Source: Streptomyces venezuelae ATCC 10712
GTDB taxonomy: Bacteria > Actinomycetota > Actinomycetes > Streptomycetales > Streptomycetaceae
DNA length: 64,000 nucleotides
Assembly (NCBI RefSeq): GCF_008639165.1
Contig: NZ_CP029197.1
Coordinates: forward strand, 1,736,001 to 1,800,000
Direction of reading: 5' to 3'
Under the pieces are notes generated by a model. The model did no database searches. It worked only from the letters and a program-made list of their open reading frames with translations, and was not told the origin of the DNA. Both the position numbers and the translations under genes were made by a program. Below, piece after piece: positions 1 to 64,000 of this stretch (position 1 is its first letter; every line of letters starts with the position of its first letter).

Positions 1-2
1 TC

Positions 3-557
3 CTCTTCCTCGGCGCCTTCACCGCGATGGTGATCGCGTTCGTCGCCGACTACGCCGACGGGGCCGACGGTGCGGGCTCCGGGGTCTCGTTCGCCCTGCC
101 CGTCGTCCTGTTCCTGGTCGCCCTCGTGGCCCTGCCGTTCGGCGTCTGGATCTGGGTGAAGTTCAGCCTGGCCCCGGCGGCGGCCGTGATGGAGGGCCAG
201 GGCCCGGTCGCCTCGATGCGCCGCTCCTCGCACCTGGTCCACGGCTACTGGTGGCGCCTGTTCGGCTGCCTGCTCGCCGCCTCGGTCATGGCCTCGGTCG
301 TCGGCATGCTGATCCAGCAGGTCCTCTCCGCGCTGGCGTCGACCCCGCTGGCGGCCGCCGACTTCTCCGGCGAGGACTCGGCCGCGGTGGTGGCGTCCCT
401 GATCGCGGTCCTCGCGTTCCTCACCCTCGGCCAGCTGATCAGCCAGGCGGTCGTCTCCGTCTTCCCGCCCCTGGTCACCGCGCTCCTCTACGTGGACCAG
501 CGCATCCGCCGCGAAAACCTGGCCCCCGACCTGGCCCGCGCGGCGGGCCTGGGCTAG
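3..557 (+). CDS. Integral membrane protein, 3' part only
   Basis: The reading frame is open from the left edge of the window, so this is the C-terminal part of a longer gene; the first internal ATG is at 27. The visible 184 residues contain about four hydrophobic stretches, a cytoplasmic-looking basic segment with MRRSSHLVHG, and a basic tail (YVDQRIRRENLAPDLARAAG). This pattern is typical of the C-terminal half of streptomycete multi-spanning proteins of the DUF7847/glycerophosphodiester-phosphodiesterase-membrane-domain type. That family assignment is my inference; no catalytic motif is visible and I cannot give a function. It converges on the suf operon and shares its terminator at 613-642. 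Confidence 0.7.
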   Translation, partial: LFLGAFTAMVIAFVADYADGADGAGSGVSFALPVVLFLVALVALPFGVWIWVKFSLAPAAAVMEGQGPVASMRRSSHLVHGYWWRLFGCLLAASVMASVVGMLIQQVLSALASTPLAAADFSGEDSAAVVASLIAVLAFLTLGQLISQAVVSVFPPLVTALLYVDQRIRRENLAPDLARAAGLG

Positions 558-612
558 CGGCCGACTGTCCGGGCCCGATCCGAGAGGCAGGCCCCGGCCG
601 CCGACGACGCGA

Positions 613-642
613 AACGGCCGTGCCCGGAAGGGCACGGCCGTT
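613..642. terminator. Bidirectional terminator hairpin
   Basis: Perfect 13-bp stem (AACGGCCGTGCCC / GGGCACGGCCGTT) with a GGAA tetraloop. It lies between the convergent membrane-protein gene and the last gene of the suf operon. No U-tract, as is usual in Streptomyces. Confidence 0.75.
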
Positions 643-663
643 CACACGAGACGCGTGGGTCGA

Positions 664-1002
664 TCAGACGTTGAAGCCGAGCGCGCGGAGCTGCTCGCGG
701 CCGTCGTCGGTGATCTTGTCGGGGCCCCACGGGGGCATCCAGACCCAGTTGATCTTCAGGTCGTTGACGATGCCGTCCGTCGCGGACCTCGCCTGGTCCT
801 CGATCACATCGGTCAGCGGGCAGGCCGCCGACGTCAGGGTCATGTCCAGCGTCGCGACGTTCGAGTCGTCGATGTGGATGCCGTAGATCAGGCCCAGGTT
901 GACGACGTCGATGCCCAGCTCGGGGTCGACGACGTCGTACAGCGCCTCGCGGACTTCTTCCTCGGAGGCCGGCTTCATCGTGGCCTCGGCGTTCTCGGTC
1001 AT
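664..1002 (-). CDS. sufT: Metal-sulfur cluster assembly factor, DUF59/SufT family
   Basis: A 112-residue MIP18/DUF59-type protein, last gene of the suf operon. Family members assist maturation or delivery of Fe-S clusters rather than building them. Visible family signs are the N-terminal VREALYDVVDPELGIDVVNLGLIY segment (residues about 17-40, DPELG core), the TLTSAACPLTDVI segment with the conserved cysteine at about residue 61, and the WVWMPPWGPDKITDDGREQL tail. The ATG at 1002 overlaps the sufU stop by 4 nt (ATGA), so translation is probably coupled; the longer frame running upstream is sufU and sufS in another frame. Exact biochemical role here is inferred from family and operon position. 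Confidence 0.9.
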   Translation of the reverse strand: MTENAEATMKPASEEEVREALYDVVDPELGIDVVNLGLIYGIHIDDSNVATLDMTLTSAACPLTDVIEDQARSATDGIVNDLKINWVWMPPWGPDKITDDGREQLRALGFNV

Positions 1003-1469
1003 GCCGACTTCCTCACAGACTTTTCTGAGTCCCCCAGCGCCTGGGCGGTCGCGTCCTTCCACGCCATCCAGCTGAGCAGCGCGCACTTCACACGGGCCGG
1101 GTACTTGGAGACTCCGGCGAACGCGACCGCGTCCTCCAGGACCTCCTCCATCGCCTCGTCCGGCTCGATCTGGCCCTTGGACTGCATCAGCTCCAGGAAG
1201 GTGCCCTGGATCTTCTGCGCCTCGGCCAGCTCCTTGCCGACGAGCAGCTCGTTGAGGACGGACGCCGAGGCCTGGCTGATGGAACAGCCCTGGCCCTCGT
1301 ACGACACGTCCGCGATCCGCGAGCCGTCGTACTTCACGCGGAGCGTGATCTCGTCGCCGCACGTCGGGTTGACGTGGTGCACCTCGGCGTCGCCGTCCCG
1401 GAGACCGCGCCCGTGCGGGTGCTTGTAGTGGTCCAGGATGACGTCCTGGTACATCGAATCCAGCTTCAC
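999..1469 (-). CDS. sufU: SufU, zinc-dependent sulfurtransferase / Fe-S assembly
   Basis: IscU/NifU-N-like SufU, which accepts persulfide sulfur from SufS and passes it to the SufBCD scaffold. With the start used here (156 aa) the zinc ligands are C37 (NPTCGDE), D39, C62 (GCSISQAS) and C129 (RVKCALL), together with the insertion between the second and third ligand that distinguishes SufU from IscU. I chose GTG at 1469 because AGGGG ends 6 nt upstream; that Shine-Dalgarno overlaps the sufS stop codon (TAGGGG), linking the two genes. A TTG at 1475 would add two residues but lies directly on the Shine-Dalgarno. Start of the next gene overlaps its end. Confidence 0.93.
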   Translation of the reverse strand: MKLDSMYQDVILDHYKHPHGRGLRDGDAEVHHVNPTCGDEITLRVKYDGSRIADVSYEGQGCSISQASASVLNELLVGKELAEAQKIQGTFLELMQSKGQIEPDEAMEEVLEDAVAFAGVSKYPARVKCALLSWMAWKDATAQALGDSEKSVRKSA

Positions 1470-1478
1470 GACCAACCC

Positions 1479-2747
1479 CTACCCGAAGAAGTTCCGTACG
1501 TGCTCGAGACCCGCGACCAGGGCGTCGACCTCGGCCGGGGTGGAGTACAGATAGAACGACGCCCGCGTGGTCGCAGGAATTCCGTACCGCAGGCAGACCG
1601 GTCGCGCGCAGTGGTGCCCGACCCGGACCGCGATGCCCTCCTCGTCGAGCACCTGGCCCACGTCGTGCGGGTGGATGTCGCCGAGCGTGAAGGAGATCGC
1701 CGCGCCGCGGTCCTCGGCCGTGGTGGGGCCGATGATCCGCAGGTCCGGGACCTCCTGGAGGCGCCGGACGGCGTACTCGGTGATCGCGTGCTCGTGGCGC
1801 GCGATGTTCTCCATGCCGATCGCCGAGAGGTAGTCCACGGCCGCGCCGAGGCCGACGGCCTGCGCGATCGGGGGCGTACCCGCCTCGAACTTGTGCGGGG
1901 CCGGCGCGTACGTCGAGGAGTGCATCGAGACGGTCTCGATCATCTCGCCGCCGCCGAGGAACGGCGGCAGGTCCTCCAGGAGCTCCTGCCGTCCCCACAG
2001 CACGCCGATGCCCGTCGGGCCGCACATCTTGTGGCCGGTGAAGGCCACGAAGTCGGCCTGGAGCGCCTGCACGTCCAGGACCATGTGCGGGGCCGCCTGG
2101 GAGGCGTCGATGCAGACGAGCGCACCGACCTCCTGGGCGCGGCGGATGATCGTCTCGACCGGGTTGACCGTGCCCAGCAGGTTCGAGACCAGCGTGAACG
2201 AGACGATCTTGGTCTTCTCGGTGATGACCTCTTCGATGTTCGAGAGGTCGAGACGGCCGTCGTCGGTGAGGCCGAACCACTTCAGCTTCGCGCCCGTGCG
2301 CTGCGAGAGCAGCTGCCACGGCACGATGTTGGAGTGGTGCTCCATCTCCGTGATGGCGATCTCGGTCTCGTGGTCCACGCGGTAGGGCTCTTCGGCCCAG
2401 CCCAGCATGTTGGCCACCAGGTTGAGCGACTCCGAGGCGTTCTTGGTGAAGATCACCTCGTCGCGGCTCGGGGCGTTGATGAAGGCCGCGACCTTGTCAC
2501 GGGCGCCTTCGTACAGCGCCGTCGCCTCCTCGGCGACCGTGTAGACGCCGCGGTGGACGTTGGCGTTGTGGCGCTCGTAGTACGTGTTGAGCGCGTCGAG
2601 GACCTGCCGCGGCTTCTGCGAGGTCGCCGCGGAGTCGAGGTACACGATCTTCTTGCCGTCGTGGACCACGCGATCCAGGAGCGGGAAGTCCTTGCGGATC
2701 GCCTCGGTGTCGAGGAGGCCGGAGAGCCCCTGATGGGCAGAAGTCAC
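1479..2747 (-). CDS. sufS: Cysteine desulfurase SufS
   Basis: PLP-dependent group II cysteine desulfurase (422 aa): takes sulfur from L-cysteine, leaving alanine, and hands the persulfide to SufU. Aminotransferase class V fold throughout; EMEHHSN (about 135-140) gives the PLP-stacking histidine, FTGHKMCGPTG carries the Schiff-base lysine K240, and the catalytic cysteine is C380 in GHHCARPVC. The RASFYLYST segment near 395-405 is typical of SufS. It begins with GTG at 2747 overlapping the sufC stop by 4 nt (GTGA), and its own stop codon forms part of the sufU ribosome binding site, so sufC-sufS-sufU translation is tightly coupled. Confidence 0.96.
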   Translation of the reverse strand: MTSAHQGLSGLLDTEAIRKDFPLLDRVVHDGKKIVYLDSAATSQKPRQVLDALNTYYERHNANVHRGVYTVAEEATALYEGARDKVAAFINAPSRDEVIFTKNASESLNLVANMLGWAEEPYRVDHETEIAITEMEHHSNIVPWQLLSQRTGAKLKWFGLTDDGRLDLSNIEEVITEKTKIVSFTLVSNLLGTVNPVETIIRRAQEVGALVCIDASQAAPHMVLDVQALQADFVAFTGHKMCGPTGIGVLWGRQELLEDLPPFLGGGEMIETVSMHSSTYAPAPHKFEAGTPPIAQAVGLGAAVDYLSAIGMENIARHEHAITEYAVRRLQEVPDLRIIGPTTAEDRGAAISFTLGDIHPHDVGQVLDEEGIAVRVGHHCARPVCLRYGIPATTRASFYLYSTPAEVDALVAGLEHVRNFFG

Positions 2748-3508
2748 GCGGACGCGCCACCCTTCACGTACTTGTCGTAGCCCTCGTTCTCCAGGACGTC
2801 GGCGAGCTCGGCGCCACCGGACTCGGCGATGCGGCCGTTCGCGAAGACGTGCACGAAGTCGGGCTTGATGTAGCGGAGGATCCGCGTGTAGTGCGTGATC
2901 AGCAGGGTGCCGACCTCGCCGGTCTCGCGGACGCGGTTGACGCCCTCGGAGACGACGCGCAGGGCGTCGACGTCGAGGCCGGAGTCGGTCTCGTCGAGGA
3001 TCGCGATCTTCGGCTTGAGGAGCTCCAGCTGGAGGATCTCGTGGCGCTTCTTCTCACCGCCGGAGAAGCCCTCGTTGACGTTGCGCTCGGCGAAGGCCGG
3101 GTCCATCTGGAGCTGCTCCATCGCGGACTTGACCTCCTTCACCCAGGTGCGCAGCTTGGGCGCCTCGCCGCGGACGGCGGTGGCGGAGGTGCGCAGGAAG
3201 TTGGAGACCGAGACGCCGGGGACCTCGACCGGGTACTGCATGGCGAGGAAGACGCCGGCGCGGGCGCGCTCGTCGACCGACATCTCCAGGACGTCCTCAC
3301 CGTCGAGCGTGACGGTGCCGCCGGTGATCGTGTACTTCGGGTGACCGGCGAGGGAGTAGGCCAGGGTCGACTTGCCGGAGCCGTTGGGGCCCATGACGGC
3401 GTGGGTCTCGCCCTGCTTGATGGTCAGGTCGACGCCCTTGAGGATCTCGCGGGGGCCGTTCTCCGCCTCGACGGAGACGTGCAGGTCGTGGATTTCAAGC
3501 GTTGCCAT
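2744..3508 (-). CDS. sufC: SufC, ATPase of the SufBCD scaffold
   Basis: ABC-type ATPase subunit (254 aa) that drives conformational change of the SufB-SufD scaffold during cluster assembly; cytosolic, not a transporter. Walker A GPNGSGKST lies at residues 40-48, the ABC signature is the SufC form FSGGEKKRHE, and Walker B plus D-loop is IAILDETDSGLD. The ATG at 3508 starts the conserved MATLEIHDLHV; 13 extra upstream codons in frame belong to the spacer after the Rieske gene. Lies 7 nt downstream of the Rieske gene and overlaps sufS by 4 nt. Confidence 0.96.
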   Translation of the reverse strand: MATLEIHDLHVSVEAENGPREILKGVDLTIKQGETHAVMGPNGSGKSTLAYSLAGHPKYTITGGTVTLDGEDVLEMSVDERARAGVFLAMQYPVEVPGVSVSNFLRTSATAVRGEAPKLRTWVKEVKSAMEQLQMDPAFAERNVNEGFSGGEKKRHEILQLELLKPKIAILDETDSGLDVDALRVVSEGVNRVRETGEVGTLLITHYTRILRYIKPDFVHVFANGRIAESGGAELADVLENEGYDKYVKGGASA

Positions 3509-3515
3509 GGGTGAC

Positions 3516-3833
3516 TCAGGACTCCTGGGTGACGGAGACGAGCACATCGTCCCCTTCGATCTTTACGGGGTATACGGGGACGGGACGCGTCGCGGGAAGG
3601 CCGGAGGGCTTGCCGGTGCGCAGGTCGAAGCTGGAGCCGTGCAGCCAGCACTCGATGGCGCAGTCCTCGACCTCGCCCTCCGAGAGGGAGACGTTCGCGT
3701 GCGAGCAGATGTCGTTGATCGCGAACACCTCGCCCTCGGTGCGCACGACCGACACCGGCGTGCCGTCGACCTCGACCCGCTTCGGGGTGTCGGCCTCCAG
3801 CTCGCTCAGCGTGCAGACTCGGACGAAGGCCAT
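3516..3833 (-). CDS. Rieske-type [2Fe-2S] ferredoxin in suf operon
   Basis: Small 105-aa non-haem-iron-oxygenase-type Rieske ferredoxin. The ligands are C43 and H45 (CSHANVSLSEG) and C62 and H65 (ECWLHGSSFD), the spacing of NirD/BphF-like soluble Rieske proteins. Insertion of such a ferredoxin between sufD and sufC is a known actinobacterial arrangement; a role in electron supply for cluster assembly is plausible but is inference. Its ATG overlaps the sufD stop by one base (TGATG), so it is co-translated. It has no signal peptide or membrane segment, unlike the second Rieske gene at 40561. Confidence 0.92.
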   Translation of the reverse strand: MAFVRVCTLSELEADTPKRVEVDGTPVSVVRTEGEVFAINDICSHANVSLSEGEVEDCAIECWLHGSSFDLRTGKPSGLPATRPVPVYPVKIEGDDVLVSVTQES

Positions 3834-5014
3834 CAGACGGAGGCCTCCAGCTCGGCCTCGATCTTGGCGATGAGGCGCTCCTCGACGTCCGGCAGACCGA
3901 TCTGCTGGACGAGTTCCGCGAAGAAGCCGCGGACGACGAGGCGACGGGCCTCGGCCTGCGGGATGCCGCGGGACATCAGGTAGAAGAGCTGCTCGTCGTC
4001 GAACCGGCCGGTGGCCGAGGCGTGACCGGCGCCGGCGATCTCGCCGGTCTCGATCTCCAGGTTCGGTACGGAGTCGACCCGGGCGCCGTCCGTGAGGACC
4101 AGGTTCCGGTTGAGCTCGTACGTGTCGGTGCCCTCGGCGGCGGCCTGGATGAGCACGTCGCCGATCCAGACGGCGTGCGCGTCCTGGCCCTGCAGCGCGC
4201 CCTTGTAGGCCACGTTGGACTTGCAGTGCGGGGTGTTGTGGTCGACCAGGAGGCGGTGCTCCTGGTGCTGGCCCGCGTCGGTGAAGTACAGGCCGAAGAG
4301 CTCGGCCTCGCCGCCCGGCGCCGCGTAGGAGACGCGCGGGTGGATGCGGACGACGTCGCCGCCGAAGGTGACGACGACCGACTTGAAGGAGGCGTCGCGG
4401 CCGACCAGCGCGTTGTGCTGGGCGACGTGGACGGCCTTCTCGTCCCAGTCCTGGACGGAGACGACGGTCAGCTTGGCGCCGTCGCCGAGGACGTAGTCGA
4501 CGTTGGCGGCGAGCACCGCGTCACCGGTGTGGTCGATGACCACGACGGCCTCGGCGAAGGCGCCGAGCTCGATGACCTGGTGGCCGAAGGCGACGCCGCC
4601 CTCACCGTGCACGGTGACGCGGATCGGCTCGGTGAGCACGGCCTCCTTGGCGACGGTGACGACCGAGGCCTTCTCGAAGGAGGAGTACGCCTGGGCCGCG
4701 ACGCGGTCGACGGGCGTACCGGCCTTGCCGAGCCGCTCGTCGTCGCGGCCGACGGTCTCCACGGTGACGCCCTCGGGGGCCTCGATCTCGACCTTGACGC
4801 CCTCGCCGGAGGCGACGGCGGTTCCGTCGTGCAGGCCACGGAGGCGCGCGAGCGGGGTGAACCGCCACTCCTCCTCGCGGCCGTGCGGGACGGGGAAGTC
4901 CGCGACGTCGAAGGACGGGGGCGCGCTCATGCGCGTGGCGACGGTGGACTCGGCGGCCACCGCGATCGAGCCCGCGGTGGTCGAGCCCGCGGGGATGTTC
5001 TGAGCCTCAGCCAT
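3833..5014 (-). CDS. sufD: SufD scaffold subunit
   Basis: 393-aa SufD, partner of SufB in the SufBC2D scaffold. The N-terminal 60 residues (RMSAPPSFDVADFPVPHGRE, then EWRFTPLARLRGL) and the right-handed beta-helix core ending in [34 protein letters not shown] are characteristic; the latter contains the conserved histidine of the SufB-SufD interface. ATG at 5014 is the natural start. Sixty-one nucleotides separate it from sufB, the only real gap inside the operon; I see no hairpin there. Confidence 0.95.
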   Translation of the reverse strand: MAEAQNIPAGSTTAGSIAVAAESTVATRMSAPPSFDVADFPVPHGREEEWRFTPLARLRGLHDGTAVASGEGVKVEIEAPEGVTVETVGRDDERLGKAGTPVDRVAAQAYSSFEKASVVTVAKEAVLTEPIRVTVHGEGGVAFGHQVIELGAFAEAVVVIDHTGDAVLAANVDYVLGDGAKLTVVSVQDWDEKAVHVAQHNALVGRDASFKSVVVTFGGDVVRIHPRVSYAAPGGEAELFGLYFTDAGQHQEHRLLVDHNTPHCKSNVAYKGALQGQDAHAVWIGDVLIQAAAEGTDTYELNRNLVLTDGARVDSVPNLEIETGEIAGAGHASATGRFDDEQLFYLMSRGIPQAEARRLVVRGFFAELVQQIGLPDVEERLIAKIEAELEASV

Positions 5015-5075
5015 GGCTGTTGGGGTGCTCTCTTCCTGCGTACGTGTAAGTCGGTCGCTGCTGGTGCGGGGGCTG

Positions 5076-6491
5076 TTAGCCGACCGCGCCTTCCATCTGC
5101 AGCTCGATCAGCCGGTTGAGCTCCAGGGCGTACTCCATCGGGAGTTCCTTGGCGATGGGCTCGACGAAGCCGCGGACGATCATCGCCATGGCCTCGAACT
5201 CGGTGAGGCCGCGGCTCATCAGGTAGAAGAGCTGGTCCTCGGAGACCTTGGAGACGGTGGCCTCGTGACCCATGGAGACGTCGTCCTCGCGGACGTCGAC
5301 GTACGGGTACGTGTCCGAGCGGGAGATGGTGTCGACGAGCAGCGCGTCGCAGAGCACGTTCGACTTGGAGCCCGGGGCACCCTCGCCGATCTCGATGAGA
5401 CCGCGGTAGGAGGTGCGGCCGCCGCCTCGCGCCACCGACTTGGAGACGATGTTGGAGGAGGTGTTCGGGGCCATGTGGACCATCTTGGCGCCGGCGTCCT
5501 GGTGCTGGCCCTCGCCCGCGAAGGCGATGGAGAGGGTCTCGCCCTTGGCGTGCTCGCCCATCAGGTAGACGGCCGGGTACTTCATGGTGACCTTGGAGCC
5601 GATGTTGCCGTCGACCCACTCCATGGTGGCGCCCTCGTAGGCGACGGCGCGCTTGGTCACCAGGTTGTAGACGTTGTTCGACCAGTTCTGGATGGTCGTG
5701 TAGCGGCAGCGGCCGCCCTTCTTCACGATGATCTCGACCACGGCGCTGTGCAGCGAGTCCGAGGAGTAGATCGGGGCGGTGCAGCCCTCGACGTAGTGGA
5801 CGTAGGCGTCCTCGTCGACGATGATCAGCGTCCGCTCGAACTGGCCCATGTTCTCCGTGTTGATGCGGAAGTAGGCCTGGAGCGGGATCTCGACGTGCAC
5901 GCCCTTCGGCACGTAGATGAACGATCCGCCGGACCAGACGGCGGTGTTCAGGGAGGCGAACTTGTTGTCGCCGACCGGGATGACGGTGCCGAAGTACTCC
6001 TTGAAGAGTTCCTCGTGCTCCTTCAGCGCGGTGTCGGTGTCGACGAAGATGACGCCCTGCTCCTCCAGGTCCTCACGGATCTGGTGGTAGACGACCTCGG
6101 ACTCGTACTGGGCGGCGACACCGGCGACGAGGCGCTGCTTCTCCGCCTCGGGGATGCCGAGCTTGTCGTACGTGTTCTTGATGTCCTCCGGCAGGTCCTC
6201 CCAGGACTCGGCCTGCTTCTCGGTGGACCGCACGAAGTACTTGATGTTGTCGAAGTCGATGCCGGAGAGGTCGGAGCCCCAGGTCGGCATGGGCTTCTTG
6301 TCGAAGAGCCGCAGACCCTTGAGACGCAGCTTCAGCATCCACTCGGGCTCGTTCTTCTTCGAGGAGATGTCGCGGACGACGTCCTCGTTCAGACCGCGCT
6401 TGGCGGTGGCACCGGCGGCGTCGGAGTCGGCCCAGCCGTACTCGTACCGACCCAGGCCCTCGAGCTCGGGGTGGCTGATCTCGGTGGTCAT
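5076..6491 (-). CDS. sufB: SufB scaffold subunit
   Basis: 471-aa SufB, the subunit on which the nascent Fe-S cluster is built. It carries the family's N-terminal helical domain ([20 protein letters not shown]), the beta-helix core with [20 protein letters not shown], and the C-terminal [21 protein letters not shown] motif shared with SufD. It is the most conserved suf protein. ATG at 6491 overlaps the sufR stop by 4 nt (ATGA), so the structural genes depend on transcription and translation from sufR, which lets the SufR repressor autoregulate the whole operon. Confidence 0.97.
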
Positions 6492-7213
6492 GCGGGGTTC
6501 CTCCCGGCCGTGCTTGCGGATGCTGATTCGGTGGTCTGTGGTGCGCCGTGCGGGATGAACGTGGTGCAGACGCCGTCACCATGCGCGATGGTGGCGAGAC
6601 GCTGGACGTGCGTTCCCAGGAGGCGGGAGAAGAACTCCGTCTCCGCCTCGCACAGCTGTGGGTACTGCTCGGCGACGTGGGCGACCGGGCAGTGGTGCTG
6701 GCAGAGCTGCTCGCCGACCGGCGCGTTCCGCGCAGTGGCAGCGTACCCGTCCGCCGTGAGGGCCTTGGCCAGCGCCTCGGTCCGCCGGTCGGGCTCGGCC
6801 GACTCGACCGCCTCGCGGTACGCCCCGGCCTGGGCCTCGATCCGGTCGCGGGCGAAGGCGGCGACGGCCGCTTCCCCTCCGGCGTTCCGCTCGATCCAGC
6901 GGAGTGCCTCGACGGCCAGCGAGTCGTACGACTGGTCGAAGGCGTCCCGGCCGCAGTCGGTGAGCGCGAAGACCTTGGCGGGGCGGCCGCGGGCGCGGGC
7001 GCCGTAGACGCGCTGCTCACGGGCCTCGACGACGTTCTCTGCGACGAGCGCGTCGAGGTGGCGGCGGACGGCGGCCTGGGTGAGGCTGAGCCGCCCGGCG
7101 AGGTCGGCGACGGTCGACGGCCCGTGGTCCAGGATCGACCGCGCGACCCGGTTGCGCGTCGAACGCTCTCGGGTCGCGAGTTCCTCCACCGGAGCCGCGC
7201 CAACGTTTTTCAC
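6488..7213 (-). CDS. sufR: SufR-type Fe-S-sensing repressor, first gene of the suf operon
   Basis: 241-aa winged-helix regulator. Residues about 18-80 form the DNA-binding domain ([28 protein letters not shown] as helix-turn-helix, [10 protein letters not shown] as wing). Four cysteines, C171, C175 ([12 protein letters not shown]), C188 and C216, fit Fe-S ligands of the SufR family, which represses suf when clusters are sufficient. The annotated GTG at 7213 is unusual: it coincides with the predicted transcription start and with the edge of the operator at 7213-7226, so the mRNA may be leaderless. An in-frame GTG at 7189 is the alternative. Coupled to sufB by ATGA. Confidence 0.93.
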
Positions 7214-7249
7214 AACGCCATTGTTGCGTAATTAATCTCGGCCTGACAA
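7213..7249 (-). promoter_or_regulatory. suf promoter with SufR-type operator
   Basis: On the minus strand, -35 TTGTCA (7249-7244), 18-nt spacer, -10 AACAAT (7225-7220), predicted start about 7213. The palindrome CAAC-N6-GTTG (7213-7226) covers -10 to +1. It is exactly the operator form described for SufR in cyanobacteria, and I recall the same for streptomycetes. Binding there would block RNA polymerase directly. Confidence 0.8.
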
Positions 7250-7284
7250 GCGCCGCCGGGAGCGGCGACGGTGCCGTGCATCAC

Positions 7285-7303
7285 TCAGGTAAGGCTTACC
7301 TGA
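7285..7303. promoter_or_regulatory. Iron box (DmdR1/IdeR/DtxR-type operator)
   Basis: Perfect 19-nt palindrome TCAGGTAAGGCTTACCTGA, matching the actinobacterial iron-box consensus TTAGGTTAGGCT(A/C)ACCTAA at 15 of 19 positions. It sits 36 nt upstream of the suf -35 element and about 200 nt upstream of the divergent ABC gene. The rest of the 7250-7513 interval shows only the -10 at 7501. Confidence 0.75.
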
Positions 7304-7500
7304 CCTGCGGAAACGATCATTCGTAGGACGAATCAGCGGCTCGCTCGCAGGCCCCTTCCGGCCGCCCCGCGAGCCCGTACGCGCAGGCCACAGGGGCTCC
7401 GGCGACCCCGATGACACCCGGCGCGGCGATGCGGGGATTGCCTGGAAGGCCCCATTCCGGCCACCTGGGACCCGCGCCCGAGAGGGCTTCTCCCGCTCTC

Positions 7501-7506
7501 TAGACT
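7501..7506 (+). promoter_or_regulatory. -10 element TAGACT, leaderless start of ABC gene
   Basis: TAGACT ends 7 nt before the ATG at 7514, placing transcription start at or beside the start codon. No Shine-Dalgarno precedes the ATG and no clear -35 is seen. Confidence 0.55.
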
Positions 7507-7513
7507 TCCCGGC

Positions 7514-8449
7514 ATGCGAAACGAGTCCGTCGGATCCGCCGTCCAGGTCCGTGGCCTGGTCAAGCGGTACGGCAACAAAACCGCCGTCGACGGCCTCGAC
7601 CTCGACGTGCGGTCCGGCACCGTCACCGCCGTCCTCGGCCCCAACGGGGCCGGCAAGACCACCACGATCGAGACCTGCGAGGGCTACCGGCGGCCCGACG
7701 CCGGCACCGTGCGCGTCCTCGGCCTCGACCCGGTCGCGGACGCGGCCGCGCTGCGCCCCCGGATCGGCGTGATGCTCCAGTCCGGCGGCGTCTACTCCGG
7801 CGCCCGCGCCGACGAGATGCTCCGCCACATGGCGAAGCTCCACGCCCACCCGCTGGACGTCGACGCGCTGATCGAGCGGCTCGGGCTCGGCTCCTGCGGC
7901 CGCACCACCTACCGGCGCCTCTCCGGCGGCCAGCAGCAGCGCCTCGCGCTCGCCATGGCCGTCGTCGGCCGCCCCGAGCTGGTCTTCCTCGACGAGCCCA
8001 CCGCCGGACTCGACCCGCAGGCCCGCCGCGCCACCTGGGACCTCGTGCGCGAGCTGCGCGCCGACGGGGTGACCACCGTCCTCACCACGCACTTCATGCA
8101 GGAGGCGGAGGAGCTCGCCGACGACGTCGCGATCGTCGACGCCGGCCGGGTCGCCGCCCAGGGCAGCCCCGAGGAACTGTGCCGGGGCGGCGCCGAGAAC
8201 ACCCTGCGCTTCACCGGACGCCCCGGCCTCGACCTGGGCTCGCTGCTCAAGGCGCTCCCGGACGGCACGGCCGCGGCGGAGCCGCTCCCGGGCACCTACC
8301 GGATCACCGGCACGGTCGACCCGCAGCTGCTCGCCACGGTGACCACCTGGTGCGCCCAGCACGGCGTCATGCCCGACGGCATCTCCGTCGAGCGCCACAC
8401 CCTGGAAGACGTCTTCCTGGAGCTGACCGGCAAGGAGCTGAGGTCGTGA
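7514..8449 (+). CDS. ABC-2 type exporter, ATP-binding subunit
   Basis: 311-aa ABC ATPase of the daunorubicin/DrrA-like exporter class. Walker A GPNGAGKTT at 42-50, signature LSGGQQQR from 137, Walker B LVFLDEP at 157-163, and the switch histidine in TTHFMQEAEE. The C-terminal ~80 residues form the accessory domain ending HTLEDVFLELTGKEL typical of this subfamily. It pairs with the permease that follows (GTGA overlap). Substrate unknown; in streptomycetes this pair lies between suf and ctaA, so a link to heme or redox homeostasis is possible but only positional inference. Confidence 0.92.
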   Translation: MRNESVGSAVQVRGLVKRYGNKTAVDGLDLDVRSGTVTAVLGPNGAGKTTTIETCEGYRRPDAGTVRVLGLDPVADAAALRPRIGVMLQSGGVYSGARADEMLRHMAKLHAHPLDVDALIERLGLGSCGRTTYRRLSGGQQQRLALAMAVVGRPELVFLDEPTAGLDPQARRATWDLVRELRADGVTTVLTTHFMQEAEELADDVAIVDAGRVAAQGSPEELCRGGAENTLRFTGRPGLDLGSLLKALPDGTAAAEPLPGTYRITGTVDPQLLATVTTWCAQHGVMPDGISVERHTLEDVFLELTGKELRS

Positions 8450-9231
8450 GCACCGGTACGTACGCCCCGAAGCCGGGCGCCGCCCCGGTCGGCCGGATGA
8501 TCGCGGCGCAGGCGGCCCTGGAGACCCGGATGCTGCTGCGCAACGGCGAGCAGCTGCTGCTCACCGTGATCATCCCCTCGCTGCTCCTGGTGCTCTTCTC
8601 CACCGTCGACATCGTCACCGTGCCGGTGTCGACGACGGGCGGGAGCGGCAAGGCCGTGGACTTCCTCGCGCCGGGCGTCCTCGCCCTCGCCGTCCTGTCG
8701 ACCGCCTTCACCGGCCAGGCCATCGCGACCGGATTCGAGCGGCGGTACGGGGTGCTCAAGCGCCTCGGCGCCTCCCCGCTCCCCCGCTGGGCGCTGATGA
8801 CCGCGAAGACGCTCGCCGTCCTGGTCACCGAGGTGCTCCAGATCGCGCTCCTGACGGCGATCGCCCTGGGTCTCGGCTGGTCCCCGCAGGGCGACCCCGG
8901 CTCCGTGCTGCTGCTGCTCGTGCTCGGCACGGCCGCGTTCTCCGGCCTCGGGCTGCTGATGGCCGGCACCCTGCGGGCGGAGGCCACGCTGGCCGCCGCC
9001 AACCTGGTCTTCCTGCTGCTGCTGGTGGGCGGCGGGGTCATCGTCCCGCTGGAGAAGTTCCCGGACGCGGCGCGCTCGGTCCTGGAGCTGCTGCCGATCT
9101 CCGCGCTCTCGGACGGCCTGCGGGCGGTCCTCCAGGACGGCGCCGCGCTCCCGTGGGGCGACGCGCTGACGCTGGCGGTCTGGGCCGTCCTCGGTCTCGG
9201 CGCGGCGGCGAAGTTCTTCCGCTGGGAGTAG
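8446..9231 (+). CDS. ABC-2 type exporter, permease subunit
   Basis: 261-aa membrane protein with six predicted transmembrane segments; the ABC2 permease motif FERRYGVLKRLGASPLPRWAL lies near residue 100. Start GTG at 8446 (MSTGTYAPKPGAAPVGR) is set by its 4-nt overlap with the ATPase stop; the longer open frame upstream is an out-of-frame read of the ATPase. The last segment ends in AKFFRWE. It forms a membrane complex with the preceding ATPase; the substrate cannot be told from sequence. Confidence 0.9.
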   Translation: MSTGTYAPKPGAAPVGRMIAAQAALETRMLLRNGEQLLLTVIIPSLLLVLFSTVDIVTVPVSTTGGSGKAVDFLAPGVLALAVLSTAFTGQAIATGFERRYGVLKRLGASPLPRWALMTAKTLAVLVTEVLQIALLTAIALGLGWSPQGDPGSVLLLLVLGTAAFSGLGLLMAGTLRAEATLAAANLVFLLLLVGGGVIVPLEKFPDAARSVLELLPISALSDGLRAVLQDGAALPWGDALTLAVWAVLGLGAAAKFFRWE

Positions 9232-9300
9232 CGGACGGGTCCCAGAGGGTGACGTTTCCCGACAAGGCACCCCTCGTGAAAGCGTGCACAAGCCCCGGCC

Positions 9301-9306
9301 TACGAT
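9301..9306 (+). promoter_or_regulatory. -10 element TACGAT of ctaA
   Basis: TACGAT lies 7 nt upstream of the GTG at 9314, consistent with a leaderless ctaA transcript. A weak GTGAAA 19 nt further upstream could be the -35. Confidence 0.55.
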
Positions 9307-9313
9307 AGGGCCC

Positions 9314-10273
9314 GTGCTGACCCCCCTCGCCCTCATCGCCCGGCGCTGGACCCCGTCCCCGCGGACGCTCCGGCGCGCCGCGCTCTCCGCCGTCGTGATG
9401 AGCGTCCTCATCATCGTCACCGGTGGCGCGGTCCGGCTGACCGGTTCCGGTCTCGGCTGCGACACCTGGCCGAAGTGCACCGACGACAGCCTGATCGTGA
9501 CGCCCGAGCAGGGCTACCGCGGCGTGATCGAGTTCGGCAACCGGATGCTGACCTACGTCCTGTCGGCCGCGGTCGGCTGGGCGATCATCGCCGCCCGGTC
9601 CACCAAGCCGTGGCGGCGCGGCCTCACCCGGCTCGGCTGGGCGCAGTTCTGGATCGTGATGAGCAACGCCGTCATCGGCGGCATCACGGTCTGGATGGGC
9701 CTCAACCCGTGGACGGTCGCCGGTCACTTCCTCGCCGCGAACTCCCTGCTCACGGTCGCCGTCATCACCTGGCACCGGACCGGCGAGGGCGACACCGCCC
9801 CCCGCCCGCGGGTACCGCGCCCGGTCCGCAAGCTGTCCTGGGCGATCACCATCACCTCGGGGCTGTTGATCGTGCTCGGCACCACGGTGACCGGCGCCGG
9901 CAAGCACGCCGGTGACAGCAGCGACGTCCCGCGCATGCCGTGGGACTGGACGAACGCCGCGCACGTCCACGCCATCGCGGCCTGGGTGGTCTGCGCCCTC
10001 GCGCTCGCGATGTGGCTGGTCCTGCGCGTGGTGGACGCCCCGCTCGACACCCGGGCCCGCGCCCGCGACCTGCTGGTCGTGCTGCTCGCCCAGGGCGCGA
10101 TCGGCTACGTCCAGTACTTCACCGGCGTCCCGGAGCTCCTCGTCGCCCTGCACATGCTGGGCTCCTCCCTGATGTGGATCGCGGTCCTGCGCCTGGCCCT
10201 GAGCCTGCGCGAGCGTCCGCTCCCGACCGCCGGGATCCCGGCCCAGGCCGACGCGGAACTGGCGAAGGCCTGA
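9314..10273 (+). CDS. ctaA: Heme A synthase CtaA (COX15 family)
   Basis: 319-aa integral membrane protein with eight predicted transmembrane helices that oxidises the C-8 methyl of heme O to the formyl group of heme A for cytochrome aa3. Typical motifs: IVTGGAVRLTGSGLGCDTWPKC in the first third, EFGNRMLTYVLS (heme-ligand region), WTVAGHFLAANSLL, and HVHAIAAWVVCAL plus LHMLGSSLMW in the second half. I use GTG at 9314 because a -10 box lies 7 nt upstream; an upstream GTG at 9284 would add 10 residues but lies upstream of that -10. Works with ctaB at 11913, which makes heme O. Confidence 0.94.
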   Translation: MLTPLALIARRWTPSPRTLRRAALSAVVMSVLIIVTGGAVRLTGSGLGCDTWPKCTDDSLIVTPEQGYRGVIEFGNRMLTYVLSAAVGWAIIAARSTKPWRRGLTRLGWAQFWIVMSNAVIGGITVWMGLNPWTVAGHFLAANSLLTVAVITWHRTGEGDTAPRPRVPRPVRKLSWAITITSGLLIVLGTTVTGAGKHAGDSSDVPRMPWDWTNAAHVHAIAAWVVCALALAMWLVLRVVDAPLDTRARARDLLVVLLAQGAIGYVQYFTGVPELLVALHMLGSSLMWIAVLRLALSLRERPLPTAGIPAQADAELAKA

Positions 10274-10289
10274 CCCTCGCGCACCGACC

Positions 10290-10330
10290 CGACGGGTCTA
10301 CCGGCTCCCCGCGAGCCGGTAGACCCGTCG
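10290..10330. terminator. Bidirectional terminator hairpin
   Basis: Perfect 17-bp stem (CGACGGGTCTACCGGCT with its complement) and 7-nt loop between convergent ctaA and the amidohydrolase gene. The last 33 nt overlap the amidohydrolase 3' end, encoding its YRLAGSR tail. Confidence 0.8.
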
Positions 10331-11398
10331 CGCGTTTCCCGCCGCGATCATCGTGGCGACGCGCTGGGCGTCCGTACGGGACCAGGCGCCGTCCATGACC
10401 CACTCGCCGAGCACCCGGGCGAGGGCGGTGCGGAAGACGCTCGCGGCGACCACGTGGAGCTCGGGCAGCCCGTGGGCTCCGCTGGAGAAGAGCAGCTTCC
10501 CGAAGGGGGCCCGCTCCAGGACCTCCGCCAGGACGGCCGCCGCCCGCGCCCCGGTGTGCGCGAGGACCGGACCGAGGTCCGCGTACACGTGCGGGTGCAC
10601 CCCGGTCAGCTGCGCGGCGGTCCGGTGGTACGGGTAGGAGTGCAGCAGCACCAGGTCGGCGCCGAGCCCCGCGGTGGCGGCGGCGAAGCCGGCCGTCACG
10701 GCCGGGTCCCGGTCGCCGGTGTGCAGCTGGAGGGGGCGCCCCGCGGTGACCGCGATCCAGAGCAGATGGCGCAGCAGGACGGGGTCGGTGAGCCGGCCGC
10801 CGGCCGGGCGCCGGGCCAGCCAGCGCCCCGCCGCGCCGCGCACCTCCCCGGGTCCCGGCGGTTCGGGCGTGCACCCGAGCCCTCGGCCTACGCCCGCCGC
10901 GGAGGCGAAGGCGACGGCGTGGGCGGCGGCCCCGTGGACGGCCTCGGCGAGGTTGGCGAGGAAGGCCTCGACGGTCCCCGAGGTGTCGGCGACCTGCTCG
11001 GCGAGTGGTTCGAGGCGGACGATCTCGTGGGCCTCGGCCGCTCCGGCGGCGCCGAGCTCTGCGGGTCCCGTGAGGTCGCCGGGGAGCCCGGTGTCCACGA
11101 GGTACGTGGCGATCCCGGAGGCCCGCAGGAGGCGCCGGCCCGCCTCGGCGGCGCCGAGCTCGCGGCGGCGTGCGAGGTACCGGGCGGGCGGGCAGTGGGG
11201 TTCCAGGCCGAGGAGCGGCGGACACCAGCGGCGGAGGGCGAAGCCGGTCTGGGTGTCGAAGAAGGTGGTGCCCGCGGCGGGCAGCGCGGAGCTCCCGCCG
11301 AGCTGGGCGCCGAGGTGGGCCTCGAAGGTGCCGAGGCCGAGTTCCGTGCGGAGCACCCCGTGGCAGTACTGGTCCACCAGGTTCGGCGTGTCGATCAT
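10298..11398 (-). CDS. Amidohydrolase-family (TIM-barrel) protein
   Basis: 366-aa protein with amidohydrolase-2 features: N-terminal NLVDQYCHG (DxxxHG in place of the usual HxH), LQLHTGDRDP in the middle (metal-ligand histidine strand), VLLHSYPYHRTAAQLTGVHPHVYADLGPV, and the C-terminal LLFSSGAHGLPE where the usual catalytic aspartate (SDG/STD) position carries SSG. Family members are metal-dependent hydrolases or decarboxylases; the weakened metal motifs make catalysis uncertain and the substrate unknown. The ATG at 11398 (MIDTPNLVDQYC) has no strong ribosome binding site. Single gene between ctaA and a small hypothetical gene. Confidence 0.8.
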   Translation of the reverse strand: MIDTPNLVDQYCHGVLRTELGLGTFEAHLGAQLGGSSALPAAGTTFFDTQTGFALRRWCPPLLGLEPHCPPARYLARRRELGAAEAGRRLLRASGIATYLVDTGLPGDLTGPAELGAAGAAEAHEIVRLEPLAEQVADTSGTVEAFLANLAEAVHGAAAHAVAFASAAGVGRGLGCTPEPPGPGEVRGAAGRWLARRPAGGRLTDPVLLRHLLWIAVTAGRPLQLHTGDRDPAVTAGFAAATAGLGADLVLLHSYPYHRTAAQLTGVHPHVYADLGPVLAHTGARAAAVLAEVLERAPFGKLLFSSGAHGLPELHVVAASVFRTALARVLGEWVMDGAWSRTDAQRVATMIAAGNARRVYRLAGSR

Positions 11399-11473
11399 CT
11401 CGGGGGGCTCCCTGTGTGGACGTGTCGCGTCTCCACACGTCCTAACGGGTGAGCCCCGCGCGAGGTTGTTGCC

Positions 11474-11794
11474 TCAGCTGTTGGAGGGGCCGCCGATCTG
11501 GATACCGGCCATCCGGGTCCACTCGTACGGGCCGGTGGTCACCTTGGCGGCGAACTCGCCGTCGAACTCCTCGTGGAGCGTGAGGCCGGCCTTCTCGGCG
11601 GCCTGCTTCGCCACCTCGTAGCTGGGCGCGACGAGGTCGCCCCAGCCGCCGTCGGTGCCGACGAGGACGATCCGGGTGCCCGCCTGGCCGATGTGCGCGA
11701 GGTGTCCCTCGGAGCCGCCGTGCTGCTCGGAGAAGGCCTTGATCTCCTTGGCGAGGCGGGCCGCCTTGCGCTCTTCCTGCTTCGTTTCTGCCAT
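11474..11794 (-). CDS. Conserved hypothetical small soluble protein
   Basis: 106-aa protein starting at ATG 11794 (MAETKQEERKAARLAKEIKAF). It begins with a highly charged helix of about 25 residues, followed by a compact alpha/beta stretch (THIVLVGT-like segment TRIVLVGTDGGWGDLVAPSYEVAKQAAEKAGL) and ends in the conserved-looking YEWTRMAGIQIGGPSNS. No domain recognised and no signal peptide. Sixteen in-frame codons upstream were left out because they precede the natural start. Its position between the amidohydrolase and ctaB says nothing firm about function. Confidence 0.75.
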   Translation of the reverse strand: MAETKQEERKAARLAKEIKAFSEQHGGSEGHLAHIGQAGTRIVLVGTDGGWGDLVAPSYEVAKQAAEKAGLTLHEEFDGEFAAKVTTGPYEWTRMAGIQIGGPSNS

Positions 11795-11828
11795 GAAAGG
11801 GATGCTACCGAGCGGTAGATCCACTGGC

Positions 11829-11870
11829 GACGGCCGGGTCACGTGGCCTATCCCACGTGACCCGGCCGTC
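11829..11870. terminator. Terminator hairpin after ctaB
   Basis: Perfect 18-bp stem with 6-nt loop CCTATC and a CACGTG core, between the end of ctaB and the start of the small hypothetical gene on the same strand. It should end the ctaB transcript. Confidence 0.8.
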
Positions 11871-11912
11871 GGACGGGCTGATCATCTGAGCGCGACCGCC
11901 CGGATGGCGGAG

Positions 11913-12860
11913 CTAGCGGAGGAACGGGTCCACCGCGACCGCCACGAAGAGCAGCGAGACATAGGTGATGGACCAGTGGAAGAGGCGCATCTCCTTGAGC
12001 TTCGCGCCGGTCGCGCCGTTCTTCGCGCGGTGGAGCAGCGCGTGCGCCTCCCAGAGCCACCAGCCGCCGGTCAGCAGCGCCACGGCCAGGTAGAACCAGC
12101 CGGTGTAGCCGAGCGGGGTCAGCAGCAGCGAGACGGCGACCATCACCCAGCTGTAGGCGACGATCTGCTTGGCGACGACCTTGTTGGAGGCGAGCACCGG
12201 GAGCATCGGCACGCCCGCGCGCGCGTAGTCGTCCTTGACCTTCATCGACAGCGGCCAGTAGTGCGGCGGCGTCCAGAAGAAGATGACGAGGAAGAGGATG
12301 ACGGCGGCCCAGGACATCGAGTCGGTGACGGCGGACCAGCCGATGAGCACCGGCAGACAGCCGGCGATGCCGCCCCAGACGATGTTCTGCGCGGTGCGGC
12401 GCTTCAGGATCATCGTGTAGATCACGACGTAGAAGAGGAGCGCGCCGAGCGAGAGGGCTGCGGAGAGCCAGTTGACCAGCAGGCCGAACCAGAGCGTGGA
12501 GACCACGGCGAGGGTGAGGCCGAAGACCAGGCCCTCGCGCGGCGTCAGCACGCCGGTGACCAGCGGACGCTGCGAGGTGCGGTCCATCAGCGCGTCGATG
12601 TCGCGGTCGATGTACATGTTCAGCGCGTTGGCGCCGCCCGCCGACAGATAGCCGCCGAAGCACGTGGCGAGTACCAGCCACAGGTCGGGCACGCCCTGCT
12701 CGGCGAGGAACATCACCGGAACGGTGGTGATGAGCAGCAGTTCGATGATCCGCGGCTTGGTCAGCGCCACATATGCCTTGACGCGGGCCCCGAACGGCCG
12801 ATGGCCCCCCGGGCTGGGAGTCAAGACGACCCCTGCGGGTCGGGACTCGACGGCCGTCAC
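11913..12860 (-). CDS. ctaB: Protoheme IX farnesyltransferase (heme O synthase)
   Basis: 315-aa UbiA-superfamily membrane enzyme that adds a farnesyl group to heme B, giving heme O, the substrate of CtaA. First Asp-rich motif [18 protein letters not shown], second motif [20 protein letters not shown], and [16 protein letters not shown] at the first membrane helix are diagnostic; about nine transmembrane segments. The GTG at 12860 has AGGGG 5 nt upstream; an open frame continuing to 13010 lacks such support. Next to and divergent from tkt, as in other streptomycetes. Confidence 0.94.
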
Positions 12861-13173
12861 GCACACCCCTGACAGAGAAATTCCCAGCAAGCTCCCCTGT
12901 GGAAGACGGGGTGGAGCTTGCGCGTACCACGCCACTGTAGACGTTGCCCAGACGCCGATCTTCGCGGGGGTGGGGTCGTGTTGAGGGGGTGTGTCCCAAG
13001 GCGTGGACACGCTTCGGGAGGCGAACTCACACGGGCGGCGGCAGTCTTGCTGTGTCCGCTCATTTGAGGGGCATGAACACGAAAAGAGGGACGTTCCGGC
13101 GGGGGTAGGCTCGACAACGCCGGTACACCCTCAGTCACCGGCTTCAGACATGTGGAGAGGAGCCCTGACCCGG
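12861..13173. promoter_or_regulatory. Divergent ctaB/tkt promoter region
   Basis: 313 nt without a convincing gene. Toward ctaB there is TACAGT as possible -10 (near 12920-12940, minus). Toward tkt there is TAGGCT at 13106-13111, and GTGTCC-N8-GGACAC forms a 6-bp inverted repeat at 12991-13010. None has a good -35; all are tentative. Confidence 0.35.
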
Positions 13174-15261
13174 GTGAGCACTAAGCCGACCACCACAGAC
13201 CTCGAGTGGACCGAGTTGGACCAGCGGGCTGTCGACACCGCCCGCATCCTGGCCGCGGACGCCGTACAGAAGGTCGGCAACGGCCATCCCGGTACGGCCA
13301 TGAGCCTGGCGCCCGCCGCGTACACCCTCTTCCAGAAGGTGATGCGACACGACCCGGCCGACCCCGAGTGGGTCGGGCGCGACAGGTTCGTCCTCTCCGC
13401 GGGACACTCGTCCCTGACCCTCTACACCCAGCTGTACCTGGGTGGCTTCGGGCTCGAGCTGGACGACCTGAAGGCCTTCCGCACCTGGGGTTCGAAGACC
13501 CCCGGGCACCCGGAGTACGGTCACACCGCCGCGGTCGAGACCACCACGGGCCCGCTGGGCCAGGGTGTCGCCAACGCCGTGGGCATGGCGATGGCCGCCC
13601 GCTTCGAGCGCGGTCTGTTCGACCCGGAGGCCGCCGCCGGCACCTCCCCGTTCGACCACCGGATCTACGCGATCGCCGGCGACGGCTGCCTGCAGGAGGG
13701 CATCTCCGCGGAGGCGTCCTCGCTCGCCGGCCACCAGAAGCTCGGCAACCTGATCCTGCTGTGGGACGACAACCACATCTCGATCGAGGGCGACACCGAG
13801 ACCGCCGTGTCCGAGGACACGATGAAGCGGTACGAGGCGTACGGCTGGCACGTCCAGCGCGTCGAGCCGCAGGCCAACGGCGACCTGGACCCGGCCGCGC
13901 TGTACGCGGCGATCAAGGCCGCCGAGGCCGAGACGGAGCGTCCGTCGTTCATCGCGATGCGCTCGATCATCGCCTGGCCCGCGCCGAACGCGCAGAACAC
14001 CGAGGCCGCGCACGGCTCGGCGCTCGGCGACGAGGAGATCGCGGCCACCAAGCGCGTCCTCGGCTTCGACCCGGAGAAGACCTTCGAGGTCACCGACGAG
14101 GTCATCGCGCACACCCGCGCGCTCGGCGACCGCGGCCGTGAGGCCCGCGCCGCCTGGGAGAAGTCGCTCGCCGAGTGGCGTACGGCCAACCCGGAGCGCG
14201 CCGCCGAGTTCGACCGCATCCAGGCGAACGAGCTGCCGGCCGGCTGGGCCGAGAAGCTGCCGGTCTTCGAGCCGGGCAAGGGCGTCGCCACCCGCGCCGC
14301 CTCGGGCCAGGTCCTCAAGGCGCTCGGCGCGGTCATCCCGGAGCTGTGGGGCGGCTCGGCCGACCTCGCCGGCTCCAACAACACGACGATCGACAAGGAC
14401 TCGTCGTTCCTGCCCGAGGGCAACCCGCTGCCGGAGGCCGACAAGTACGGCCGCACGATCCACTTCGGCATCCGCGAGCACTCCATGGCCGCGGAGATGA
14501 ACGGCATCGCCCTCCACGGCAACACCCGCATCTACGGCGGCACCTTCCTGGTGTTCTCCGACTACATGCGCAACGCCGTGCGGCTGTCCGCGCTGATGCA
14601 CCTGCCCGTCACGTACGTCTGGACCCACGACTCGATCGGTCTGGGCGAGGACGGCCCGACGCACCAGCCGGTGGAGCACCTGGCCTCGCTGCGCGCGATC
14701 CCGGGTCTCAACGTGGTCCGTCCGGCCGACGCCAACGAGACGGCCATCGCCTGGCGCGAGATCATGCAGCGCCACACGAAGGTCTTCGGCAAGGGCGCCC
14801 CGCACGGTCTGGCGCTCACCCGCCAGGGCGTGCCGACGTACGCGCCGAACGAGGACACGGTCAAGGGCGGCTACGTGCTGTTCGACGCCGAGGGCGGCGA
14901 CGCCCAGGTCGTGCTGATCGGCACGGGCTCCGAGGTGCACCTGGCCGTCGAGGCCCGCGAGCAGCTCCAGGCCGCCGGCGTTCCGACCCGCGTGGTCTCG
15001 ATGCCGTCCGTGGAGTGGTTCGAGGAGCAGGACCAGGAGTACAAGGACTCCGTCCTGCCGCCGTCGGTCAAGGCCCGCGTCGCGGTCGAGGCCGGCATCG
15101 GTCTCACCTGGCACCGGTACGTCGGGGACGCCGGCCGGATCGTCTCCCTGGAGCACTTCGGCGCCTCGGCGGACGCGAAGGTCCTGTTCCGCGAGTTCGG
15201 GTTCACGCCGGAGGCGATCGTCGCCGCCGCCCGGGAATCGATCGACGCCGCCGCGCGCTGA
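13174..15261 (+). CDS. tkt: Transketolase
   Basis: 695-aa ThDP-dependent transketolase of the non-oxidative pentose phosphate pathway, cytosolic. N-terminal ThDP domain with GNGHPGTAMSLAP, and the GDG...N cofactor motif beginning at 169 (AGDGCLQEG, then LLWDDN). Pyrimidine-binding domain carries FGIREHSMAAEMNGIALHG with the catalytic glutamate, then THDSIGLGEDGPTHQPVEHL. The start is GTG 13174 (MSTKPTTTDLEWTELD) after GGAGAGGAG; an ATG at 13150 would add 8 residues. First gene of the tkt-tal-zwf-opcA-pgl operon. Confidence 0.96.
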   Translation: MSTKPTTTDLEWTELDQRAVDTARILAADAVQKVGNGHPGTAMSLAPAAYTLFQKVMRHDPADPEWVGRDRFVLSAGHSSLTLYTQLYLGGFGLELDDLKAFRTWGSKTPGHPEYGHTAAVETTTGPLGQGVANAVGMAMAARFERGLFDPEAAAGTSPFDHRIYAIAGDGCLQEGISAEASSLAGHQKLGNLILLWDDNHISIEGDTETAVSEDTMKRYEAYGWHVQRVEPQANGDLDPAALYAAIKAAEAETERPSFIAMRSIIAWPAPNAQNTEAAHGSALGDEEIAATKRVLGFDPEKTFEVTDEVIAHTRALGDRGREARAAWEKSLAEWRTANPERAAEFDRIQANELPAGWAEKLPVFEPGKGVATRAASGQVLKALGAVIPELWGGSADLAGSNNTTIDKDSSFLPEGNPLPEADKYGRTIHFGIREHSMAAEMNGIALHGNTRIYGGTFLVFSDYMRNAVRLSALMHLPVTYVWTHDSIGLGEDGPTHQPVEHLASLRAIPGLNVVRPADANETAIAWREIMQRHTKVFGKGAPHGLALTRQGVPTYAPNEDTVKGGYVLFDAEGGDAQVVLIGTGSEVHLAVEAREQLQAAGVPTRVVSMPSVEWFEEQDQEYKDSVLPPSVKARVAVEAGIGLTWHRYVGDAGRIVSLEHFGASADAKVLFREFGFTPEAIVAAARESIDAAAR

Positions 15262-15297
15262 CCCGCATACGTACGACTTAATGGAGATGCAATTCTC

Positions 15298-16416
15298 ATG
15301 ACAGACGCTCTCAAGCGCCTCTCCGACGAAGGCGTCGCGATCTGGCTGGACGACCTCTCGCGCAAGCGGATCACGTCCGGCAACCTGGCCGAGCTCATCG
15401 ACCAGAGCCACGTGGTCGGTGTGACCACCAACCCGTCGATCTTCCAGAAGGCCATCTCGCACGGTGACGGCTACGAGCAGCAGCTCGCCGACCTCGCCGC
15501 CCGCAAGGTGACCGTCGACGAGGCGATCCGCATGATCACGACGGCGGACGTCCGGGACGCCGCCGACATCCTGCGGCCGGTCTTCGACGCGACCGACGGC
15601 CAGGACGGCCGGGTCTCCATCGAGGTCGACCCCCGGCTCGCCCACGAGACGACCGCCACCGTCGCCGAGGCCAAGCAGCTGGCCTGGCTGGTGGACCGCC
15701 CCAACACGCTGATCAAGATTCCGGCCACCAAGGCGGGTCTGCCGGCGATCACCGAGGTCATCGGTCTCGGCATCAGCGTCAACGTGACGCTGATCTTCTC
15801 GCTTGAGCGCTACCGCGCGGTCATGGACGCCTACCTGGCGGGTCTGGAGAAGGCCCGCGAGCGCGGCCTGGACCTCTCCAAGATCCACTCGGTGGCCTCC
15901 TTCTTCGTGTCCCGGGTGGACTCGGAGATCGACAAGCGCCTGGACGGCATCGGCACGGACGAGGCCAAGGCCCTCAAGGGCAAGGCCGCGCTGGCCAACG
16001 CGCGACTGGCGTACGAGGCGTTCGAGGAGGTCTTCTCCTCGGAGCGCTGGGCCGCCCTCGACAAGGCGCAGGCCAACAAGCAGCGTCCGCTGTGGGCCTC
16101 GACCGGCGTCAAGGACCCGGCGTACAAGGACACCCTGTACGTCGTGGACCTGGTCGCCCCCGGCACGGTCAACACCATGCCGGAGGCCACCCTGGAGGCC
16201 ACCGCCGACCACGGCGTGGTCACCGGTGACACCGTGCGCGGCACCTACGAGCAGGCGCGTGCCGAACTGGCGGCCGTCGAGAAGCTGGGCATCAGCTACG
16301 ACGAGGTCGTCCAGCTCCTGGAGGACGAGGGCGTCGAGAAGTTCGAGGCGTCCTGGAACGACCTTCTCAAGTCCACCGAGGCGGAGCTCTCGCGCCTCGC
16401 ACCTTCGGAGGCGTAA
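15298..16416 (+). CDS. tal: Transaldolase
   Basis: 372-aa transaldolase of the actinobacterial type; transfers dihydroxyacetone between sugar phosphates. [14 protein letters not shown] at 40-53 and [16 protein letters not shown] with the Schiff-base lysine K140 identify it; [22 protein letters not shown] follows. ATG at 15298 sits 36 nt after tkt with GGAGATG-like spacing ahead of it. It supplies the non-oxidative branch together with tkt, directly upstream of the oxidative-branch genes. Confidence 0.96.
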
Positions 16417-16421
16417 GCACT

Positions 16422-17954
16422 TTGAGCGCAGTCCACGGAGCCAACCCGCTCCGTGACGCCGCAGACCGACGGCTCCCGCGCATCGCGGGGCCGTCGGGTC
16501 TGGTGATCTTCGGCGTCACGGGCGATTTGTCCCGGAAAAAGCTGATGCCCGCCGTCTACGACCTGGCCAACCGCGGCCTGCTGCCGCCGGGCTTCTCGCT
16601 CATCGGCTTCGCCCGCCGGGAGTGGCAGGACGAGGACTTCGCGCAGGAGGTCCACGACGCCGTCGAGCAGCACTCGCGCACCCCGTTCCGCGAGGAGGTG
16701 TGGCAGCAGCTGATCCAGGGGATGCGTTTCGTCCAGGGCGACTTCGACGACGACGACGCCTTCGAGCAGCTCAAGTCCACCATCGAGGACCTGGACAAGG
16801 CGCAGGGCACCGGCGGCAACTTCGCCTTCTACCTGTCGGTCCCGCCGAAGTTCTTCCCCAAGGTCGTCCAGCAGCTCAAGAAGCACGGCCTGGCCGACCA
16901 GAAGGACGGTTCCTGGCGCCGCGCGGTCATCGAGAAGCCCTTCGGGCACGACCTGGTCTCCGCCAAGGAGCTCAACGAGGTCGTCCACGAGGTCTTCCCG
17001 CCGAACGAGGTCTTCCGGATCGACCACTACCTCGGCAAGGAGACCGTCCAGAACATCCTGGCGCTCCGCTTCGCCAACACCCTCTTCGAGCCGATCTGGA
17101 ACCGGTCGTACGTCGACCACGTGCAGATCACCATGGCCGAGGACATCGGCATCGGCGGCCGCGCCGGCTACTACGACGGCATCGGCGCCGCCCGTGACGT
17201 CATCCAGAACCACCTCCTCCAGCTGCTCGCGCTGACCGCGATGGAGGAGCCCGCCTCCTTCGACGCCGACGCGCTCGCCGCCGAGAAGACCAAGGTCCTC
17301 GGCGCGGTGAAGCTGCCCAAGGACCTGGGCAAGTCCACGGTCCGCGGCCAGTACGCGGCCGGGTGGCAGGGCGGCGCCAAGGCCGTCGGCTACCTCCAGG
17401 AAGACGGCATCGACCCCCAGTCGAAGACCGACACCTACGCGGCCATCAAGCTGGAGATCGACAACCGCCGCTGGGCGGGCGTCCCGTTCTACCTGCGCAC
17501 CGGCAAGCGGCTCGGCCGCCGCGTCACCGAGATCGCGGTCGTCTTCCAGCGCGCCCCGCACTCCCCCTTCGACCACACCGCGACCGAGGAACTCGGCCGC
17601 AACGCCATCGTCATCCGGGTCCAGCCGGACGAGGGCGTGACCGTGCGGTTCGGCTCCAAGGTGCCCGGCACCCAGATGGAGATCCGGGACGTGTCGATGG
17701 ACTTCGCGTACGGCGAGTCCTTCACGGAGTCCAGCCCCGAGGCGTACGAGCGGCTCATCCTCGACGTCCTGCTCGGCGACTCGAACCTCTTCCCGCGCGT
17801 CGAGGAGGTCGAGCTGTCCTGGAAGATCCTCGACCCGATCGAGCAGTTCTGGGACAAGCACGGCAAGCCCGCGCAGTACCAGTCCGGGACCTGGGGTCCG
17901 GTCGAGGCGGACGAGATGCTCGCACGAGACGGACGGAGCTGGCGCCGGCCATGA
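16422..17954 (+). CDS. zwf: Glucose-6-phosphate 1-dehydrogenase
   Basis: 510-aa NADP-dependent G6PDH, entry step of the oxidative pentose phosphate pathway. Nucleotide-binding GVTGDLSRKK at 31-40 and the active-site RIDHYLGKE at 199-207; C-terminal domain motifs RTGKRLGRRVTEIAVVF and ESSPEAYERLILDVLLGD. Start is TTG at 16422, 6 nt after the tal stop, with GGAGG (16407-16411) 10 nt upstream inside the end of tal. Its stop overlaps opcA (ATGA). Confidence 0.96.
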   Translation: MSAVHGANPLRDAADRRLPRIAGPSGLVIFGVTGDLSRKKLMPAVYDLANRGLLPPGFSLIGFARREWQDEDFAQEVHDAVEQHSRTPFREEVWQQLIQGMRFVQGDFDDDDAFEQLKSTIEDLDKAQGTGGNFAFYLSVPPKFFPKVVQQLKKHGLADQKDGSWRRAVIEKPFGHDLVSAKELNEVVHEVFPPNEVFRIDHYLGKETVQNILALRFANTLFEPIWNRSYVDHVQITMAEDIGIGGRAGYYDGIGAARDVIQNHLLQLLALTAMEEPASFDADALAAEKTKVLGAVKLPKDLGKSTVRGQYAAGWQGGAKAVGYLQEDGIDPQSKTDTYAAIKLEIDNRRWAGVPFYLRTGKRLGRRVTEIAVVFQRAPHSPFDHTATEELGRNAIVIRVQPDEGVTVRFGSKVPGTQMEIRDVSMDFAYGESFTESSPEAYERLILDVLLGDSNLFPRVEEVELSWKILDPIEQFWDKHGKPAQYQSGTWGPVEADEMLARDGRSWRRP

Positions 17955-18985
17955 AGACCGACCTGACGGACACCACGTCCTCCAAGATCAACAAGGCGCT
18001 GGTGCTCGGGCGGCGGGCGATCGGCACGCCGGCCGTCGGCATGGTGCTCACCCTCGTCATCGTCACCGACGAGGAGAACGCCTACGACGCGCTGAAGGCC
18101 GCGAACGAGGCGTCCCGCGAGCACCCCTCGCGGACCCTCGTCGTCATCAAGCGGGTCTCGCGCTCCCCGCGGGACCGCTCCAAGGCACGGCTCGACGCCG
18201 AGGTCCGCCTCGGCGCCGACGCCAGCACCGGCGAGACGGTGGTCCTCCGGCTGTACGGCGAGGTCGGCGACCACGCCCAGTCGGTGGTCCTGCCGCTGCT
18301 CCTGCCGGACGCGCCCGTCGTCGTCTGGTGGCCGGTGAACTCGCCGACCGACCCGGCGAAGGACCCGCTGGGCGCGCTCGCCCAGCGCCGGGTGACCGAC
18401 ACGTACGCCGCCGAGCAGCCCATCCAGGAGCTGACCGCGCGCGCGGACGCCTACACCCCGGGCGACACGGACCTCTCGTGGACCCGGATCACCCCGTGGC
18501 GTTCGATGCTCGCCGCCGCGCTCGACCAGGTCGTGTGCGAGGTGACCTCCGCCGAGGTCGAGGGCGAGGAGTTCAACCCGAGCGTCGAACTGCTCGCCAT
18601 GTGGCTGGCGGAGCGGCTGAAGGTCCCGGTGCGCCGCTCGAAGTCGGCCGGCCCCGGTCTCACCTCCGTACGGATGGAGACCAACGCCGGGCCGATCGTC
18701 CTCGACCGGCCCGACGGCTCGCTCGCGACGCTCTCCATCCAGGGGCAGCCGGACCGTGCCGTGGCGCTCAAGCGCCGCGAGACGGCCGAGCTGATCGCCG
18801 AGGAGCTGCGCCGGCTCGACCCGGACGACACCTACGCGACCGCGCTCAAGTTCGGTCTCGAGCGGCTCGACGAGGAGGCGTCCACCACCGCGCCCGAGGT
18901 CGCCGCGGAGCCCGTCACCGAGCCGGCCCCGGCCGCCAAGCCGGCCGCGAAGAAGGCCCCGGCCAAGAAGGCGGCGGCCAAGTGA
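17951..18985 (+). CDS. opcA: OpcA, G6PDH assembly/activating protein
   Basis: 344-aa OpcA. In cyanobacteria and actinobacteria it is required for full activity or oligomerisation of Zwf. Conserved regions are the N-terminal TTSSKINKALVLGRR, the central PLLLPDAPVVVWWPVNSPTDPAKDPLG, and DTDLSWTRITPWRSMLAAALDQ. The C-terminal 40 residues turn into an Ala/Pro/Lys-rich tail ([19 protein letters not shown]), probably disordered. ATG 17951 overlaps zwf by 4 nt, and its stop overlaps pgl by 4 nt, so zwf, opcA and pgl are coupled. Confidence 0.93.
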   Translation: MKTDLTDTTSSKINKALVLGRRAIGTPAVGMVLTLVIVTDEENAYDALKAANEASREHPSRTLVVIKRVSRSPRDRSKARLDAEVRLGADASTGETVVLRLYGEVGDHAQSVVLPLLLPDAPVVVWWPVNSPTDPAKDPLGALAQRRVTDTYAAEQPIQELTARADAYTPGDTDLSWTRITPWRSMLAAALDQVVCEVTSAEVEGEEFNPSVELLAMWLAERLKVPVRRSKSAGPGLTSVRMETNAGPIVLDRPDGSLATLSIQGQPDRAVALKRRETAELIAEELRRLDPDDTYATALKFGLERLDEEASTTAPEVAAEPVTEPAPAAKPAAKKAPAKKAAAK

Positions 18986-19764
18986 GCACTCCCCAGCTGG
19001 TCGTGCACCGCGACAAGGAGCTGATGGCCGAGGCCGCGGCGGCCCGGCTGATCACGAAGATCGTGGACGCCCAGGCCGCCCGCGGCTCGGCCTCGGTGGT
19101 GCTCACCGGCGGCCGCAACGGCAACGGCCTGCTGGCCGCGCTCGGTGCGGCGCCCGCGCGGGACGCGGTCGACTGGTCGCGGCTCGACCTGTGGTGGGGC
19201 GACGAGCGCTTCCTGCCCGAGGGAGACCCCGAGCGGAACGTCACCCAGGCCAGGGAGGCGCTGCTCGACCGGGTGCCGCTCGACCCGGCCCGGGTGCACG
19301 CCATGCCGGCCTCGGACGGCCCGTACGGCTCCGACGTCGACGCGGCGGCCGCCGCGTACGCGCGGGAGCTGGCGGCCGCCGCGGGCCCCGGCGACCACGG
19401 CGGCGTGCCGACCTTCGACGTCCTGATGCTGGGCGTCGGGCCGGACACCCATGTGGCCTCGCTCTTCCCGGAGCTGCCCGCGGTCCGCGAGACCGAGCGC
19501 ACGGTGGTCGGGGTGCACGGCGCGCCCAAGCCGCCGCCGGTCCGGGTCTCGCTGACCCTTCCGGCGATCCGGGCCGCCAAGGAGGTCTGGCTGCTCGCGG
19601 CCGGCGAGGACAAGGCGAAGGCGGCGGCGATCGCGCTGTCGGGCGCGGGAGAGGTGCAGGCCCCGGCGGCGGGCGCCTACGGCCGCTCGCGCACGCTGTG
19701 GCTGCTCGACGCGGCGGCGGCCTCGGAGCTGCCGCGGAGTCTGTACCCGCCGGCGTCCGCCTGA
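18982..19764 (+). CDS. pgl: 6-phosphogluconolactonase
   Basis: 260-aa DevB/Pgl-type lactonase that hydrolyses 6-phosphogluconolactone produced by Zwf. Family motifs: SVVLTGGRNGNGLLAALG, DLWWGDERFLPEGDPERN, and FDVLMLGVGPDTHVASLFP. GTG at 18982 lies in the GTGA overlap with opcA; upstream open frame is a shadow of opcA. Last gene of the operon, ending just before the hairpin at 19792-19816. The next enzyme, 6-phosphogluconate dehydrogenase, is not in this window. Confidence 0.94.
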   Translation: MSTPQLVVHRDKELMAEAAAARLITKIVDAQAARGSASVVLTGGRNGNGLLAALGAAPARDAVDWSRLDLWWGDERFLPEGDPERNVTQAREALLDRVPLDPARVHAMPASDGPYGSDVDAAAAAYARELAAAAGPGDHGGVPTFDVLMLGVGPDTHVASLFPELPAVRETERTVVGVHGAPKPPPVRVSLTLPAIRAAKEVWLLAAGEDKAKAAAIALSGAGEVQAPAAGAYGRSRTLWLLDAAAASELPRSLYPPASA

Positions 19765-19786
19765 CGCGACGCCAGGGAGGCCCGGT

Positions 19787-21367
19787 TCACCTCCCCCCGG
19801 ACTTCGTCCGGGGGGACGCCCAGGTGGACCGGGCCTCCGGCGTCGGTACGGGTTCCAGGAAGGGCGTCAGGAGGTCCGGCACGGCCTCGGCGGCGAAGGT
19901 CAGGCCCTGGCTGCGGCCCGCGTCGAGGATGTCGTACGCGCCCGCTCCGGCCGCCGTGGTGGCGGTGAGGGTCAGCACCCCGGCCCGCCGCTGGAAGTAC
20001 GACTGCCTGACGGTCCAGCCGATGACGCCGGACCGCTGGAGGGCGACGGTGGCCCGCCGGACCGTGCCCGAACGGGTCACCAGATAGGCGCCGCTGACGC
20101 CGTGTCCGAGACCGCGGTACGCGTCGAGGGCGAACAGCACGGCGACCGGGGTGAGCACCACCGCGCAGCCGGCCGCCACGTACAGCAGGACCGGGGTCAG
20201 GAACAGCCCGAGGAGGGCGAGGACCGCCACGGGCCCCAGGACGCCCCACAGGGCCCGGCGCAGCCTCCTGGAGCGGGCGGCCCTCGGGTGGGCGGCCAGG
20301 GGCGCCCCGGTGGGCGGCTCGGGCTCGCGCAGCACCCGGGCGGCGACCCGGTCGGCCACGACCCGCTCCACGGCCGGCAGCAGGTTCTTCAGGTCGGCGT
20401 GCTTGTCGTCGTCGTCCTTGGCGAGCCCGGTGGCGACGGCGTCGACCCGGGCCGCCCCGAACAGCCGGACACCGAGCGGCTCGACCAGCTCGATCCCGCG
20501 CAGCCTGCGTTCCTCTATGGAGACCGAGCGGGCGGTGAACAGGCCCCGGGTGACCCGCAGGGTGCCGCCGGGCTCGCGCTCCAGGCGGTAGTTCCACCAC
20601 ATCTCGACCCAGAGGCCGAGGGCGCCGACGGCTCCCGCGACGGTGGCGAGCAGCGCCAGGGAGAGGATCATCCAGGGGATGGAGACGTCCTCGAAGCGGT
20701 CCCCTATCCAGTCGATGACCTTCCCCTGGGCGCCGAACCACTCGCTGACCTGCATGACGGCGCCGGCCGCGGCGCCGCCGAGGGCGGGGGCGACGAAGGA
20801 GACGGGGGCGTAGCGGATCCAGCGGGGGTCGAGGGCGGCGAGGGTGTGGTCCTGGTCCGGGTCCCCGGGGGTGGTGACGGCCCGGGTGAGCAGTTCCTGG
20901 CGGAGCCGGTCGCCCTCGGCCCGGGTGACCAGGTCGAGTTCGAGGGTCGATTCGCCGCCGCCGGTGTGCTCACCGGTGCCGATGCGGACCTTGACGAGGC
21001 CGAGGACGCGCTGGAGCGGGTTGGCGGTGAGGTCGACGCTGCGGATGCGCTCACGGGCGAGCGAGCGGCGCTGGACGACCAGAAGCCCGGTGCGCAGCTC
21101 GGCCCTGTCGGTGCCGACGCGGTAGCGGGTGCGGCGGTAGCGCACGGTCTCGGCGGCGGCGTCGGCGAGCAGGGCGAGGGCGAAGCCCGCGGCGACCCAG
21201 GCGAAGGCCTGCCCGAGCGGCCGTGACCCGGAAAGGGCGAAGCCGACGGGCAGCGCGGCGCCGGTGAGGACCCCGCCGAAGAGCACGACGCGGACGAGCA
21301 CGGTGCGGGGATCGAGGCGGAGCCAGTCGGTGTCCCGCGCCACCCGCGCGTCGTCGGCCACGCTCAT
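19787..21367 (-). CDS. Membrane protein with tandem bPH2 (YdbT-like) domains
   Basis: 526-aa YdbT-family protein. Two N-terminal membrane segments (about 25-70) precede a first bPH2 domain (RYRVGTDRAELRTGLLVVQRRSLARERIRSVDL), a central pair of membrane segments precedes a second (LEREPGGTLRVTRGLFTARSVSIEERRLRGIELVE), and a third hydrophobic region leads to a final GAYLVTRSGTVRRATVALQRSGVIGW domain. The function of this family is not established; in Bacillus YdbS/YdbT affect resistance to a bacteriocin. Coupled to the shorter paralogue upstream by a 4-nt overlap. Confidence 0.85.
   Translation of the reverse strand: MSVADDARVARDTDWLRLDPRTVLVRVVLFGGVLTGAALPVGFALSGSRPLGQAFAWVAAGFALALLADAAAETVRYRRTRYRVGTDRAELRTGLLVVQRRSLARERIRSVDLTANPLQRVLGLVKVRIGTGEHTGGGESTLELDLVTRAEGDRLRQELLTRAVTTPGDPDQDHTLAALDPRWIRYAPVSFVAPALGGAAAGAVMQVSEWFGAQGKVIDWIGDRFEDVSIPWMILSLALLATVAGAVGALGLWVEMWWNYRLEREPGGTLRVTRGLFTARSVSIEERRLRGIELVEPLGVRLFGAARVDAVATGLAKDDDDKHADLKNLLPAVERVVADRVAARVLREPEPPTGAPLAAHPRAARSRRLRRALWGVLGPVAVLALLGLFLTPVLLYVAAGCAVVLTPVAVLFALDAYRGLGHGVSGAYLVTRSGTVRRATVALQRSGVIGWTVRQSYFQRRAGVLTLTATTAAGAGAYDILDAGRSQGLTFAAEAVPDLLTPFLEPVPTPEARSTWASPRTKSGGR
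19792..19816. terminator. Bidirectional terminator hairpin within coding end
   Basis: TCCCCCCGGAC-TTC-GTCCGGGGGGA, perfect 11-bp stem. It ends the pentose-phosphate operon; on the other strand it encodes the last residues (PRTKSGGR) of the bPH2 protein. The same stem sequence recurs at 37898-37924. Confidence 0.75.
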
Positions 21368-21864
21368 GTGGCGTCCCCGGGGGTGGCCTGGGTGATGGCG
21401 GTGAGCCGTTCGGCGAGATCGGCGGCCAGTTCGTGGTCGAGGCCCTCGATCCGGAGGGCGCCCTTGGAGGAGGCCGTGGTCACCGTGACCGTGGCGAGCC
21501 GGAAGGCCTGCTCAAGCGGACCTCGCGAGGTGTCCACGGTCTGGATGCGGGACATCGGCGCGATCCGCCATTCCTGCCAGAAGGCCCCCGAGCGGACGTA
21601 CACGGCGTCCTCGGTGACCTCCCAGCGGTGTACCCGGAACCACCAGGAGGGGAAGAACGCGGTGCAGGCGAGGCCGACGGCCGCCACGGCCGCGGCCGGG
21701 ACCAGCAGCCAGAACCGGGCGGGTTCGATGAAGGCGCCGAGGACGGCGAGGACCACCACCGGTACGGCGGTGGTCGCCAGGAGTTGGCTCCGCCACCAGG
21801 TGACGGCCCGCTCGTCCACGGCGTTCCTGGGCGGCCGCAGCCGCACCGCGTTCTCCCCCCTCAT
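21364..21864 (-). CDS. Membrane protein with single bPH2 (YdbS-like) domain
   Basis: 166-aa partner of the preceding entry. Two transmembrane segments (about 28-70) are followed by a bPH2 domain with VHRWEVTEDAVYVRSGAFWQEWRIAPMSRIQTVDTSRGPLEQAF and the short ALRIEGLDHELAADLAERL tail. YdbS/YdbT pairs normally occur together as here. ATG 21864 is only 4 nt after the pgi stop, so it is read with pgi, though a functional link to glycolysis is not implied. Confidence 0.87.
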   Translation of the reverse strand: MRGENAVRLRPPRNAVDERAVTWWRSQLLATTAVPVVVLAVLGAFIEPARFWLLVPAAAVAAVGLACTAFFPSWWFRVHRWEVTEDAVYVRSGAFWQEWRIAPMSRIQTVDTSRGPLEQAFRLATVTVTTASSKGALRIEGLDHELAADLAERLTAITQATPGDAT

Positions 21865-21868
21865 GGTT

Positions 21869-23539
21869 CTACCGTCCGCGCAGCGAGCGGTAGGCGGAGA
21901 CCAGTCCGGCGGTGGAGCTGTCGAGCCCCTCGCCGGCCCGGGCCCCGTCGGCGTCCGTCAGGACGGGCTCGATCCGCTTGGCGAGGACCTTGCCGAGTTC
22001 GACGCCCCACTGATCGAAGGAGTCGATGTTCCAGACGGCGCCCTGGACGAAGACCTTGTGCTCGTAGAGGGCGATCAGCTGGCCGAGGACGGACGGGGTC
22101 AGTTCGTCGGCGAGGATCGTGGTGGTCGGGTGGTTGCCCTGGAAGGTCTTGTGCGGGACGAGCTCCTCGGGGACGCCCTCGGCCCGTACCTCCTCGGGGG
22201 TCTTGCCGAAGGCGAGCGCCTGGGTCTGGGCGAAGAAGTTGGCCATGAGCAGGTCGTGCTGGGCCACGAGGCCGGGCAGCAGATCGGCGACGGGCTTGGC
22301 GAAGCCGATGAAGTCGGCCGGGATGACCTTGGTGCCCTGGTGGATCAACTGGTAGTAGGCGTGCTGCCCGTTGGTGCCGGGGGTGCCCCAGACGACGGGT
22401 CCGGTCTGCCAGTCGACCCGGTTGCCTTGGCGGTCCACCGACTTGCCGTTGGACTCCATGTCGAGCTGCTGGAGGTAGGCGGTGAACTTGGAGAGGTAGT
22501 GGGAGTACGGCAGGACGGCGTGCGACTGGGCGTCGAAGAAGGCGCCGTACCAGACGCCGAGGAGGCCGAGCAGCAGCGGCGCGTTCTCCTCGGGCGGGGC
22601 CGTACGGAAGTGCTCGTCGACGAGGTGGAAGCCGTCGAGCATCTCGCGGAAGCGCTCCGGGCCGATGGCGATCATCAGGGAGAGGCCGATGGCGGAGTCG
22701 TACGAGTAGCGGCCGCCGACCCAGTCCCAGAACTCGAACATGTTCGCGGTGTCGATGCCGAACTCCTCGACCTTCTCGGCATTGGTCGACAGGGCCACGA
22801 AGTGCTTGGCGACGGCCTCCTGGCCGGCCCGCAGCTCGGTGAGGAGCCAGTTGCGGGCGGAGGTGGCGTTGGTGATCGTCTCGATGGTGGTGAAGGTCTT
22901 CGAGGCAACGATGAACAGGGTCTCCTCGGCGTCGAGGTCGCGGACGGCCTCGTGGAGGTCGGCCCCGTCGACGTTGGAGACGAAACGGAACGTCAGGTCC
23001 CGCTGGGTGAAGGAGCGCAGCACCTCGTAGGCCATGGCGGGGCCGAGGTCGGAGCCGCCGATGCCGATGTTGACGACGTTCTTGATCGGCTTGCCGGTGT
23101 GGCCGGTCCACTCGCCCGCCCGGACCTTGTCGGCGAAGCCGCCCATCTTGTCGAGGACGGCGTGCACGCCGGGGACGACGTTCTCCCCGTCGACCTCGAT
23201 GACGGCATCGCGCGGGGCGCGCAGCGCGGTGTGGAGGACCGCCCGGTCCTCGGTGGTGTTGATCTTCTCGCCGCGGAACATGGCGTCGCGCAGCTCGGCG
23301 ACGCCGGTGACGGCGGCGAGTTCGCGCAGGAGGGTCAGCGTCTCGTCGGTGACGAGGTGCTTGGAGTAGTCCAGGTAGAGGTCGCCGACGCGCAGGGCGT
23401 AGCCGGTGCCACGCTCCGGGTCGGCGGCGAACAGGTCGCGCAGATGGGCGTCGCCCAGCTGCTCACGGTGCTTGCCGAGGGCCGCCCACTCGGGCAGCCG
23501 GTTGAGCCTGGTGCGGCCTTCGTTGTTCATCTCGGACAT
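21869..23539 (-). CDS. pgi: Glucose-6-phosphate isomerase
   Basis: 556-aa long-form phosphoglucose isomerase, interconverting glucose-6-P and fructose-6-P. PGI signatures: [18 protein letters not shown], the [13 protein letters not shown] phosphate loop, [19 protein letters not shown], and near the end [17 protein letters not shown] (PGI signature 2). Active-site residues in [18 protein letters not shown]. The start is either ATG 23539 ([15 protein letters not shown]) or ATG 23530 ([10 protein letters not shown]); neither has a good Shine-Dalgarno and the shorter one matches what I remember of orthologues. Provides the fructose-6-P link between the pentose-phosphate genes and glycolysis genes of this window. 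Confidence 0.95.
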
Positions 23540-23586
23540 CGCCCACTTCTTCTCGTACTGCTTGTCTGCCCCGCTGCCTCTCCAAC

Positions 23587-24816
23587 CTAGTTGATCAGGG
23601 GGGCGAGTGACGCGACGGCGAGCGCGAACAGCGCCGCCGCGACGAGGGCGGGCGAGAGCGGTCCCCAGCCGGCGGCCGCCGCGCCGCCCAGCACCGCCCC
23701 GAGCGGCGTGCCCGCGACGGCGAGGGTGCGGAATGCGGCGGCGATGCGGCCGAGCATGCCGTCGGGGGCCCGCTCCTGCATGAGGGTCGTCTGCTGGACG
23801 TTCCACACCGTCCCCATGGAGCCGAACACCACCATGGCCCCGATCGACACCTCGAGGACGGGGACCGTCCCCAACAGGACCAGGCAGCCGGTCTGGACGG
23901 TGCCGGCGAGGAACACCGCGCGGACCCGTCCGGTGCGTTCGGCGAGCCGGCGGGCGAGGAAGCCGCCGGCGACACCGCCGGCCGCGAAGGCGGTGAGGAG
24001 GGCCGCGTATCCGGCGTTCCCGGCGTGGAGGCCGTCGGTGACCAGGACGACGAGCGTGGCGACGAGGGCGCCCATGCCGATGTTGCAGAGGGTGGTGGCC
24101 GTGCAGAGCCACCGCAGGGAGCGGTCCGCGCGCAGGACGGCGAGTCCCTCCGCCATCTCGGCGCGGAGGGTGGATCCGGCGGGGCGGGGCGGCCGCTCGG
24201 GGGCCCCGGTCCGCAGGGAGGCGATGAGCAGCGCCGCCAGGACGTAGGTGGCGGCGTCCGCGGCGTACGGCACGGCGGGCCCGGCGAGGAGCAGGGCGGG
24301 CACCAGCGGGGCGGCGAGGAGGCCGCCCGCGAGCTGCTGACCGGTCATCAGGCGGGCGTTGGCCGCGGCCAGGGTCTCGGTGGGCACGAGGGAGGGGAGC
24401 AGCGCGGTGGCGGCGTTGTCGAAGAGGGTGCCCAGGGTGGTGAGCGCGAAGGCGAGGACGAGCAGCAGGGCGATGGCGGCGTGTCCGAGGGCGACGGCGA
24501 CGGCGAACGCGGCCATGAGCGCGCCGCGGACGAGGTCGACGGCCCACATGGCCCGCCGCTGGTCGACGCGGTCGGCGACGGCCCCGCCGAGCAGTCCGAA
24601 GAGCAGCCAGGGCAGGTAGCCGCAGGCGGTGACGGAGGCGATGAGGAGGGGGTCGTCGGTGAGGGAGGCGGCGAGCAGGGGCAGCGCGGCGGTGCGCAGC
24701 GAGTCGCCGAAGCGGGAGACGACCGCGGCCGTCCAGAGCCGCCCGAATCCACCGCGCCACGCGGGCACGGCCTTGCCGCTCGGGGTCGTCGGGGTCGTCG
24801 TCGCGGGCGTCGCCAT
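23587..24816 (-). CDS. MFS transporter, EntS/DHA3-like
   Basis: 409-aa major facilitator with 12 hydrophobic segments. The loop between helices 2 and 3 reads [15 protein letters not shown] (motif A region), and the second half has [15 protein letters not shown]. Organisation resembles the DHA3/enterobactin-exporter group. Start ATG 24816 ([14 protein letters not shown]); the 26 codons upstream overlap the terminator at 24847-24887 and are excluded. Substrate unknown. Same strand as pgi but 47 nt away. Confidence 0.85.
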
Positions 24817-24846
24817 GGTGCCCGACGGTATCGGGGACCACTGACA

Positions 24847-24887
24847 ACGGGCCTTGCCCGCGAATCGAGTTCGCGGGCAAGGCCCGT
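24847..24887. terminator. Terminator hairpin after rbpA-family gene
   Basis: Perfect 18-bp stem (ACGGGCCTTGCCCGCGAA with its complement) and loop TCGAG, between the RbpA-family stop and the MFS start, minus-strand order. Confidence 0.82.
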
Positions 24888-24909
24888 CGGTCACACCGTC
24901 ACAGCACGC

Positions 24910-25245
24910 TCAGATCTCGCCGCGCAGCTTGGCCAGCGCTTCGGCGAGGATCGCCTCGCCGTCGGCGTCGCTGCGCCGCTCACGCACATAGGCGAGGTGG
25001 GTCTTGTACGGCTCCGTGCGCGGCGGGTCCGGCGGGTTGTCCCGGTCCTGACCTGCCGGGAAGCCGCACCGTGGGCAGTCCCAGGTCTCGGGGATCGCAG
25101 CGTCGCTGGCGAAGCTCGGCTGCGTCTCGTGCCCGTTCGAGCACCAGAAGGAGATGCGGGCGCGCGGCGCCGATTCGCCCCGCTCGGCCTCGCCCATCGG
25201 CCCCGCCCCGACCCGGCTTCCCCGGATCGCGTTGCCACTTGCCAC
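24910..25245 (-). CDS. RNA polymerase-binding protein, RbpA family
   Basis: 111-aa protein with the RbpA layout: N-terminal ASGNAIRGSRVGAG tail, a central zinc-ribbon-like core with C35-x3-H39 and C57-x2-C60, the PPDPPRTEPYKTH linker, and a C-terminal sigma-interacting helix YVRERRSDADGEAILAEALAKLRGE. RbpA activates transcription with principal sigma factors in actinobacteria. The sequence differs noticeably from canonical streptomycete RbpA as I remember it (the linker helix usually reads THWDMLMERR), so this may be the second paralogue. GTG at 25245 preceded by AGGGAG; a -10 TAGACT lies near 25284-25289. Confidence 0.85.
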   Translation of the reverse strand: MASGNAIRGSRVGAGPMGEAERGESAPRARISFWCSNGHETQPSFASDAAIPETWDCPRCGFPAGQDRDNPPDPPRTEPYKTHLAYVRERRSDADGEAILAEALAKLRGEI

Positions 25246-25322
25246 GGTCGTAACTCCCTGCGTGATGGTGCTCGAAGATGCCCCAGTCTACGTAAGGCCC
25301 AACGCGCGTCCAGTGATTGGAG

Positions 25323-25559
25323 TTACCCGTCCAACTTCATCAGCAGACCAAGTACCACAATGCAGGCGAACCAGAGCAGACCGACCACGACGGTGATCCG
25401 GTCCAGGTTGCGCTCGGCGACCGAGGAGCCACCCACGGAGGACTGCATGCCGCCACCGAACATGTCGGAGAGGCCGCCACCCTTCCCCTTGTGCATCAGC
25501 ACGAGCAGCATCAGCAGCGCGCTGAAGACGATCAGGGCGATCGAGAACCCCATAACCAC
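25323..25559 (-). CDS. secG: SecG, preprotein translocase subunit
   Basis: 78-aa SecG with two transmembrane helices (FSIALIVFSALLMLLVLMH and ITVVVGLLWFACIVVLGLLM) flanking the cytoplasmic loop KGKGGGLSDMFGGGMQSSVGGSS, the diagnostic SecG signature. It is part of the SecYEG channel. Start GTG 25559 is 11 nt after AGGAAG; ATG 25553 is the alternative. Adjacent to tpiA as in many bacteria; TATAAG (25586-25581) could be its own -10. Confidence 0.94.
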   Translation of the reverse strand: MVMGFSIALIVFSALLMLLVLMHKGKGGGLSDMFGGGMQSSVGGSSVAERNLDRITVVVGLLWFACIVVLGLLMKLDG

Positions 25560-25591
25560 GGCTGGACCAACTTCCTCGGACTTATACGGAC

Positions 25592-25617
25592 GGGGGCCGG
25601 GCACCTGCCCGACCCCC
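25592..25617. terminator. Hairpin between tpiA and secG
   Basis: Stem GGGGG-C-CGGGCA / TGCCCG-A-CCCCC with one mismatch and 2-nt loop. Lies just downstream of the tpiA stop and upstream of a possible secG promoter; likely a terminator or partial attenuator of the glycolytic transcript. Confidence 0.6.
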
Positions 25618-25650
25618 GCAAGGGTACGACGTAACGCGGCTACCGCATAC

Positions 25651-26430
25651 TCACTGGTCGCGGAAGCGGACGATCTTGACGAACTCGTCGGCGTCGAGTG
25701 CCGCGCCGCCCACCAGGGCGCCGTCGACGTCGGGCTGCGCCATGATCGCGGCGACGTTGCCGGACTTGACGGAGCCGCCGTACTGGATGCGGACCTTGTC
25801 GGCCAGCTCCTGCGAGTACAGCTCGGCGAGGCGGCCGCGGATCGCCCCGCAGACCTCCTGGGCGTCCTCGGGGGTCGCGACCTCGCCGGTGCCGATGGCC
25901 CACACCGGCTCGTACGCGATCACGATGGACTCGGCCTGCTCGGCCGGGACGTCCTTCAGGCCGCCGTCGAGCTGGGCGAGGGTGTACTCGACCTGCTGGC
26001 CGGCCTTGCGGATGTCGAGGCCCTCGCCGACGCAGAGGATCGGGGTCACGCCGTGCTTGAAGGCGGCCTTCACCTTGGCGTTGCAGACCTCGTCGTCCTC
26101 GGCGTGGTACTGGCGGCGCTCGGAGTGGCCGACGGCCACGTAGGAGCACTTCAGCTTGGACAGCATCAGGCCCGAGATCTCTCCGGTGTAGGCACCGGAG
26201 TCGTGCGCCGAGATGTCCTGGGCGCCGTACTTGATCTTGAGCTTGTCGCCGTCGACCAGGGTCTGTACGGACCGCAGGTCGGTGAAGGGAACCAGGACCG
26301 CGACCTCACAGGCGTCGTAGTCCTTGTCCGTCAGCGCGAAGGCGAGCTTCTGGACGTGGGCGATGGCCTCGAGGTGGTTGAGGTTCATCTTCCAGTTGCC
26401 CGCCATCAGCGGGGTGCGGGTGCTGCTCAC
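25651..26430 (-). CDS. tpiA: Triosephosphate isomerase
   Basis: 259-aa TIM-barrel enzyme. K14 (GNWKMN), H102 (AVGHSERRQ) and catalytic E174 ([12 protein letters not shown]) are all present, as is the phosphate loop [14 protein letters not shown] at 26430, 6 nt after the pgk stop, so it is co-transcribed with pgk. Confidence 0.97.
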
Positions 26431-26436
26431 AGGATT

Positions 26437-27648
26437 TCAGTCCTCCAGTGCGGCGAGGCCGGGAAGCGTCTTGCCCTCGAGGTATTCGAGGGAGGCGCCG
26501 CCGCCGGTCGAAATGTGGCCGAATGCCTTCTCGTCGAAGCCCAGGATGCGGACGGCGGCGGCGGAGTCGCCGCCTCCGACGACCGTGAAGGCCGGGGAGT
26601 CGACGAGCGCCTGGGCGACGGCCTTGGTGCCCTCGGCGTAGTCGGGGTGCTCGAAGACGCCCATCGGACCGTTCCAGAAGACGGTGCCGGCGTCGGCGAG
26701 CTTCGAGGCGTAGAGCTTACGGGTCTCCGGACCGATGTCCAGGCCCTCCTCGTCCGCCGGGATGGCGTCCGCGGCGACCGTGGTGGGGTGGGCCGGGGCC
26801 TTGGTCTTCAGGTCGGGGAACTCCGCCGAGACCAGCACGTCGACGGGGAGCACGAACTCCACGCCGCGCTCCTTGGCGCGCTTCAGGTAGTCCAGGACCG
26901 CCGGGATCTGGTCCTCCTGCAGCAGCGAGATGCCGACCTCGTGGCCCTGGGCCTTGAGGAAGGTGTACGCCATGCCGCCGCCGATGAGGATGCGGTCGGC
27001 CTTCTCCAGGAGGTGGTCGATCACCCCGAGCTTGTCGGAGACCTTGGCGCCGCCGAGCGCGACCACGTACGGGCGCCGGACGTCCTCCGTGAGCTTCTTC
27101 AGGACGCCGACCTCGGTGGCGATGAGGTAGCCCGCGGCGTGCGGCAGGCGCGCCGGGAGGTCGAAGACCGAGGCGTGCTTGCGGTGCACGGCGCCGAAGC
27201 CGTCGCCGACGTAGACGTCGGCGAGGGCGGCGAGCCGGTCCGCGAAGGTGCCGCGCTCGGCGTCGTCCTTCGAGGTCTCGCCCGCGTTGAAGCGCAGGTT
27301 CTCGATCACGGCGACCTGGCCGTCGGCGAGGCCGGCGACGGTGGCGGTGGCGGACTCGCCGACCGTGTCCGTCGCGAAGGCCACGTCGGCGCCGAGCAGC
27401 TCACCGAGCCGCGCGGCGGCGGGGGCGAGCGAGAACGCCGGGTCCGGGGCGCCCTTCGGGCGGCCCAGGTGCGAGGCGACCACGACGCGGGCACCCGCGT
27501 CGGCGAGCGCCTTGACCGTGGGGACGACGGCGCGGATGCGGCCGTCGTCGGTGATGGTGGTGCCGTCGAGCGGCACGTTGAGGTCGGCGCGGACGAACAC
27601 CCGCTTGCCGGAGACGCCTTCGGCGAGAAGCTCGTCGATCGTCTTCAT
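26437..27648 (-). CDS. pgk: Phosphoglycerate kinase
   Basis: 403-aa glycolytic kinase making ATP from 1,3-bisphosphoglycerate. N-terminal [13 protein letters not shown] substrate motif, basic-patch region ASHLGRPKG and [12 protein letters not shown]-terminal nucleotide motifs [16 protein letters not shown] and [15 protein letters not shown] at 27648. A strong hairpin separates it from gap, so a pgk-tpiA transcript may also arise independently. Confidence 0.97.
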
Positions 27649-27686
27649 CTGTCACAGACTCCTTGGTACGCGGTGGAGCACACAAA

Positions 27687-27726
27687 CAGGGCTCGCACAG
27701 CGCGGCGTTGCGCTGCCCGAGCCCTG
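27687..27726. terminator. Intercistronic hairpin between gap and pgk
   Basis: CAGGGCTCG pairs with CGAGCCCTG and, inside it, CAGCGC with GCGCTG, around a GGCGTT loop; one 2x2 internal bulge. It may partly terminate gap transcripts, giving more gap than pgk mRNA. Confidence 0.65.
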
Positions 27727-27751
27727 CTCACATCGAAAGCCCGCCCGAAGC

Positions 27752-28921
<1,170 letters not shown>

Positions 28922-28949
28922 GGCCCGTACCTACCAACGGGTACGGGCC
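28922..28949. terminator. Terminator hairpin of the M14 peptidase gene
   Basis: GGCCCGTACC / GGTACGGGCC, perfect 10-bp stem with 8-nt loop, followed on its gene-proximal side by a smaller GGGAC-CTTT-GTCCC hairpin (28956-28969). Confidence 0.7.
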
Positions 28950-28980
28950 GCCATGGGACCTTTGTCCCCACTACTCTCCG

Positions 28981-31932
28981 TCAGCGCCGGAGCACCCCGA
29001 GGGCGCGGCCGAGGAGACGGGCCCGGTCACTCGCTCCGGGCACGTGCTCGAGGCCGAAGCCGAGGAGGACGGTGTCACGCGTGGTGACCGCGGCCTGGGA
29101 GTGGAAGAGGGCCGCGGAGCGCGTCCAGTCGGAGCCGTTGCCGGGACTGCCGGCCGGTGCGCCCGGTGCGGTCCACGCGCCGAGGGAGGTCTCGAAGCCC
29201 TCGGTCTCGGTGGTGGTCGCGGTGACGAGCCGGGTGTCGTCGACGAAGGCGCCCATCTCTCCCGTACCGGGGTCGGAGATGTAGGAGACGGCGAGCTCGA
29301 CCTTCCGGCCGGCCCAGGCGCTCAGGTCGACGGAGGCCTGCCGCCAGCCGTTGGAGGGGCCGGTGAAGGCGTTCCAGGAGCCGGTGGTGCCGGTGGTGGC
29401 GCAGCCGTCCTCGCCGACGGTGAGGTAGTGGGCGAGGAAGGGGTGACCGCGGACGTAGTAGCCCTCGCCGCAGTCGGCGGGGGGCCGGGTGGAGGTGCCG
29501 CCGTTCCGGTCGGGCAGGGTCGTCCAGTCGTCCTGGCCGACCGTGTGGGCCTCGACGACGAGGTTGTCGTAGCCGGGCTCGGTGTCGTAGCTGACCTGGA
29601 AGTCGAGCCGCGGCCCGGCCGCGGCGGGGACGCCGGTGAGGTCGACGGTCCTGCTGAGCCTGGCCCAGGTGTCGTCGGTGTGCTTGACGGCGGCGAACGA
29701 CGCGCCCTCGGCGGGTTCGAAGGGGGTGCGGACGCCCGGGTAGTCACCGGCGGAGGCGCTGCTCGCGAACTGCGGGAAGTCCTTCGCCTTGAGGGTGTCG
29801 GAGGTGACGGTGTACGCGCCCGCGTTGTCGAGCGGATTGTCGGCGGCGTCGCCGAGGCCCGCGCCGACGCCCTTGAAGGCACCGGTGCCGGCGAAGGCGG
29901 GCGGGGTCTTCAGGCCCGCCCGGTGGTAGGCGCCGAGGTAGTACTGGGCGAAGTCGTTGGTCTCGGCCAGGCCGACCTGGGTGAGGCCGCCGGACTTCTC
30001 ACCGGCGTTGATCAGCTTGCCGCCCTCGTTGAGGTAGGCGCGGACGGCGAGCTGGGTGGCACCGGAGGGCCGCTCGGCGCCGGTGTACCAGACGACGGTG
30101 CGGAAGTGGGAGAGCACGCCGAGCGCGTCCGGGGTGCCCTGGGTGGCGACGTCCCAGACGGCGGCCCGGCGGCCGTTGTCGGCGAGTGCCTTCACGTACG
30201 CCGCGGTGTGCCGGCCCGGGGTGGTGCCGCCCTCGTCGGCGAGGACGAGCACGTCGCCGCGGGGACGCTCGGCCACCGTGTAGGTGAAGGGGGCGGAGGA
30301 GGTGGCGCGGCCCTCGCGGGTGCGGGCGGTGAACCAGACCTGGACGGTGTCGCCGGGCCCGGCGTCCTCGACCTCGGCGCGGTACTCGTCGAAGTAGAGG
30401 TTGTCCTCGCCGCCGTAGGTCTCGCCGCCCTTCCAGGCGTCGAGCCGCTCGCTGTGGGTGCGGCCGCCGTTGATCCGGTACTTCAGCGTCTTGTCGCGCA
30501 GCGACTTGCGGGCGGTGACGGCGACCTCCTGCTCCCCGCCGCGGGCGTAGGAGGTGGTGAAGGTCTTCGGGGTGAGGTCAGGGGCCTCGATGCCGACCGG
30601 GGAGACGGGCCGGTCCGGGTGGGCGGCGGTCTCGGCGACGGCGAGCGCGAAGGGGATGTTCTTGGCGAACTCGGCCTGGATCAGCTTCTCGTCGTCCGGG
30701 AAGGTGAAGACGGAGGCGCAGTCGGCCGGGTTCCAGGCGTCGTTCGGGTCGACCCGGGAGGCGGTGGCGCAGGTCGACATCTCCGGGGTGAACATCTGCA
30801 TGCCGTTGACGTTGGCGGCGTGTCCGTCCGCCTCGCCGTTGGTGATGTAGAGCTCCGAGGAGACCTGCGGCCGGTAGCCGGGCACGGCGGAGTTCTGCGG
30901 GGTGCCGGCGAGCGCCTTGAGGGCCACGTCGTCGGGGGTGTCGGTGGCGACCTGCCAGCCCACGCCGTACAGCAGGAGCTGGGCGGCCGAGTGGTAGTTG
31001 ATGCCGTACGCGAAGCCGATGCGCTTCTGGAAGGCGTCGAGGGCCCTGGTCTCGGGCTCCGACATGGGGCCCTTGCCGCGGAAGGTCTCGTCGGCCGGGT
31101 CGGGCGAGGAACCCTCGTTGTCGTAGCCCCACTTGTAGGCGAAGTTGCGGTTCAGGTCGACGCCGTCGCCGGCGGTGATCCGACCGTCGCCGTCGTTGTC
31201 GCGGAGGTTCTTGCGCCACTGCCGGTTCGCGGGGTCGGCGTGGGTGAAGTCGTACCCGTCCGGGTTGGCGGAGAGCACGAACCACAGCTCGGTGGAGTCG
31301 ACGATCCGGGTGATCCGCTCGTCCTTGCCGTACCCGTCGAGGTAATGGTGCATCAGCCGCCGGGTCATCTCCGGGGTGATCCACTCGCGGGCGTGCTGGT
31401 TGGACATGTACAGCATGGCGGGCTTGGAGCCGTCCTTGGCCCGCGGGGCGCCCTTGCTCACCTTGAGGGCGAGGATGTCCTGGCCCTTGAGGGTCTTGCC
31501 GATGGAGACGACCTTGGTGATCCCGGGGTTGGCCCGGGCGGTGTCGAGGATCTCCTGCTTCAGCCCGTTCGGGCCGCTGTACGGGCGGAAGACGCCGTCC
31601 CCCGCGGCGGCCACCCGCTTCTCGGCCTGGGCGGTCAGGTCGTGCTCGGCGAGTTCGACGCCCTGGCCGCGCAGCTGCCCGGCCTGCCGGCCGGTGAGGA
31701 AGAGCTCGACCGTCGCGGAGCCCCGCGCGGGCACCCGCTCGGTCAGTTCATGGGCGTCCGCACCGGCTTCGAGGAGCAGCGGCACCTGCTCCTTGGTGAC
31801 CTCGGCGCGCCATACGGAGAGGGCGTCACCGCCGTCCCGGTCGTTCGGCTGCGCTCCGGCGACGGGTGCCGCCGCCACGCCCGCGATCAGCAGTGAAGCC
31901 GCGGCGAGGATCGATCTCGCTCTGCGTCTCAT
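28981..31932 (-). CDS. Secreted M14 zinc carboxypeptidase, multidomain
   Basis: 983-aa extracellular enzyme. Sec signal peptide: MRRRAR, hydrophobic core to about residue 20, AGA cleavage near 27. A propeptide-like region follows to about 115. The M14 catalytic domain (about 118-435) has zinc ligands H180 and E183 (NQHAREWITPE) and H314 (INYHSAAQ), the DLNRNF substrate motif near 259, and the general base in QMFTPEMS. A DNDGDG loop at 245-250 suggests calcium binding. The C-terminal half holds Ig-like or immune-inhibitor-type beta domains (SWNAFTGPSNGWRQASVDLSAWAGRKVELAVSYISDP). Probably degrades proteins or peptides outside the cell. ATG 31932 follows AAGGGGGG. Confidence 0.9.
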   Translation of the reverse strand: MRRRARSILAAASLLIAGVAAAPVAGAQPNDRDGGDALSVWRAEVTKEQVPLLLEAGADAHELTERVPARGSATVELFLTGRQAGQLRGQGVELAEHDLTAQAEKRVAAAGDGVFRPYSGPNGLKQEILDTARANPGITKVVSIGKTLKGQDILALKVSKGAPRAKDGSKPAMLYMSNQHAREWITPEMTRRLMHHYLDGYGKDERITRIVDSTELWFVLSANPDGYDFTHADPANRQWRKNLRDNDGDGRITAGDGVDLNRNFAYKWGYDNEGSSPDPADETFRGKGPMSEPETRALDAFQKRIGFAYGINYHSAAQLLLYGVGWQVATDTPDDVALKALAGTPQNSAVPGYRPQVSSELYITNGEADGHAANVNGMQMFTPEMSTCATASRVDPNDAWNPADCASVFTFPDDEKLIQAEFAKNIPFALAVAETAAHPDRPVSPVGIEAPDLTPKTFTTSYARGGEQEVAVTARKSLRDKTLKYRINGGRTHSERLDAWKGGETYGGEDNLYFDEYRAEVEDAGPGDTVQVWFTARTREGRATSSAPFTYTVAERPRGDVLVLADEGGTTPGRHTAAYVKALADNGRRAAVWDVATQGTPDALGVLSHFRTVVWYTGAERPSGATQLAVRAYLNEGGKLINAGEKSGGLTQVGLAETNDFAQYYLGAYHRAGLKTPPAFAGTGAFKGVGAGLGDAADNPLDNAGAYTVTSDTLKAKDFPQFASSASAGDYPGVRTPFEPAEGASFAAVKHTDDTWARLSRTVDLTGVPAAAGPRLDFQVSYDTEPGYDNLVVEAHTVGQDDWTTLPDRNGGTSTRPPADCGEGYYVRGHPFLAHYLTVGEDGCATTGTTGSWNAFTGPSNGWRQASVDLSAWAGRKVELAVSYISDPGTGEMGAFVDDTRLVTATTTETEGFETSLGAWTAPGAPAGSPGNGSDWTRSAALFHSQAAVTTRDTVLLGFGLEHVPGASDRARLLGRALGVLRR

Positions 31933-31980
31933 GAGCCCCCCTTGCTGTTGTCTGCCACGAAGGTGAACAGACGCCAGGCT

Positions 31981-32004
31981 CATGGGCGCCCATGGGCCTG
32001 TCAA
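31981..32004 (-). promoter_or_regulatory. M14 peptidase promoter with palindromic operator candidate
   Basis: On the minus strand a consensus -35 TTGACA (32004-31999) is followed by the perfect palindrome CATGGGCGCCCATG (31981-31994) in the spacer or -10 area. A repressor bound there would block the promoter. The -10 itself is poor. Confidence 0.5.
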
Positions 32005-32035
32005 GGGCGCCTCGCGGGAGTGCCACGAGCGTACG

Positions 32036-32071
32036 AAAAAGCTGCCGGTGCCTCAGAAAGGCACCGGCAGC
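32036..32071 (-). terminator. Intrinsic terminator of the whiA operon
   Basis: Perfect 12-bp stem GCTGCCGGTGCC / GGCACCGGCAGC, 7-nt loop, followed on the minus strand by TTTTT: a canonical rho-independent terminator, rare in such GC-rich DNA. Confidence 0.92.
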
Positions 32072-32107
32072 GCGGAGTTCGTCAATTCCGTCCGGGGACG
32101 GCTCCGG

Positions 32108-33097
32108 TCAGCCGACCAGGCTGTCGTCGAGCTCCTCGGTCAGGTTGGACTCGGTCCCGGGAATGCCCAGGTCCTGCGCCCGCTTGTCGGCCATCGCGAG
32201 CAGCCGGCGGATCCGGCCGGCCACCGCGTCCTTCGTCAGCGGCGGGTCCGCGAGCGCGCCCAGCTCCTCAAGGGAGGCCTGCTTGTGCTCCATGCGGAGC
32301 CGGCCCGCCGCCGCGAGGTGCTCGGGCACCTCCTCGCCGAGGATCTCCAGCGCACGCTGCACCCGGGCCCCGGCGGCGACCGCGGCACGCGCCGAGCGGC
32401 GCAGGTTGGCGTCGTCGAAGTTGGCCAGCCGATTGGCGGTGGCGCGGACCTCGCGCCGCATCCGCCGCTCCTCCCAGGCCAGCACCGACTCGTGCGCGCC
32501 GAGCCGGGTGAGCAGGGCGCCGATCGCGTCGCCGTCACGGACGACGACCCGGTCCACGCCCCGCACCTCGCGGGCCTTCGCCGCGATGGAGAGCCGGCGC
32601 GCCGCGCCGACCAGGGCGAGCGCGGCCTCCGGGCCCGGGCAAGTGACCTCCAGCGAGGAGGACCGGCCGGGCTCGGTCAGCGAACCGTGCGCGAGGAAGG
32701 CGCCCCGCCAGGCCGCCTCCGCGTCACAGGTCGCCCCGGAGACCACCTGCGGGGGGAGGCCCCGGATGGGGCGGCCCCGGCCGTCCACGAGACCCGTCTG
32801 GCGGGCCAGCTGGTCGCCGCCGGCCACCACCCGCACCACGAAGCGCGAGCCGCGCCGCAGGCCGCCGGGGGCCATCACGATCAGCTCCGAGCTGTGCCCG
32901 AAGATCTCCAGGATGTCCCGCTTGAGCCGGCGGGCCGCCATCGCCGTGTCCAGCTCCGCCTCGATCACGATGCGGCCGCTCACCAGGTGCAGCCCGCCGG
33001 CGAACCGCAGGATCGACGAGACCTCTGCCTTCCTGCAGCAGGTCCGGGTGACGGGGAGCCGGGAGATCTCGTCCTTCACCGCTGCCGTCATCGCCAT
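32108..33097 (-). CDS. whiA: WhiA, sporulation regulator
   Basis: 329-aa WhiA. N-terminal LAGLIDADG-homing-endonuclease-like domain ([43 protein letters not shown] and [12 protein letters not shown]) that has lost nuclease function, and a C-terminal helix-turn-helix ([30 protein letters not shown]). In Streptomyces it works with WhiB to switch growing aerial hyphae to sporulation septation, activating ftsZ and other division genes. The sequence is nearly the same as what I remember from S. coelicolor. ATG 33097 overlaps yvcK by 10 nt. Last gene of uvrC-rapZ-yvcK-whiA. Confidence 0.97.
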
Positions 33098-34113
33098 GGG
33101 CCGATCCTTCCATGCATCCGAAAAATACGGTCGTACGCGGCGGCCAACAGCTCCGGGTCATGCTTCGCGGAGCCGTCGGGCCCGGCCACCGGCGCCAGCT
33201 CGACCGCGGCACCGAGCCGCTTGGCGGCGTCGGCGAGGGACTCGCGGTCGGGCACGGCGGCCTCGTCGGCCAGCACCACGTCCAGGGCGAGTTTAGGGGC
33301 GTGTCGTCCCAAAACCTCCAAATGACGCTGCGGGGAGAAGCCCTCGGTTTCTCCGGGCTGCGGCGCGAGGTTCAGCGAGAGCACCTTCCGGGCCTTCGTC
33401 TCGGCCAGCGCGTCCAGCAGTTCGGGCACGAGGAGGTGCGGGATCACCGAGGAGAACCAGGAGCCGGGACCGAGCACCACCCAGTCCGCGTCGAGGACCG
33501 CCTCGACCGCCTCCGGCACCGCCGGCGGGTCGTTCGGCACCAGGTGCACGGACTGGACGTCGCCCGGGGTGAGCGCCACCGTCGCCTGCCCGCGCACGGT
33601 GTCCACGTCGTCCGGGCGCTCCGGGTCGTGGCCCTTGACCAGCGCCTGCAGCTCCAGCGGTACGGCGGACATGGGCAGCACCCGGCCCTGGGCGCCGAGC
33701 AGCCGGCCCACCAGGTCCAGGGCCTGCACGGGGTCGCCGAGCTGCTCCCAGAGGGCGACGATCAGCAGGTTGCCGACGGCGTGGCCGTTGATCTCGCCCT
33801 TGGACTGGAAGCGGTGCTGGATGACCCGGGCCCAGGTCTGGCCCCAGTCGTCGTCCCCGCAGAGCGCGGCGAGCGCCTTGCGCAGGTCGCCGGGGGGCAG
33901 CACGCCCAGCTCCTCCCGGAGCCGGCCGCTGGAGCCCCCGTCGTCGGCGACGGTGACGACGGCGGTGAGGTCGCCGGTGATCCGGCGGAGGGCGGCGAGG
34001 GAGGCCGAGAGGCCCATGCCGCCGCCCAGTGCGACCACCTTCGGCTGGGCGCCGCGCCTGCGGAGGGTGCGCCGGGCCGTGAGGGTGGAGGCACGTCGGC
34101 GGTAGGGCTTCAC
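33088..34113 (-). CDS. yvcK: YvcK/CofD-like gluconeogenesis factor
   Basis: 341-aa YvcK-family protein (UDP-sugar-binding, CofD-like fold). [20 protein letters not shown] forms the glycine-rich nucleotide loop, then [35 protein letters not shown], and [17 protein letters not shown]; all diagnostic. Needed in other bacteria for growth on gluconeogenic carbon and for cell-wall shape. GTG 34113 overlaps the rapZ stop by 4 nt; longer in-frame reading upstream is a shadow of rapZ. Confidence 0.95.
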
Positions 34114-35072
34114 TCGCGCCCCATGTCCCGGTGCACGACGACGGTCTCGACCCCTTCGGCGGCGATGCGGGCCGCGAGCCGCTCGGCGGTGGCCACGGAG
34201 CGGTGCTTGCCGCCGGTGCAGCCCACGGCGATGGTCACGTACCGCTTGCCCTCGCGGCGGTAGCCCGCGGCGATCAGCTGGAGGAGCTCGGTGTAGCGGT
34301 CGAGGAACTCCTTGGCGCCGGGCTGGTTGTAGACGTAGTTCGACACCTCCTCGTTGAGCCCGGTGAAGGGGCGCAGCTCGGGGACCCAGTGCGGGTTCGG
34401 CAGGAAGCGCATGTCGACGACGAGGTCGGCGTCGACCGGCAGGCCGTACTTGAACCCGAAGGACATCACGGTGGCCCGCAGCTCGGGCTCCTCGTCGCCG
34501 GCGAACTGGGCGTCCATCTTGGCGCGCAGCTCGTGGACGTTGAGGCTGGAGGTGTCGATGACCAGGTCGGCGTCGCCGCGCAGCTCGCGCAGCAGGTCGC
34601 GCTCGGCGGCGATGCCGTCGGTGATCCGGCCGTCGCCCTGGAGCGGGTGCGGCCTGCGGACCGATTCGAACCGCCGGACGAGGGCGTCGTCGGAGGACTC
34701 GAGGAAGACGATCCGGCGGGTGACCTGCTTGGCGTCCAGGTCGGCGAGGGACTCCCTGAGGTTGTCGAAGAACTGCCGGCCGCGGACGTCCACGACGACG
34801 GCGATCCGGGCGACGTTGCCCTGGGAGCGGGCGCCGAGCTCCACCATGGTGGGGATCAGCGCGGGCGGCAGGTTGTCCACGACGAACCAGCCGAGGTCCT
34901 CCAGGCACTTCGCCGCGGTGGACCGGCCGGCTCCGGACATGCCGGAGATGATCACCAGCTCTGGAATGGCCGCCTCGGCGCCGCTGTCGCCGGGGGTCTC
35001 CTTCGTGCCCGTACTCACGTGTCCTGCTCCGTCTTCTCGGTCGTGCTGTTCGTGCCGTTCGTGCGCGGTCAT
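34110..35072 (-). CDS. rapZ: RapZ family nucleotide-binding protein
   Basis: 320-aa P-loop protein (formerly YvcJ/YhbJ). Walker [10 protein letters not shown] at about 44-52, Walker-B-like [11 protein letters not shown], and the C-terminal domain [25 protein letters not shown] followed by [22 protein letters not shown]. In E. coli RapZ steers RNase E toward small RNAs; in Gram-positives it binds nucleotides and the role is less clear. ATG 35072 overlaps uvrC by 4 nt; GTG at the [11 protein letters not shown] position (residue 19) is a possible later start. The conserved rapZ-yvcK-whiA trio. Confidence 0.94.
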
Positions 35073-37045
35073 GCCGTGCCGCCCCCGTCGTCTTCCATGA
35101 TCTCTCCTGTCGCCGTGTTCACGGCGGGTGCGGCCGGGGCCGCCTGTGCGAGGGCCACGACGACCGCCTCCGCGGTCTTCCGGCCCATGCCGGGGACCTC
35201 GCAGATCTGCTCGATTGTCGCCTGCCTGAGCCGCTTCACCGAGCCGAAATGCTTGATCAACGCCCGTTTCCGCGTGTCGCCGAGGCCGGGGACCGCGTCG
35301 AGAGGGCTGGTCCGGATGCGTTTCGCGCGCTTCGAGCGCTGATAGCGGATGGCGAAGTCGTGAGCCGTGTCACGTACTCGCTGGAGGAGGTACAGGCCCT
35401 CGCTGGAGCGGGGCAGCACCACCGGGTCGTCGTCGCCGGGCAGCCACACCTCCTCCAGGCGCTTGGCGAGGCCGCAGACCGCGATGTCGTCGATCCCGAG
35501 CTCGTCGAGGGCCCGCCGGGCCGCCGCGACCTGCGGCTGCCCGCCGTCGACCACGACGAGCTGCGGCGGGTACGCGAAGCGCTTGGGCCGCCCGGTCTCG
35601 TCCGGGTCCTCGACGACGCCCTCGGCGTCCCATTCCCCGGTCTTCTCCTTCTCCGCGAGGTAGCGCCTGAAGCGGCGGCCGATCACCTCGTGCATGGACC
35701 GGACGTCGTCCTGGCCCTCGAAGCCCTTGATCTGGAAGCGGCGGTACTCGCTCTTGCGGGGCAGCCCGTCCTCGAAGACCACCATCGAGGCCACCACGTC
35801 CTCGCCCTGGAGGTGCGAGATGTCGAAGCACTCGATCCGCAGCGGCGCCGAGTCCAGGTCCAGGGCCTCGGCGATCTCCTCCAGGGCGCGGGAGCGGGTG
35901 GTCAGGTCGCTGGCGCGCTTCGTCTTGTGCAGCACGAGGGCCTGCTGGGCGTTCCGCGCGACGGTCGCCATCAGGTCCTTCTTGTCGCCGCGCTGCGGGA
36001 TGCGCAGCGAGACGTTGGACCCGCGGCGGCCGGCCAGCCAGGCGGTGACGGCCTCCGTGTCCTCCGGCAGGGCCGGGACCAGGACCTCCTTGGGGACCGT
36101 GTCACCGCTCTCCTCGCCGTACAGCTGCTGGATGGCGTGCTCGACGAGCCCGGCGGTGTCGACCGCCTCGACCTTGTCGGTGACCCAGCCGCGCTGGCCG
36201 CGGACGCGTCCGCCGCGCACGTGGAAGATCTGCACGGCCGCCTCCAGCTCGTCCTCGGCGAGCGCGATCAGGTCCGCGTCGGTGGCGTCGGCGAGCACGA
36301 CCGCGCTCTTCTCCATGGCCCGGCGCAGCGCCTCTATGTCGTCCCGGAGCCGCGCCGCCTTCTCGTACTCCATGTCCTCGGCCGCCAGCATCATCTGCTT
36401 CTCCAGCCGGCGGATGTACGTACCGGTGCGGCCGGCCATGAAGTCGCTGAATTCCTCGGCCAGTTCGCGGTGCTCCTCCGGGGTGACCCGGCCGACGCAG
36501 GGCGCCGAGCACTTGCCGATGTAGCCGAGGAGGCAGGGCCGGCCGGCGGAGGCGGCGTTCCGGAAGACTCCCGCGGAGCAGGTGCGCACCGGGAAGACCC
36601 GCAGCATCAGGTCGACGGTCTCGCGGATCGCCCACGCGTGCGCGTACGGCCCGAAGTAGCGGACGCCCTTCTTCTTGTGGCCGCGCATGACCTGGACGCG
36701 GGGGAACTCCTCGTTCATGGTCACGGCGAGGTACGGGTAGCTCTTGTCGTCCCGGTACTTGACGTTGAACCGGGGGTCGTACTCCTTGATCCAGGAGTAC
36801 TCCAGCTGCAGCGCCTCGACCTCGGTGGACACCACCGTCCACTCCACGGAGGCGGCCGTGGTCACCATGGTCGCCGTGCGCGGGTGCAGGCTCGTGATCG
36901 GCTGGAAGTAGTTCGCCAGCCGCTGGCGCAGGGACTTCGCCTTGCCCACGTAGATCACCCGGCGGTGCTCGTCGCGGAACTTGTAGACCCCCGGGGAGTC
37001 GGGGATCTGACCCGGCTTGGGGCGGTAGCTGGAGGGGTCTGCCAT
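35069..37045 (-). CDS. uvrC: Excinuclease ABC subunit C
   Basis: 658-aa UvrC: makes both incisions in nucleotide excision repair. GIY-YIG domain at the N terminus (SPGVYKFRD...[18 protein letters not shown]), the Cys-rich [17 protein letters not shown], the UVR helix [14 protein letters not shown], the RNase-H-like endonuclease ([23 protein letters not shown]), and C-terminal helix-hairpin-helix pair ([37 protein letters not shown]). ATG 37045; 20 in-frame upstream codons lie in the promoter and are excluded. Leads the operon, so damage induction from its promoter may carry into rapZ-yvcK-whiA. Confidence 0.96.
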
Positions 37046-37052
37046 GCTCCCC

Positions 37053-37074
37053 ACCCTACTGGCGGGCACCGACA
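37053..37074 (-). promoter_or_regulatory. RecA-NDp / PafBC-type promoter of uvrC
   Basis: Minus strand: TGTCGGTG (37074-37067), exactly 8 nt, TAGGGT (37058-37053), then 7 nt to the ATG. This is the mycobacterial LexA-independent damage promoter pattern TTGTCRGTG-N8-TAnnnT; the transcript would be leaderless. Confidence 0.8.
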
Positions 37075-37103
37075 CTCCCGCCGCGCCCGCTCGTTGGCGA
37101 AGC

Positions 37104-37856
37104 ATGGCGAATCAGGTGGCGGGACGGCTCGCGGACCGGGTGTGCGTGATCACCGGCGCGGCGAGCGGAATCGGGCGGGCGACGGCGGAGCGCTTCCTCT
37201 GGGAGGGGGCGCACGTGATCGCCGCCGACCTCGACGAGGAGCGACTCGCGACGCTGGAGGGGGTGGTCCCGGTCGTCGGCGACGTCTCCCGGGAGGAGGA
37301 CGCCCGGCGCATGATCGCCACGGCGGTGGACCGCTTCGGATGGCTGGACGTCCTGGTGGCGAACGCGGGCGTGATCCCGCTCCTGTCCGTCACGGAGGCG
37401 GAGGGCCGGGACTTTGACCGGGTGATGGCGGTGGACGGCCGCGGCATGTTCCTGACCTGCAAGTACGCGATCGAGGCGATGCTCGTCTCGGGCGGCGGGT
37501 CCATCGTCTGCACGTCGTCGATCTCGGGCGTCGCCGGGCAGGCCCGGCAGGCCGTCTACGGCCCCGCCAAGTTCGTGGCCACCGGCCTGACCAAGCACCT
37601 CGCGGTGGAGTGGGCGGAGCACGGGATCCGGGTGAACGCGGTGGCCCCGGGCACGATCGAGACGGAACGGGTGGTGGCGGCGCGGGTGGAGCCGGGCGGC
37701 CCGGAGTACCTGGAGGAGGTCCTCCGGGCCCACCCGATGGGGCGCTTCGGAAGCCCGGAGGAGGTGGCGGCGGCGATCCTCTTCCTGGCGTCGGACGAGG
37801 CGTCCTTCGTCACGGGCGCGATCCTGCCGGTGGACGGCGGCTACCTGGCCCGCTGA
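37104..37856 (+). CDS. SDR-family oxidoreductase
   Basis: 250-aa classical short-chain dehydrogenase. TGAASGIG cofactor motif at 17-24, NAG at 87-89, catalytic S139, Y152 and K156 (YGPAK), and the C-terminal [17 protein letters not shown]41 after the second strand (IAADLDEE) favours NAD. ATG 37104 ([13 protein letters not shown]) is chosen by homology; an in-frame ATG at 37044 overlaps the uvrC start and would run through the uvrC promoter. Substrate unknown. Divergent from uvrC. Confidence 0.88.
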
Positions 37857-37897
37857 CACCCGGGCCGGGTCCGGCGCCCGTCGGGGACGCCCTGGGG

Positions 37898-37924
37898 GTC
37901 CCCCCGGACGGGGTCCGGGGGGAC
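37898..37924. terminator. Bidirectional terminator hairpin
   Basis: GTCCCCCCGGAC-GGG-GTCCGGGGGGAC, perfect 12-bp stem, between the convergent SDR and anchored-protein genes. Same stem as at 19792-19816. Confidence 0.78.
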
Positions 37925-37930
37925 GGGCGG

Positions 37931-38692
37931 TCAGCCTTGCCGGCGGCGGCGGACGGCCCGGGCGCCCAGCAGGCCGAGGGCCAGGACCGCTCCCGCCCCC
38001 GCCGTCGCCGACACCACCGTGACCGTCGGCGGCGTGGACTCGGCCGTCTGCCCGGGCGCGCCGTACCCGCCCGCCGCGCCCTTCCGCGCGTACGCCGAGC
38101 CCGGCAGCTTGTCCCCGTACGCGCGGGACACCCGCTCCCGGTACGACGACAGGCTCGTCCCGTTCCGCCCCACCGCCCGGACCGCGTCCTCGTCCAGCGG
38201 CAGTACCTTCGCCCCCTTCTGGACGTACCACGCGTCGATCTGCGGCTCCCGGAACACGAGGCCGTCGCCGCCCATCTCCGCGTAGCGGATCTCGTCGTCC
38301 CCGGTGGCGATGTTGACCACCTGCCAGCCGCCGGCCCGCCGGACCGTCCACAGCGAGGCCTTCCGGCCGTCGGCGGACACCGCCCGGCTGGCCCGGAACT
38401 CGACCCGGGCGACGGGCGCCCCCGGCTTCCCCGCGACGAAGTCCGGGGAGAGGATCCGTACCGGCACCGACCCGCCCTCGACGCGCGGCGCGCCCGCCGA
38501 GCGGGCGGCGGCGCCCCCGTCCCGGGCGAAGAACCGGGCCAGCGTGGACAGGGTGGCGGGGGCGGACGCGGCCTGTTCGGGGGTCGGGGCCGGCGGCGCT
38601 TCGGCGGCGTCCGCCGGGAGCGCTCCGAGGAGGACGAGGGCGGCGGTGGCGAGGAGCCCGGCGCCGGTGGCTCGTGCGTTCATCGTCGTCAC
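37931..38692 (-). CDS. Secreted, C-terminally membrane-anchored protein
   Basis: 253-aa protein. Signal peptide (MNARATGAGLLATAALVLLGALPADA), an Ala/Pro-rich stretch, a globular domain of about 110 residues (SVPVRILSPDFVAGKPGAPVARVEFRASRAV ... LWTVRRAGGWQVVNIATGDDEIRYAEMG), an Ala/Gly/Pro linker (YGAPGQTAESTPPT), a C-terminal transmembrane helix and the basic tail RAVRRRRQG. It therefore faces outward and is held in the membrane; I see no LPxTG. GTG 38692 overlaps the peptidase gene by 4 nt (GTGA), so the two are made together. Function unknown; perhaps partner, substrate or inhibitor of the peptidase. Confidence 0.78.
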   Translation of the reverse strand: MTTMNARATGAGLLATAALVLLGALPADAAEAPPAPTPEQAASAPATLSTLARFFARDGGAAARSAGAPRVEGGSVPVRILSPDFVAGKPGAPVARVEFRASRAVSADGRKASLWTVRRAGGWQVVNIATGDDEIRYAEMGGDGLVFREPQIDAWYVQKGAKVLPLDEDAVRAVGRNGTSLSSYRERVSRAYGDKLPGSAYARKGAAGGYGAPGQTAESTPPTVTVVSATAGAGAVLALGLLGARAVRRRRQG

Positions 38693-39312
38693 GCCCCGAT
38701 CCGGTAGAGCGAGTGGGTCCAGGAGAAGGAGCCGTTGTCGACGTACCAGGCGTGCGAGGCCCAGTTGTAGCGGTTGCTGGAGGGCCAGGGGTCGCCCCAG
38801 TAGACCCAGCTCTCGGCGTCGTCGTACCCGTAGATCACGTGCATGTGGCCGCCGCCGCTCGACCACTGGATGCGGGTCTCGACGGGCCGGTCGGCGTTGA
38901 TCTCGGTCTGGACCGTGGAGTAGCGCAGCCAGCCGGTCACGTACGAGCCGGGGTTGATGCCGGCCCAGTCGAGGCCGGTCTGGACGTTGCCGAGGGTGGC
39001 CTGCCAGTTGGGGCAGTCGTAGCCCTGCTGGCGCCCGAAGGCGGCGTTGCAGAACTGGTTCTGGCTGTAGGTGCGGCCGAACCAGGTGGCGATGGTGTTG
39101 CCGCCGGCCGCCCAGCACCAGTTGTTCTTCTGCTGGGCCTGCATGGTGATGTTCAGCCGCTTGGCGCCGAGGACGGCGGCGTCCCCGGTACCGGAGGCGG
39201 CCGGGACGACGGGGGCCGCGGGGACGGCGGGGGCGGCGGATGCCGAGGTCGTCGGGACGAGGAAGAGGGCGGCAGCGGCGAGTGCCGCGAGGTTCAGCAT
39301 TCTTCTGCGCAT
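38689..39312 (-). CDS. Secreted papain-like (C39/C70-type) cysteine peptidase
   Basis: 207-aa protein with signal peptide (MRRRMLNLAALAAAALFLVPTTSASA) and a papain-like fold: catalytic cysteine C66 in NNWCWAAGGN, histidine H156 in GGGHMHVIYGYD, and D174 in YWGDPW. The order Cys-His-Asp and the NWCWAA box fit the peptidase C39-like/AvrRpt2 (C70) group, often secreted by actinobacteria. Active size suggests no further domains. Likely extracytoplasmic; natural substrate unknown. First gene of a two-gene unit with the anchored protein. Confidence 0.85.
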   Translation of the reverse strand: MRRRMLNLAALAAAALFLVPTTSASAAPAVPAAPVVPAASGTGDAAVLGAKRLNITMQAQQKNNWCWAAGGNTIATWFGRTYSQNQFCNAAFGRQQGYDCPNWQATLGNVQTGLDWAGINPGSYVTGWLRYSTVQTEINADRPVETRIQWSSGGGHMHVIYGYDDAESWVYWGDPWPSSNRYNWASHAWYVDNGSFSWTHSLYRIGA

Positions 39313-39443
39313 CGCGTTCCTCCCTGGAGCGGGGGGTGTGGGGATGTGGGGGTGGGGTGGAGGAGCGCGTCCGGACGCTGGTCAGGAGCATCTGCCGTTG
39401 TCCGGATCCGGTCAACACGCTTCAATGCGGGGTGACATCGGAC

Positions 39444-39542
39444 TGTGAACGGTGTGACCCGGGTGTGAACGGACACCCTCGGCCCACCTGCCCGCCCGCC
39501 CCGCGCGGCACCACGGCCCGCTCCCCCGTCGTGAACGTTCAC
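39444..39542. promoter_or_regulatory. Repeated GTGAACG sites upstream of HTH gene
   Basis: TGTGAACGG occurs at 39444-39452 and again at 39464-39472, exactly 20 nt apart, and GTGAACGTTCAC, a perfect 12-nt palindrome, lies at 39531-39542 directly before the Shine-Dalgarno of the regulator gene. The rest of 39313-39554 holds the peptidase promoter region without clear elements. Confidence 0.5.
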
Positions 39543-39554
39543 TGAGGAGCCCTC

Positions 39555-40484
39555 GTGAGCCACACCGAGGCCGATCTGGTGCAGCTGCTGCACACCGGCC
39601 CGTTCCATCTGGCGCTGCGCACCGCGCTGGCGGTGCGCGGGCTTCCGCTCCAGCGGGTCCAGCACCACCTCGCGCACCGGGGGATCAAGGTCGGGGTGAC
39701 GAGTCTGAGCTACTGGCAGCAGGGGGCCCGGCGGCCGCAGCGGCCGGAGTCGCTGAAGGCGGTCCGGGCCCTGGAGGAGGTGCTCCAGCTGCCGGGGAAC
39801 TCACTCCTCCGGCTGCTCACGGAGGACTCGGCCGCGCGCCAGGAGGTGGAGCGCCCGGCGGCCCGCTCGTACCGCTCGCTCGTCGAGGCGTCCGGCTCGG
39901 TCGAGGAGCTGCTCGCGGAGCTCGAGTCCCCGGCGGACGGCGGCCTGCACACGGTGGGCCACCACGAGCGGGTGCGGATCGGGGCGGCGCGGGAGCTGGT
40001 GGGGCGGGAGTCGCAGCACGTGGTGCGGGCGCACCGGGACGGCGTGGACCGCTATCTGGCCATCCACCACGGGGACCCGGGCTGCGATCCGTCCCGGGTC
40101 GCGGTGCGGGCGGTGGAGAACTGCCGGACGGGGCGGGTGCGCTGGCACGCGGGGACGGGGGTGCTGATCGCGGAGCTGATCTTCGACGTGCGGCTGCGCG
40201 CCGGGGACACGTACCTCTTCTCGTACGGCTTCGAGGACGGTACGGCGGGACCGAGCGGGGAGTACGTGCGCGGGTTCAGCTTCGCGGGCGGGCAGTACGT
40301 CCTGCAGGTGCGGTTCGACGAGGCGGCGCTGCCGGTGCGGTGCCGGAGGTTCGCGCAGGCCTCTGCGGGCGCGCCGCGCGGCGGCCGCGCGGAGCTGACC
40401 CTGAGCGGCCGGCACCGCACGGTGCACCTGGTGGAGCAGGGCGTACGCCCGGGGATCCTGGGGATCGACTGGGACTGGACGTGA
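39555..40484 (+). CDS. HTH (XRE-like) regulatory protein
   Basis: 309-aa protein. Residues about 12-80 form a helix-turn-helix-like domain (LRTALAVRGLPLQRVQHHLAHRGIKVGVTSLSYWQQGARRPQRPESLKAV) of the kind with a DNA-contacting SYWQxGxRRP core. The remaining 220 residues form an all-beta-looking C-terminal region (VRAHRDGVDRYLAIHHGDPGCDPSRVAVRAVENCRTGRVRWH; GDTYLFSYGFEDGTAGPSGEYVRGF) that I do not recognise but which may sense a ligand. GTG 39555 with GAGGAG 6 nt upstream. Divergent from the peptidase pair; repeats in the intergenic region suggest autoregulation. Confidence 0.78.
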   Translation: MSHTEADLVQLLHTGPFHLALRTALAVRGLPLQRVQHHLAHRGIKVGVTSLSYWQQGARRPQRPESLKAVRALEEVLQLPGNSLLRLLTEDSAARQEVERPAARSYRSLVEASGSVEELLAELESPADGGLHTVGHHERVRIGAARELVGRESQHVVRAHRDGVDRYLAIHHGDPGCDPSRVAVRAVENCRTGRVRWHAGTGVLIAELIFDVRLRAGDTYLFSYGFEDGTAGPSGEYVRGFSFAGGQYVLQVRFDEAALPVRCRRFAQASAGAPRGGRAELTLSGRHRTVHLVEQGVRPGILGIDWDWT

Positions 40485-40516
40485 GCCGGCGGCGCCCCGG
40501 GTCCTGACGGCGGGCG

Positions 40517-40538
40517 GCCGCCTCGCGGCGCAGGCGGC
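40517..40538. terminator. Short hairpin between convergent genes
   Basis: GCCGCCT / AGGCGGC, 7-bp stem, 8-nt loop between the HTH gene and the Rieske gene. Weaker than other terminators here. Confidence 0.45.
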
Positions 40539-40560
40539 GACGCCTAGGGTCCCGGGGCCC

Positions 40561-40986
40561 TCAGGCCTTGGGGCCCGCGATCAGCTTGCCGTCCTCGACG
40601 CGGACGGGGACCTCGGGGAGCGGGACGGTGGCCGGGCCGCGGAGCGCCTTGCCGGTGGTGACGTCGAAGCGGCTGCCGTGGCAGGGGCAGTTGCCCTCGT
40701 TGTCCTCGACCTTGTCGAGGACGCAGCCGGCGTGGGTGCACTGGGCGCTGAACGCCTTGTACTGGCCCTTTGCCGGGCAGCTCACCACGAGCCGCTGCTC
40801 GCGGTAGAGCTTGGACCCGCCGACGGGGATCTCGTCGGGGGCGCCGAGCGGGACCGGGGCGGTCGGGGTCGGCACCTCGGCGTGGCCGAGCTTGGACTCG
40901 GTGGAGCAGGCGGCGACTCCCAGCCCGGCGGCACCGGCGAGAGCGGCGCCCTTCAGTACGGTGCGGCGGCTGGACTGGCCGGACAT
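40561..40986 (-). CDS. Tat-exported Rieske [2Fe-2S] lipoprotein
   Basis: 141-aa protein. Twin-arginine motif SRRTVLK at 6-12, hydrophobic region, and a lipobox VAAC27, so probably a Tat-dependent lipoprotein folded with its cluster before export. Rieske ligands C83 and H85 (CTHAGC), C100 and H103 (CPCHGS), with C88 and C102 placed for the disulfide of high-potential (bc1-type) Rieske proteins. No bc-complex genes nearby, so its redox partner is unknown. ATG 40986 chosen; upstream nine codons precede the Tat motif. Confidence 0.9.
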   Translation of the reverse strand: MSGQSSRRTVLKGAALAGAAGLGVAACSTESKLGHAEVPTPTAPVPLGAPDEIPVGGSKLYREQRLVVSCPAKGQYKAFSAQCTHAGCVLDKVEDNEGNCPCHGSRFDVTTGKALRGPATVPLPEVPVRVEDGKLIAGPKA

Positions 40987-41086
40987 GGGCGCTCCACGGG
41001 TGGATCGGTGCAAGGCGTGACCGAACCGACGATACCGGCGCGCCGTCCGGCGCCGACGGCCGGGCCCGGGGTGGGCCGGGGACGGG

Positions 41087-41112
41087 GCAGGGCCCCCGGG
41101 GAGGGGCCCTGC
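41087..41112 (-). terminator. Terminator hairpin of uvrA
   Basis: GCAGGGCCCC / GGGGCCCTGC, perfect 10-bp stem, 6-nt loop, 9 nt beyond the uvrA stop. Confidence 0.75.
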
Positions 41113-41120
41113 CGGGAACG

Positions 41121-44100
41121 TCAGGCCTTGCGGGCCCGCGTCGTCGCCTTCTTCGCGGCGGCCTTGGTGGCGGTCGACTTCGTCGCCGTCGCCTTGGCGG
41201 CGGTCGTCCTCGTCGCCGTCGCCTTGGCCGCCGTCTTCTTCGCCGCCGTCTTCTTGGCGGGAGCGGCGGTCTTCGTCGCCGCGGTCTTGGCGGTCGCCTT
41301 GGCCGGGGCCTTCTTCGCCGCCGTCCGCTTGGTCCCGCGCGCCGCCGGCACCACCGCGTCGCTGACCCGGTCGGCGCCGAGGATCTCGCGGAGGAACTTG
41401 CCGGTGTGGCTGGTGGAGACCGCCGCGACCTCCTCGGGCGTGCCCTCGGCGACGACCAGGCCGCCGCCGCTGCCGCCCTCGGGGCCCATGTCGATGAGCC
41501 AGTCGGCGGTCTTGATGACATCGAGGTTGTGCTCGATGACGATCACCGAGTTGCCCTTGTCGACGAGACCGGACAGGACCTTGATCAGCTTCGAGATGTC
41601 CTCGAAGTGGAGACCGGTGGTCGGCTCGTCCAGGACGTAGACCGTGCGGCCCGTGGAGCGCTTCTGGAGCTCGGAGGCGAGCTTCACGCGCTGCGCCTCA
41701 CCGCCGGAGAGCGTCGGAGCGGACTGGCCGAGCCGGACGTATCCGAGGCCGACCTCGTTGAGCGTGCGCAGGTGGCGCGCGATGGTCGGGACGGCCTCGA
41801 AGAAGTCGAGGGCCTCCTCGATCGGCATGTTCAGGACTTCGGCGATGGACTTGCCCTTGTAGTGGACCTCCAGGGTCTCCCGGTTGTACCGGTCGCCGTG
41901 GCAGACCTCGCACGGGACGTAGACGTCCGGGAGGAAGTTCATCTCGATCTTGATCGTGCCGTCGCCGGAGCAGTTCTCACAGCGGCCGCCCTTGACGTTG
42001 AAGGAGAACCGGCCGGGCAGGTAGCCCCGGACCTTGGCCTCCATCGTCTCGGCGAAGAGCTTGCGGACGTGGTCGAAGACGCCGGTGTAGGTCGCCGGGT
42101 TCGACCGCGGGGTGCGGCCGATGGGCGACTGGTCGACGTGCACGACCTTGTCGACCAGGTCGTCCCCGTCCACGCGGGTGTGCCGCCCGGGCACCGACTT
42201 GGCGCCGTTCAGCTCGCGCGCCAGGTGGGTGTAGAGGATGTCGTTGACCAGGGTCGACTTTCCGGAGCCGGAGACGCCGGTGACGGCGGTGAGGACGCCC
42301 AGCGGGAAGGACACGTCGATGTCCCGCAGGTTGTTCTCGCGGGCTCCGTGCACGGTGAGCCGGCGCCCGGGGTCCACCGGGCGGCGGATGTCCGGGGTGG
42401 GGATCGCCCGGCGGCCGGACAGGTACTGCCCGGTCATCGACTCCTCGTTGGCCAGGAGCTCCTTCAAGGTGCCGGAGTGGACGACCTTGCCGCCGTGCTC
42501 ACCGGCGCCGGGGCCGATGTCGACGACCCAGTCGGCGACCTTGATGGTGTCCTCGTCGTGCTCGACGACGATGAGCGTGTTGCCCATGTCCCGGAGCCGT
42601 ACGAGGGTCTCGATGAGCCGGTGGTTGTCGCGCTGGTGGAGTCCGATGGACGGCTCGTCGAGCACGTACAGGACGCCGACCAGGCCGGAGCCGATCTGGG
42701 TGGCCAGCCGGATGCGCTGGGCCTCGCCGCCGGAGAGGGTGCCGGCGGCGCGGTTGAGCGAGAGGTAGTCGAGGCCGACGTCGACGAGGAAGCGCAGTCG
42801 CTCGTTGACCTCCTTGAGGACCCGCTCGGCGATCTGCTTGTCCCGGGCGTTCAGCGTGAGGCGGGACAGGAACTCGGCGCAGTCGCTGATCGACATGGCG
42901 GAGACCTCGGCGATGGACTTCTCCATGACCGTGACCGCGAGGACGATCGGCTTGAGGCGGGTGCCCTCGCAGGTGGGACACGGCACCTCGCGCATGTAGC
43001 CCTCGAAGCGCTCGCGGCTGGAGTCGCTCTCGGCCTCGGTGTGCCGCCGCTTCACGAAGGAGACGGCGCCCTCGAAGGCCGGGGTGGTGTAGGCCCGCTC
43101 CCGCCCGTACCGGTTGCGGTAGCGGACCTCGACCTGGGTCTTGTGGCCGTACATCAGGGCCTTCTTGGCCCGCTGCGGGAGCGCCGCGTACGGCAGGTCC
43201 GTACGGAAGCCGAGGGCCTGGGAGAGACCGCCGATGAGCCGGCCGAAGTACTCCTTGGTGTGGCCGTGCGACCAGGGGTGGATGGCGCCCTCGTCGAGGG
43301 ACTTGTCCTCGTCGGGGACGATCAGCTCCGGGTCGACCTCCATGCGCGTGCCGATGCCGGTGCAGTCGGGGCAGGCGCCGAAGGGCGAGTTGAAGGAGAA
43401 GGAGCGGGGCTCCAGCTCCTCGAAGGACAGGTCGTCGTACGGGCAGTAGAGGTGCTCCGAGTACATCCGCTCGCGCTCGGGGTCGTCCTCGGCGAGGTCG
43501 ACGAAGTCGAGCACGACCATGCCGCCGGAGAGCCCGAGGGCGGTCTCGACCGAGTCGGTGAGCCGCCGCTTGGCGCTGTCCTTCACGGTGAGGCGGTCGA
43601 CGACTACCTCGATCGTGTGCTTCTCCTGCTTCTTCAGCGTCGGCGGTTCGCTCAGCTGTACGGTCACGCCGTCGACGCGGGCGCGGCTGTAGCCCTTGGT
43701 CTGGAGGTCGGCGAAGAGGTCGACGAACTCGCCCTTGCGCTCGCGCACGAGCGGGGACAGCAACTGGAAGCGGCTGCCCTCGGGGAGCTCCAGGACCTTG
43801 TCGACGATGGCCTGGGGCGACTGGCGGGAGATCGGCCGGTGGCACTCGGGACAGTGCGGCTTGCCGATGCGGGCGAAGAGCAGACGGAGGTAGTCGTAGA
43901 CCTCGGTGATGGTGCCGACCGTCGAGCGCGGGTTGCGCGAGGTCGACTTCTGGTCGATGGAGACCGCGGGCGACAGACCTTCGATGAAATCGACGTCCGG
44001 CTTGTCCATCTGGCCGAGGAACTGCCGGGCGTACGAGGAGAGCGACTCGACGTAGCGGCGCTGCCCCTCGGCGAAGATCGTGTCGAACGCGAGGGAGGAC

Positions 44101-44213
44101 TTGCCCGACCCCGAGAGCCCGGTGAAGACGATCAGGGAGTCACGCGGGAGGTCGAGCGAGACGTTCTTGAGGTTGTGCTCACGAGCGCCACGGACGATGA
44201 GACGGTCGGTCAC
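41121..44213 (-). CDS. uvrA: Excinuclease ABC subunit A, with Lys/Ala-rich tail
   Basis: 1030-aa damage-recognition ATPase. Both ABC modules are intact: Walker [10 protein letters not shown] near the start and GVSGSGKST in the second half, signatures [17 protein letters not shown] and [15 protein letters not shown], plus zinc fingers [16 protein letters not shown] and [19 protein letters not shown] 44213 ([18 protein letters not shown]) matches orthologues and has AAAGG 11 nt upstream; a GTG at 44225 is unlikely. Unusual: after about residue 960 there is a histone H1-like tail of some 70 residues made almost only of Lys, Ala, Thr ([16 protein letters not shown]), seen in some streptomycete homologues and possibly DNA-binding. 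Confidence 0.95.
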
Positions 44214-44240
44214 GCCGGTCCGCACCTTTCTTCAGAGAGC

Positions 44241-44319
44241 GGATGCCGCAGACGGATGCCGCGGAGGGATGCCGCAGAAGCTGCTGGGCCTGAAACACCC
44301 AACGCTTCAAGGATGCCGG
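44241..44319. repeat. 13-bp tandem repeats in the uvrA leader
   Basis: Three direct repeats of 13 nt (GGATGCCGCAGAC, GGATGCCGCGGAG, GGATGCCGCAGAA at 44241-44279), with a fourth partial copy GGATGCCGG at 44311. They lie between the uvrA promoter and its start codon. Confidence 0.75.
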
Positions 44320-44333
44320 ATGCTTCCCTCGAG

Positions 44334-44353
44334 CTTATAGCACGCACATTCGA
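44334..44353 (-). promoter_or_regulatory. uvrA -10 element with LexA-like box
   Basis: TATAAG (44339-44334) is the best -10. Overlapping it, TCGAAT-GTGC-GTGCTA (44353-44338) matches the actinobacterial SOS box TCGAAC-N4-GTTCGA at 9 of 12 defined positions. No clear -35. Confidence 0.45.
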
Positions 44354-44410
44354 TTTCCGGACTTCCGAAGACCTCTTCACCCGAACGAGTGGCGGCACCC
44401 CCGTCGGCAC

Positions 44411-44416
44411 TAGGGT
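44411..44416 (+). promoter_or_regulatory. -10 element TAGGGT, leaderless start
   Basis: TAGGGT ends 7 nt before ATG 44424; no Shine-Dalgarno is present, so the DinB-like gene is probably leaderless. Confidence 0.5.
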
Positions 44417-44423
44417 CGGCGCC

Positions 44424-45107
44424 ATGATCGACCACGAACGCGACCTTGCTCACGTCCACGAAGCGACCGAACGGCTGCTGGACGCGGCGGCCTCTCTGGA
44501 CAACGCGGCGGCGGCCGAGCCGTCACGGCTGCCCGGCTGGACCCGCGGCCATGTGCTCGCCCACGTCGCCCGTAACGCCGACGCCCTGGTGAACGTCCTC
44601 CAGGGCCGCCCCATGTACCCCGACGCCGCCACCCGCGACGCCGACATCGAGCGCGACTCCGGCCGCCCGCTCGACGTCCACCTCGCCGACCTGCGCGCGA
44701 GCGCCGACCGCTTCCGGGCCGTGGGCGCCGAGCCCGCCGACTGGAGCCGGACGGTCGAGCTCCGCAACGGCGTCCTGGACAGCGCCTCCCGCATCCCCTT
44801 CCGCCGCTGGGTGGAGGTCGCCCTGCACCACGTCGACCTGGGCGTCGGCTACGAGCTGGAGGACCTGCCCGAGGAGTTCGTGCAGCGCGAGATCGACTTC
44901 CTGGCCGAGCGCTTCAAGGGCCTGGAGAGCGTCCCGGCGACCGTCCTGCGGACCGCCGGCGGACCCGACCGGACGACCGGCGGCGGCCTCGGCGGCGTCG
45001 TCGTCACGGGACCGGACGCCGAGGTGCTCGGCTGGCTCGCCGGCCGCCGCGACGGCTCGGCCCTGAAGACCGAGGGCGGCCCCCTGCCGGAGCTCCCGCC
45101 GCTGTAG
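44424..45107 (+). CDS. Maleylpyruvate isomerase family mycothiol-dependent enzyme
   Basis: 227-aa protein of the MDMPI/DinB-like group. N-terminal four-helix metal-binding domain with LPGWTRGHVLAHVARNADALVNVLQG, FRRWVEVALHHVDLGVGY (metal-ligand histidines), and a C-terminal domain ending GGVVVTGPDAEVLGWLAGRRDGSAL. The family uses mycothiol as cofactor or substrate; the specific reaction here cannot be given. ATG 44424 is supported by the -10 element 7 nt upstream. The much longer open frame extending left is antisense to uvrA. Followed 21 nt later by the MBL gene. Confidence 0.88.
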   Translation: MIDHERDLAHVHEATERLLDAAASLDNAAAAEPSRLPGWTRGHVLAHVARNADALVNVLQGRPMYPDAATRDADIERDSGRPLDVHLADLRASADRFRAVGAEPADWSRTVELRNGVLDSASRIPFRRWVEVALHHVDLGVGYELEDLPEEFVQREIDFLAERFKGLESVPATVLRTAGGPDRTTGGGLGGVVVTGPDAEVLGWLAGRRDGSALKTEGGPLPELPPL

Positions 45108-45116
45108 CCCAAGCCT

Positions 45117-45122
45117 TAGGCT
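45117..45122 (+). promoter_or_regulatory. -10 element TAGGCT of the MBL gene
   Basis: TAGGCT with 6 nt to ATG 45129: the MBL gene seems to have its own leaderless promoter in the 21-nt gap. Confidence 0.5.
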
Positions 45123-45128
45123 GAGCGC

Positions 45129-45785
45129 ATGACGTACAGCGGAGTGGTGAAGGTCGGCGGACCGGCGGACGTGCACGAGCTGACGGACCTGATGATCTCG
45201 AAGGTCGCGGTCGGCCCGATGGACAACAACGCGTACCTGCTGCGCTGCCGGGCCACCGGCGAGCAGCTGCTGATCGACGCGGCGAACGACGCGGACACCC
45301 TCCTCACGCTGATCGGTGACGACGGCATCAAGGCCGTCGTCACCACCCACCGGCACGGCGACCACTGGCAGGCGCTCGCCGAGGTGGTCGCCGCGACCGG
45401 TGCCGTGACCTACGCGGGCGCGTACGACGCGGAGGGCATCCCGGTCGCGACCGACGTCCCCGTCGAGGACGGCGACACCATCCGGGTCGGCCGGGTCGAG
45501 CTGACCGCGCGCCGGATGGTCGGGCACACCCCGGGTTCGATCACGCTGGTCTACGACGACCCGCACGGCCACCCGCACGTCTTCACCGGCGACTGCCTCT
45601 TCCCCGGCGGCGTCGGCAACACGTGGAAGGACGCGGAGGCCTTCGCGAGCCTGATCCACGACGTGGAGACCAAGCTGTTCGCCGTCCTCCCGGACGAGTC
45701 GTGGATCTACCCGGGCCACGGCAAGGACACCACGCTCGGTGACGAGCGGCCGTCGCTCCCGGTGTGGCGCGAGCGCGGCTGGTAG
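45129..45785 (+). CDS. MBL-fold metallohydrolase (glyoxalase II-like)
   Basis: 218-aa metallo-beta-lactamase-fold protein. Metal ligands in THRHGDHW (H74, H76, D78, H79), HTPGS (H133 region), FTGDCLFPGG and PGHGKDT. This is the set seen in glyoxalase II and related thioesterases; together with the mycothiol-type gene just upstream it may hydrolyse mycothiol conjugates or thioesters, which is inference from context. ATG 45129. Ends before the hairpin at 45814. Confidence 0.9.
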   Translation: MTYSGVVKVGGPADVHELTDLMISKVAVGPMDNNAYLLRCRATGEQLLIDAANDADTLLTLIGDDGIKAVVTTHRHGDHWQALAEVVAATGAVTYAGAYDAEGIPVATDVPVEDGDTIRVGRVELTARRMVGHTPGSITLVYDDPHGHPHVFTGDCLFPGGVGNTWKDAEAFASLIHDVETKLFAVLPDESWIYPGHGKDTTLGDERPSLPVWRERGW

Positions 45786-45813
45786 CGCGTCGGCCGAGGC
45801 CGCCGGGACCGAC

Positions 45814-45839
45814 AGCGCGCGGCTGACCAGCCGCGCGCT
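45814..45839 (+). terminator. Terminator hairpin after MBL gene
   Basis: AGCGCGCGGCT / AGCCGCGCGCT, perfect 11-bp stem, GACC loop. Confidence 0.72.
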
Positions 45840-45886
45840 TCCGCACGCCCCCGTAACCCGGACGGCGGCGGGGTAGTTGGCGCCAC

Positions 45887-47224
45887 ATGAGCCCGAGTAA
45901 CGCTCCGTCGCCACCCGTCCCGGTCCCCCCGCCGTCGATGGGGCGGCTCGCCGCCGCCTCGCTCGTCGGCACCGCCATCGAGTTCTTCGACTTCTTCGTC
46001 TACGGGACCGCCGCCGCCCTCGTCCTGGGGCCGCTCTTCTTCCCGACCTTCTCCCCGCTCGCCGGGACCCTCGCCGCCTTCGGCACCTTCGCCGTCGGCT
46101 TCCTGTCCCGGCCGCTCGGCTCGATCCTCTTCGGCCACGTCGGCGACCGGTACGGCCGGCGCCCCGTCCTCTTCGCCTCCCTGCTCCTGACCGGCTGCGC
46201 CACGGTCGCGGTCGGCTGCGTCCCCACGTACGCGACGCTCGGCATCGCCGCGCCCGTGCTGCTGCTCGTGCTCCGCTTCCTCCAGGGCCTGGGGCTCGGC
46301 GGCGAGTGGGGCGGAGCCGTGCTGCTCACCGCCGAGCACGCCCCCGCGCACCGCCGTGCGCTGTGGTCGAGCTTCCCGCAGATCGGCCCGGCGATCGGCT
46401 TCCTCCTGGCGAACGGGGTGATGCTGGCGCTCTCGGCCGGCCTGAGCGACGCCGAGTTCCGCTCCTGGGGCTGGCGGGTGCCGTTCTGGGCGGCGGGCCT
46501 GCTCGCGGCCGCCGGGCTGCTGCTGCGCTCCTCCCTCGCGGAGACCCCGCAGTTCGAGGAGCTGTCCGCGTCGGGGAAGCGGGCGGGCGCCCCGCTGGCC
46601 GAGGTGGCCCGTGACCACTGGCGGCTCGTGCTGCTGACCGCCGGGGCGCTCGCCGTCGGGTACGCGGTGTTCTACACGGTCTCCACCTGGGCGCTGGCCT
46701 ACGGCACCGAGCGGCTCGGGGTGAGCAGCACCGTGATGCTGACCTGTGTGATGGCGGCGGTGGCGGTCAAGGGCGCGGCCACGCCGTTCGTGGCGGTCCT
46801 CGCCGACCGCTGGGGCCGCCGGCCGCTCTGCCTGGCGGGGTGCGCGGCCTCCGCGCTCTGGATGTTCCCGATGGTGGCGCTGCTGCACACGGCACGTCCG
46901 CCGCTGATGTTCCTCGGCTTCCTGGGCGCGCTGCTCGCCTTCATCACCATGTTCGCGGTGGTCGCCGCGTACCTGCCGGAGCTGTACGAGCCGCGGGTGC
47001 GCTGCACCGGCGCCGCCGTGGGCTACAACCTCGCCGGGGTCCTCGGCGGCGCCCTCACCCCGCTGGTCGCCACCGCGCTGTCCGACGGGGGCTCCGGGCC
47101 GCCGTGGGGCGTGGCCGCCTATCTGACGGTGGTCGCGCTCGTCAGCCTGGGCTGCTTCGCGCTCCTCCCGGAGACACTGCCCGAGCGCTCCGAGGAGACG
47201 GCCCCCGAACCGGCCGCCGTCTGA
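45887..47224 (+). CDS. MFS transporter, metabolite:H+ symporter (MHS) type
   Basis: 445-aa carrier with 12 transmembrane helices. The opening AAASLVGTAIEFFDFFVYGTAAALV and the GHVGDRYGRRPVLFASLLLTG and RFLQGLGLGGEWGGAVLLTAEHAP motifs identify the MHS family (KgtP, ShiA, ProP relatives), which take up organic acids or osmolytes with protons. Substrate not deducible. ATG 45887; TAGTTG 15 nt upstream may be the -10. Ends before hairpin 47249-47272. Confidence 0.9.
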   Translation: MSPSNAPSPPVPVPPPSMGRLAAASLVGTAIEFFDFFVYGTAAALVLGPLFFPTFSPLAGTLAAFGTFAVGFLSRPLGSILFGHVGDRYGRRPVLFASLLLTGCATVAVGCVPTYATLGIAAPVLLLVLRFLQGLGLGGEWGGAVLLTAEHAPAHRRALWSSFPQIGPAIGFLLANGVMLALSAGLSDAEFRSWGWRVPFWAAGLLAAAGLLLRSSLAETPQFEELSASGKRAGAPLAEVARDHWRLVLLTAGALAVGYAVFYTVSTWALAYGTERLGVSSTVMLTCVMAAVAVKGAATPFVAVLADRWGRRPLCLAGCAASALWMFPMVALLHTARPPLMFLGFLGALLAFITMFAVVAAYLPELYEPRVRCTGAAVGYNLAGVLGGALTPLVATALSDGGSGPPWGVAAYLTVVALVSLGCFALLPETLPERSEETAPEPAAV

Positions 47225-47248
47225 CCTGAACCGTCCCTCCCTGTCCTG

Positions 47249-47272
47249 AACTCCCCCTCTCCGGGGGGAGTT
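47249..47272 (+). terminator. Terminator hairpin after MHS carrier
   Basis: AACTCCCCC / GGGGGAGTT, 9-bp stem with 6-nt loop, then a short T-rich stretch. The remaining 47273-47611 interval contains no gene I can support. Confidence 0.7.
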
Positions 47273-47611
47273 TCCCCCGTTCCGTCTCCCGCGCGCGGCC
47301 CGAGGGTGTAGTCATGGTCGCGGAGCGCGCCTCGTGCCGAGCCGAACTCCCGCGGCCTGTACAGGAATCCCTGCACGGTCAGGTCTCACCTGTGCTCCGC
47401 CGTCGCGCGGCCGAGCACCGAGATGGCGGGGGCGCGGGGAGGAGAGGCGGCCTGTGTCCGGCTATTCCGTCGACCAGACGGCAGCGGGCCGCGGGTGGCG
47501 ACGGACGGTGCACGCGAGCGGACTTCCGCCCCTCCCCGACGGCCGACAGGCCTCGGAGGCGAGCCGGTGGACACCGGCCTGACAGGCGAGCGCATCGCAC
47601 CGAGGAACCCC

Positions 47612-47980
47612 ATGACGTCCACTCCCGACCACCACCCCGCGCCGACGGCCGCGGACCCGCAGCGCTACACGGCCCACGGGTATCCCGCCGTCCCCCCGAT
47701 CGTCCACCCGGCGGCCTTCGGCGCCTCCCCCTGGCCCCCGCCGGCCGTCCTCGGGCCCGAGATGTTCGCCGAGCTCCGCTCGCTCCGGGAGTCGGTCACC
47801 GCCGTCTCCTCGAAGCTGGACGGCATCCAGGGGACGTACGAGCGGGTCCAGGACCATGAGAACCGCATCAGGGCCCTGGAGAACCGGCGCTGGCCGATCC
47901 CCGCGGCCATGCTGGTGGCCACCGTGGCGGCCGCCGGGATCGCAGCCGCCGGCGCCGTCCTCACCGTCCTCGTCAAGTAG
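47612..47980 (+). CDS. Small coiled-coil protein with C-terminal TM helix
   Basis: 122-aa protein, unrecognised. Pro/His-rich N-terminal 60 residues, a heptad-like segment of about 45 residues (FAELRSLRESVTAVSSKLDGIQ, then YERVQDHENRIRALENRRW), and a hydrophobic helix at the very end (AAMLVATVAAAGIAAAGAVLTVLVK). It should sit as a tail-anchored protein with the coiled coil in the cytoplasm, a layout like hemolysin-XhlA-type phage proteins, though I see no phage genes. ATG 47612 has GAGGA 5-6 nt upstream. Only 83 nt before the 710-aa gene, so probably an operon. Confidence 0.7.
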   Translation: MTSTPDHHPAPTAADPQRYTAHGYPAVPPIVHPAAFGASPWPPPAVLGPEMFAELRSLRESVTAVSSKLDGIQGTYERVQDHENRIRALENRRWPIPAAMLVATVAAAGIAAAGAVLTVLVK

Positions 47981-48063
47981 TCCCGGCCCGGTGCCGGGCG
48001 CCCCGCCTCGTCCGGCACCGGGCCCTGCCGTACCCGCGCACCCCGCAGAGTGGAGCAGCCGCC

Positions 48064-50196
48064 ATGTCGATGTCGCCCTCGGGCCCCTTCCCGTCCCCGC
48101 CCACCCGTGAGTGGCAGGAGCGGTGGGTGGCGGCCGTGCTCGCGACCAGGGACGTCACCGCGCCACGCGCGGCCCTGGAGAACATCGCGCCGTTCGTGGT
48201 CCGCCCGAAGGACGATCTGACGGGCCCGGACGAGGAACCCGACGGCGTCCGGCGGCTCAGGCCCGACCGGTACCGCTGGGTCACCACCGACGCGGGGCGG
48301 ATGCTGCTCGTCACCATCCGGATGCACGGGGTCGGCGGCATCGTGTGGGAGCACAACGAGCGCATCAGCTCGGAGTGGCGCTCGCTCGCCGACCCCGGCA
48401 CCGGGGCGGCGAAGGGCCGGCGGCCGCTTCCCCGCGTCACCTCGTGGACCCGGCTGACGGAGGACGGCCAGGAGCGGACCTTCACCGCCCTGGAGAGCAC
48501 CGCCGTCACCCGTGAGGCGCTGATCAGCAGCGTCGACGAGGCGGCCAGCGCCCTCACCAACCGGGTGGGCATGCGGCCGTACGACCTGCTGGAGGACCTG
48601 GCGCTCAACGGCCAGGTCGAGCCGTGCATGTACGTGGCCCAGCACATAGGCCTGGGCGAGCAGCCGCCGCAGCAGGCCGACGGGTCGCCGCGCTACCCCG
48701 GCTCGTACTGGGGCTGGATGGCCGTACGGGGCAACAACCGCACCACCTTCCGCCAGGAGCTGTTCGGCGTCTCCTCCTCCGAGGTGCTCACCGGCGTGCC
48801 GTTCAAGAAGCTCGGCCAGGACGGCCCCGGGGTCTCCGTGAGCCCGAGCTACTGGCTGGGCCGGCTCTCGGAGGTGCTCAACAAGGAGTACGCCGAGGGG
48901 GAACGGGAGGGGCGGACGGACACCCGGGCGCACCGAGCCGTGGCGATCGCCTCGGTGGAAGCGCATCTGGTGATCGGTTCCTCCGCGCCCGAGCGGCTCT
49001 TCCGCATCGCCCAGGGCAGCAACCGGCGCGACCACGTGCACCCGCCGCTGGAGTTCGGGCCCAACGACCGGGGCCGGGCGCTGGGGCGCGGCGTCCTCGG
49101 CGCGTACACCGCCGAGCGGCTCCTCGACGACCGCACGGCCGACGTGCTGGCCGGGCTCGCGCCGGTGACCGACCTGCCGGACGCCCCTTCGGGCGCGTCC
49201 GTCTCCGAGCTGCGCGACCTCCGTTCGATGCGGCTGCTGACGGAGCTGTTCCCGACCCAGGACCAGACGGCGAAGCGGACCCGGATCCGGGCGGCGCTGG
49301 GCGAACCGGCCCCGTCCCAGCTGACCGCCAGGGACGTCAACCGCCGGGTGCGGGCCTGGTCGGCGCTGACCTCGGAGTCGTACCCCGAACCGTGGAACCC
49401 CCGGGTGGCCGAGGTGGTCACGGCGGTGCAGGGGCGCAAGGGCATCACCCTGCTGGGGCGCCGTCTGCCGGAGCTGCTCGCGACGGCTGAGGCGGACCGC
49501 GAGGCCTTCGAGGAGCTGCTCACCTTCCGGGCCCCGCACTGGCTCGCCGCGTTCGACATCATCGACGCGGACCGGGGTTCCCTCTCCGGTCAGCGGACCG
49601 ACGACGAGGGCCGGGAGGCACAGCGGGTGCGCCGTACCGTCGCCAACGTCATCGAGGCGATGCGCAAGCGTCCGGCGATGGCGGTGGGGCTGCTGCGGGA
49701 GCTCGCCGCGGCGATGGACGAGGGCGACCGGCCCCCGCGGCAGGTCGACGAGACGGGGACGGCGCTGGACGGCCGGGCCCACCGCGCCTGGTTCAACCGC
49801 ACCTTCCCCAAGGAGACCGGCACCCGCCCCTACCGGCAGCGCAGGAGCCAGGAGGGCGGCGAACCCGGCGCCGCCGGTGAGGCCGGCCGGGCCGGGGAGG
49901 AGACCGCGAGCGGCCCCTTCACCGATCCCGCCGCCCCCGCCGACGCGCCGGAGGAGACCCCCGAACAGGCGCTGAAGCGGCTCACCGAGGTGCTGGAGCG
50001 CGAGATCGGGAAAACCGCCGAGACGGTCACGGAGCTGGCCGAGGCGGTGAAGGACGTGGCCACGGCCGCCGAGACGGCGGGGCGGGACTACGCGCTGAAG
50101 GAGGCGGAGGCGCAGGACATGGCTAGCCGGGTGCTGCAGGTCCTGCGGGCCCTGCGGAAGATCCCCGAGACCGTGGCCGATCTGGGTCCCGCGTAG
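48064..50196 (+). CDS. Uncharacterised 710-aa protein, possible ParB-like segment
   Basis: No family recognised with certainty. Residues about 173-236 read like the ParB/Srx-type N-terminal fold: YDLLEDLALNGQVEPCMYVA (compare the SIxxxGxxxPIxV box) followed after a loop by WGWMAVRGNNRTTFRQELFG (compare GxRRxxA). Residues 68-110 (RYRWVTTDAGRMLLVTIRMHG) and 340-360 (HVHPPLEFGPNDRGRALGRG) look conserved too. The last 75 residues are a Glu/Ala-rich amphipathic helix, probable coiled coil. No signal peptide or TM segment. It could pair with the coiled-coil membrane protein upstream. ATG 48064; GGAGCAGCC precedes it. Ends at a 20-bp terminator. Confidence 0.7.
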   Translation: MSMSPSGPFPSPPTREWQERWVAAVLATRDVTAPRAALENIAPFVVRPKDDLTGPDEEPDGVRRLRPDRYRWVTTDAGRMLLVTIRMHGVGGIVWEHNERISSEWRSLADPGTGAAKGRRPLPRVTSWTRLTEDGQERTFTALESTAVTREALISSVDEAASALTNRVGMRPYDLLEDLALNGQVEPCMYVAQHIGLGEQPPQQADGSPRYPGSYWGWMAVRGNNRTTFRQELFGVSSSEVLTGVPFKKLGQDGPGVSVSPSYWLGRLSEVLNKEYAEGEREGRTDTRAHRAVAIASVEAHLVIGSSAPERLFRIAQGSNRRDHVHPPLEFGPNDRGRALGRGVLGAYTAERLLDDRTADVLAGLAPVTDLPDAPSGASVSELRDLRSMRLLTELFPTQDQTAKRTRIRAALGEPAPSQLTARDVNRRVRAWSALTSESYPEPWNPRVAEVVTAVQGRKGITLLGRRLPELLATAEADREAFEELLTFRAPHWLAAFDIIDADRGSLSGQRTDDEGREAQRVRRTVANVIEAMRKRPAMAVGLLRELAAAMDEGDRPPRQVDETGTALDGRAHRAWFNRTFPKETGTRPYRQRRSQEGGEPGAAGEAGRAGEETASGPFTDPAAPADAPEETPEQALKRLTEVLEREIGKTAETVTELAEAVKDVATAAETAGRDYALKEAEAQDMASRVLQVLRALRKIPETVADLGPA

Positions 50197-50225
50197 GGAG
50201 CGGGCGGGGGCGGGCGGCTCCGGAG

Positions 50226-50268
50226 ACGGCGACGGCCGGCCAGGGAGACCCTGGCCGGCCGTCGCCGT
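50226..50268. terminator. Bidirectional terminator hairpin
   Basis: Perfect 20-bp stem around an AGA loop, the longest in the window, between the 710-aa gene and terC, which converge here. Confidence 0.88.
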
Positions 50269-50318
50269 ATGTCAGGCGCGTGAGGCGCTTTCGCGCTTCA
50301 GGCCTCTTTTCACGCCCT

Positions 50319-51326
50319 TCAGGCGCCGATGCTGTCCTTGGCTGTGTCGTCGGCGTCGGTCACGCCGGCGGCGGCCTCCCGCTCGGCCTGCCGCTTGGAG
50401 GCGATGAGGCTGGTGATCGTGGTGACGATCAGGACGCCGCCGATGACGGCGAGCGAGACCGGGATGGAGATCTCCGGGACGTGCACCCCGGACTCGTGCA
50501 GGGCGTGCAGCACCAGCTTCACGCCGATGAAGCCGAGGATCACCGACAGGCCGTAGCTGAGGTGGACCAGCTTCTTGAGCAGGCCGCCGATCAGGAAGTA
50601 CAGCTGGCGCAGACCCATGAGGGCGAAGGCGTTGGCGGTGAAGACGATGTACGGGTCCTGGGTGAGGCCGAAGATCGCCGGGATGGAGTCGAGGGCGAAG
50701 AGGACGTCGGTGGTGCCGATGGCGAGCATGACGACCATCAGCGGGGTCATGATCCGCTTGCCGTTGTTCCGGATGAACAGCTTGGTGCCGTGGTACCGGT
50801 CGGCGACGCCGAACTTCTTCTCGACGCTCTTGAGGAGACGGTTCTCCTCCCACTCGTCCTCGTCCTCGTCGGCCCGCGCCTCCTGGATGAGCTTCCAGGC
50901 GGTGTAGATCAGGAACGCGCCGAAGAGGTAGAAGACCCAGGAGAAGTTCGCGATGATCGCGGCGCCCGCGGCGATGAAGATCGTGCGGAGCACCAGGGCG
51001 ATCACCACACCCACGAGCAGCACGCGCTGCTGGAGGTGCGAGGGGACCGCGAACTTCGCCATGATCAGGATGAAGACGAAGAGGTTGTCGACACTGAGCG
51101 ACTTCTCGGTGATGTAGCCGGCGAAGAACTCGCCGGACGCCTGGCTGTTGCCGAAGAACAACAGGCCGAGGCCGAAGAGCGCCGCCAGGACGATCCAGAC
51201 GACCGTCCAGGTTCCGGCTTCCTTGACCGACACCTCATGGGGCTTGCGCCCGATGAAGAAGTCGGCCGCGATCAGGGCACCCAGACCGAGAATGGTCAGT
51301 ACCCACAGGGTCATTGAAACGTCCAC
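50319..51326 (-). CDS. terC: TerC family membrane protein, likely Mn2+ exporter
   Basis: 335-aa TerC/Alx family protein with about nine membrane helices. Signature acidic membrane motifs: ITEKSLSVDNLFVFILIM and LAIGTTDVLFALDSIPAIFGLTQDPYIVFTANAFALMGLRQLYFL. Members export manganese or help load exported metalloproteins, and are classic targets of yybP-ykoY riboswitches, one of which precedes this gene. GTG 51326 has GGAGG only 4 nt upstream. C-terminal tail of 40 residues is hydrophilic (ADDTAKDSIGA). Name retained from tellurite-resistance clusters; terD-type genes follow upstream. Confidence 0.93.
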   Translation of the reverse strand: MDVSMTLWVLTILGLGALIAADFFIGRKPHEVSVKEAGTWTVVWIVLAALFGLGLLFFGNSQASGEFFAGYITEKSLSVDNLFVFILIMAKFAVPSHLQQRVLLVGVVIALVLRTIFIAAGAAIIANFSWVFYLFGAFLIYTAWKLIQEARADEDEDEWEENRLLKSVEKKFGVADRYHGTKLFIRNNGKRIMTPLMVVMLAIGTTDVLFALDSIPAIFGLTQDPYIVFTANAFALMGLRQLYFLIGGLLKKLVHLSYGLSVILGFIGVKLVLHALHESGVHVPEISIPVSLAVIGGVLIVTTITSLIASKRQAEREAAAGVTDADDTAKDSIGA

Positions 51327-51370
51327 TGCGCCTCCGGCGTCGTACGGCTACTGATCAGCGTCGTCGCTGC

Positions 51371-51490
51371 CGGAGGTCTCTTCCACCCGGGCGACGGACG
51401 ATCGCCGCCGGGCCGGCGCCCCGGGATCGGATCCATGAGGACCCCTCCGTACTGACGGGTACGCCGCGCAATGGGGAGTACTCCCCTCCG
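51371..51490 (-). promoter_or_regulatory. yybP-ykoY manganese riboswitch upstream of terC
   Basis: Minus strand, in order: P1 5' strand CGGAGG (51490-51485), the conserved GGGGAGTA (51486-51479), hairpin CGTAC-CCGTCA-GTACG holding the conserved GTCAnnACG (51456-51448), and AAGAGACC followed by P1 3' strand CCTCCG (51376-51371). All conserved elements of the class are present. P1's 3' strand extended to CCTCCGGC (51376-51369) is also perfectly complementary to GCCGGAGG (51338-51331), the terC Shine-Dalgarno, so the switch probably controls translation: Mn2+ stabilises P1 and frees the ribosome site. Confidence 0.9.
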
Positions 51491-51559
51491 CACCAAGAAC
51501 TCTACCCGAAAGACCAAGAGAAGGTAAAGAGGAGGGTAAAGGGCCACCAAAAGTGCAGG

Positions 51560-53617
51560 TCAGGGGCGCTTTCCATGGCGAGTGGACGCCACCTCCGCGA
51601 GCACCTGCCGGAGCACCGCACTGCCCGGCGGAAGCAGCGGCGGCTCGTACGACCAGGCGTGACCGACCCATGGATCGGCGAGGTGGTCGTCGGGCACCGG
51701 CGTGAGGCGCAGCAGCGAGCGCCACAGCGGATCGAGCAGCGGCCCGTACGCCGCCGCGTCCTCCCGGTCCGCCACCATCAGCAGATGGACGCCGACCGAC
51801 GGGCCCTCGTCGGCGAGGTACCGGAGCCGGGTGACCGCCCGGTCGTCGAAGCCGTGCGGGAAGTCGTGCACGAGCAGCAGCTGCCGGGCCGTGTCCAGAC
51901 CGGGCGGCAGCGCGTCGGCCGCGCCGCCCCGCATCGCCATCTGCAGCAGGTCCACCCGCTCGGTGAGCTGCTCCAGCACCGCCGAGACACCGGCCGCGCC
52001 CCGGGCCGGCGGGGCCGCGAGGACACCCGTCTCCACGAGCGGGGCGAGGGCGGCGGCGCCCGCCCCGGCGGCGTCGACGACATGCACCGTGAACCCGCCC
52101 GCCGGGTGCGCCGCGAGCAGCCGGGCCGTGTGCGCCACCGCGCTGTCCAGGGCGAGCCGGCGCAGCTCGACCTCGTCGAGCAGACCGGCCGCCTCCGAGC
52201 GGCCCCGGCCGGAGTCGACCCACAGCCCGCGCTCCAGCGGCAGCCGGACGAGCATCGGGATCCGCAGATCGGTCCGCTCGGGGAGGTGGAGGTCGCCGAG
52301 GCGGACCGCCATCGGCTCCTCGGCCGGGACCCGGTAGGCGTGCCAGACGGGGTTGTCCCAGCGGGCGTAGGCGGCGGGCAGGGCGGGCTCCACGACCTCC
52401 GACTCGGCCACGAGCTGGGCGAGGTCCCGGTCGAGGGCCTCCTGGGCCCGCCGCACCAGCTCGTCGTGCCGGGCACGGGCGGCCGCGCGGGCCGCGTCGT
52501 TCGCGCCGCCGCCCCGGACGCGGTAGTCCGAGAGCATCTCGTCGAGCTCCCGGTCGAGCCGGGACTCCGCGAACTCACAAGCGCTGCGGTAGGCGGCGGT
52601 GGTACGGGCCAGGTCCTCGAACATGCCCCACACCTGGTTGTACAGCCGCTCGTCCATGGACCAGCCGGAGGCGTCCCCGGCGACCGGGGCGGGCGGGCCC
52701 TGCCGGGGCTGCTCGGCGGCCGGGGCGGCGGCGGAGGGCGGAGCGGCCGGGGGCTCGGTCCGGCGGCGGGGGTGGGCGTAGTCGATCGGGCCGCCACCGA
52801 CCGGGACGGTCGGCGCCGCGTCCTGGGCGCCGTTCGGGACCGGGTCCGGGACGGTGGGCGGGGCGGCGGCCGGGGCGGCGGTCGGGGCCGCGTCCTGGGC
52901 GGTCACCGGTGCGGTGTGCCGGACGCGCTCCGCCTCGGGGAGCCGGCGCGCGGGCTCGGGCGCCACCGCCTCCAGGATGGTGGCGGCGAGGTCGGCGGGG
53001 CGCTCCAGGCCCTGGTCGCCGAGGAGTGCGGCGAGCCCGCCCTCGTACCCCTGGCCCATGGCGCGGACCTTCCAGGCGCCCTGGCGCCGGTACAGCTCCA
53101 GGGCGACCACGGCGGACTCGCTGTCGAGGCCGGTGATCGTGTAGCTGGCGATCTCGGCGCCGTCGGAGCCGGACACGGCGACGAAGGGAGCGGCGACGGC
53201 GCCGAAGCGGGCCGCCCCGCCGAGGCGGGCGCCGGGCAGCGCGAGGAGGACCGAGACCCGGTGGACGGCGCCAGGGACGGCCTCCAGGTCGACGGTGAGC
53301 CGGTGGTCGGCGGCGGCCTGCCCGGGGACGTCGACGCCGGGCAGGGAGGGCGCGCCGGGGTGGGCGATCCATTCCACGCCCGGCACCCGGCCCTGCTCGT
53401 CGCAGAGGGTGGCTCCGGCGACGACGGGATGACCGGCCGACACCCGGATCTCCAGTCGGGTGTCGGGCAGGGGGTGGTTCTGCCCCCGGACCAGCTCGGC
53501 CGTCATCGACTCTGTCCCCTCGGCGTGCTCGGTGTCTTCGGTGTGCTCGGCGTTCTCAGCGTGTTCGGTGTGCTCAGCGTGTGCGGTCCGCCCGGTGCTG
53601 AACCGGTCCCGGTTCAT
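51560..53617 (-). CDS. TerD-domain fusion protein
   Basis: 685-aa protein if ATG 53617 is used. Residues about 38-215 are a TerD domain (MTAELVRGQNHPLPDTRLEIRVSAGHP ... SDGAEIASYTITGLDSESAVVALELYRRQGAWKVRAMGQGYEGG). A Pro/Ala linker (225-320) leads to a helical region (DERLYNQVWGMFEDLARTTAAYRSACEFAESRLDRELDEML) and a 250-residue C-terminal alpha/beta domain (LRIPMLVRLPLERGLWVDSG, LLLVHDFPHGFDDRAVTRLRYLADEGPSVGVHLLMVADRED) resembling FtsK-like ATPases but without a Walker A. Before M38 lies a His/Glu/Thr repeat; ATG 53506 (M38) has AGGGG 9 nt upstream and may be the true start. Confidence 0.78.
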   Translation of the reverse strand: MNRDRFSTGRTAHAEHTEHAENAEHTEDTEHAEGTESMTAELVRGQNHPLPDTRLEIRVSAGHPVVAGATLCDEQGRVPGVEWIAHPGAPSLPGVDVPGQAAADHRLTVDLEAVPGAVHRVSVLLALPGARLGGAARFGAVAAPFVAVSGSDGAEIASYTITGLDSESAVVALELYRRQGAWKVRAMGQGYEGGLAALLGDQGLERPADLAATILEAVAPEPARRLPEAERVRHTAPVTAQDAAPTAAPAAAPPTVPDPVPNGAQDAAPTVPVGGGPIDYAHPRRRTEPPAAPPSAAAPAAEQPRQGPPAPVAGDASGWSMDERLYNQVWGMFEDLARTTAAYRSACEFAESRLDRELDEMLSDYRVRGGGANDAARAAARARHDELVRRAQEALDRDLAQLVAESEVVEPALPAAYARWDNPVWHAYRVPAEEPMAVRLGDLHLPERTDLRIPMLVRLPLERGLWVDSGRGRSEAAGLLDEVELRRLALDSAVAHTARLLAAHPAGGFTVHVVDAAGAGAAALAPLVETGVLAAPPARGAAGVSAVLEQLTERVDLLQMAMRGGAADALPPGLDTARQLLLVHDFPHGFDDRAVTRLRYLADEGPSVGVHLLMVADREDAAAYGPLLDPLWRSLLRLTPVPDDHLADPWVGHAWSYEPPLLPPGSAVLRQVLAEVASTRHGKRP

Positions 53618-53680
53618 GCGGGACAGCTCCCGGTGGCCTGCCGCCTCCGGGAGCTGTGGGTGGGTGCCGCGCGGGTCCGC

Positions 53681-54259
53681 CTACAGGTGCGGCAGGATCG
53701 CGGGCATCAGGTCCTGGAAGGTGCGGCCGTTGGCCGGGTTGCCCAGGGCCGTCATCTGCCAGCCGGAGCCGGCCCGGTGCACCTTCGCCATGATCTGCGC
53801 GGTGTAGCTGCCACCACCGTCGAGGGTGTAGCGCGCGAGCTCCTGACCGTTCGTCTCGTCGACGATCCGGCAGAACGCGTTCTGCACCTCCTGGAACGTC
53901 TGGCCGGTGAACGAGTTCACCGTGAAGACGATCTGGTCGATGTGGACCGGGACGCGCTCCAGGTCGACGAGGATCGCCTCGTCGTCACCGCCCTGCCCGG
54001 CGCCGCCCACGAGGTTGTCACCGGTGTGCTTGACCGAGCCGTCGTCGCTGACCAGGTGACGGAAGAAGACCACGTCGACCGGCTGCTTCTCGGCGAACAG
54101 GACGGCCGAGGCGTCCAGGTCGATCTCCCGGGTGCGCGAACCGAAGAGACCACGGCGCGGCGCGGCCTGCCAGCCGAGACCCATCCGCACCTGCGTGAGG
54201 CTGCCCCCGCCCCGCTTCTCCAGGCTGATGGCCTGGCCCTTGGTCATGTTGACCGACAC
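53681..54259 (-). CDS. terD: TerD family stress protein
   Basis: 192-aa TerD/CABP protein: MTKGQAISLEKRGGGSLTQVRMGLGWQ opens the domain; acidic calcium-binding loops at EIDLDASAVLF and HTGDNLVGGAGQGGDDEAILVDLERVP, closing with GRTFQDLMPAILPHL. TerD proteins confer tellurite and other stress tolerance and affect development in Streptomyces. GTG 54259 (after AGAGGGG) or ATG 54247. The fusion gene follows 63 nt later, likely in one transcript started by the damage-type promoter at 54323-54344. Confidence 0.92.
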   Translation of the reverse strand: MSVNMTKGQAISLEKRGGGSLTQVRMGLGWQAAPRRGLFGSRTREIDLDASAVLFAEKQPVDVVFFRHLVSDDGSVKHTGDNLVGGAGQGGDDEAILVDLERVPVHIDQIVFTVNSFTGQTFQEVQNAFCRIVDETNGQELARYTLDGGGSYTAQIMAKVHRAGSGWQMTALGNPANGRTFQDLMPAILPHL

Positions 54260-54322
54260 GCGTCTGCCCCTCTCGTTGACGTTCCCCCGCGTCCGGTGTC
54301 CCGGTGCGTGCGGTTGTCCAGC

Positions 54323-54344
54323 ACCCTACGCAGCGCCACCGACA
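54323..54344 (-). promoter_or_regulatory. RecA-NDp / PafBC-type promoter of terD
   Basis: TGTCGGTG (54344-54337), 8 nt, TAGGGT (54328-54323) on the minus strand, giving a transcript start near 54316 and a leader of about 57 nt before the terD GTG. Confidence 0.7.
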
Positions 54345-54354
54345 CCGCGGAGGT

Positions 54355-54395
54355 GCGGTCCGGTTTTGTGTCGGTCTTGCAACACACCGGACCGC
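54355..54395 (-). terminator. Terminator hairpin of uvrB
   Basis: GCGGTCCGG / CCGGACCGC 9-bp outer stem with an inner GTGT/ACAC helix, beginning 6 nt beyond the uvrB stop. Confidence 0.75.
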
Positions 54396-54401
54396 GTCCG
54401 G

Positions 54402-56531
54402 TCAGGCGAGTCCCGCCTCCTTCATCTGGCGCAACTCCTTCTTCAGCTCCCCCACTTCGTCGCGGAGCCGGGCGGCGACCTCGAACTGCAGCTCGGCGGC
54501 GGCGGCGCGCATCCGGTCGGTCATCTCCTCGATGATCGCGGCCAGTTCGGTGGCGGGCCGGTCGCCGAGCTCGACGGTGGAGCCGGCCTTGCCCTTGCCC
54601 TTGACGCCGTGCGCGGCGAGCGAGGGGACGGGGGCCTTGGTGCCCTTGCCCTCCTTGCCCTGGCGGTAGCCGGTGCCGAGCAGCTCCTCGGTGTCGATCT
54701 CCTCGCGCGCGATGGTCGCGACGATGTCGTTGATCTTCTTGCGGAGCGGCTGCGGGTCGATGCCGTGCTCGGTGTTGTACGCGATCTGCTTCTCGCGGCG
54801 CCGGTTGGTCTCGTCGATGGCCTGCTCCATCGCCGGGGTGATCCGGTCGGCGTACATGTGGACCTGGCCCGAGACGTTGCGCGCGGCGCGGCCGATGGTC
54901 TGGATCAGGGAGGTGCCGGAGCGCAGGAAGCCCTGCTTGTCGGCGTCGAGGATGGCGACGAGGGAGACCTCGGGGAGGTCGAGGCCCTCGCGGAGGAGGT
55001 TGATGCCGACGAGGACGTCGTACTCTCCGGCGCGCAGCTCGCGGAGGAGCTCGATCCGGCGCAGGGTGTCGACGTCGCTGTGGAGGTAGCGCACCTGGAT
55101 GCCGAGCTCGAGGAAGTAGTCCGTGAGGTCCTCGGCCATCTTCTTGGTGAGGGTGGTGACGAGGACCCGCTCGTCCCGCTCCGTGCGCAGCCTGATCTCG
55201 TGGACCAGGTCGTCGATCTGGCCCTCGGTGGGCTTGACGACGACCTCGGGGTCGACCAGGCCGGTCGGGCGGATGATCTGCTCGACGAAGCCGTCGCCGC
55301 GCGACAGCTCGTACGTCCCGGGGGTGGCCGAGAGGTAGACGGTCTGGCCGATGCGCTCCTGGAACTCCTCCCACTTCAGCGGGCGGTTGTCGAGGGCGGA
55401 CGGGAGCCGGAAGCCGTGGTCGACCAGGGTCCGCTTGCGGGAGGCGTCGCCCTCGTACATGGCGCCGATCTGCGGCACGGTGACGTGCGACTCGTCGATG
55501 ACGAGGAGGAAGTCCTCGGGGAAGTAGTCGAGGAGGGTGTTGGGCGCGGAGCCGGGCTCGCGGCCGTCGAAGTGCATCGAGTAGTTCTCGATGCCGGAGC
55601 AGGAGCCGATCTGGCGCATCATCTCGATGTCGTACGTGGTGCGCATGCGCAGGCGCTGGGACTCCAGGTGCTTGCCCTGCTTGTCGAGTTCGGCGAGGCG
55701 GCCCTCCAGCTCGCGCTCGATGTCGTTGACCGCGCGCTCCATGCGCTCGGGGCCCGCGACGTAGTGGCTGGCGGGGAACACGTACAGCTCGCGGTCCTCG
55801 CTGATGACCTCGCCGGTGAGCGGGTGGAGGGTGGAGAGGGCCTCGATCTCGTCGCCGAACATCTCGATGCGGACGGCGAGCTCCTCGTACACCGGGAAGA
55901 TCTCGATGGTGTCGCCGCGGACGCGGAAGGTGCCGCGGGTGAACGCGAGGTCGTTGCGCGTGTACTGGATGTCGACGAAGCGGCGCAGCAGCTGGTCGCG
56001 GTCGACCTCCTCGCCGACCTTGAGCGGGACCATCCGGTCCACGTACTCCTGGGGCGTGCCGAGGCCGTAGATGCAGGAGACGGAGGCGACCACGACGACG
56101 TCCCTGCGGGTGAGCAGGGAGTTCGTCGCGGAGTGGCGGAGCCGCTCCACCTCCTCGTTGATCGAGGAGTCCTTCTCGATGTACGTGTCCGACTGCGGCA
56201 CGTACGCCTCGGGCTGGTAGTAGTCGTAGTACGAGACGAAGTACTCCACCGCGTTGTTCGGGAGGAGCTCGCGGAACTCGTTCGCCAGCTGGGCCGCCAG
56301 CGTCTTGTTCGGCGCCATCACCAGGGTGGGGCGCTGGAGCTTCTCGATCATCCACGCGGTGGTGGCCGACTTTCCGGTGCCGGTGGCACCGAGGAGCACG
56401 ACGTCCTTCTCGCCCGCGCGGATGCGCCGCTCCAGGTCGGCGATGGCCGCCGGCTGGTCGCCGCTGGGCTTGTACTCACTGACGACCTCGAAGGGCGCCA
56501 CCGAACGTTCGATCTTGGAAACGGGCCGCAT
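54402..56531 (-). CDS. uvrB: Excinuclease ABC subunit B
   Basis: 709-aa helicase-like UvrB, which verifies damage loaded by UvrA and recruits UvrC. Motif [16 protein letters not shown], the beta-hairpin [49 protein letters not shown]-type [13 protein letters not shown], motifs [33 protein letters not shown] and QTIGRAARN, and the C-terminal UVR helix [30 protein letters not shown] 56531 sits 6 nt after the -10 of its promoter, so translation is probably leaderless. Confidence 0.97.
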
Positions 56532-56537
56532 GCAACC

Positions 56538-56559
56538 ACCGTACGACCCGGCACTGACA
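56538..56559 (-). promoter_or_regulatory. RecA-NDp / PafBC-type promoter of uvrB
   Basis: TGTCAGTG (56559-56552), 8 nt CCGGGTCG, TACGGT (56543-56538) on the minus strand, then 6 nt to the ATG. Spacer and -10 are identical to those of ogt at 57705-57726. Confidence 0.85.
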
Positions 56560-56593
56560 GTCGGGCGGTGATCGGCCCCCGCGAGGGCCCCGG

Positions 56594-57487
56594 TCACCAG
56601 TCCTGGGAGCGGTGGCCGGCCCGCGGGACGCCCCTGCGAGCGGCCCGGCCCGCGGGGCGGGCCGTCCAGTTCGCGGGCTCCCCGTAGGACGGGACGTGAC
56701 GCGGGGCGGGCACACCGGGGCGGTACGGCGCCCGGGCCGTCGCCTGCCAGTCCGGGTCCCCCATCACGAGCAGCGGGTCGAACATGACGACGACGGCGGC
56801 CAGGATGAGGAAGACCGCCGGGCCGATCAGCATCGGCAGCAGCGGTGAGGCGGTGCCCCCGGTGGCGGTGGCGGGGCCCCCGCCGTGCAGATGGACGCTG
56901 ACCGCCGCCATGGCGGTGTAGTGCATACCACTGACGGCGACGCCCATCACCAGGCTGGCGCCGAGACTGGCCAGAAATCCATGGACGGAGACGGCCGCCC
57001 AGAGGGCCGCGGTGGCGGCCACGACGGCGATGACCACGGACAGGGCGACGGTGAGCGTGTCGTACTCGATGCGCCCCTGGAGGCGCATCCCGGCCATCCC
57101 GAGGTAGTGCATGGTGGCGACGCCGAGACCGGTGATGGTCCCGCCGGTGACCAGGGTGAGGGCGGTCGCCCCGCGGTATCCCACGATGAAGATGCCGATG
57201 CCGACCATGAGGACGGCGACGCCCAGGCTGGCGAAGGTGATGGGGAGGTCGTAGTTGATGGGCGCCTGAGCGACGGAGAAGCCCATCATCGCGATGAAGT
57301 GCATGGTCCAGATGCCGGTGCCGATCGAGGTGGCGCCGAGGGCGAGCCAGCCCGCCTTGAAGCTGTCGCGGTGGCGGAGCGATCTCGTGGTGCACCGAAG
57401 GCCGAGGGCGCCGCCCAGGCACGCCATGAGAAAGGCGGCCACCGGCGTGACGAGCCCGTAGCTGAATCCGTCGACCGTGCCCTGCAT
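56594..57487 (-). CDS. MHYT-domain membrane protein
   Basis: 297-aa protein with seven predicted membrane helices containing the three MHYT repeats: [11 protein letters not shown] (about 60), [11 protein letters not shown] (about 124) and [11 protein letters not shown] (about 188). MHYT domains are proposed to bind copper and sense a diatomic gas; usually they are fused to GGDEF/EAL output domains, but here only a 60-residue Pro/Arg-rich cytoplasmic tail follows. ATG 57487, GGAGG 10 nt upstream. A perfect GGTAGTACTACC palindrome at 57544-57555 lies in its promoter area. Confidence 0.9.
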
Positions 57488-57543
57488 GAGCGTATGTCCT
57501 CCACCCCTGGTGCCACGTCGTCCGAAAACAGTCGGTACCGCTG

Positions 57544-57555
57544 GGTAGTACTACC
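57544..57555. promoter_or_regulatory. 12-nt palindrome upstream of MHYT gene
   Basis: GGTAGTACTACC, 57 nt before the MHYT start codon; a possible regulator site. Confidence 0.4.
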
Positions 57556-57704
57556 GGGGCGAGATTATGGCGCGCCGGGGGCCGCACGACCATGTGACCG
57601 GGGAATTTCCCCTCGCGAGACCGGAGCGAGACCGGCCCGTGATCTTCTCTCCCCGGCATCGGGACCCGCGCGGCCGGACGGCCGGGAGTCGCTTCCGACC
57701 GCGC

Positions 57705-57726
57705 TGTCGGTGCCGGGTCGTACGGT
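57705..57726 (+). promoter_or_regulatory. RecA-NDp / PafBC-type promoter of ogt
   Basis: TGTCGGTG (57705-57712), 8 nt CCGGGTCG, TACGGT (57721-57726), then 6 nt to ATG 57733: leaderless start. Confidence 0.85.
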
Positions 57727-57732
57727 GGCGTC

Positions 57733-58302
57733 ATGGACATCGAAACGGGGCCGACGGACGACGGGCGGGCGGCCACGGTGGTGGAGTGGACCGTCGTGGA
57801 GAGCGCCATCGGGCCGCTCTTCCTCGCCGCGACCGGGCGCGGGCTCGTCCGCGTCGAGTTCCACGCCGACGCGGAGCGCCGGGAGCGGATGCCGGCGCGG
57901 CTGGCGGGACAGCTCGGCGCGGAGCCGGTGGAGCGCGCCTCGGGACTTCTCGCCGAGCCGGTGCGACGCCTCGACCGGTACTTCGCCGGTGAGCCGGACG
58001 CGCTCGACCTGCCCCTGGACTGGAGCCTCACCACCGGATTCAACCGGCAGGTGCTGCGCGAACTGGCGAGCGGTGTCCCGTACGGCACGGTCGTCGGGTA
58101 CGGGGAGCTGGCCAGGCGCGTGGGGCAGCCGGGGGCCGCGCAGGCGGTGGGGGCGGCGATGGGCTCCAATCCGCTGCCGCTGGTCGTGCCGTGCCACCGC
58201 GTGGTGGAGAGCGACGGCGGGCTCGGCGGCTTCGGCGGCGGTCTGGAGACCAAGCGCCGACTGCTCGCGCTGGAGGGCGTGCTGCCCGCGCCGCTGTTCT
58301 GA
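57733..58302 (+). CDS. ogt: Methylated-DNA-protein-cysteine S-methyltransferase
   Basis: 189-aa suicide repair protein that removes O6-alkyl groups from guanine. C-terminal domain carries PCHRVV with acceptor C154, preceded by the helix-turn-helix [29 protein letters not shown] and the GSNPLPLVV strand; N-terminal domain is the short Ogt type. ATG 57733 placed by its damage promoter. Divergent from the MHYT gene and close to uvrB; both share the promoter sequence. Confidence 0.94.
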
Positions 58303-58372
58303 GCGTCCGCCCCGGGCCCGCGCGGGCCGGGTGGCGTTCCCCTCGGGTGGGACGGCTGGCACACTCACGTAA

Positions 58373-59665
58373 GTGACCCAGACCCCCGGTGCCCCTGACT
58401 CGACGCTCCCCGAGCACATATCCGCGCCCGTCACCGCCGTCGAGCTGCCCGCGCTGCGCCGCCGCGTCCAGGCCGTGCTCGTCGCCACCCAGATCCTGGG
58501 GGGTCTGGGCATCGCCACCGGCGTCGCCCTCGCCGCCGTCCTGGCCAGGGACGTCAGCGGCTCCGAGGCCCTCTCCGGTCTCGCGTCGACCGCGACCGTC
58601 GCCGGACCCGCGCTGCTCGCCATGCCGCTGGCCGCCCTCATGTCCGCACGCGGCCGCCGGGCCGGGCTCGTCCTCGCGTACCTCATCGGAGCCGTCGGCG
58701 CCGGGGTCGCCGTGCTCGGGGCGGTCGTCGGCAGCTTCCCCCTGCTGCTCCTCGGCCTCGTCGGCTTCGGCGCCGGGTCCTCGGCCAACCTGGCGGCCCG
58801 CTTCGCCGCCGCCGACCTGGCCGAACCCGAGCGCAGGGCACGCGCCATCTCCACCGTGGTGTGGGCGACCACGATCGGGGCGGTGCTCGGCCCGAACATC
58901 GCCGCGCCGGCCGGCCGGAGCGTCGCGGGCCTGGGGATACCCGCCACCGCGGGCCCCTTCGTCTGGGCGGCCGGGGTCTTCGTGGTCGCGGCGGTCATGG
59001 TGGCCCTGCTGCTGCGCCCGGACCCGCTCCTCACCGCCCGCGCGATGGCCGACACCGGGACGGGCGACACGGTGGAGGCGCGCTCGCTGCGCGCCGGGAT
59101 GCGGGCGGTCCGGGAGTCCCCGAAGGCCCGGCTCGCCCTCGTCACGGTGGCCGGCTCGCACACCGCGATGGTGTCGATCATGTCGATGACCCCCGTGGCG
59201 CTCACCCACCACGGCGCGGACATCCAGCTGATCGGGCTCGTGATCAGCGGGCACATCGCGGGCATGTACGCCTTCTCACCCCTGATGGGCTGGCTCTCCG
59301 ACCGGCTCGGCCGACTCGCGGTGATCGGACTCGCGGTCGGACTGATCGGACTGGCCGCGCTGGTCGCGGGCACGGCGGGGCCCAGCCACGGCCGGACCGC
59401 CCTGGGGCTCTTCGTCCTCGGTCTGGGGTGGTCGGCGGGGCTGGTCTCCGGCTCCGCGCTGCTCACGGACTCGGTGCCGCAGGCCGCCCGGGCGGCGGTC
59501 CAGGGACTCTCCGACTTCGTCATGAACACCGCCGCCGGTCTCGGCGGCCTGGCGGCGGGCCTGATCGTCGCGCAGGCGGGCTACGGGCCGCTGAACGCCG
59601 TCGCCGCGTGCCTGCTGCTGCCGATGGCGGCGCTCGCGCTGCGCGGCTCGCTCCGGAAGGCCTGA
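58373..59665 (+). CDS. MFS transporter
   Basis: 430-aa carrier, 12 transmembrane helices, with a 30-residue hydrophilic start (MTQTPGAPDSTLPEHISAPV). Motif A-like MSARGRRAGLVLAYLIGAVG between helices 2 and 3 and GWLSDRLGRLAVIGL in the second half. Resembles drug/sugar-efflux MFS of the TCR/Tet type as found in actinobacteria. GTG 58373. Unknown substrate; 70 nt after ogt, with a GGCCCGCGCGGGCC palindrome in between that may end ogt. Confidence 0.87.
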   Translation: MTQTPGAPDSTLPEHISAPVTAVELPALRRRVQAVLVATQILGGLGIATGVALAAVLARDVSGSEALSGLASTATVAGPALLAMPLAALMSARGRRAGLVLAYLIGAVGAGVAVLGAVVGSFPLLLLGLVGFGAGSSANLAARFAAADLAEPERRARAISTVVWATTIGAVLGPNIAAPAGRSVAGLGIPATAGPFVWAAGVFVVAAVMVALLLRPDPLLTARAMADTGTGDTVEARSLRAGMRAVRESPKARLALVTVAGSHTAMVSIMSMTPVALTHHGADIQLIGLVISGHIAGMYAFSPLMGWLSDRLGRLAVIGLAVGLIGLAALVAGTAGPSHGRTALGLFVLGLGWSAGLVSGSALLTDSVPQAARAAVQGLSDFVMNTAAGLGGLAAGLIVAQAGYGPLNAVAACLLLPMAALALRGSLRKA

Positions 59666-59680
59666 GGCCGGCTCACGCCC

Positions 59681-59775
59681 GCGTACGGCGCCCCACGCGC
59701 GCGTACGCCCGGCCCAAGCGCGCGTACGGGCCGCCCCCCGCGCCCGTACGGGCCGCCCCACGCGCGCGTCCGCCC
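59681..59775. repeat. Five imperfect ~21-nt tandem repeats
   Basis: Units of about 20-22 nt with core GCGCGCGTACGGGCCGCCCC; GTACG (last copy GTCCG) recurs at 59683, 59703, 59724, 59746 and 59768. Lies between the convergent MFS and propeller genes. Confidence 0.7.
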
Positions 59776-59777
59776 GG

Positions 59778-60773
59778 TCAGTGCGGCGCGGCCGGGGACG
59801 AGGCGCCGGCCGCCCGCTGCCTCGGGGCTCCCGTGCCGTCGGCCGGGACCGTCCAGACCCCTCCCCCGTACCCGTACGCGAGGGTGTCCCGGTCCGTCCA
59901 CAGCGCCTGGTCGTCGATGCCGCGCCGCTCCGCCACCGCGTGTTCCCGCCCGGTGGCGAGCTCGTACACGTACAGCCGCCACGGCTCGTCCGGTCCGTCG
60001 GAGACCCGCTTCTTGAACGCGAGGCGAGTGCCGTCAGGGGAGAGCGAGGGGCACTCGACGTTCTCCCGCAGGGCCCGGGCCGACCAGCCGCGCATGTCGC
60101 CCTCGACGAGGTGGGTGCGGCCGCCGGTGGAGACGGTGGCGTAGAAGCGGTTGTCGTCGGCGGCGAAGCTGACGCCCCAGTAGTTGACGTCGGGGGCGTG
60201 GTGGCGGCGGCCGTCGAGGGTGAGCGGGATCTGCTCCATGTTCTTCACCAGGTAGCCGGTCCTGAGGTCGAGGATCGAGGTGCGGGTGGAGAAGGCCGAG
60301 CGGGCGTAGGAGTCGCCGGTCGCGAACATCGTCCAGGCGAGCATGTTCCCCGAGGCCGAGACCCTGGCCCGGCTGGGGATGCCGGGCAGCCCGATGCGGC
60401 GCACCTCGCGCAGCTGCCGGTCGAGCACGAGGGCGTACGAGCGGGCCGGGACGCCCGGTCTGCGCTGGAGGCAGAGAGCGGTGCCGCCGGCGGCGTGGAA
60501 GCGGTCGCAGGAGGGACCGCCGACCACCCGGCCGCCGGGCGCGGACGGGTCCACGCGCGCGATGCGCCCGCTGGTGGTGTCCCGGACGTAGAGCGTGCCG
60601 GTCCCGGCGTCGAGGGTGAAGCCGGGGTCGGCGGTTCCGGTGGCCGCGGCCTCGCGCCCCGTGGCGGCCCGCAGGGTGTAGGCGGTGGCGCCGCCGCCCA
60701 GGATCAGGAGCGCGAGGACGAGGATCCACACGCGCGTACGGGTGGACGGGCGGGCGCCGGTCAGGTCGGGCAT
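59778..60773 (-). CDS. Membrane-anchored beta-propeller (TolB-like) protein
   Basis: 331-aa protein: short basic N terminus, one transmembrane helix (VWILVLALLILGGGATAYTL, about 15-34), then an extracytoplasmic domain with repeated beta-propeller blades (TLYVRDTTSGRIARVDPSAPGG; SLSPDGTRLAFKKRVSDG; DDQALWTDRDTLAYGYGGGVWTV). SPDGTRLAF is the TolB/WD40-like blade signature. Possibly binds a ligand or partner at the cell surface. Third gene of the 63490 -> 59778 operon; starts 3 nt after the MFS stop. Confidence 0.82.
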   Translation of the reverse strand: MPDLTGARPSTRTRVWILVLALLILGGGATAYTLRAATGREAAATGTADPGFTLDAGTGTLYVRDTTSGRIARVDPSAPGGRVVGGPSCDRFHAAGGTALCLQRRPGVPARSYALVLDRQLREVRRIGLPGIPSRARVSASGNMLAWTMFATGDSYARSAFSTRTSILDLRTGYLVKNMEQIPLTLDGRRHHAPDVNYWGVSFAADDNRFYATVSTGGRTHLVEGDMRGWSARALRENVECPSLSPDGTRLAFKKRVSDGPDEPWRLYVYELATGREHAVAERRGIDDQALWTDRDTLAYGYGGGVWTVPADGTGAPRQRAAGASSPAAPH

Positions 60774-60776
60774 GGG

Positions 60777-62147
60777 TCAGTCCGTCCTCTCGGAAGGCTG
60801 GGAGGGCTCGGAGGGCTCGGAGGGCTGGGAGGCCGGGGCGGGCCGGTGAGGTTCGGGGAGTTCCGGGGCCTTCCGGCGGCGGCCGGTGCGCGGTGGCGCG
60901 GGGAGCAGCCGCGCGGCGCAGCAGAGGGCCGCCGTGAGGGCGAGCAGGGCCGCCACGAGGGCGGCCTCCGGTCCGCTCGCGGTCCACACGGCGCCGAACG
61001 CGACGGCCGCCCCGAGCCGGGCGAGGGCTTGGGCGGTCTGGACGACCGCGAGGCCTCCGGCCTGCCTTCCCTCGGTCAGATGGGGGCCGGTCAGGGCCAT
61101 CAGGACGCCGTCGGTGGTGGCGTAGAAGACCCCGAGGAGGGCCAGGACGCCGAGCAGGACCGCCGCGTCGGGCAGCGGGGCGAGCAGCAGCCCGTAGGCG
61201 AGCAGCAGGGCTCCGTGGCCGTACAGGAAGGGGCCGCGGCGTCCGGTCCGGTCGGCGAGGCGCCCGGCGGGGACGGCGAGCAGCAGATAGACCCCGGCCG
61301 CGCCCAGCGGCAGGAAGGGGAACCAGGTCGCGTCGAACGCGAGCCGCCGCTGGAGCAGCAGGTAGAGGAAGGAGTCGCCGATGGTGGCGGCGCCGAGGAG
61401 CCCGGCGCACAGCACGATCCGCCGGTACGCGGGCGAGCGCAGCCCGGCGAGCAGCCCGCCACGCGCGCGTGGCGCGGCCGGGGCTTCGGGCGCCGGGGCG
61501 GGGGCCGTCCCGGCCTTCTCCCGGGCCCGGCCGGGGACGAGCAGCACCCACAGCAGGACGCCGAACGATCCGACGCAGAAGCTGACGGCGAAGACGGCGT
61601 CGTACGCGTCGGCCGTCGCCCACAGCAGGGCGAAGGCGGCCAGCGGGCCCAGGAGGGCGCCGGTGGTGTCCATGGCCCTGTGCGTGCCGAAGGCGCGTCC
61701 CAGGTCCTCCGGGGGGCTGTGCAGCGTGATGAGGGCGTCGCGCGGGGCGGTGCGGACGCCCTTGCCGAGCCGGTCGGCGGCAAGCGCGGTGGCGATCCAG
61801 CCGGTCGCGCCGCCGGCGAGGAGCAGGCCGAGCCGGGAGCAGGCGGAGAGGGCGTAGCCCAGTCCGCCGATCTGCTTGTGCCGGCCGCCGCGGTCGGCGG
61901 TGGCGCCGCCGAGGAGCCGTACGAGTGCGGTGGCGCCGGTCGTCAGGCCGTCGAGCAGCCCGAACTGGAGCGGGGAGAGGCCGAGTCCGAGGACCAGGTA
62001 GAGCGGCAGGACGGCGGTCACCATCTCCGAGGAGACGTCGGTGACGAGGCTGACCGCGCCCAGGGCGAGGACGGTGCCGGGGACGCGCCGCCGGACCCCC
62101 GAGGGGGCGGGCGGCGCGTCGGGGCGACCGGTGGTCGCGAGGTACAT
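60777..62147 (-). CDS. MFS transporter
   Basis: 456-aa carrier, 12 helices. Motif A DGLTTGATALVRLLGGATADRGGRHKQIG and the DRLGKGVRTAPRDALITL segment are typical of a group of uncharacterised MFS proteins related to YfiS. A 50-residue Pro/Ser/Glu-rich tail (ASQPSEPSEPSQPSERTD) is cytoplasmic and repetitive. ATG 62147 overlaps the metallophosphoesterase stop by one base (TGATG), so the two are coupled. Substrate unknown; perhaps takes up a product released by the secreted enzyme, which is inference. Confidence 0.86.
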   Translation of the reverse strand: MYLATTGRPDAPPAPSGVRRRVPGTVLALGAVSLVTDVSSEMVTAVLPLYLVLGLGLSPLQFGLLDGLTTGATALVRLLGGATADRGGRHKQIGGLGYALSACSRLGLLLAGGATGWIATALAADRLGKGVRTAPRDALITLHSPPEDLGRAFGTHRAMDTTGALLGPLAAFALLWATADAYDAVFAVSFCVGSFGVLLWVLLVPGRAREKAGTAPAPAPEAPAAPRARGGLLAGLRSPAYRRIVLCAGLLGAATIGDSFLYLLLQRRLAFDATWFPFLPLGAAGVYLLLAVPAGRLADRTGRRGPFLYGHGALLLAYGLLLAPLPDAAVLLGVLALLGVFYATTDGVLMALTGPHLTEGRQAGGLAVVQTAQALARLGAAVAFGAVWTASGPEAALVAALLALTAALCCAARLLPAPPRTGRRRKAPELPEPHRPAPASQPSEPSEPSQPSERTD

Positions 62148-63490
62148 CAGTGGCAGGTGTAGGTCGGGCCGGAGTCCTTCACCTGGTTGTCGGTGCCGAC
62201 GTACTGCCAGGTGTAGGTGGTGTCGGTGAGGTCGAGCTTCAGGACGCCGTACGATCCGCTGATCCGCTTCTGGCTGTTGGGCTGGACCGTCTCGATGTCG
62301 TAGGGCTCGGCGCCGCCCATGCCGCCGACGATCTCGACGATGCCGTCGGCGGTGGCCCGCCCGTTGGGGTCCTGCGGGGCGAAGCGCTCGTAGTGGTGGT
62401 CGTGTCCGTTGAGGACGAGGTCGGCCTTGGCGCCGTAGAGGATCTGCCAGACCGGCTTGGAGACCGGGTCGTTGCCGTGGCCGCCGGAGGAGTACAGCGG
62501 GTGGTGGAAGTAGGCGGCGAGGCAGCCCTTGGTGTTGCGGGCGAGGTCGTCCTTGAGCCACTGGATCTGCGCGGCGTCGTCGAAGGAGTTGGAGTCGAGG
62601 GCGACGAAGTGCCAGTTGCCCTGGTCGTAGCTGTAGTAGGGCTTGCCCTGCGGGTAGGCGATCGCGCCGAAGTACGACTTGTAGCCGGCGAGCGAGCCGG
62701 CCGGGTCGTAGGTCTCGTGGTTGCCGGGCACGGGCCGGGTCTTCGCCTTGAAGGCGCCCCAGGTCTTGTCGTAGTAGTTCCGGAAGTCGGAGAGCAGGGC
62801 GTCGTCGTACTGGTTGTCGCCCATCGTCAGGTAGAAGGACGGCGCGATCCGCTGGGCGAGGGCCGCCGTCTTGGGGTGGGCGCAGGAGCTGCTGGAGGCG
62901 GTGCACTGGGCGGCGATGTCACCGGCCGCGACGACGGTGAAGGAGCCGGTGGGCGGGGGCGTGGTGCCGCCGGGGGTGCCGTAGACCTCGACCGCGAAGA
63001 GGGAGTAGCCGTACGAGGTGCCGCGGGCGGTCCCGTACACGCGGAGGTAGCGGCCCTGGCCGGTGAGTCCGGTCCAGTCGTCCGTGGCGCCGTTCCCGGC
63101 GGTCTCGTTGGCGAGACGGGTCCAGGTGGTGCCGTCGGTGGAGATCTCGACGCGGTAGGCCTTGGCGTACGCGGCCTCCCAGACGAGCTTGACGCGGGAG
63201 ACGGTGGCGGAGGGTCCGAGGTCGACCTGGAGCCACTGCGGGTCGATGCCCTCGGCGCTGGCCCAGCGGGTGCTGGAGACGCCGTCGAAGGCCTTCTCCG
63301 GGCCGAAGGTGCTGTCCTCGACGGAGGAGGAGGTGGCCGGGCGGCCCTGGGATATCAGGACGTCGGCGGCGGCGCCGGCCCGCTCCGGGAGGGCGAGCAG
63401 GAGCCCTCCGACGAGCAGCAGCACGGCGGTGAGGACGAGGGACAGTGGTGTGGTGGTCGAGCGGGGTGGGGCGGAGGCGTTCAGGCGCAT
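62147..63490 (-). CDS. Secreted metallophosphoesterase with F5/8-type C domain
   Basis: 447-aa exported enzyme. Signal sequence (PLSLVLTAVLLLVGGLLLALPERAGA), then a discoidin/CBM32-like domain (about 45-170: GRPATSSSVEDSTFGPEKAFDGVSSTRWAS ... WLQVDLGPSATVSRVKLVWE), a Thr/Pro linker (GGTTPPPTG), and a calcineurin-like metallophosphoesterase (VVAAGDIAAQC, TMGDNQYDD, PGNHETYDP, HHPLYSSGGHG, GHDHHYERFAPQ) with all metal-ligand motifs. Likely releases phosphate from cell-surface or environmental polymers. ATG 63490; a strongly repressible-looking promoter lies upstream. Confidence 0.9.
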   Translation of the reverse strand: MRLNASAPPRSTTTPLSLVLTAVLLLVGGLLLALPERAGAAADVLISQGRPATSSSVEDSTFGPEKAFDGVSSTRWASAEGIDPQWLQVDLGPSATVSRVKLVWEAAYAKAYRVEISTDGTTWTRLANETAGNGATDDWTGLTGQGRYLRVYGTARGTSYGYSLFAVEVYGTPGGTTPPPTGSFTVVAAGDIAAQCTASSSSCAHPKTAALAQRIAPSFYLTMGDNQYDDALLSDFRNYYDKTWGAFKAKTRPVPGNHETYDPAGSLAGYKSYFGAIAYPQGKPYYSYDQGNWHFVALDSNSFDDAAQIQWLKDDLARNTKGCLAAYFHHPLYSSGGHGNDPVSKPVWQILYGAKADLVLNGHDHHYERFAPQDPNGRATADGIVEIVGGMGGAEPYDIETVQPNSQKRISGSYGVLKLDLTDTTYTWQYVGTDNQVKDSGPTYTCH

Positions 63491-63722
63491 ACCTGGCTCC
63501 CTGGCCTGGGGGTCGGCGAGAGCTGGACACCGGTGCGGGGGCACCACGGACCGGCCGTGCGGCGGGCCGGGGCGCCCGTGCCGCGGAACGCGGACACGGG
63601 CGACCGACCGGGTGGCGATTCGGGGCGCCACACGACGGGGTGATGCTCGGCGGCCGGGTCAGAGCTCTCGCTGAGCGCGTCACGCCCTTGGGGTGGGGCG
63701 CCGCGCCAAGCCGCTGCCGGGG

Positions 63723-63748
63723 ATGCTAGCGGATAGGAAGGTTTCCTA
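63723..63748 (-). promoter_or_regulatory. Promoter/operator of the metallophosphoesterase operon
   Basis: TAGGAA-GGT-TTCCTA (63734-63748), a perfect 6-bp inverted repeat, lies immediately upstream of TAGCAT (63728-63723), the best -10 on the minus strand. It resembles the AGGAAA-N-TTTCCT operators bound by ROK-type repressors such as CsnR. The rest of 63491-63802 shows nothing else. Confidence 0.55.
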
Positions 63749-63802
63749 CCAGACTCTCAACGGAGCCCCGCCCTCCGGGACTTCGAGGCCCACGCGGGTC
63801 CC

Positions 63803-64000
63803 TCAGAGGCTGATGTGGTACGCCTTGCGCAGGGTCTCGTGCACGGTCCAGGTCGTCCGGTCGCCCTCGCGCAGCACGCACGCGTCGCCGGGGCCGATCT
63901 CCAGGGTCTCGCCGCCCTCGACGGCGACGGTCGCCCGGCCGGAGACCACCACGAAGAGCTCGTTGGCCTCGGTGTCGGTGACGACGCCGGGGGTGATCTG
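63803..64000 (-). CDS. Cupin-domain protein, 3' part only
   Basis: Minus-strand frame open to the right edge; only the last 65 residues are in the window. They read as a small cupin barrel: GVVTDTEANELFVVVSGRATV, GGETLEIGPGDACVLREGD, ending TLRKAYHISL. The G(X)nPGD box is the second cupin motif. The first motif and start codon lie outside. Possible cupin_3/EutQ-like protein; function unknown. Confidence 0.72.
   Translation of the reverse strand, partial: QITPGVVTDTEANELFVVVSGRATVAVEGGETLEIGPGDACVLREGDRTTWTVHETLRKAYHISL

Follow-up and report, generated by a model that had tools for sequence, protein, structure and literature searches.

The 64-kb stretch of Streptomyces venezuelae DNA analysed here (64,000 nucleotides, henceforth the window) contains the repair genes uvrB and ogt in inverted orientation, each preceded by an exact match to the pattern TGTCRGTG-N8-TAnnnT, the two matches lying 1.2 kb apart (Table 1). 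The mechanically called uvrB reading frame extends further upstream than the ATG listed. Between both sites lies a further gene on the minus strand (56594-57487), which we take to encode an MHYT-like membrane protein; it is oriented toward uvrB, so that some read-through into uvrB is possible.

Table 1. Promoters of the RecA-NDp class and associated genes, numbered by position in the window.
Feature	Position	Strand	Basis
uvrB promoter, RecA-NDp class: TGTCAGTG-CCGGGTCG-TACGGT	56538..56559	-	exact motif match
-10 box TACGGT of uvrB	56538..56543	-	sequence; ATG 6 nt further on
uvrB, ATG at 56531, predicted leaderless mRNA	54402..56531	-	ORF and Pfam UvrB_inter PF17757
ogt promoter, RecA-NDp class: TGTCGGTG-CCGGGTCG-TACGGT	57705..57726	+	exact motif match
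-10 box TACGGT of ogt	57721..57726	+	sequence; ATG 6 nt further on
ogt, methylated-DNA-protein-cysteine methyltransferase, 189 aa, predicted leaderless mRNA	57733..58302	+	ORF and Pfam PF01035, PF02870
Third RecA-NDp site, before uvrC, ATG 7 nt after -10	37053..37074	-	exact match, ORF/domain scan
Fourth RecA-NDp site, 63-75 nt before TerD-domain gene (53681-54259)	54323..54344	-	exact match, ORF/domain scan
Fifth RecA-NDp site, before MFS transporter gene, ATG 8 nt after -10	24825..24846	-	exact match, ORF/domain scan

A preliminary description of this DNA had pointed to near-identical sequences upstream of uvrB and ogt on opposite strands. This holds true, and the common run is somewhat longer than claimed: it spans 25 nt, from the C before TGTC through the GG after the -10 box, with a single A/G difference, and the inverted repeat can be extended to 53 nt at 74% identity. 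The spacing claimed between -10 box and start codon also agrees with the sequence, with GGTTGC filling the interval in uvrB (-10 ending at 56538, ATG at 56531) and GGCGTC that in ogt (-10 ending at 57726, ATG at 57733). The proposed TTGTCRGTG-N8-TAnnnT layout stands in its TGTCRGTG-N8-TAnnnT core, which is exact at both sites, but not in its leading T, which is replaced by C in both, leaving eight of the nine letters of TTGTCRGTG. This T is a consensus letter that we do not take as defining; among 71 Streptomyces uvrB/ogt pairs it is the commonest base before TGTC, but it occupies this position in only 52% of uvrB and 62% of ogt promoters. Read by eye, neither promoter has a TTGACA-like housekeeping -35 hexamer at 16-19 nt from the -10 box.

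Exact copies of TGTCRGTG-N8-TAnnnT occur five times in the window, compared with 0.01 on average, and never more than 1, in 100 shuffles. A genome-wide search, which the preliminary description had proposed, returned 38 exact sites in 8,223,505 bases against one match to the reversed pattern, the control used for motif counts; the window shuffles and this control together rule out chance occurrence of the motif. The pattern is present in all 61 Streptomyces genomes that are at least 95% complete, with 20 to 77 sites per genome and 2,888 sites overall versus 31 reversed-pattern matches. Across a phylum sample of 148 genomes, the mean was 50.4 sites per genome in the genus Streptomyces (n=7; 8 control matches in total) and 15.2 in the rest of the class (n=9; 6 control matches in total). 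Other classes yielded 88 sites in 60 genomes with a PafC homologue (mean 1.5; control 10) and 50 sites in 72 genomes lacking one (mean 0.7; control 34). Since enrichment outside the class is weak even where a PafC homologue is encoded, we do not take this link between PafC and the motif across the phylum as proof. The exact pattern misses a variant, TGTCRGAG-N8-TAnnnT, found at the same distance to the ATG of uvrB in relatives from the same order outside the genus. In three other members of the class (G138, G157 and G197), near-identical motif copies with the same spacer occur, perhaps in repeated elements.

For target assignment, each of the 38 sites was mechanically given one nearby open frame, and these frames were scanned for domains. 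Pfam or NCBIfam matches or operon context identify 16 of the 38 as repair- or replication-type genes, a raw count. They comprise spore photoproduct lyase, uracil-DNA glycosylase, RuvC (the stretch also encodes a RuvA domain), a PD-(D/E)XK nuclease, a RecD2-HHH protein, UvrC, UvrB, Ogt, an AlkZ-like glycosylase, RadA, DnaX, PcrA/UvrD, DnaN, RecA, a YoaA/DinG-like helicase and rpsF, behind which an ssb-like frame was read from the sequence. Among the remaining targets are transporters, TerD, PhoH, WGR, SWIM and DUF4132 proteins as well as one Sigma70_r4 frame (L073); six chosen frames gave no Pfam match, and some of these may be non-genes. Close to the end of the chromosome, two DUF4132 genes separated by about 3.4 kb carry one RecA-NDp site each. 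The exact core, the genome-wide excess over the control, the 16 repair or replication frames and the presence of genes for PafB and PafC make the assignment of the uvrB and ogt sites to the RecA-NDp (PafBC-type) promoter class, as originally suggested, well supported at the sequence level.

At 18 of the 38 sites, an ATG that opens a frame of 100 or more codons stands 6-9 nt downstream of the -10 box, compared with 0.73 per 4-nt bin elsewhere, which makes leaderless mRNAs likely. Within the genus, 117 of 121 genomes have the uvrB site ahead of an ATGCGRCC start; the ogt site was collected in 67 hand-picked rows (67 of the 121 genomes) and is also found before 75 of 80 named ogt loci. The gap between -10 box and start is 6 or 7 nt in all 117 uvrB and 67 ogt rows, though 4 to 9 nt were permitted, in line with the leaderless layout put forward previously. 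In S. lividans, about 20% of genes are leaderless, with a preference for AUG (PMC6742748). We regard the uvrB and ogt mRNAs of S. venezuelae as likely leaderless, a prediction drawn from promoter spacing.

The presumed activator is encoded at genome positions 1,380,001-1,396,000, in the order pafA, an FKBP-type gene, pafB, pafC and tat genes, where pafA, the FKBP-type gene and the tat genes were named from their sequences. PafB matches both the M. smegmatis PafBC-RNA polymerase complex (7p5x, E 4.6e-58) and Arthrobacter PafBC (6sj9, E 1.8e-49), and PafC matches the former (E 9.2e-54); a short piece of PafB, searched against the solved structures, gave no match. In an alignment of the full protein, numbered by hand, R46 and R50 of PafB align with R44 and R48 of Arthrobacter PafB, residues of the recognition helix that read DNA (PMC6789036). 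Work in mycobacteria has established that single-stranded DNA activates PafBC, that the helix-turn-helix (HTH) of PafB reads the -26 motif and that the HTH of PafC contacts sigma domain 4 (PMC11804915); the motif there is PafBC-dependent, and PafBC acts with SigA (PMC8223512, PMC11804915). Expression of uvrB is 37% lower in an M. smegmatis pafBC mutant (PMC5656591). Mitomycin still induces the alkA-ogt operon of M. tuberculosis when recA is deleted and pafBC is silenced (PMC8151990), so that ogt need not be a PafBC target in that organism. By analogy, DNA damage in Streptomyces would be sensed by PafBC, with single-stranded DNA as the probable signal, and the activator would bring housekeeping RNA polymerase to the uvrB and ogt promoters. 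As in the complex from M. smegmatis, PafB would read the TGTCRGTG region and PafC would engage sigma domain 4. Transcription would begin on the A of the ATG. Regulation of uvrB and ogt by PafBC in this genome appears likely.

Control by the SOS repressor LexA was considered and dropped, as neither promoter has a box beyond chance level. No match to TCGAAC-N4-GTTCGA with up to two mismatches is found at the uvrB or ogt promoter. A three-mismatch match at 56531-56546 overlaps the -10 box and start of uvrB, but this is at chance level for the window, which contains 38 matches with up to three mismatches versus 28.07 expected (sd 5.77). This agrees with the LexA-independence ascribed to both promoters. 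Elsewhere in the genome, recA, ruvC and the ABC permease gene vnz_15995, all mitomycin-induced in S. venezuelae (PMC9380542, Table 1), each have an exact published SOS box together with a RecA-NDp site, which makes dual control likely. The recA box lies at -119 or -155 depending on the start chosen (printed as -162), that of vnz_15995 at about -29 (printed as -30), and that of ruvC within conserved coding sequence. Further 14-mers published in PMC9380542 were recovered exactly at lexA-1 (-53, as printed), lexA-2, vnz_26265 (-207, printed -199), vnz_22770 (-109, printed -105), vnz_00275 (-48, printed -42) and parE (-166 to a GTG, printed -157). The two dnaE2 boxes of the same paper were not found in genome stretches chosen by gene number, nor were those of alkB, infC, vnz_21525 and vnz_31145 in the loci examined. 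A prophage SOS-box 14-mer is present in 8 of 61 Streptomyces genomes and is unspecific as a mark of species; at its two copies in this genome, the distances to the start disagree with those published. The exact boxes recovered by gene number very probably mark the genome as S. venezuelae or a strain extremely close to it, a question to which the ruvC box contributes nothing.

A different activator has been proposed for promoters of this shape. In S. lividans, a 2019 study with mapped transcription starts described TGTC-N12-TANNNT promoters enriched for COG L (replication/repair) and credited them to another sigma factor, PafBC being unnamed in its section on promoters (PMC6742748). Because RGTG plus N8 amounts to 12 nt, this is the same layout as RecA-NDp, and in principle such sites could be read by a dedicated sigma factor of the SLIV_13900/SCO4895 type in place of PafBC and the housekeeping sigma factor. 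The S. lividans authors' proposal is consistent with the absence of 12-nt-spacer promoters among HrdB ChIP targets, where S. coelicolor showed no 12-nt peak (growth conditions are not stated in that section), and with SCO4895 expression that coincides with repair genes under ciprofloxacin (PMC6742748). The SCO4895-type gene itself sits behind a 12-nt-spacer promoter (PMC6742748), however, and is equally likely a target. The -10 consensus TANNNT is moreover of housekeeping type, and in mycobacteria the motif depends on PafBC working with SigA, as cited above. Judged by coordinates, no exact site is directly followed by any of the 96 genes listed with a Sigma70_r4_2 match (150 of 290 candidates were scored), and the weaker Sigma70_r4 match in frame L073 (E 4.4e-7) again appears as a target. 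In vitro, SCO4895 is reported to have transcribed 15 target genes (PMC9205884). We consider a dedicated sigma factor quite unlikely. Still less credence goes to ClgR as the activator: it has been reported to bind a mycobacterial RecA-independent promoter (Wang et al. 2011, cited in PMC5656591), but it is PafBC that bound the motif in vivo and whose complex with RNA polymerase and promoter has been solved (PMC6789036, PMC11804915).

For the close resemblance of the two promoters, either promoter duplication or strong selection on the spacer had been suggested. Whole-spacer identity is not in itself surprising: among the 703 pairs formed by the 38 sites, column frequencies predict 0.65 pairs with identical spacers, and one is seen, uvrB/ogt. 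The alignment of upstream regions across streptomycetes that the preliminary description had called for reveals a conserved GYCG-TACSGT core, with spacer positions 1 and 2 free. Spacer positions 5-8 read GYCG (GTCG or GCCG) in 116/117 uvrB and 62/67 ogt rows, and TACSGT forms the -10 box in all 184 rows (117 uvrB and 67 ogt). In a second set of 71 pairs, consisting of 70 named loci and the present window, GYCG occurs in 71/71 uvrB and 64/71 ogt promoters and TACSGT in 71/71 and 66/71, respectively. The two elements together are found at none of the 144 other motif sites of three genomes (this one, G013 and G047), which argues that one additional core is maintained in uvrB and ogt alike. G occupies position 3 in 110/116 uvrB versus 45/67 ogt rows and positions 5-8 hardly vary, whereas positions 1 and 2, CC in both promoters here, are variable in uvrB and ogt rows alike. 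Support for strong selection therefore covers the -10 box together with the spacer's 3' half, but not the spacer as a whole. A natural spacing variant is seen in one of the 117 uvrB promoters (genome G005), the lone exception, in which the spacer is the 7-nt GGGGCCG. We suggest that the near-identity arose from two separate sites under one extra constraint, GYCG before the -10 box and TACSGT as the -10 box, while agreement at the less constrained spacer bases, mainly positions 1 and 2, would be due to chance in this genome.

Had one promoter recently been copied onto the other, whether by local duplication or through gene conversion of the inverted copies, this would account for the short distance, the inverted orientation and the extendable repeat in S. 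venezuelae. Such an event should leave uvrB and ogt promoters more alike within genomes than between them, yet identical spacers occur within 3/67 genomes versus 2.96 on shuffling the ogt spacers, and within 3/71 versus 5.0 in the second set, and the 30 nt upstream share 11.07 matches within genomes compared with 10.87 after shuffling (71 pairs; P 0.25). On these tests we exclude recent duplication or conversion, to which we assign a negligible chance. An old duplication, in or before the Streptomyces ancestor, followed by drift at the free positions, is harder to dismiss, although we still think it improbable. It would explain a core common to both promoters and absent from the 144 other sites, and it fits with the genes being neighbours in most Streptomyces loci seen, with both promoters present in 70/80 named loci; in one genome (G012), uvrB and ogt lie about 1 Mb apart. 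Outside the genus, 11 of 12 genomes retain, no further than 35 nt from the match start, a uvrB site with 9 or more of the 11 letters, but the GYCG-TACSGT core was not seen in uvrB of these 12, and flank similarity does not exceed chance. In four of the 12, all relatives within the order, ogt is preceded by a less perfect version of the site (TGTCRG, -10 CACAAT, 8-9/11 letters, start codon 6-7 nt behind), which suggests that the ogt site may be as old as the uvrB site and separate from it. From sequence comparison, the two sites may thus be old and separate or the products of an old duplication. In the ogt search, a record titled Microtetraspora glauca fell among Streptomyces (82% identity, with the uvrB-ogt layout shared) and is possibly misnamed.

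Taken together, our main reading is that the uvrB and ogt sites belong to the RecA-NDp class, that PafBC likely recruits housekeeping RNA polymerase there to make predicted leaderless mRNAs, and that their near-identity likely reflects an additional constraint common to two separate sites; we give it a probability of roughly 85%. More tentatively, and with more doubt than confidence, we speculate that Streptomyces mounts a second damage response independent of LexA, comprising about 20-77 promoters in each genome, that went unnoticed in S. venezuelae and was ascribed to another sigma factor in S. lividans. The promoters of uvrB and ogt might form a private sub-class of this response, whose GYCG-TACSGT core would make a further sequence-specific contact and give this pair of genes a basal level or damage threshold distinct from the rest. 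Whether Streptomyces has a PafBC-type response was left open by a 2022 study of S. venezuelae, in which an initial motif search suggested a lack of conservation of the PafBC motif known from M. smegmatis (PMC9380542). The 38 sites versus 1 here and 2,888 versus 31 in 61 genomes indicate that such promoters are present, provide a target list for a pafBC mutant and offer a simple account of the S. lividans 12-nt-spacer promoters. Among the open-licence PMC papers listed in our searches, no title or opening of an abstract reported a genome-wide PafBC regulon in Streptomyces.

The class itself is not new to the genus, as RecA-NDp promoters have been reported for recA and SCO6735 of S. coelicolor, the latter UV-inducible (PMC5087735). 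That work concerns single genes and gives no genome-wide count, and a term search of it did not find uvrB or ogt. The LexA/SOS regulon of S. venezuelae (PMC9380542) is likewise a damage response, in the same species, and shares recA, ruvC and vnz_15995 with the sites described here; it differs in relying on LexA repression, with the uvrB and ogt promoters having no SOS box at up to two mismatches. A close parallel is offered by the mycobacterial recA RecA-NDp (P1) promoter and the PafBC regulon, which have the same TGTCRGTG-N8-TAnnnT motif, no housekeeping -35 at 16-19 nt and likewise repair genes among their targets, with PafB and PafC encoded in both groups. PafBC dependence has been demonstrated in mycobacteria and is predicted for the sites of this genome. 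The promoters of uvrB and ogt in Streptomyces add the GYCG-TACSGT core to the mycobacterial pattern, and many targets in this genome are predicted to be leaderless.
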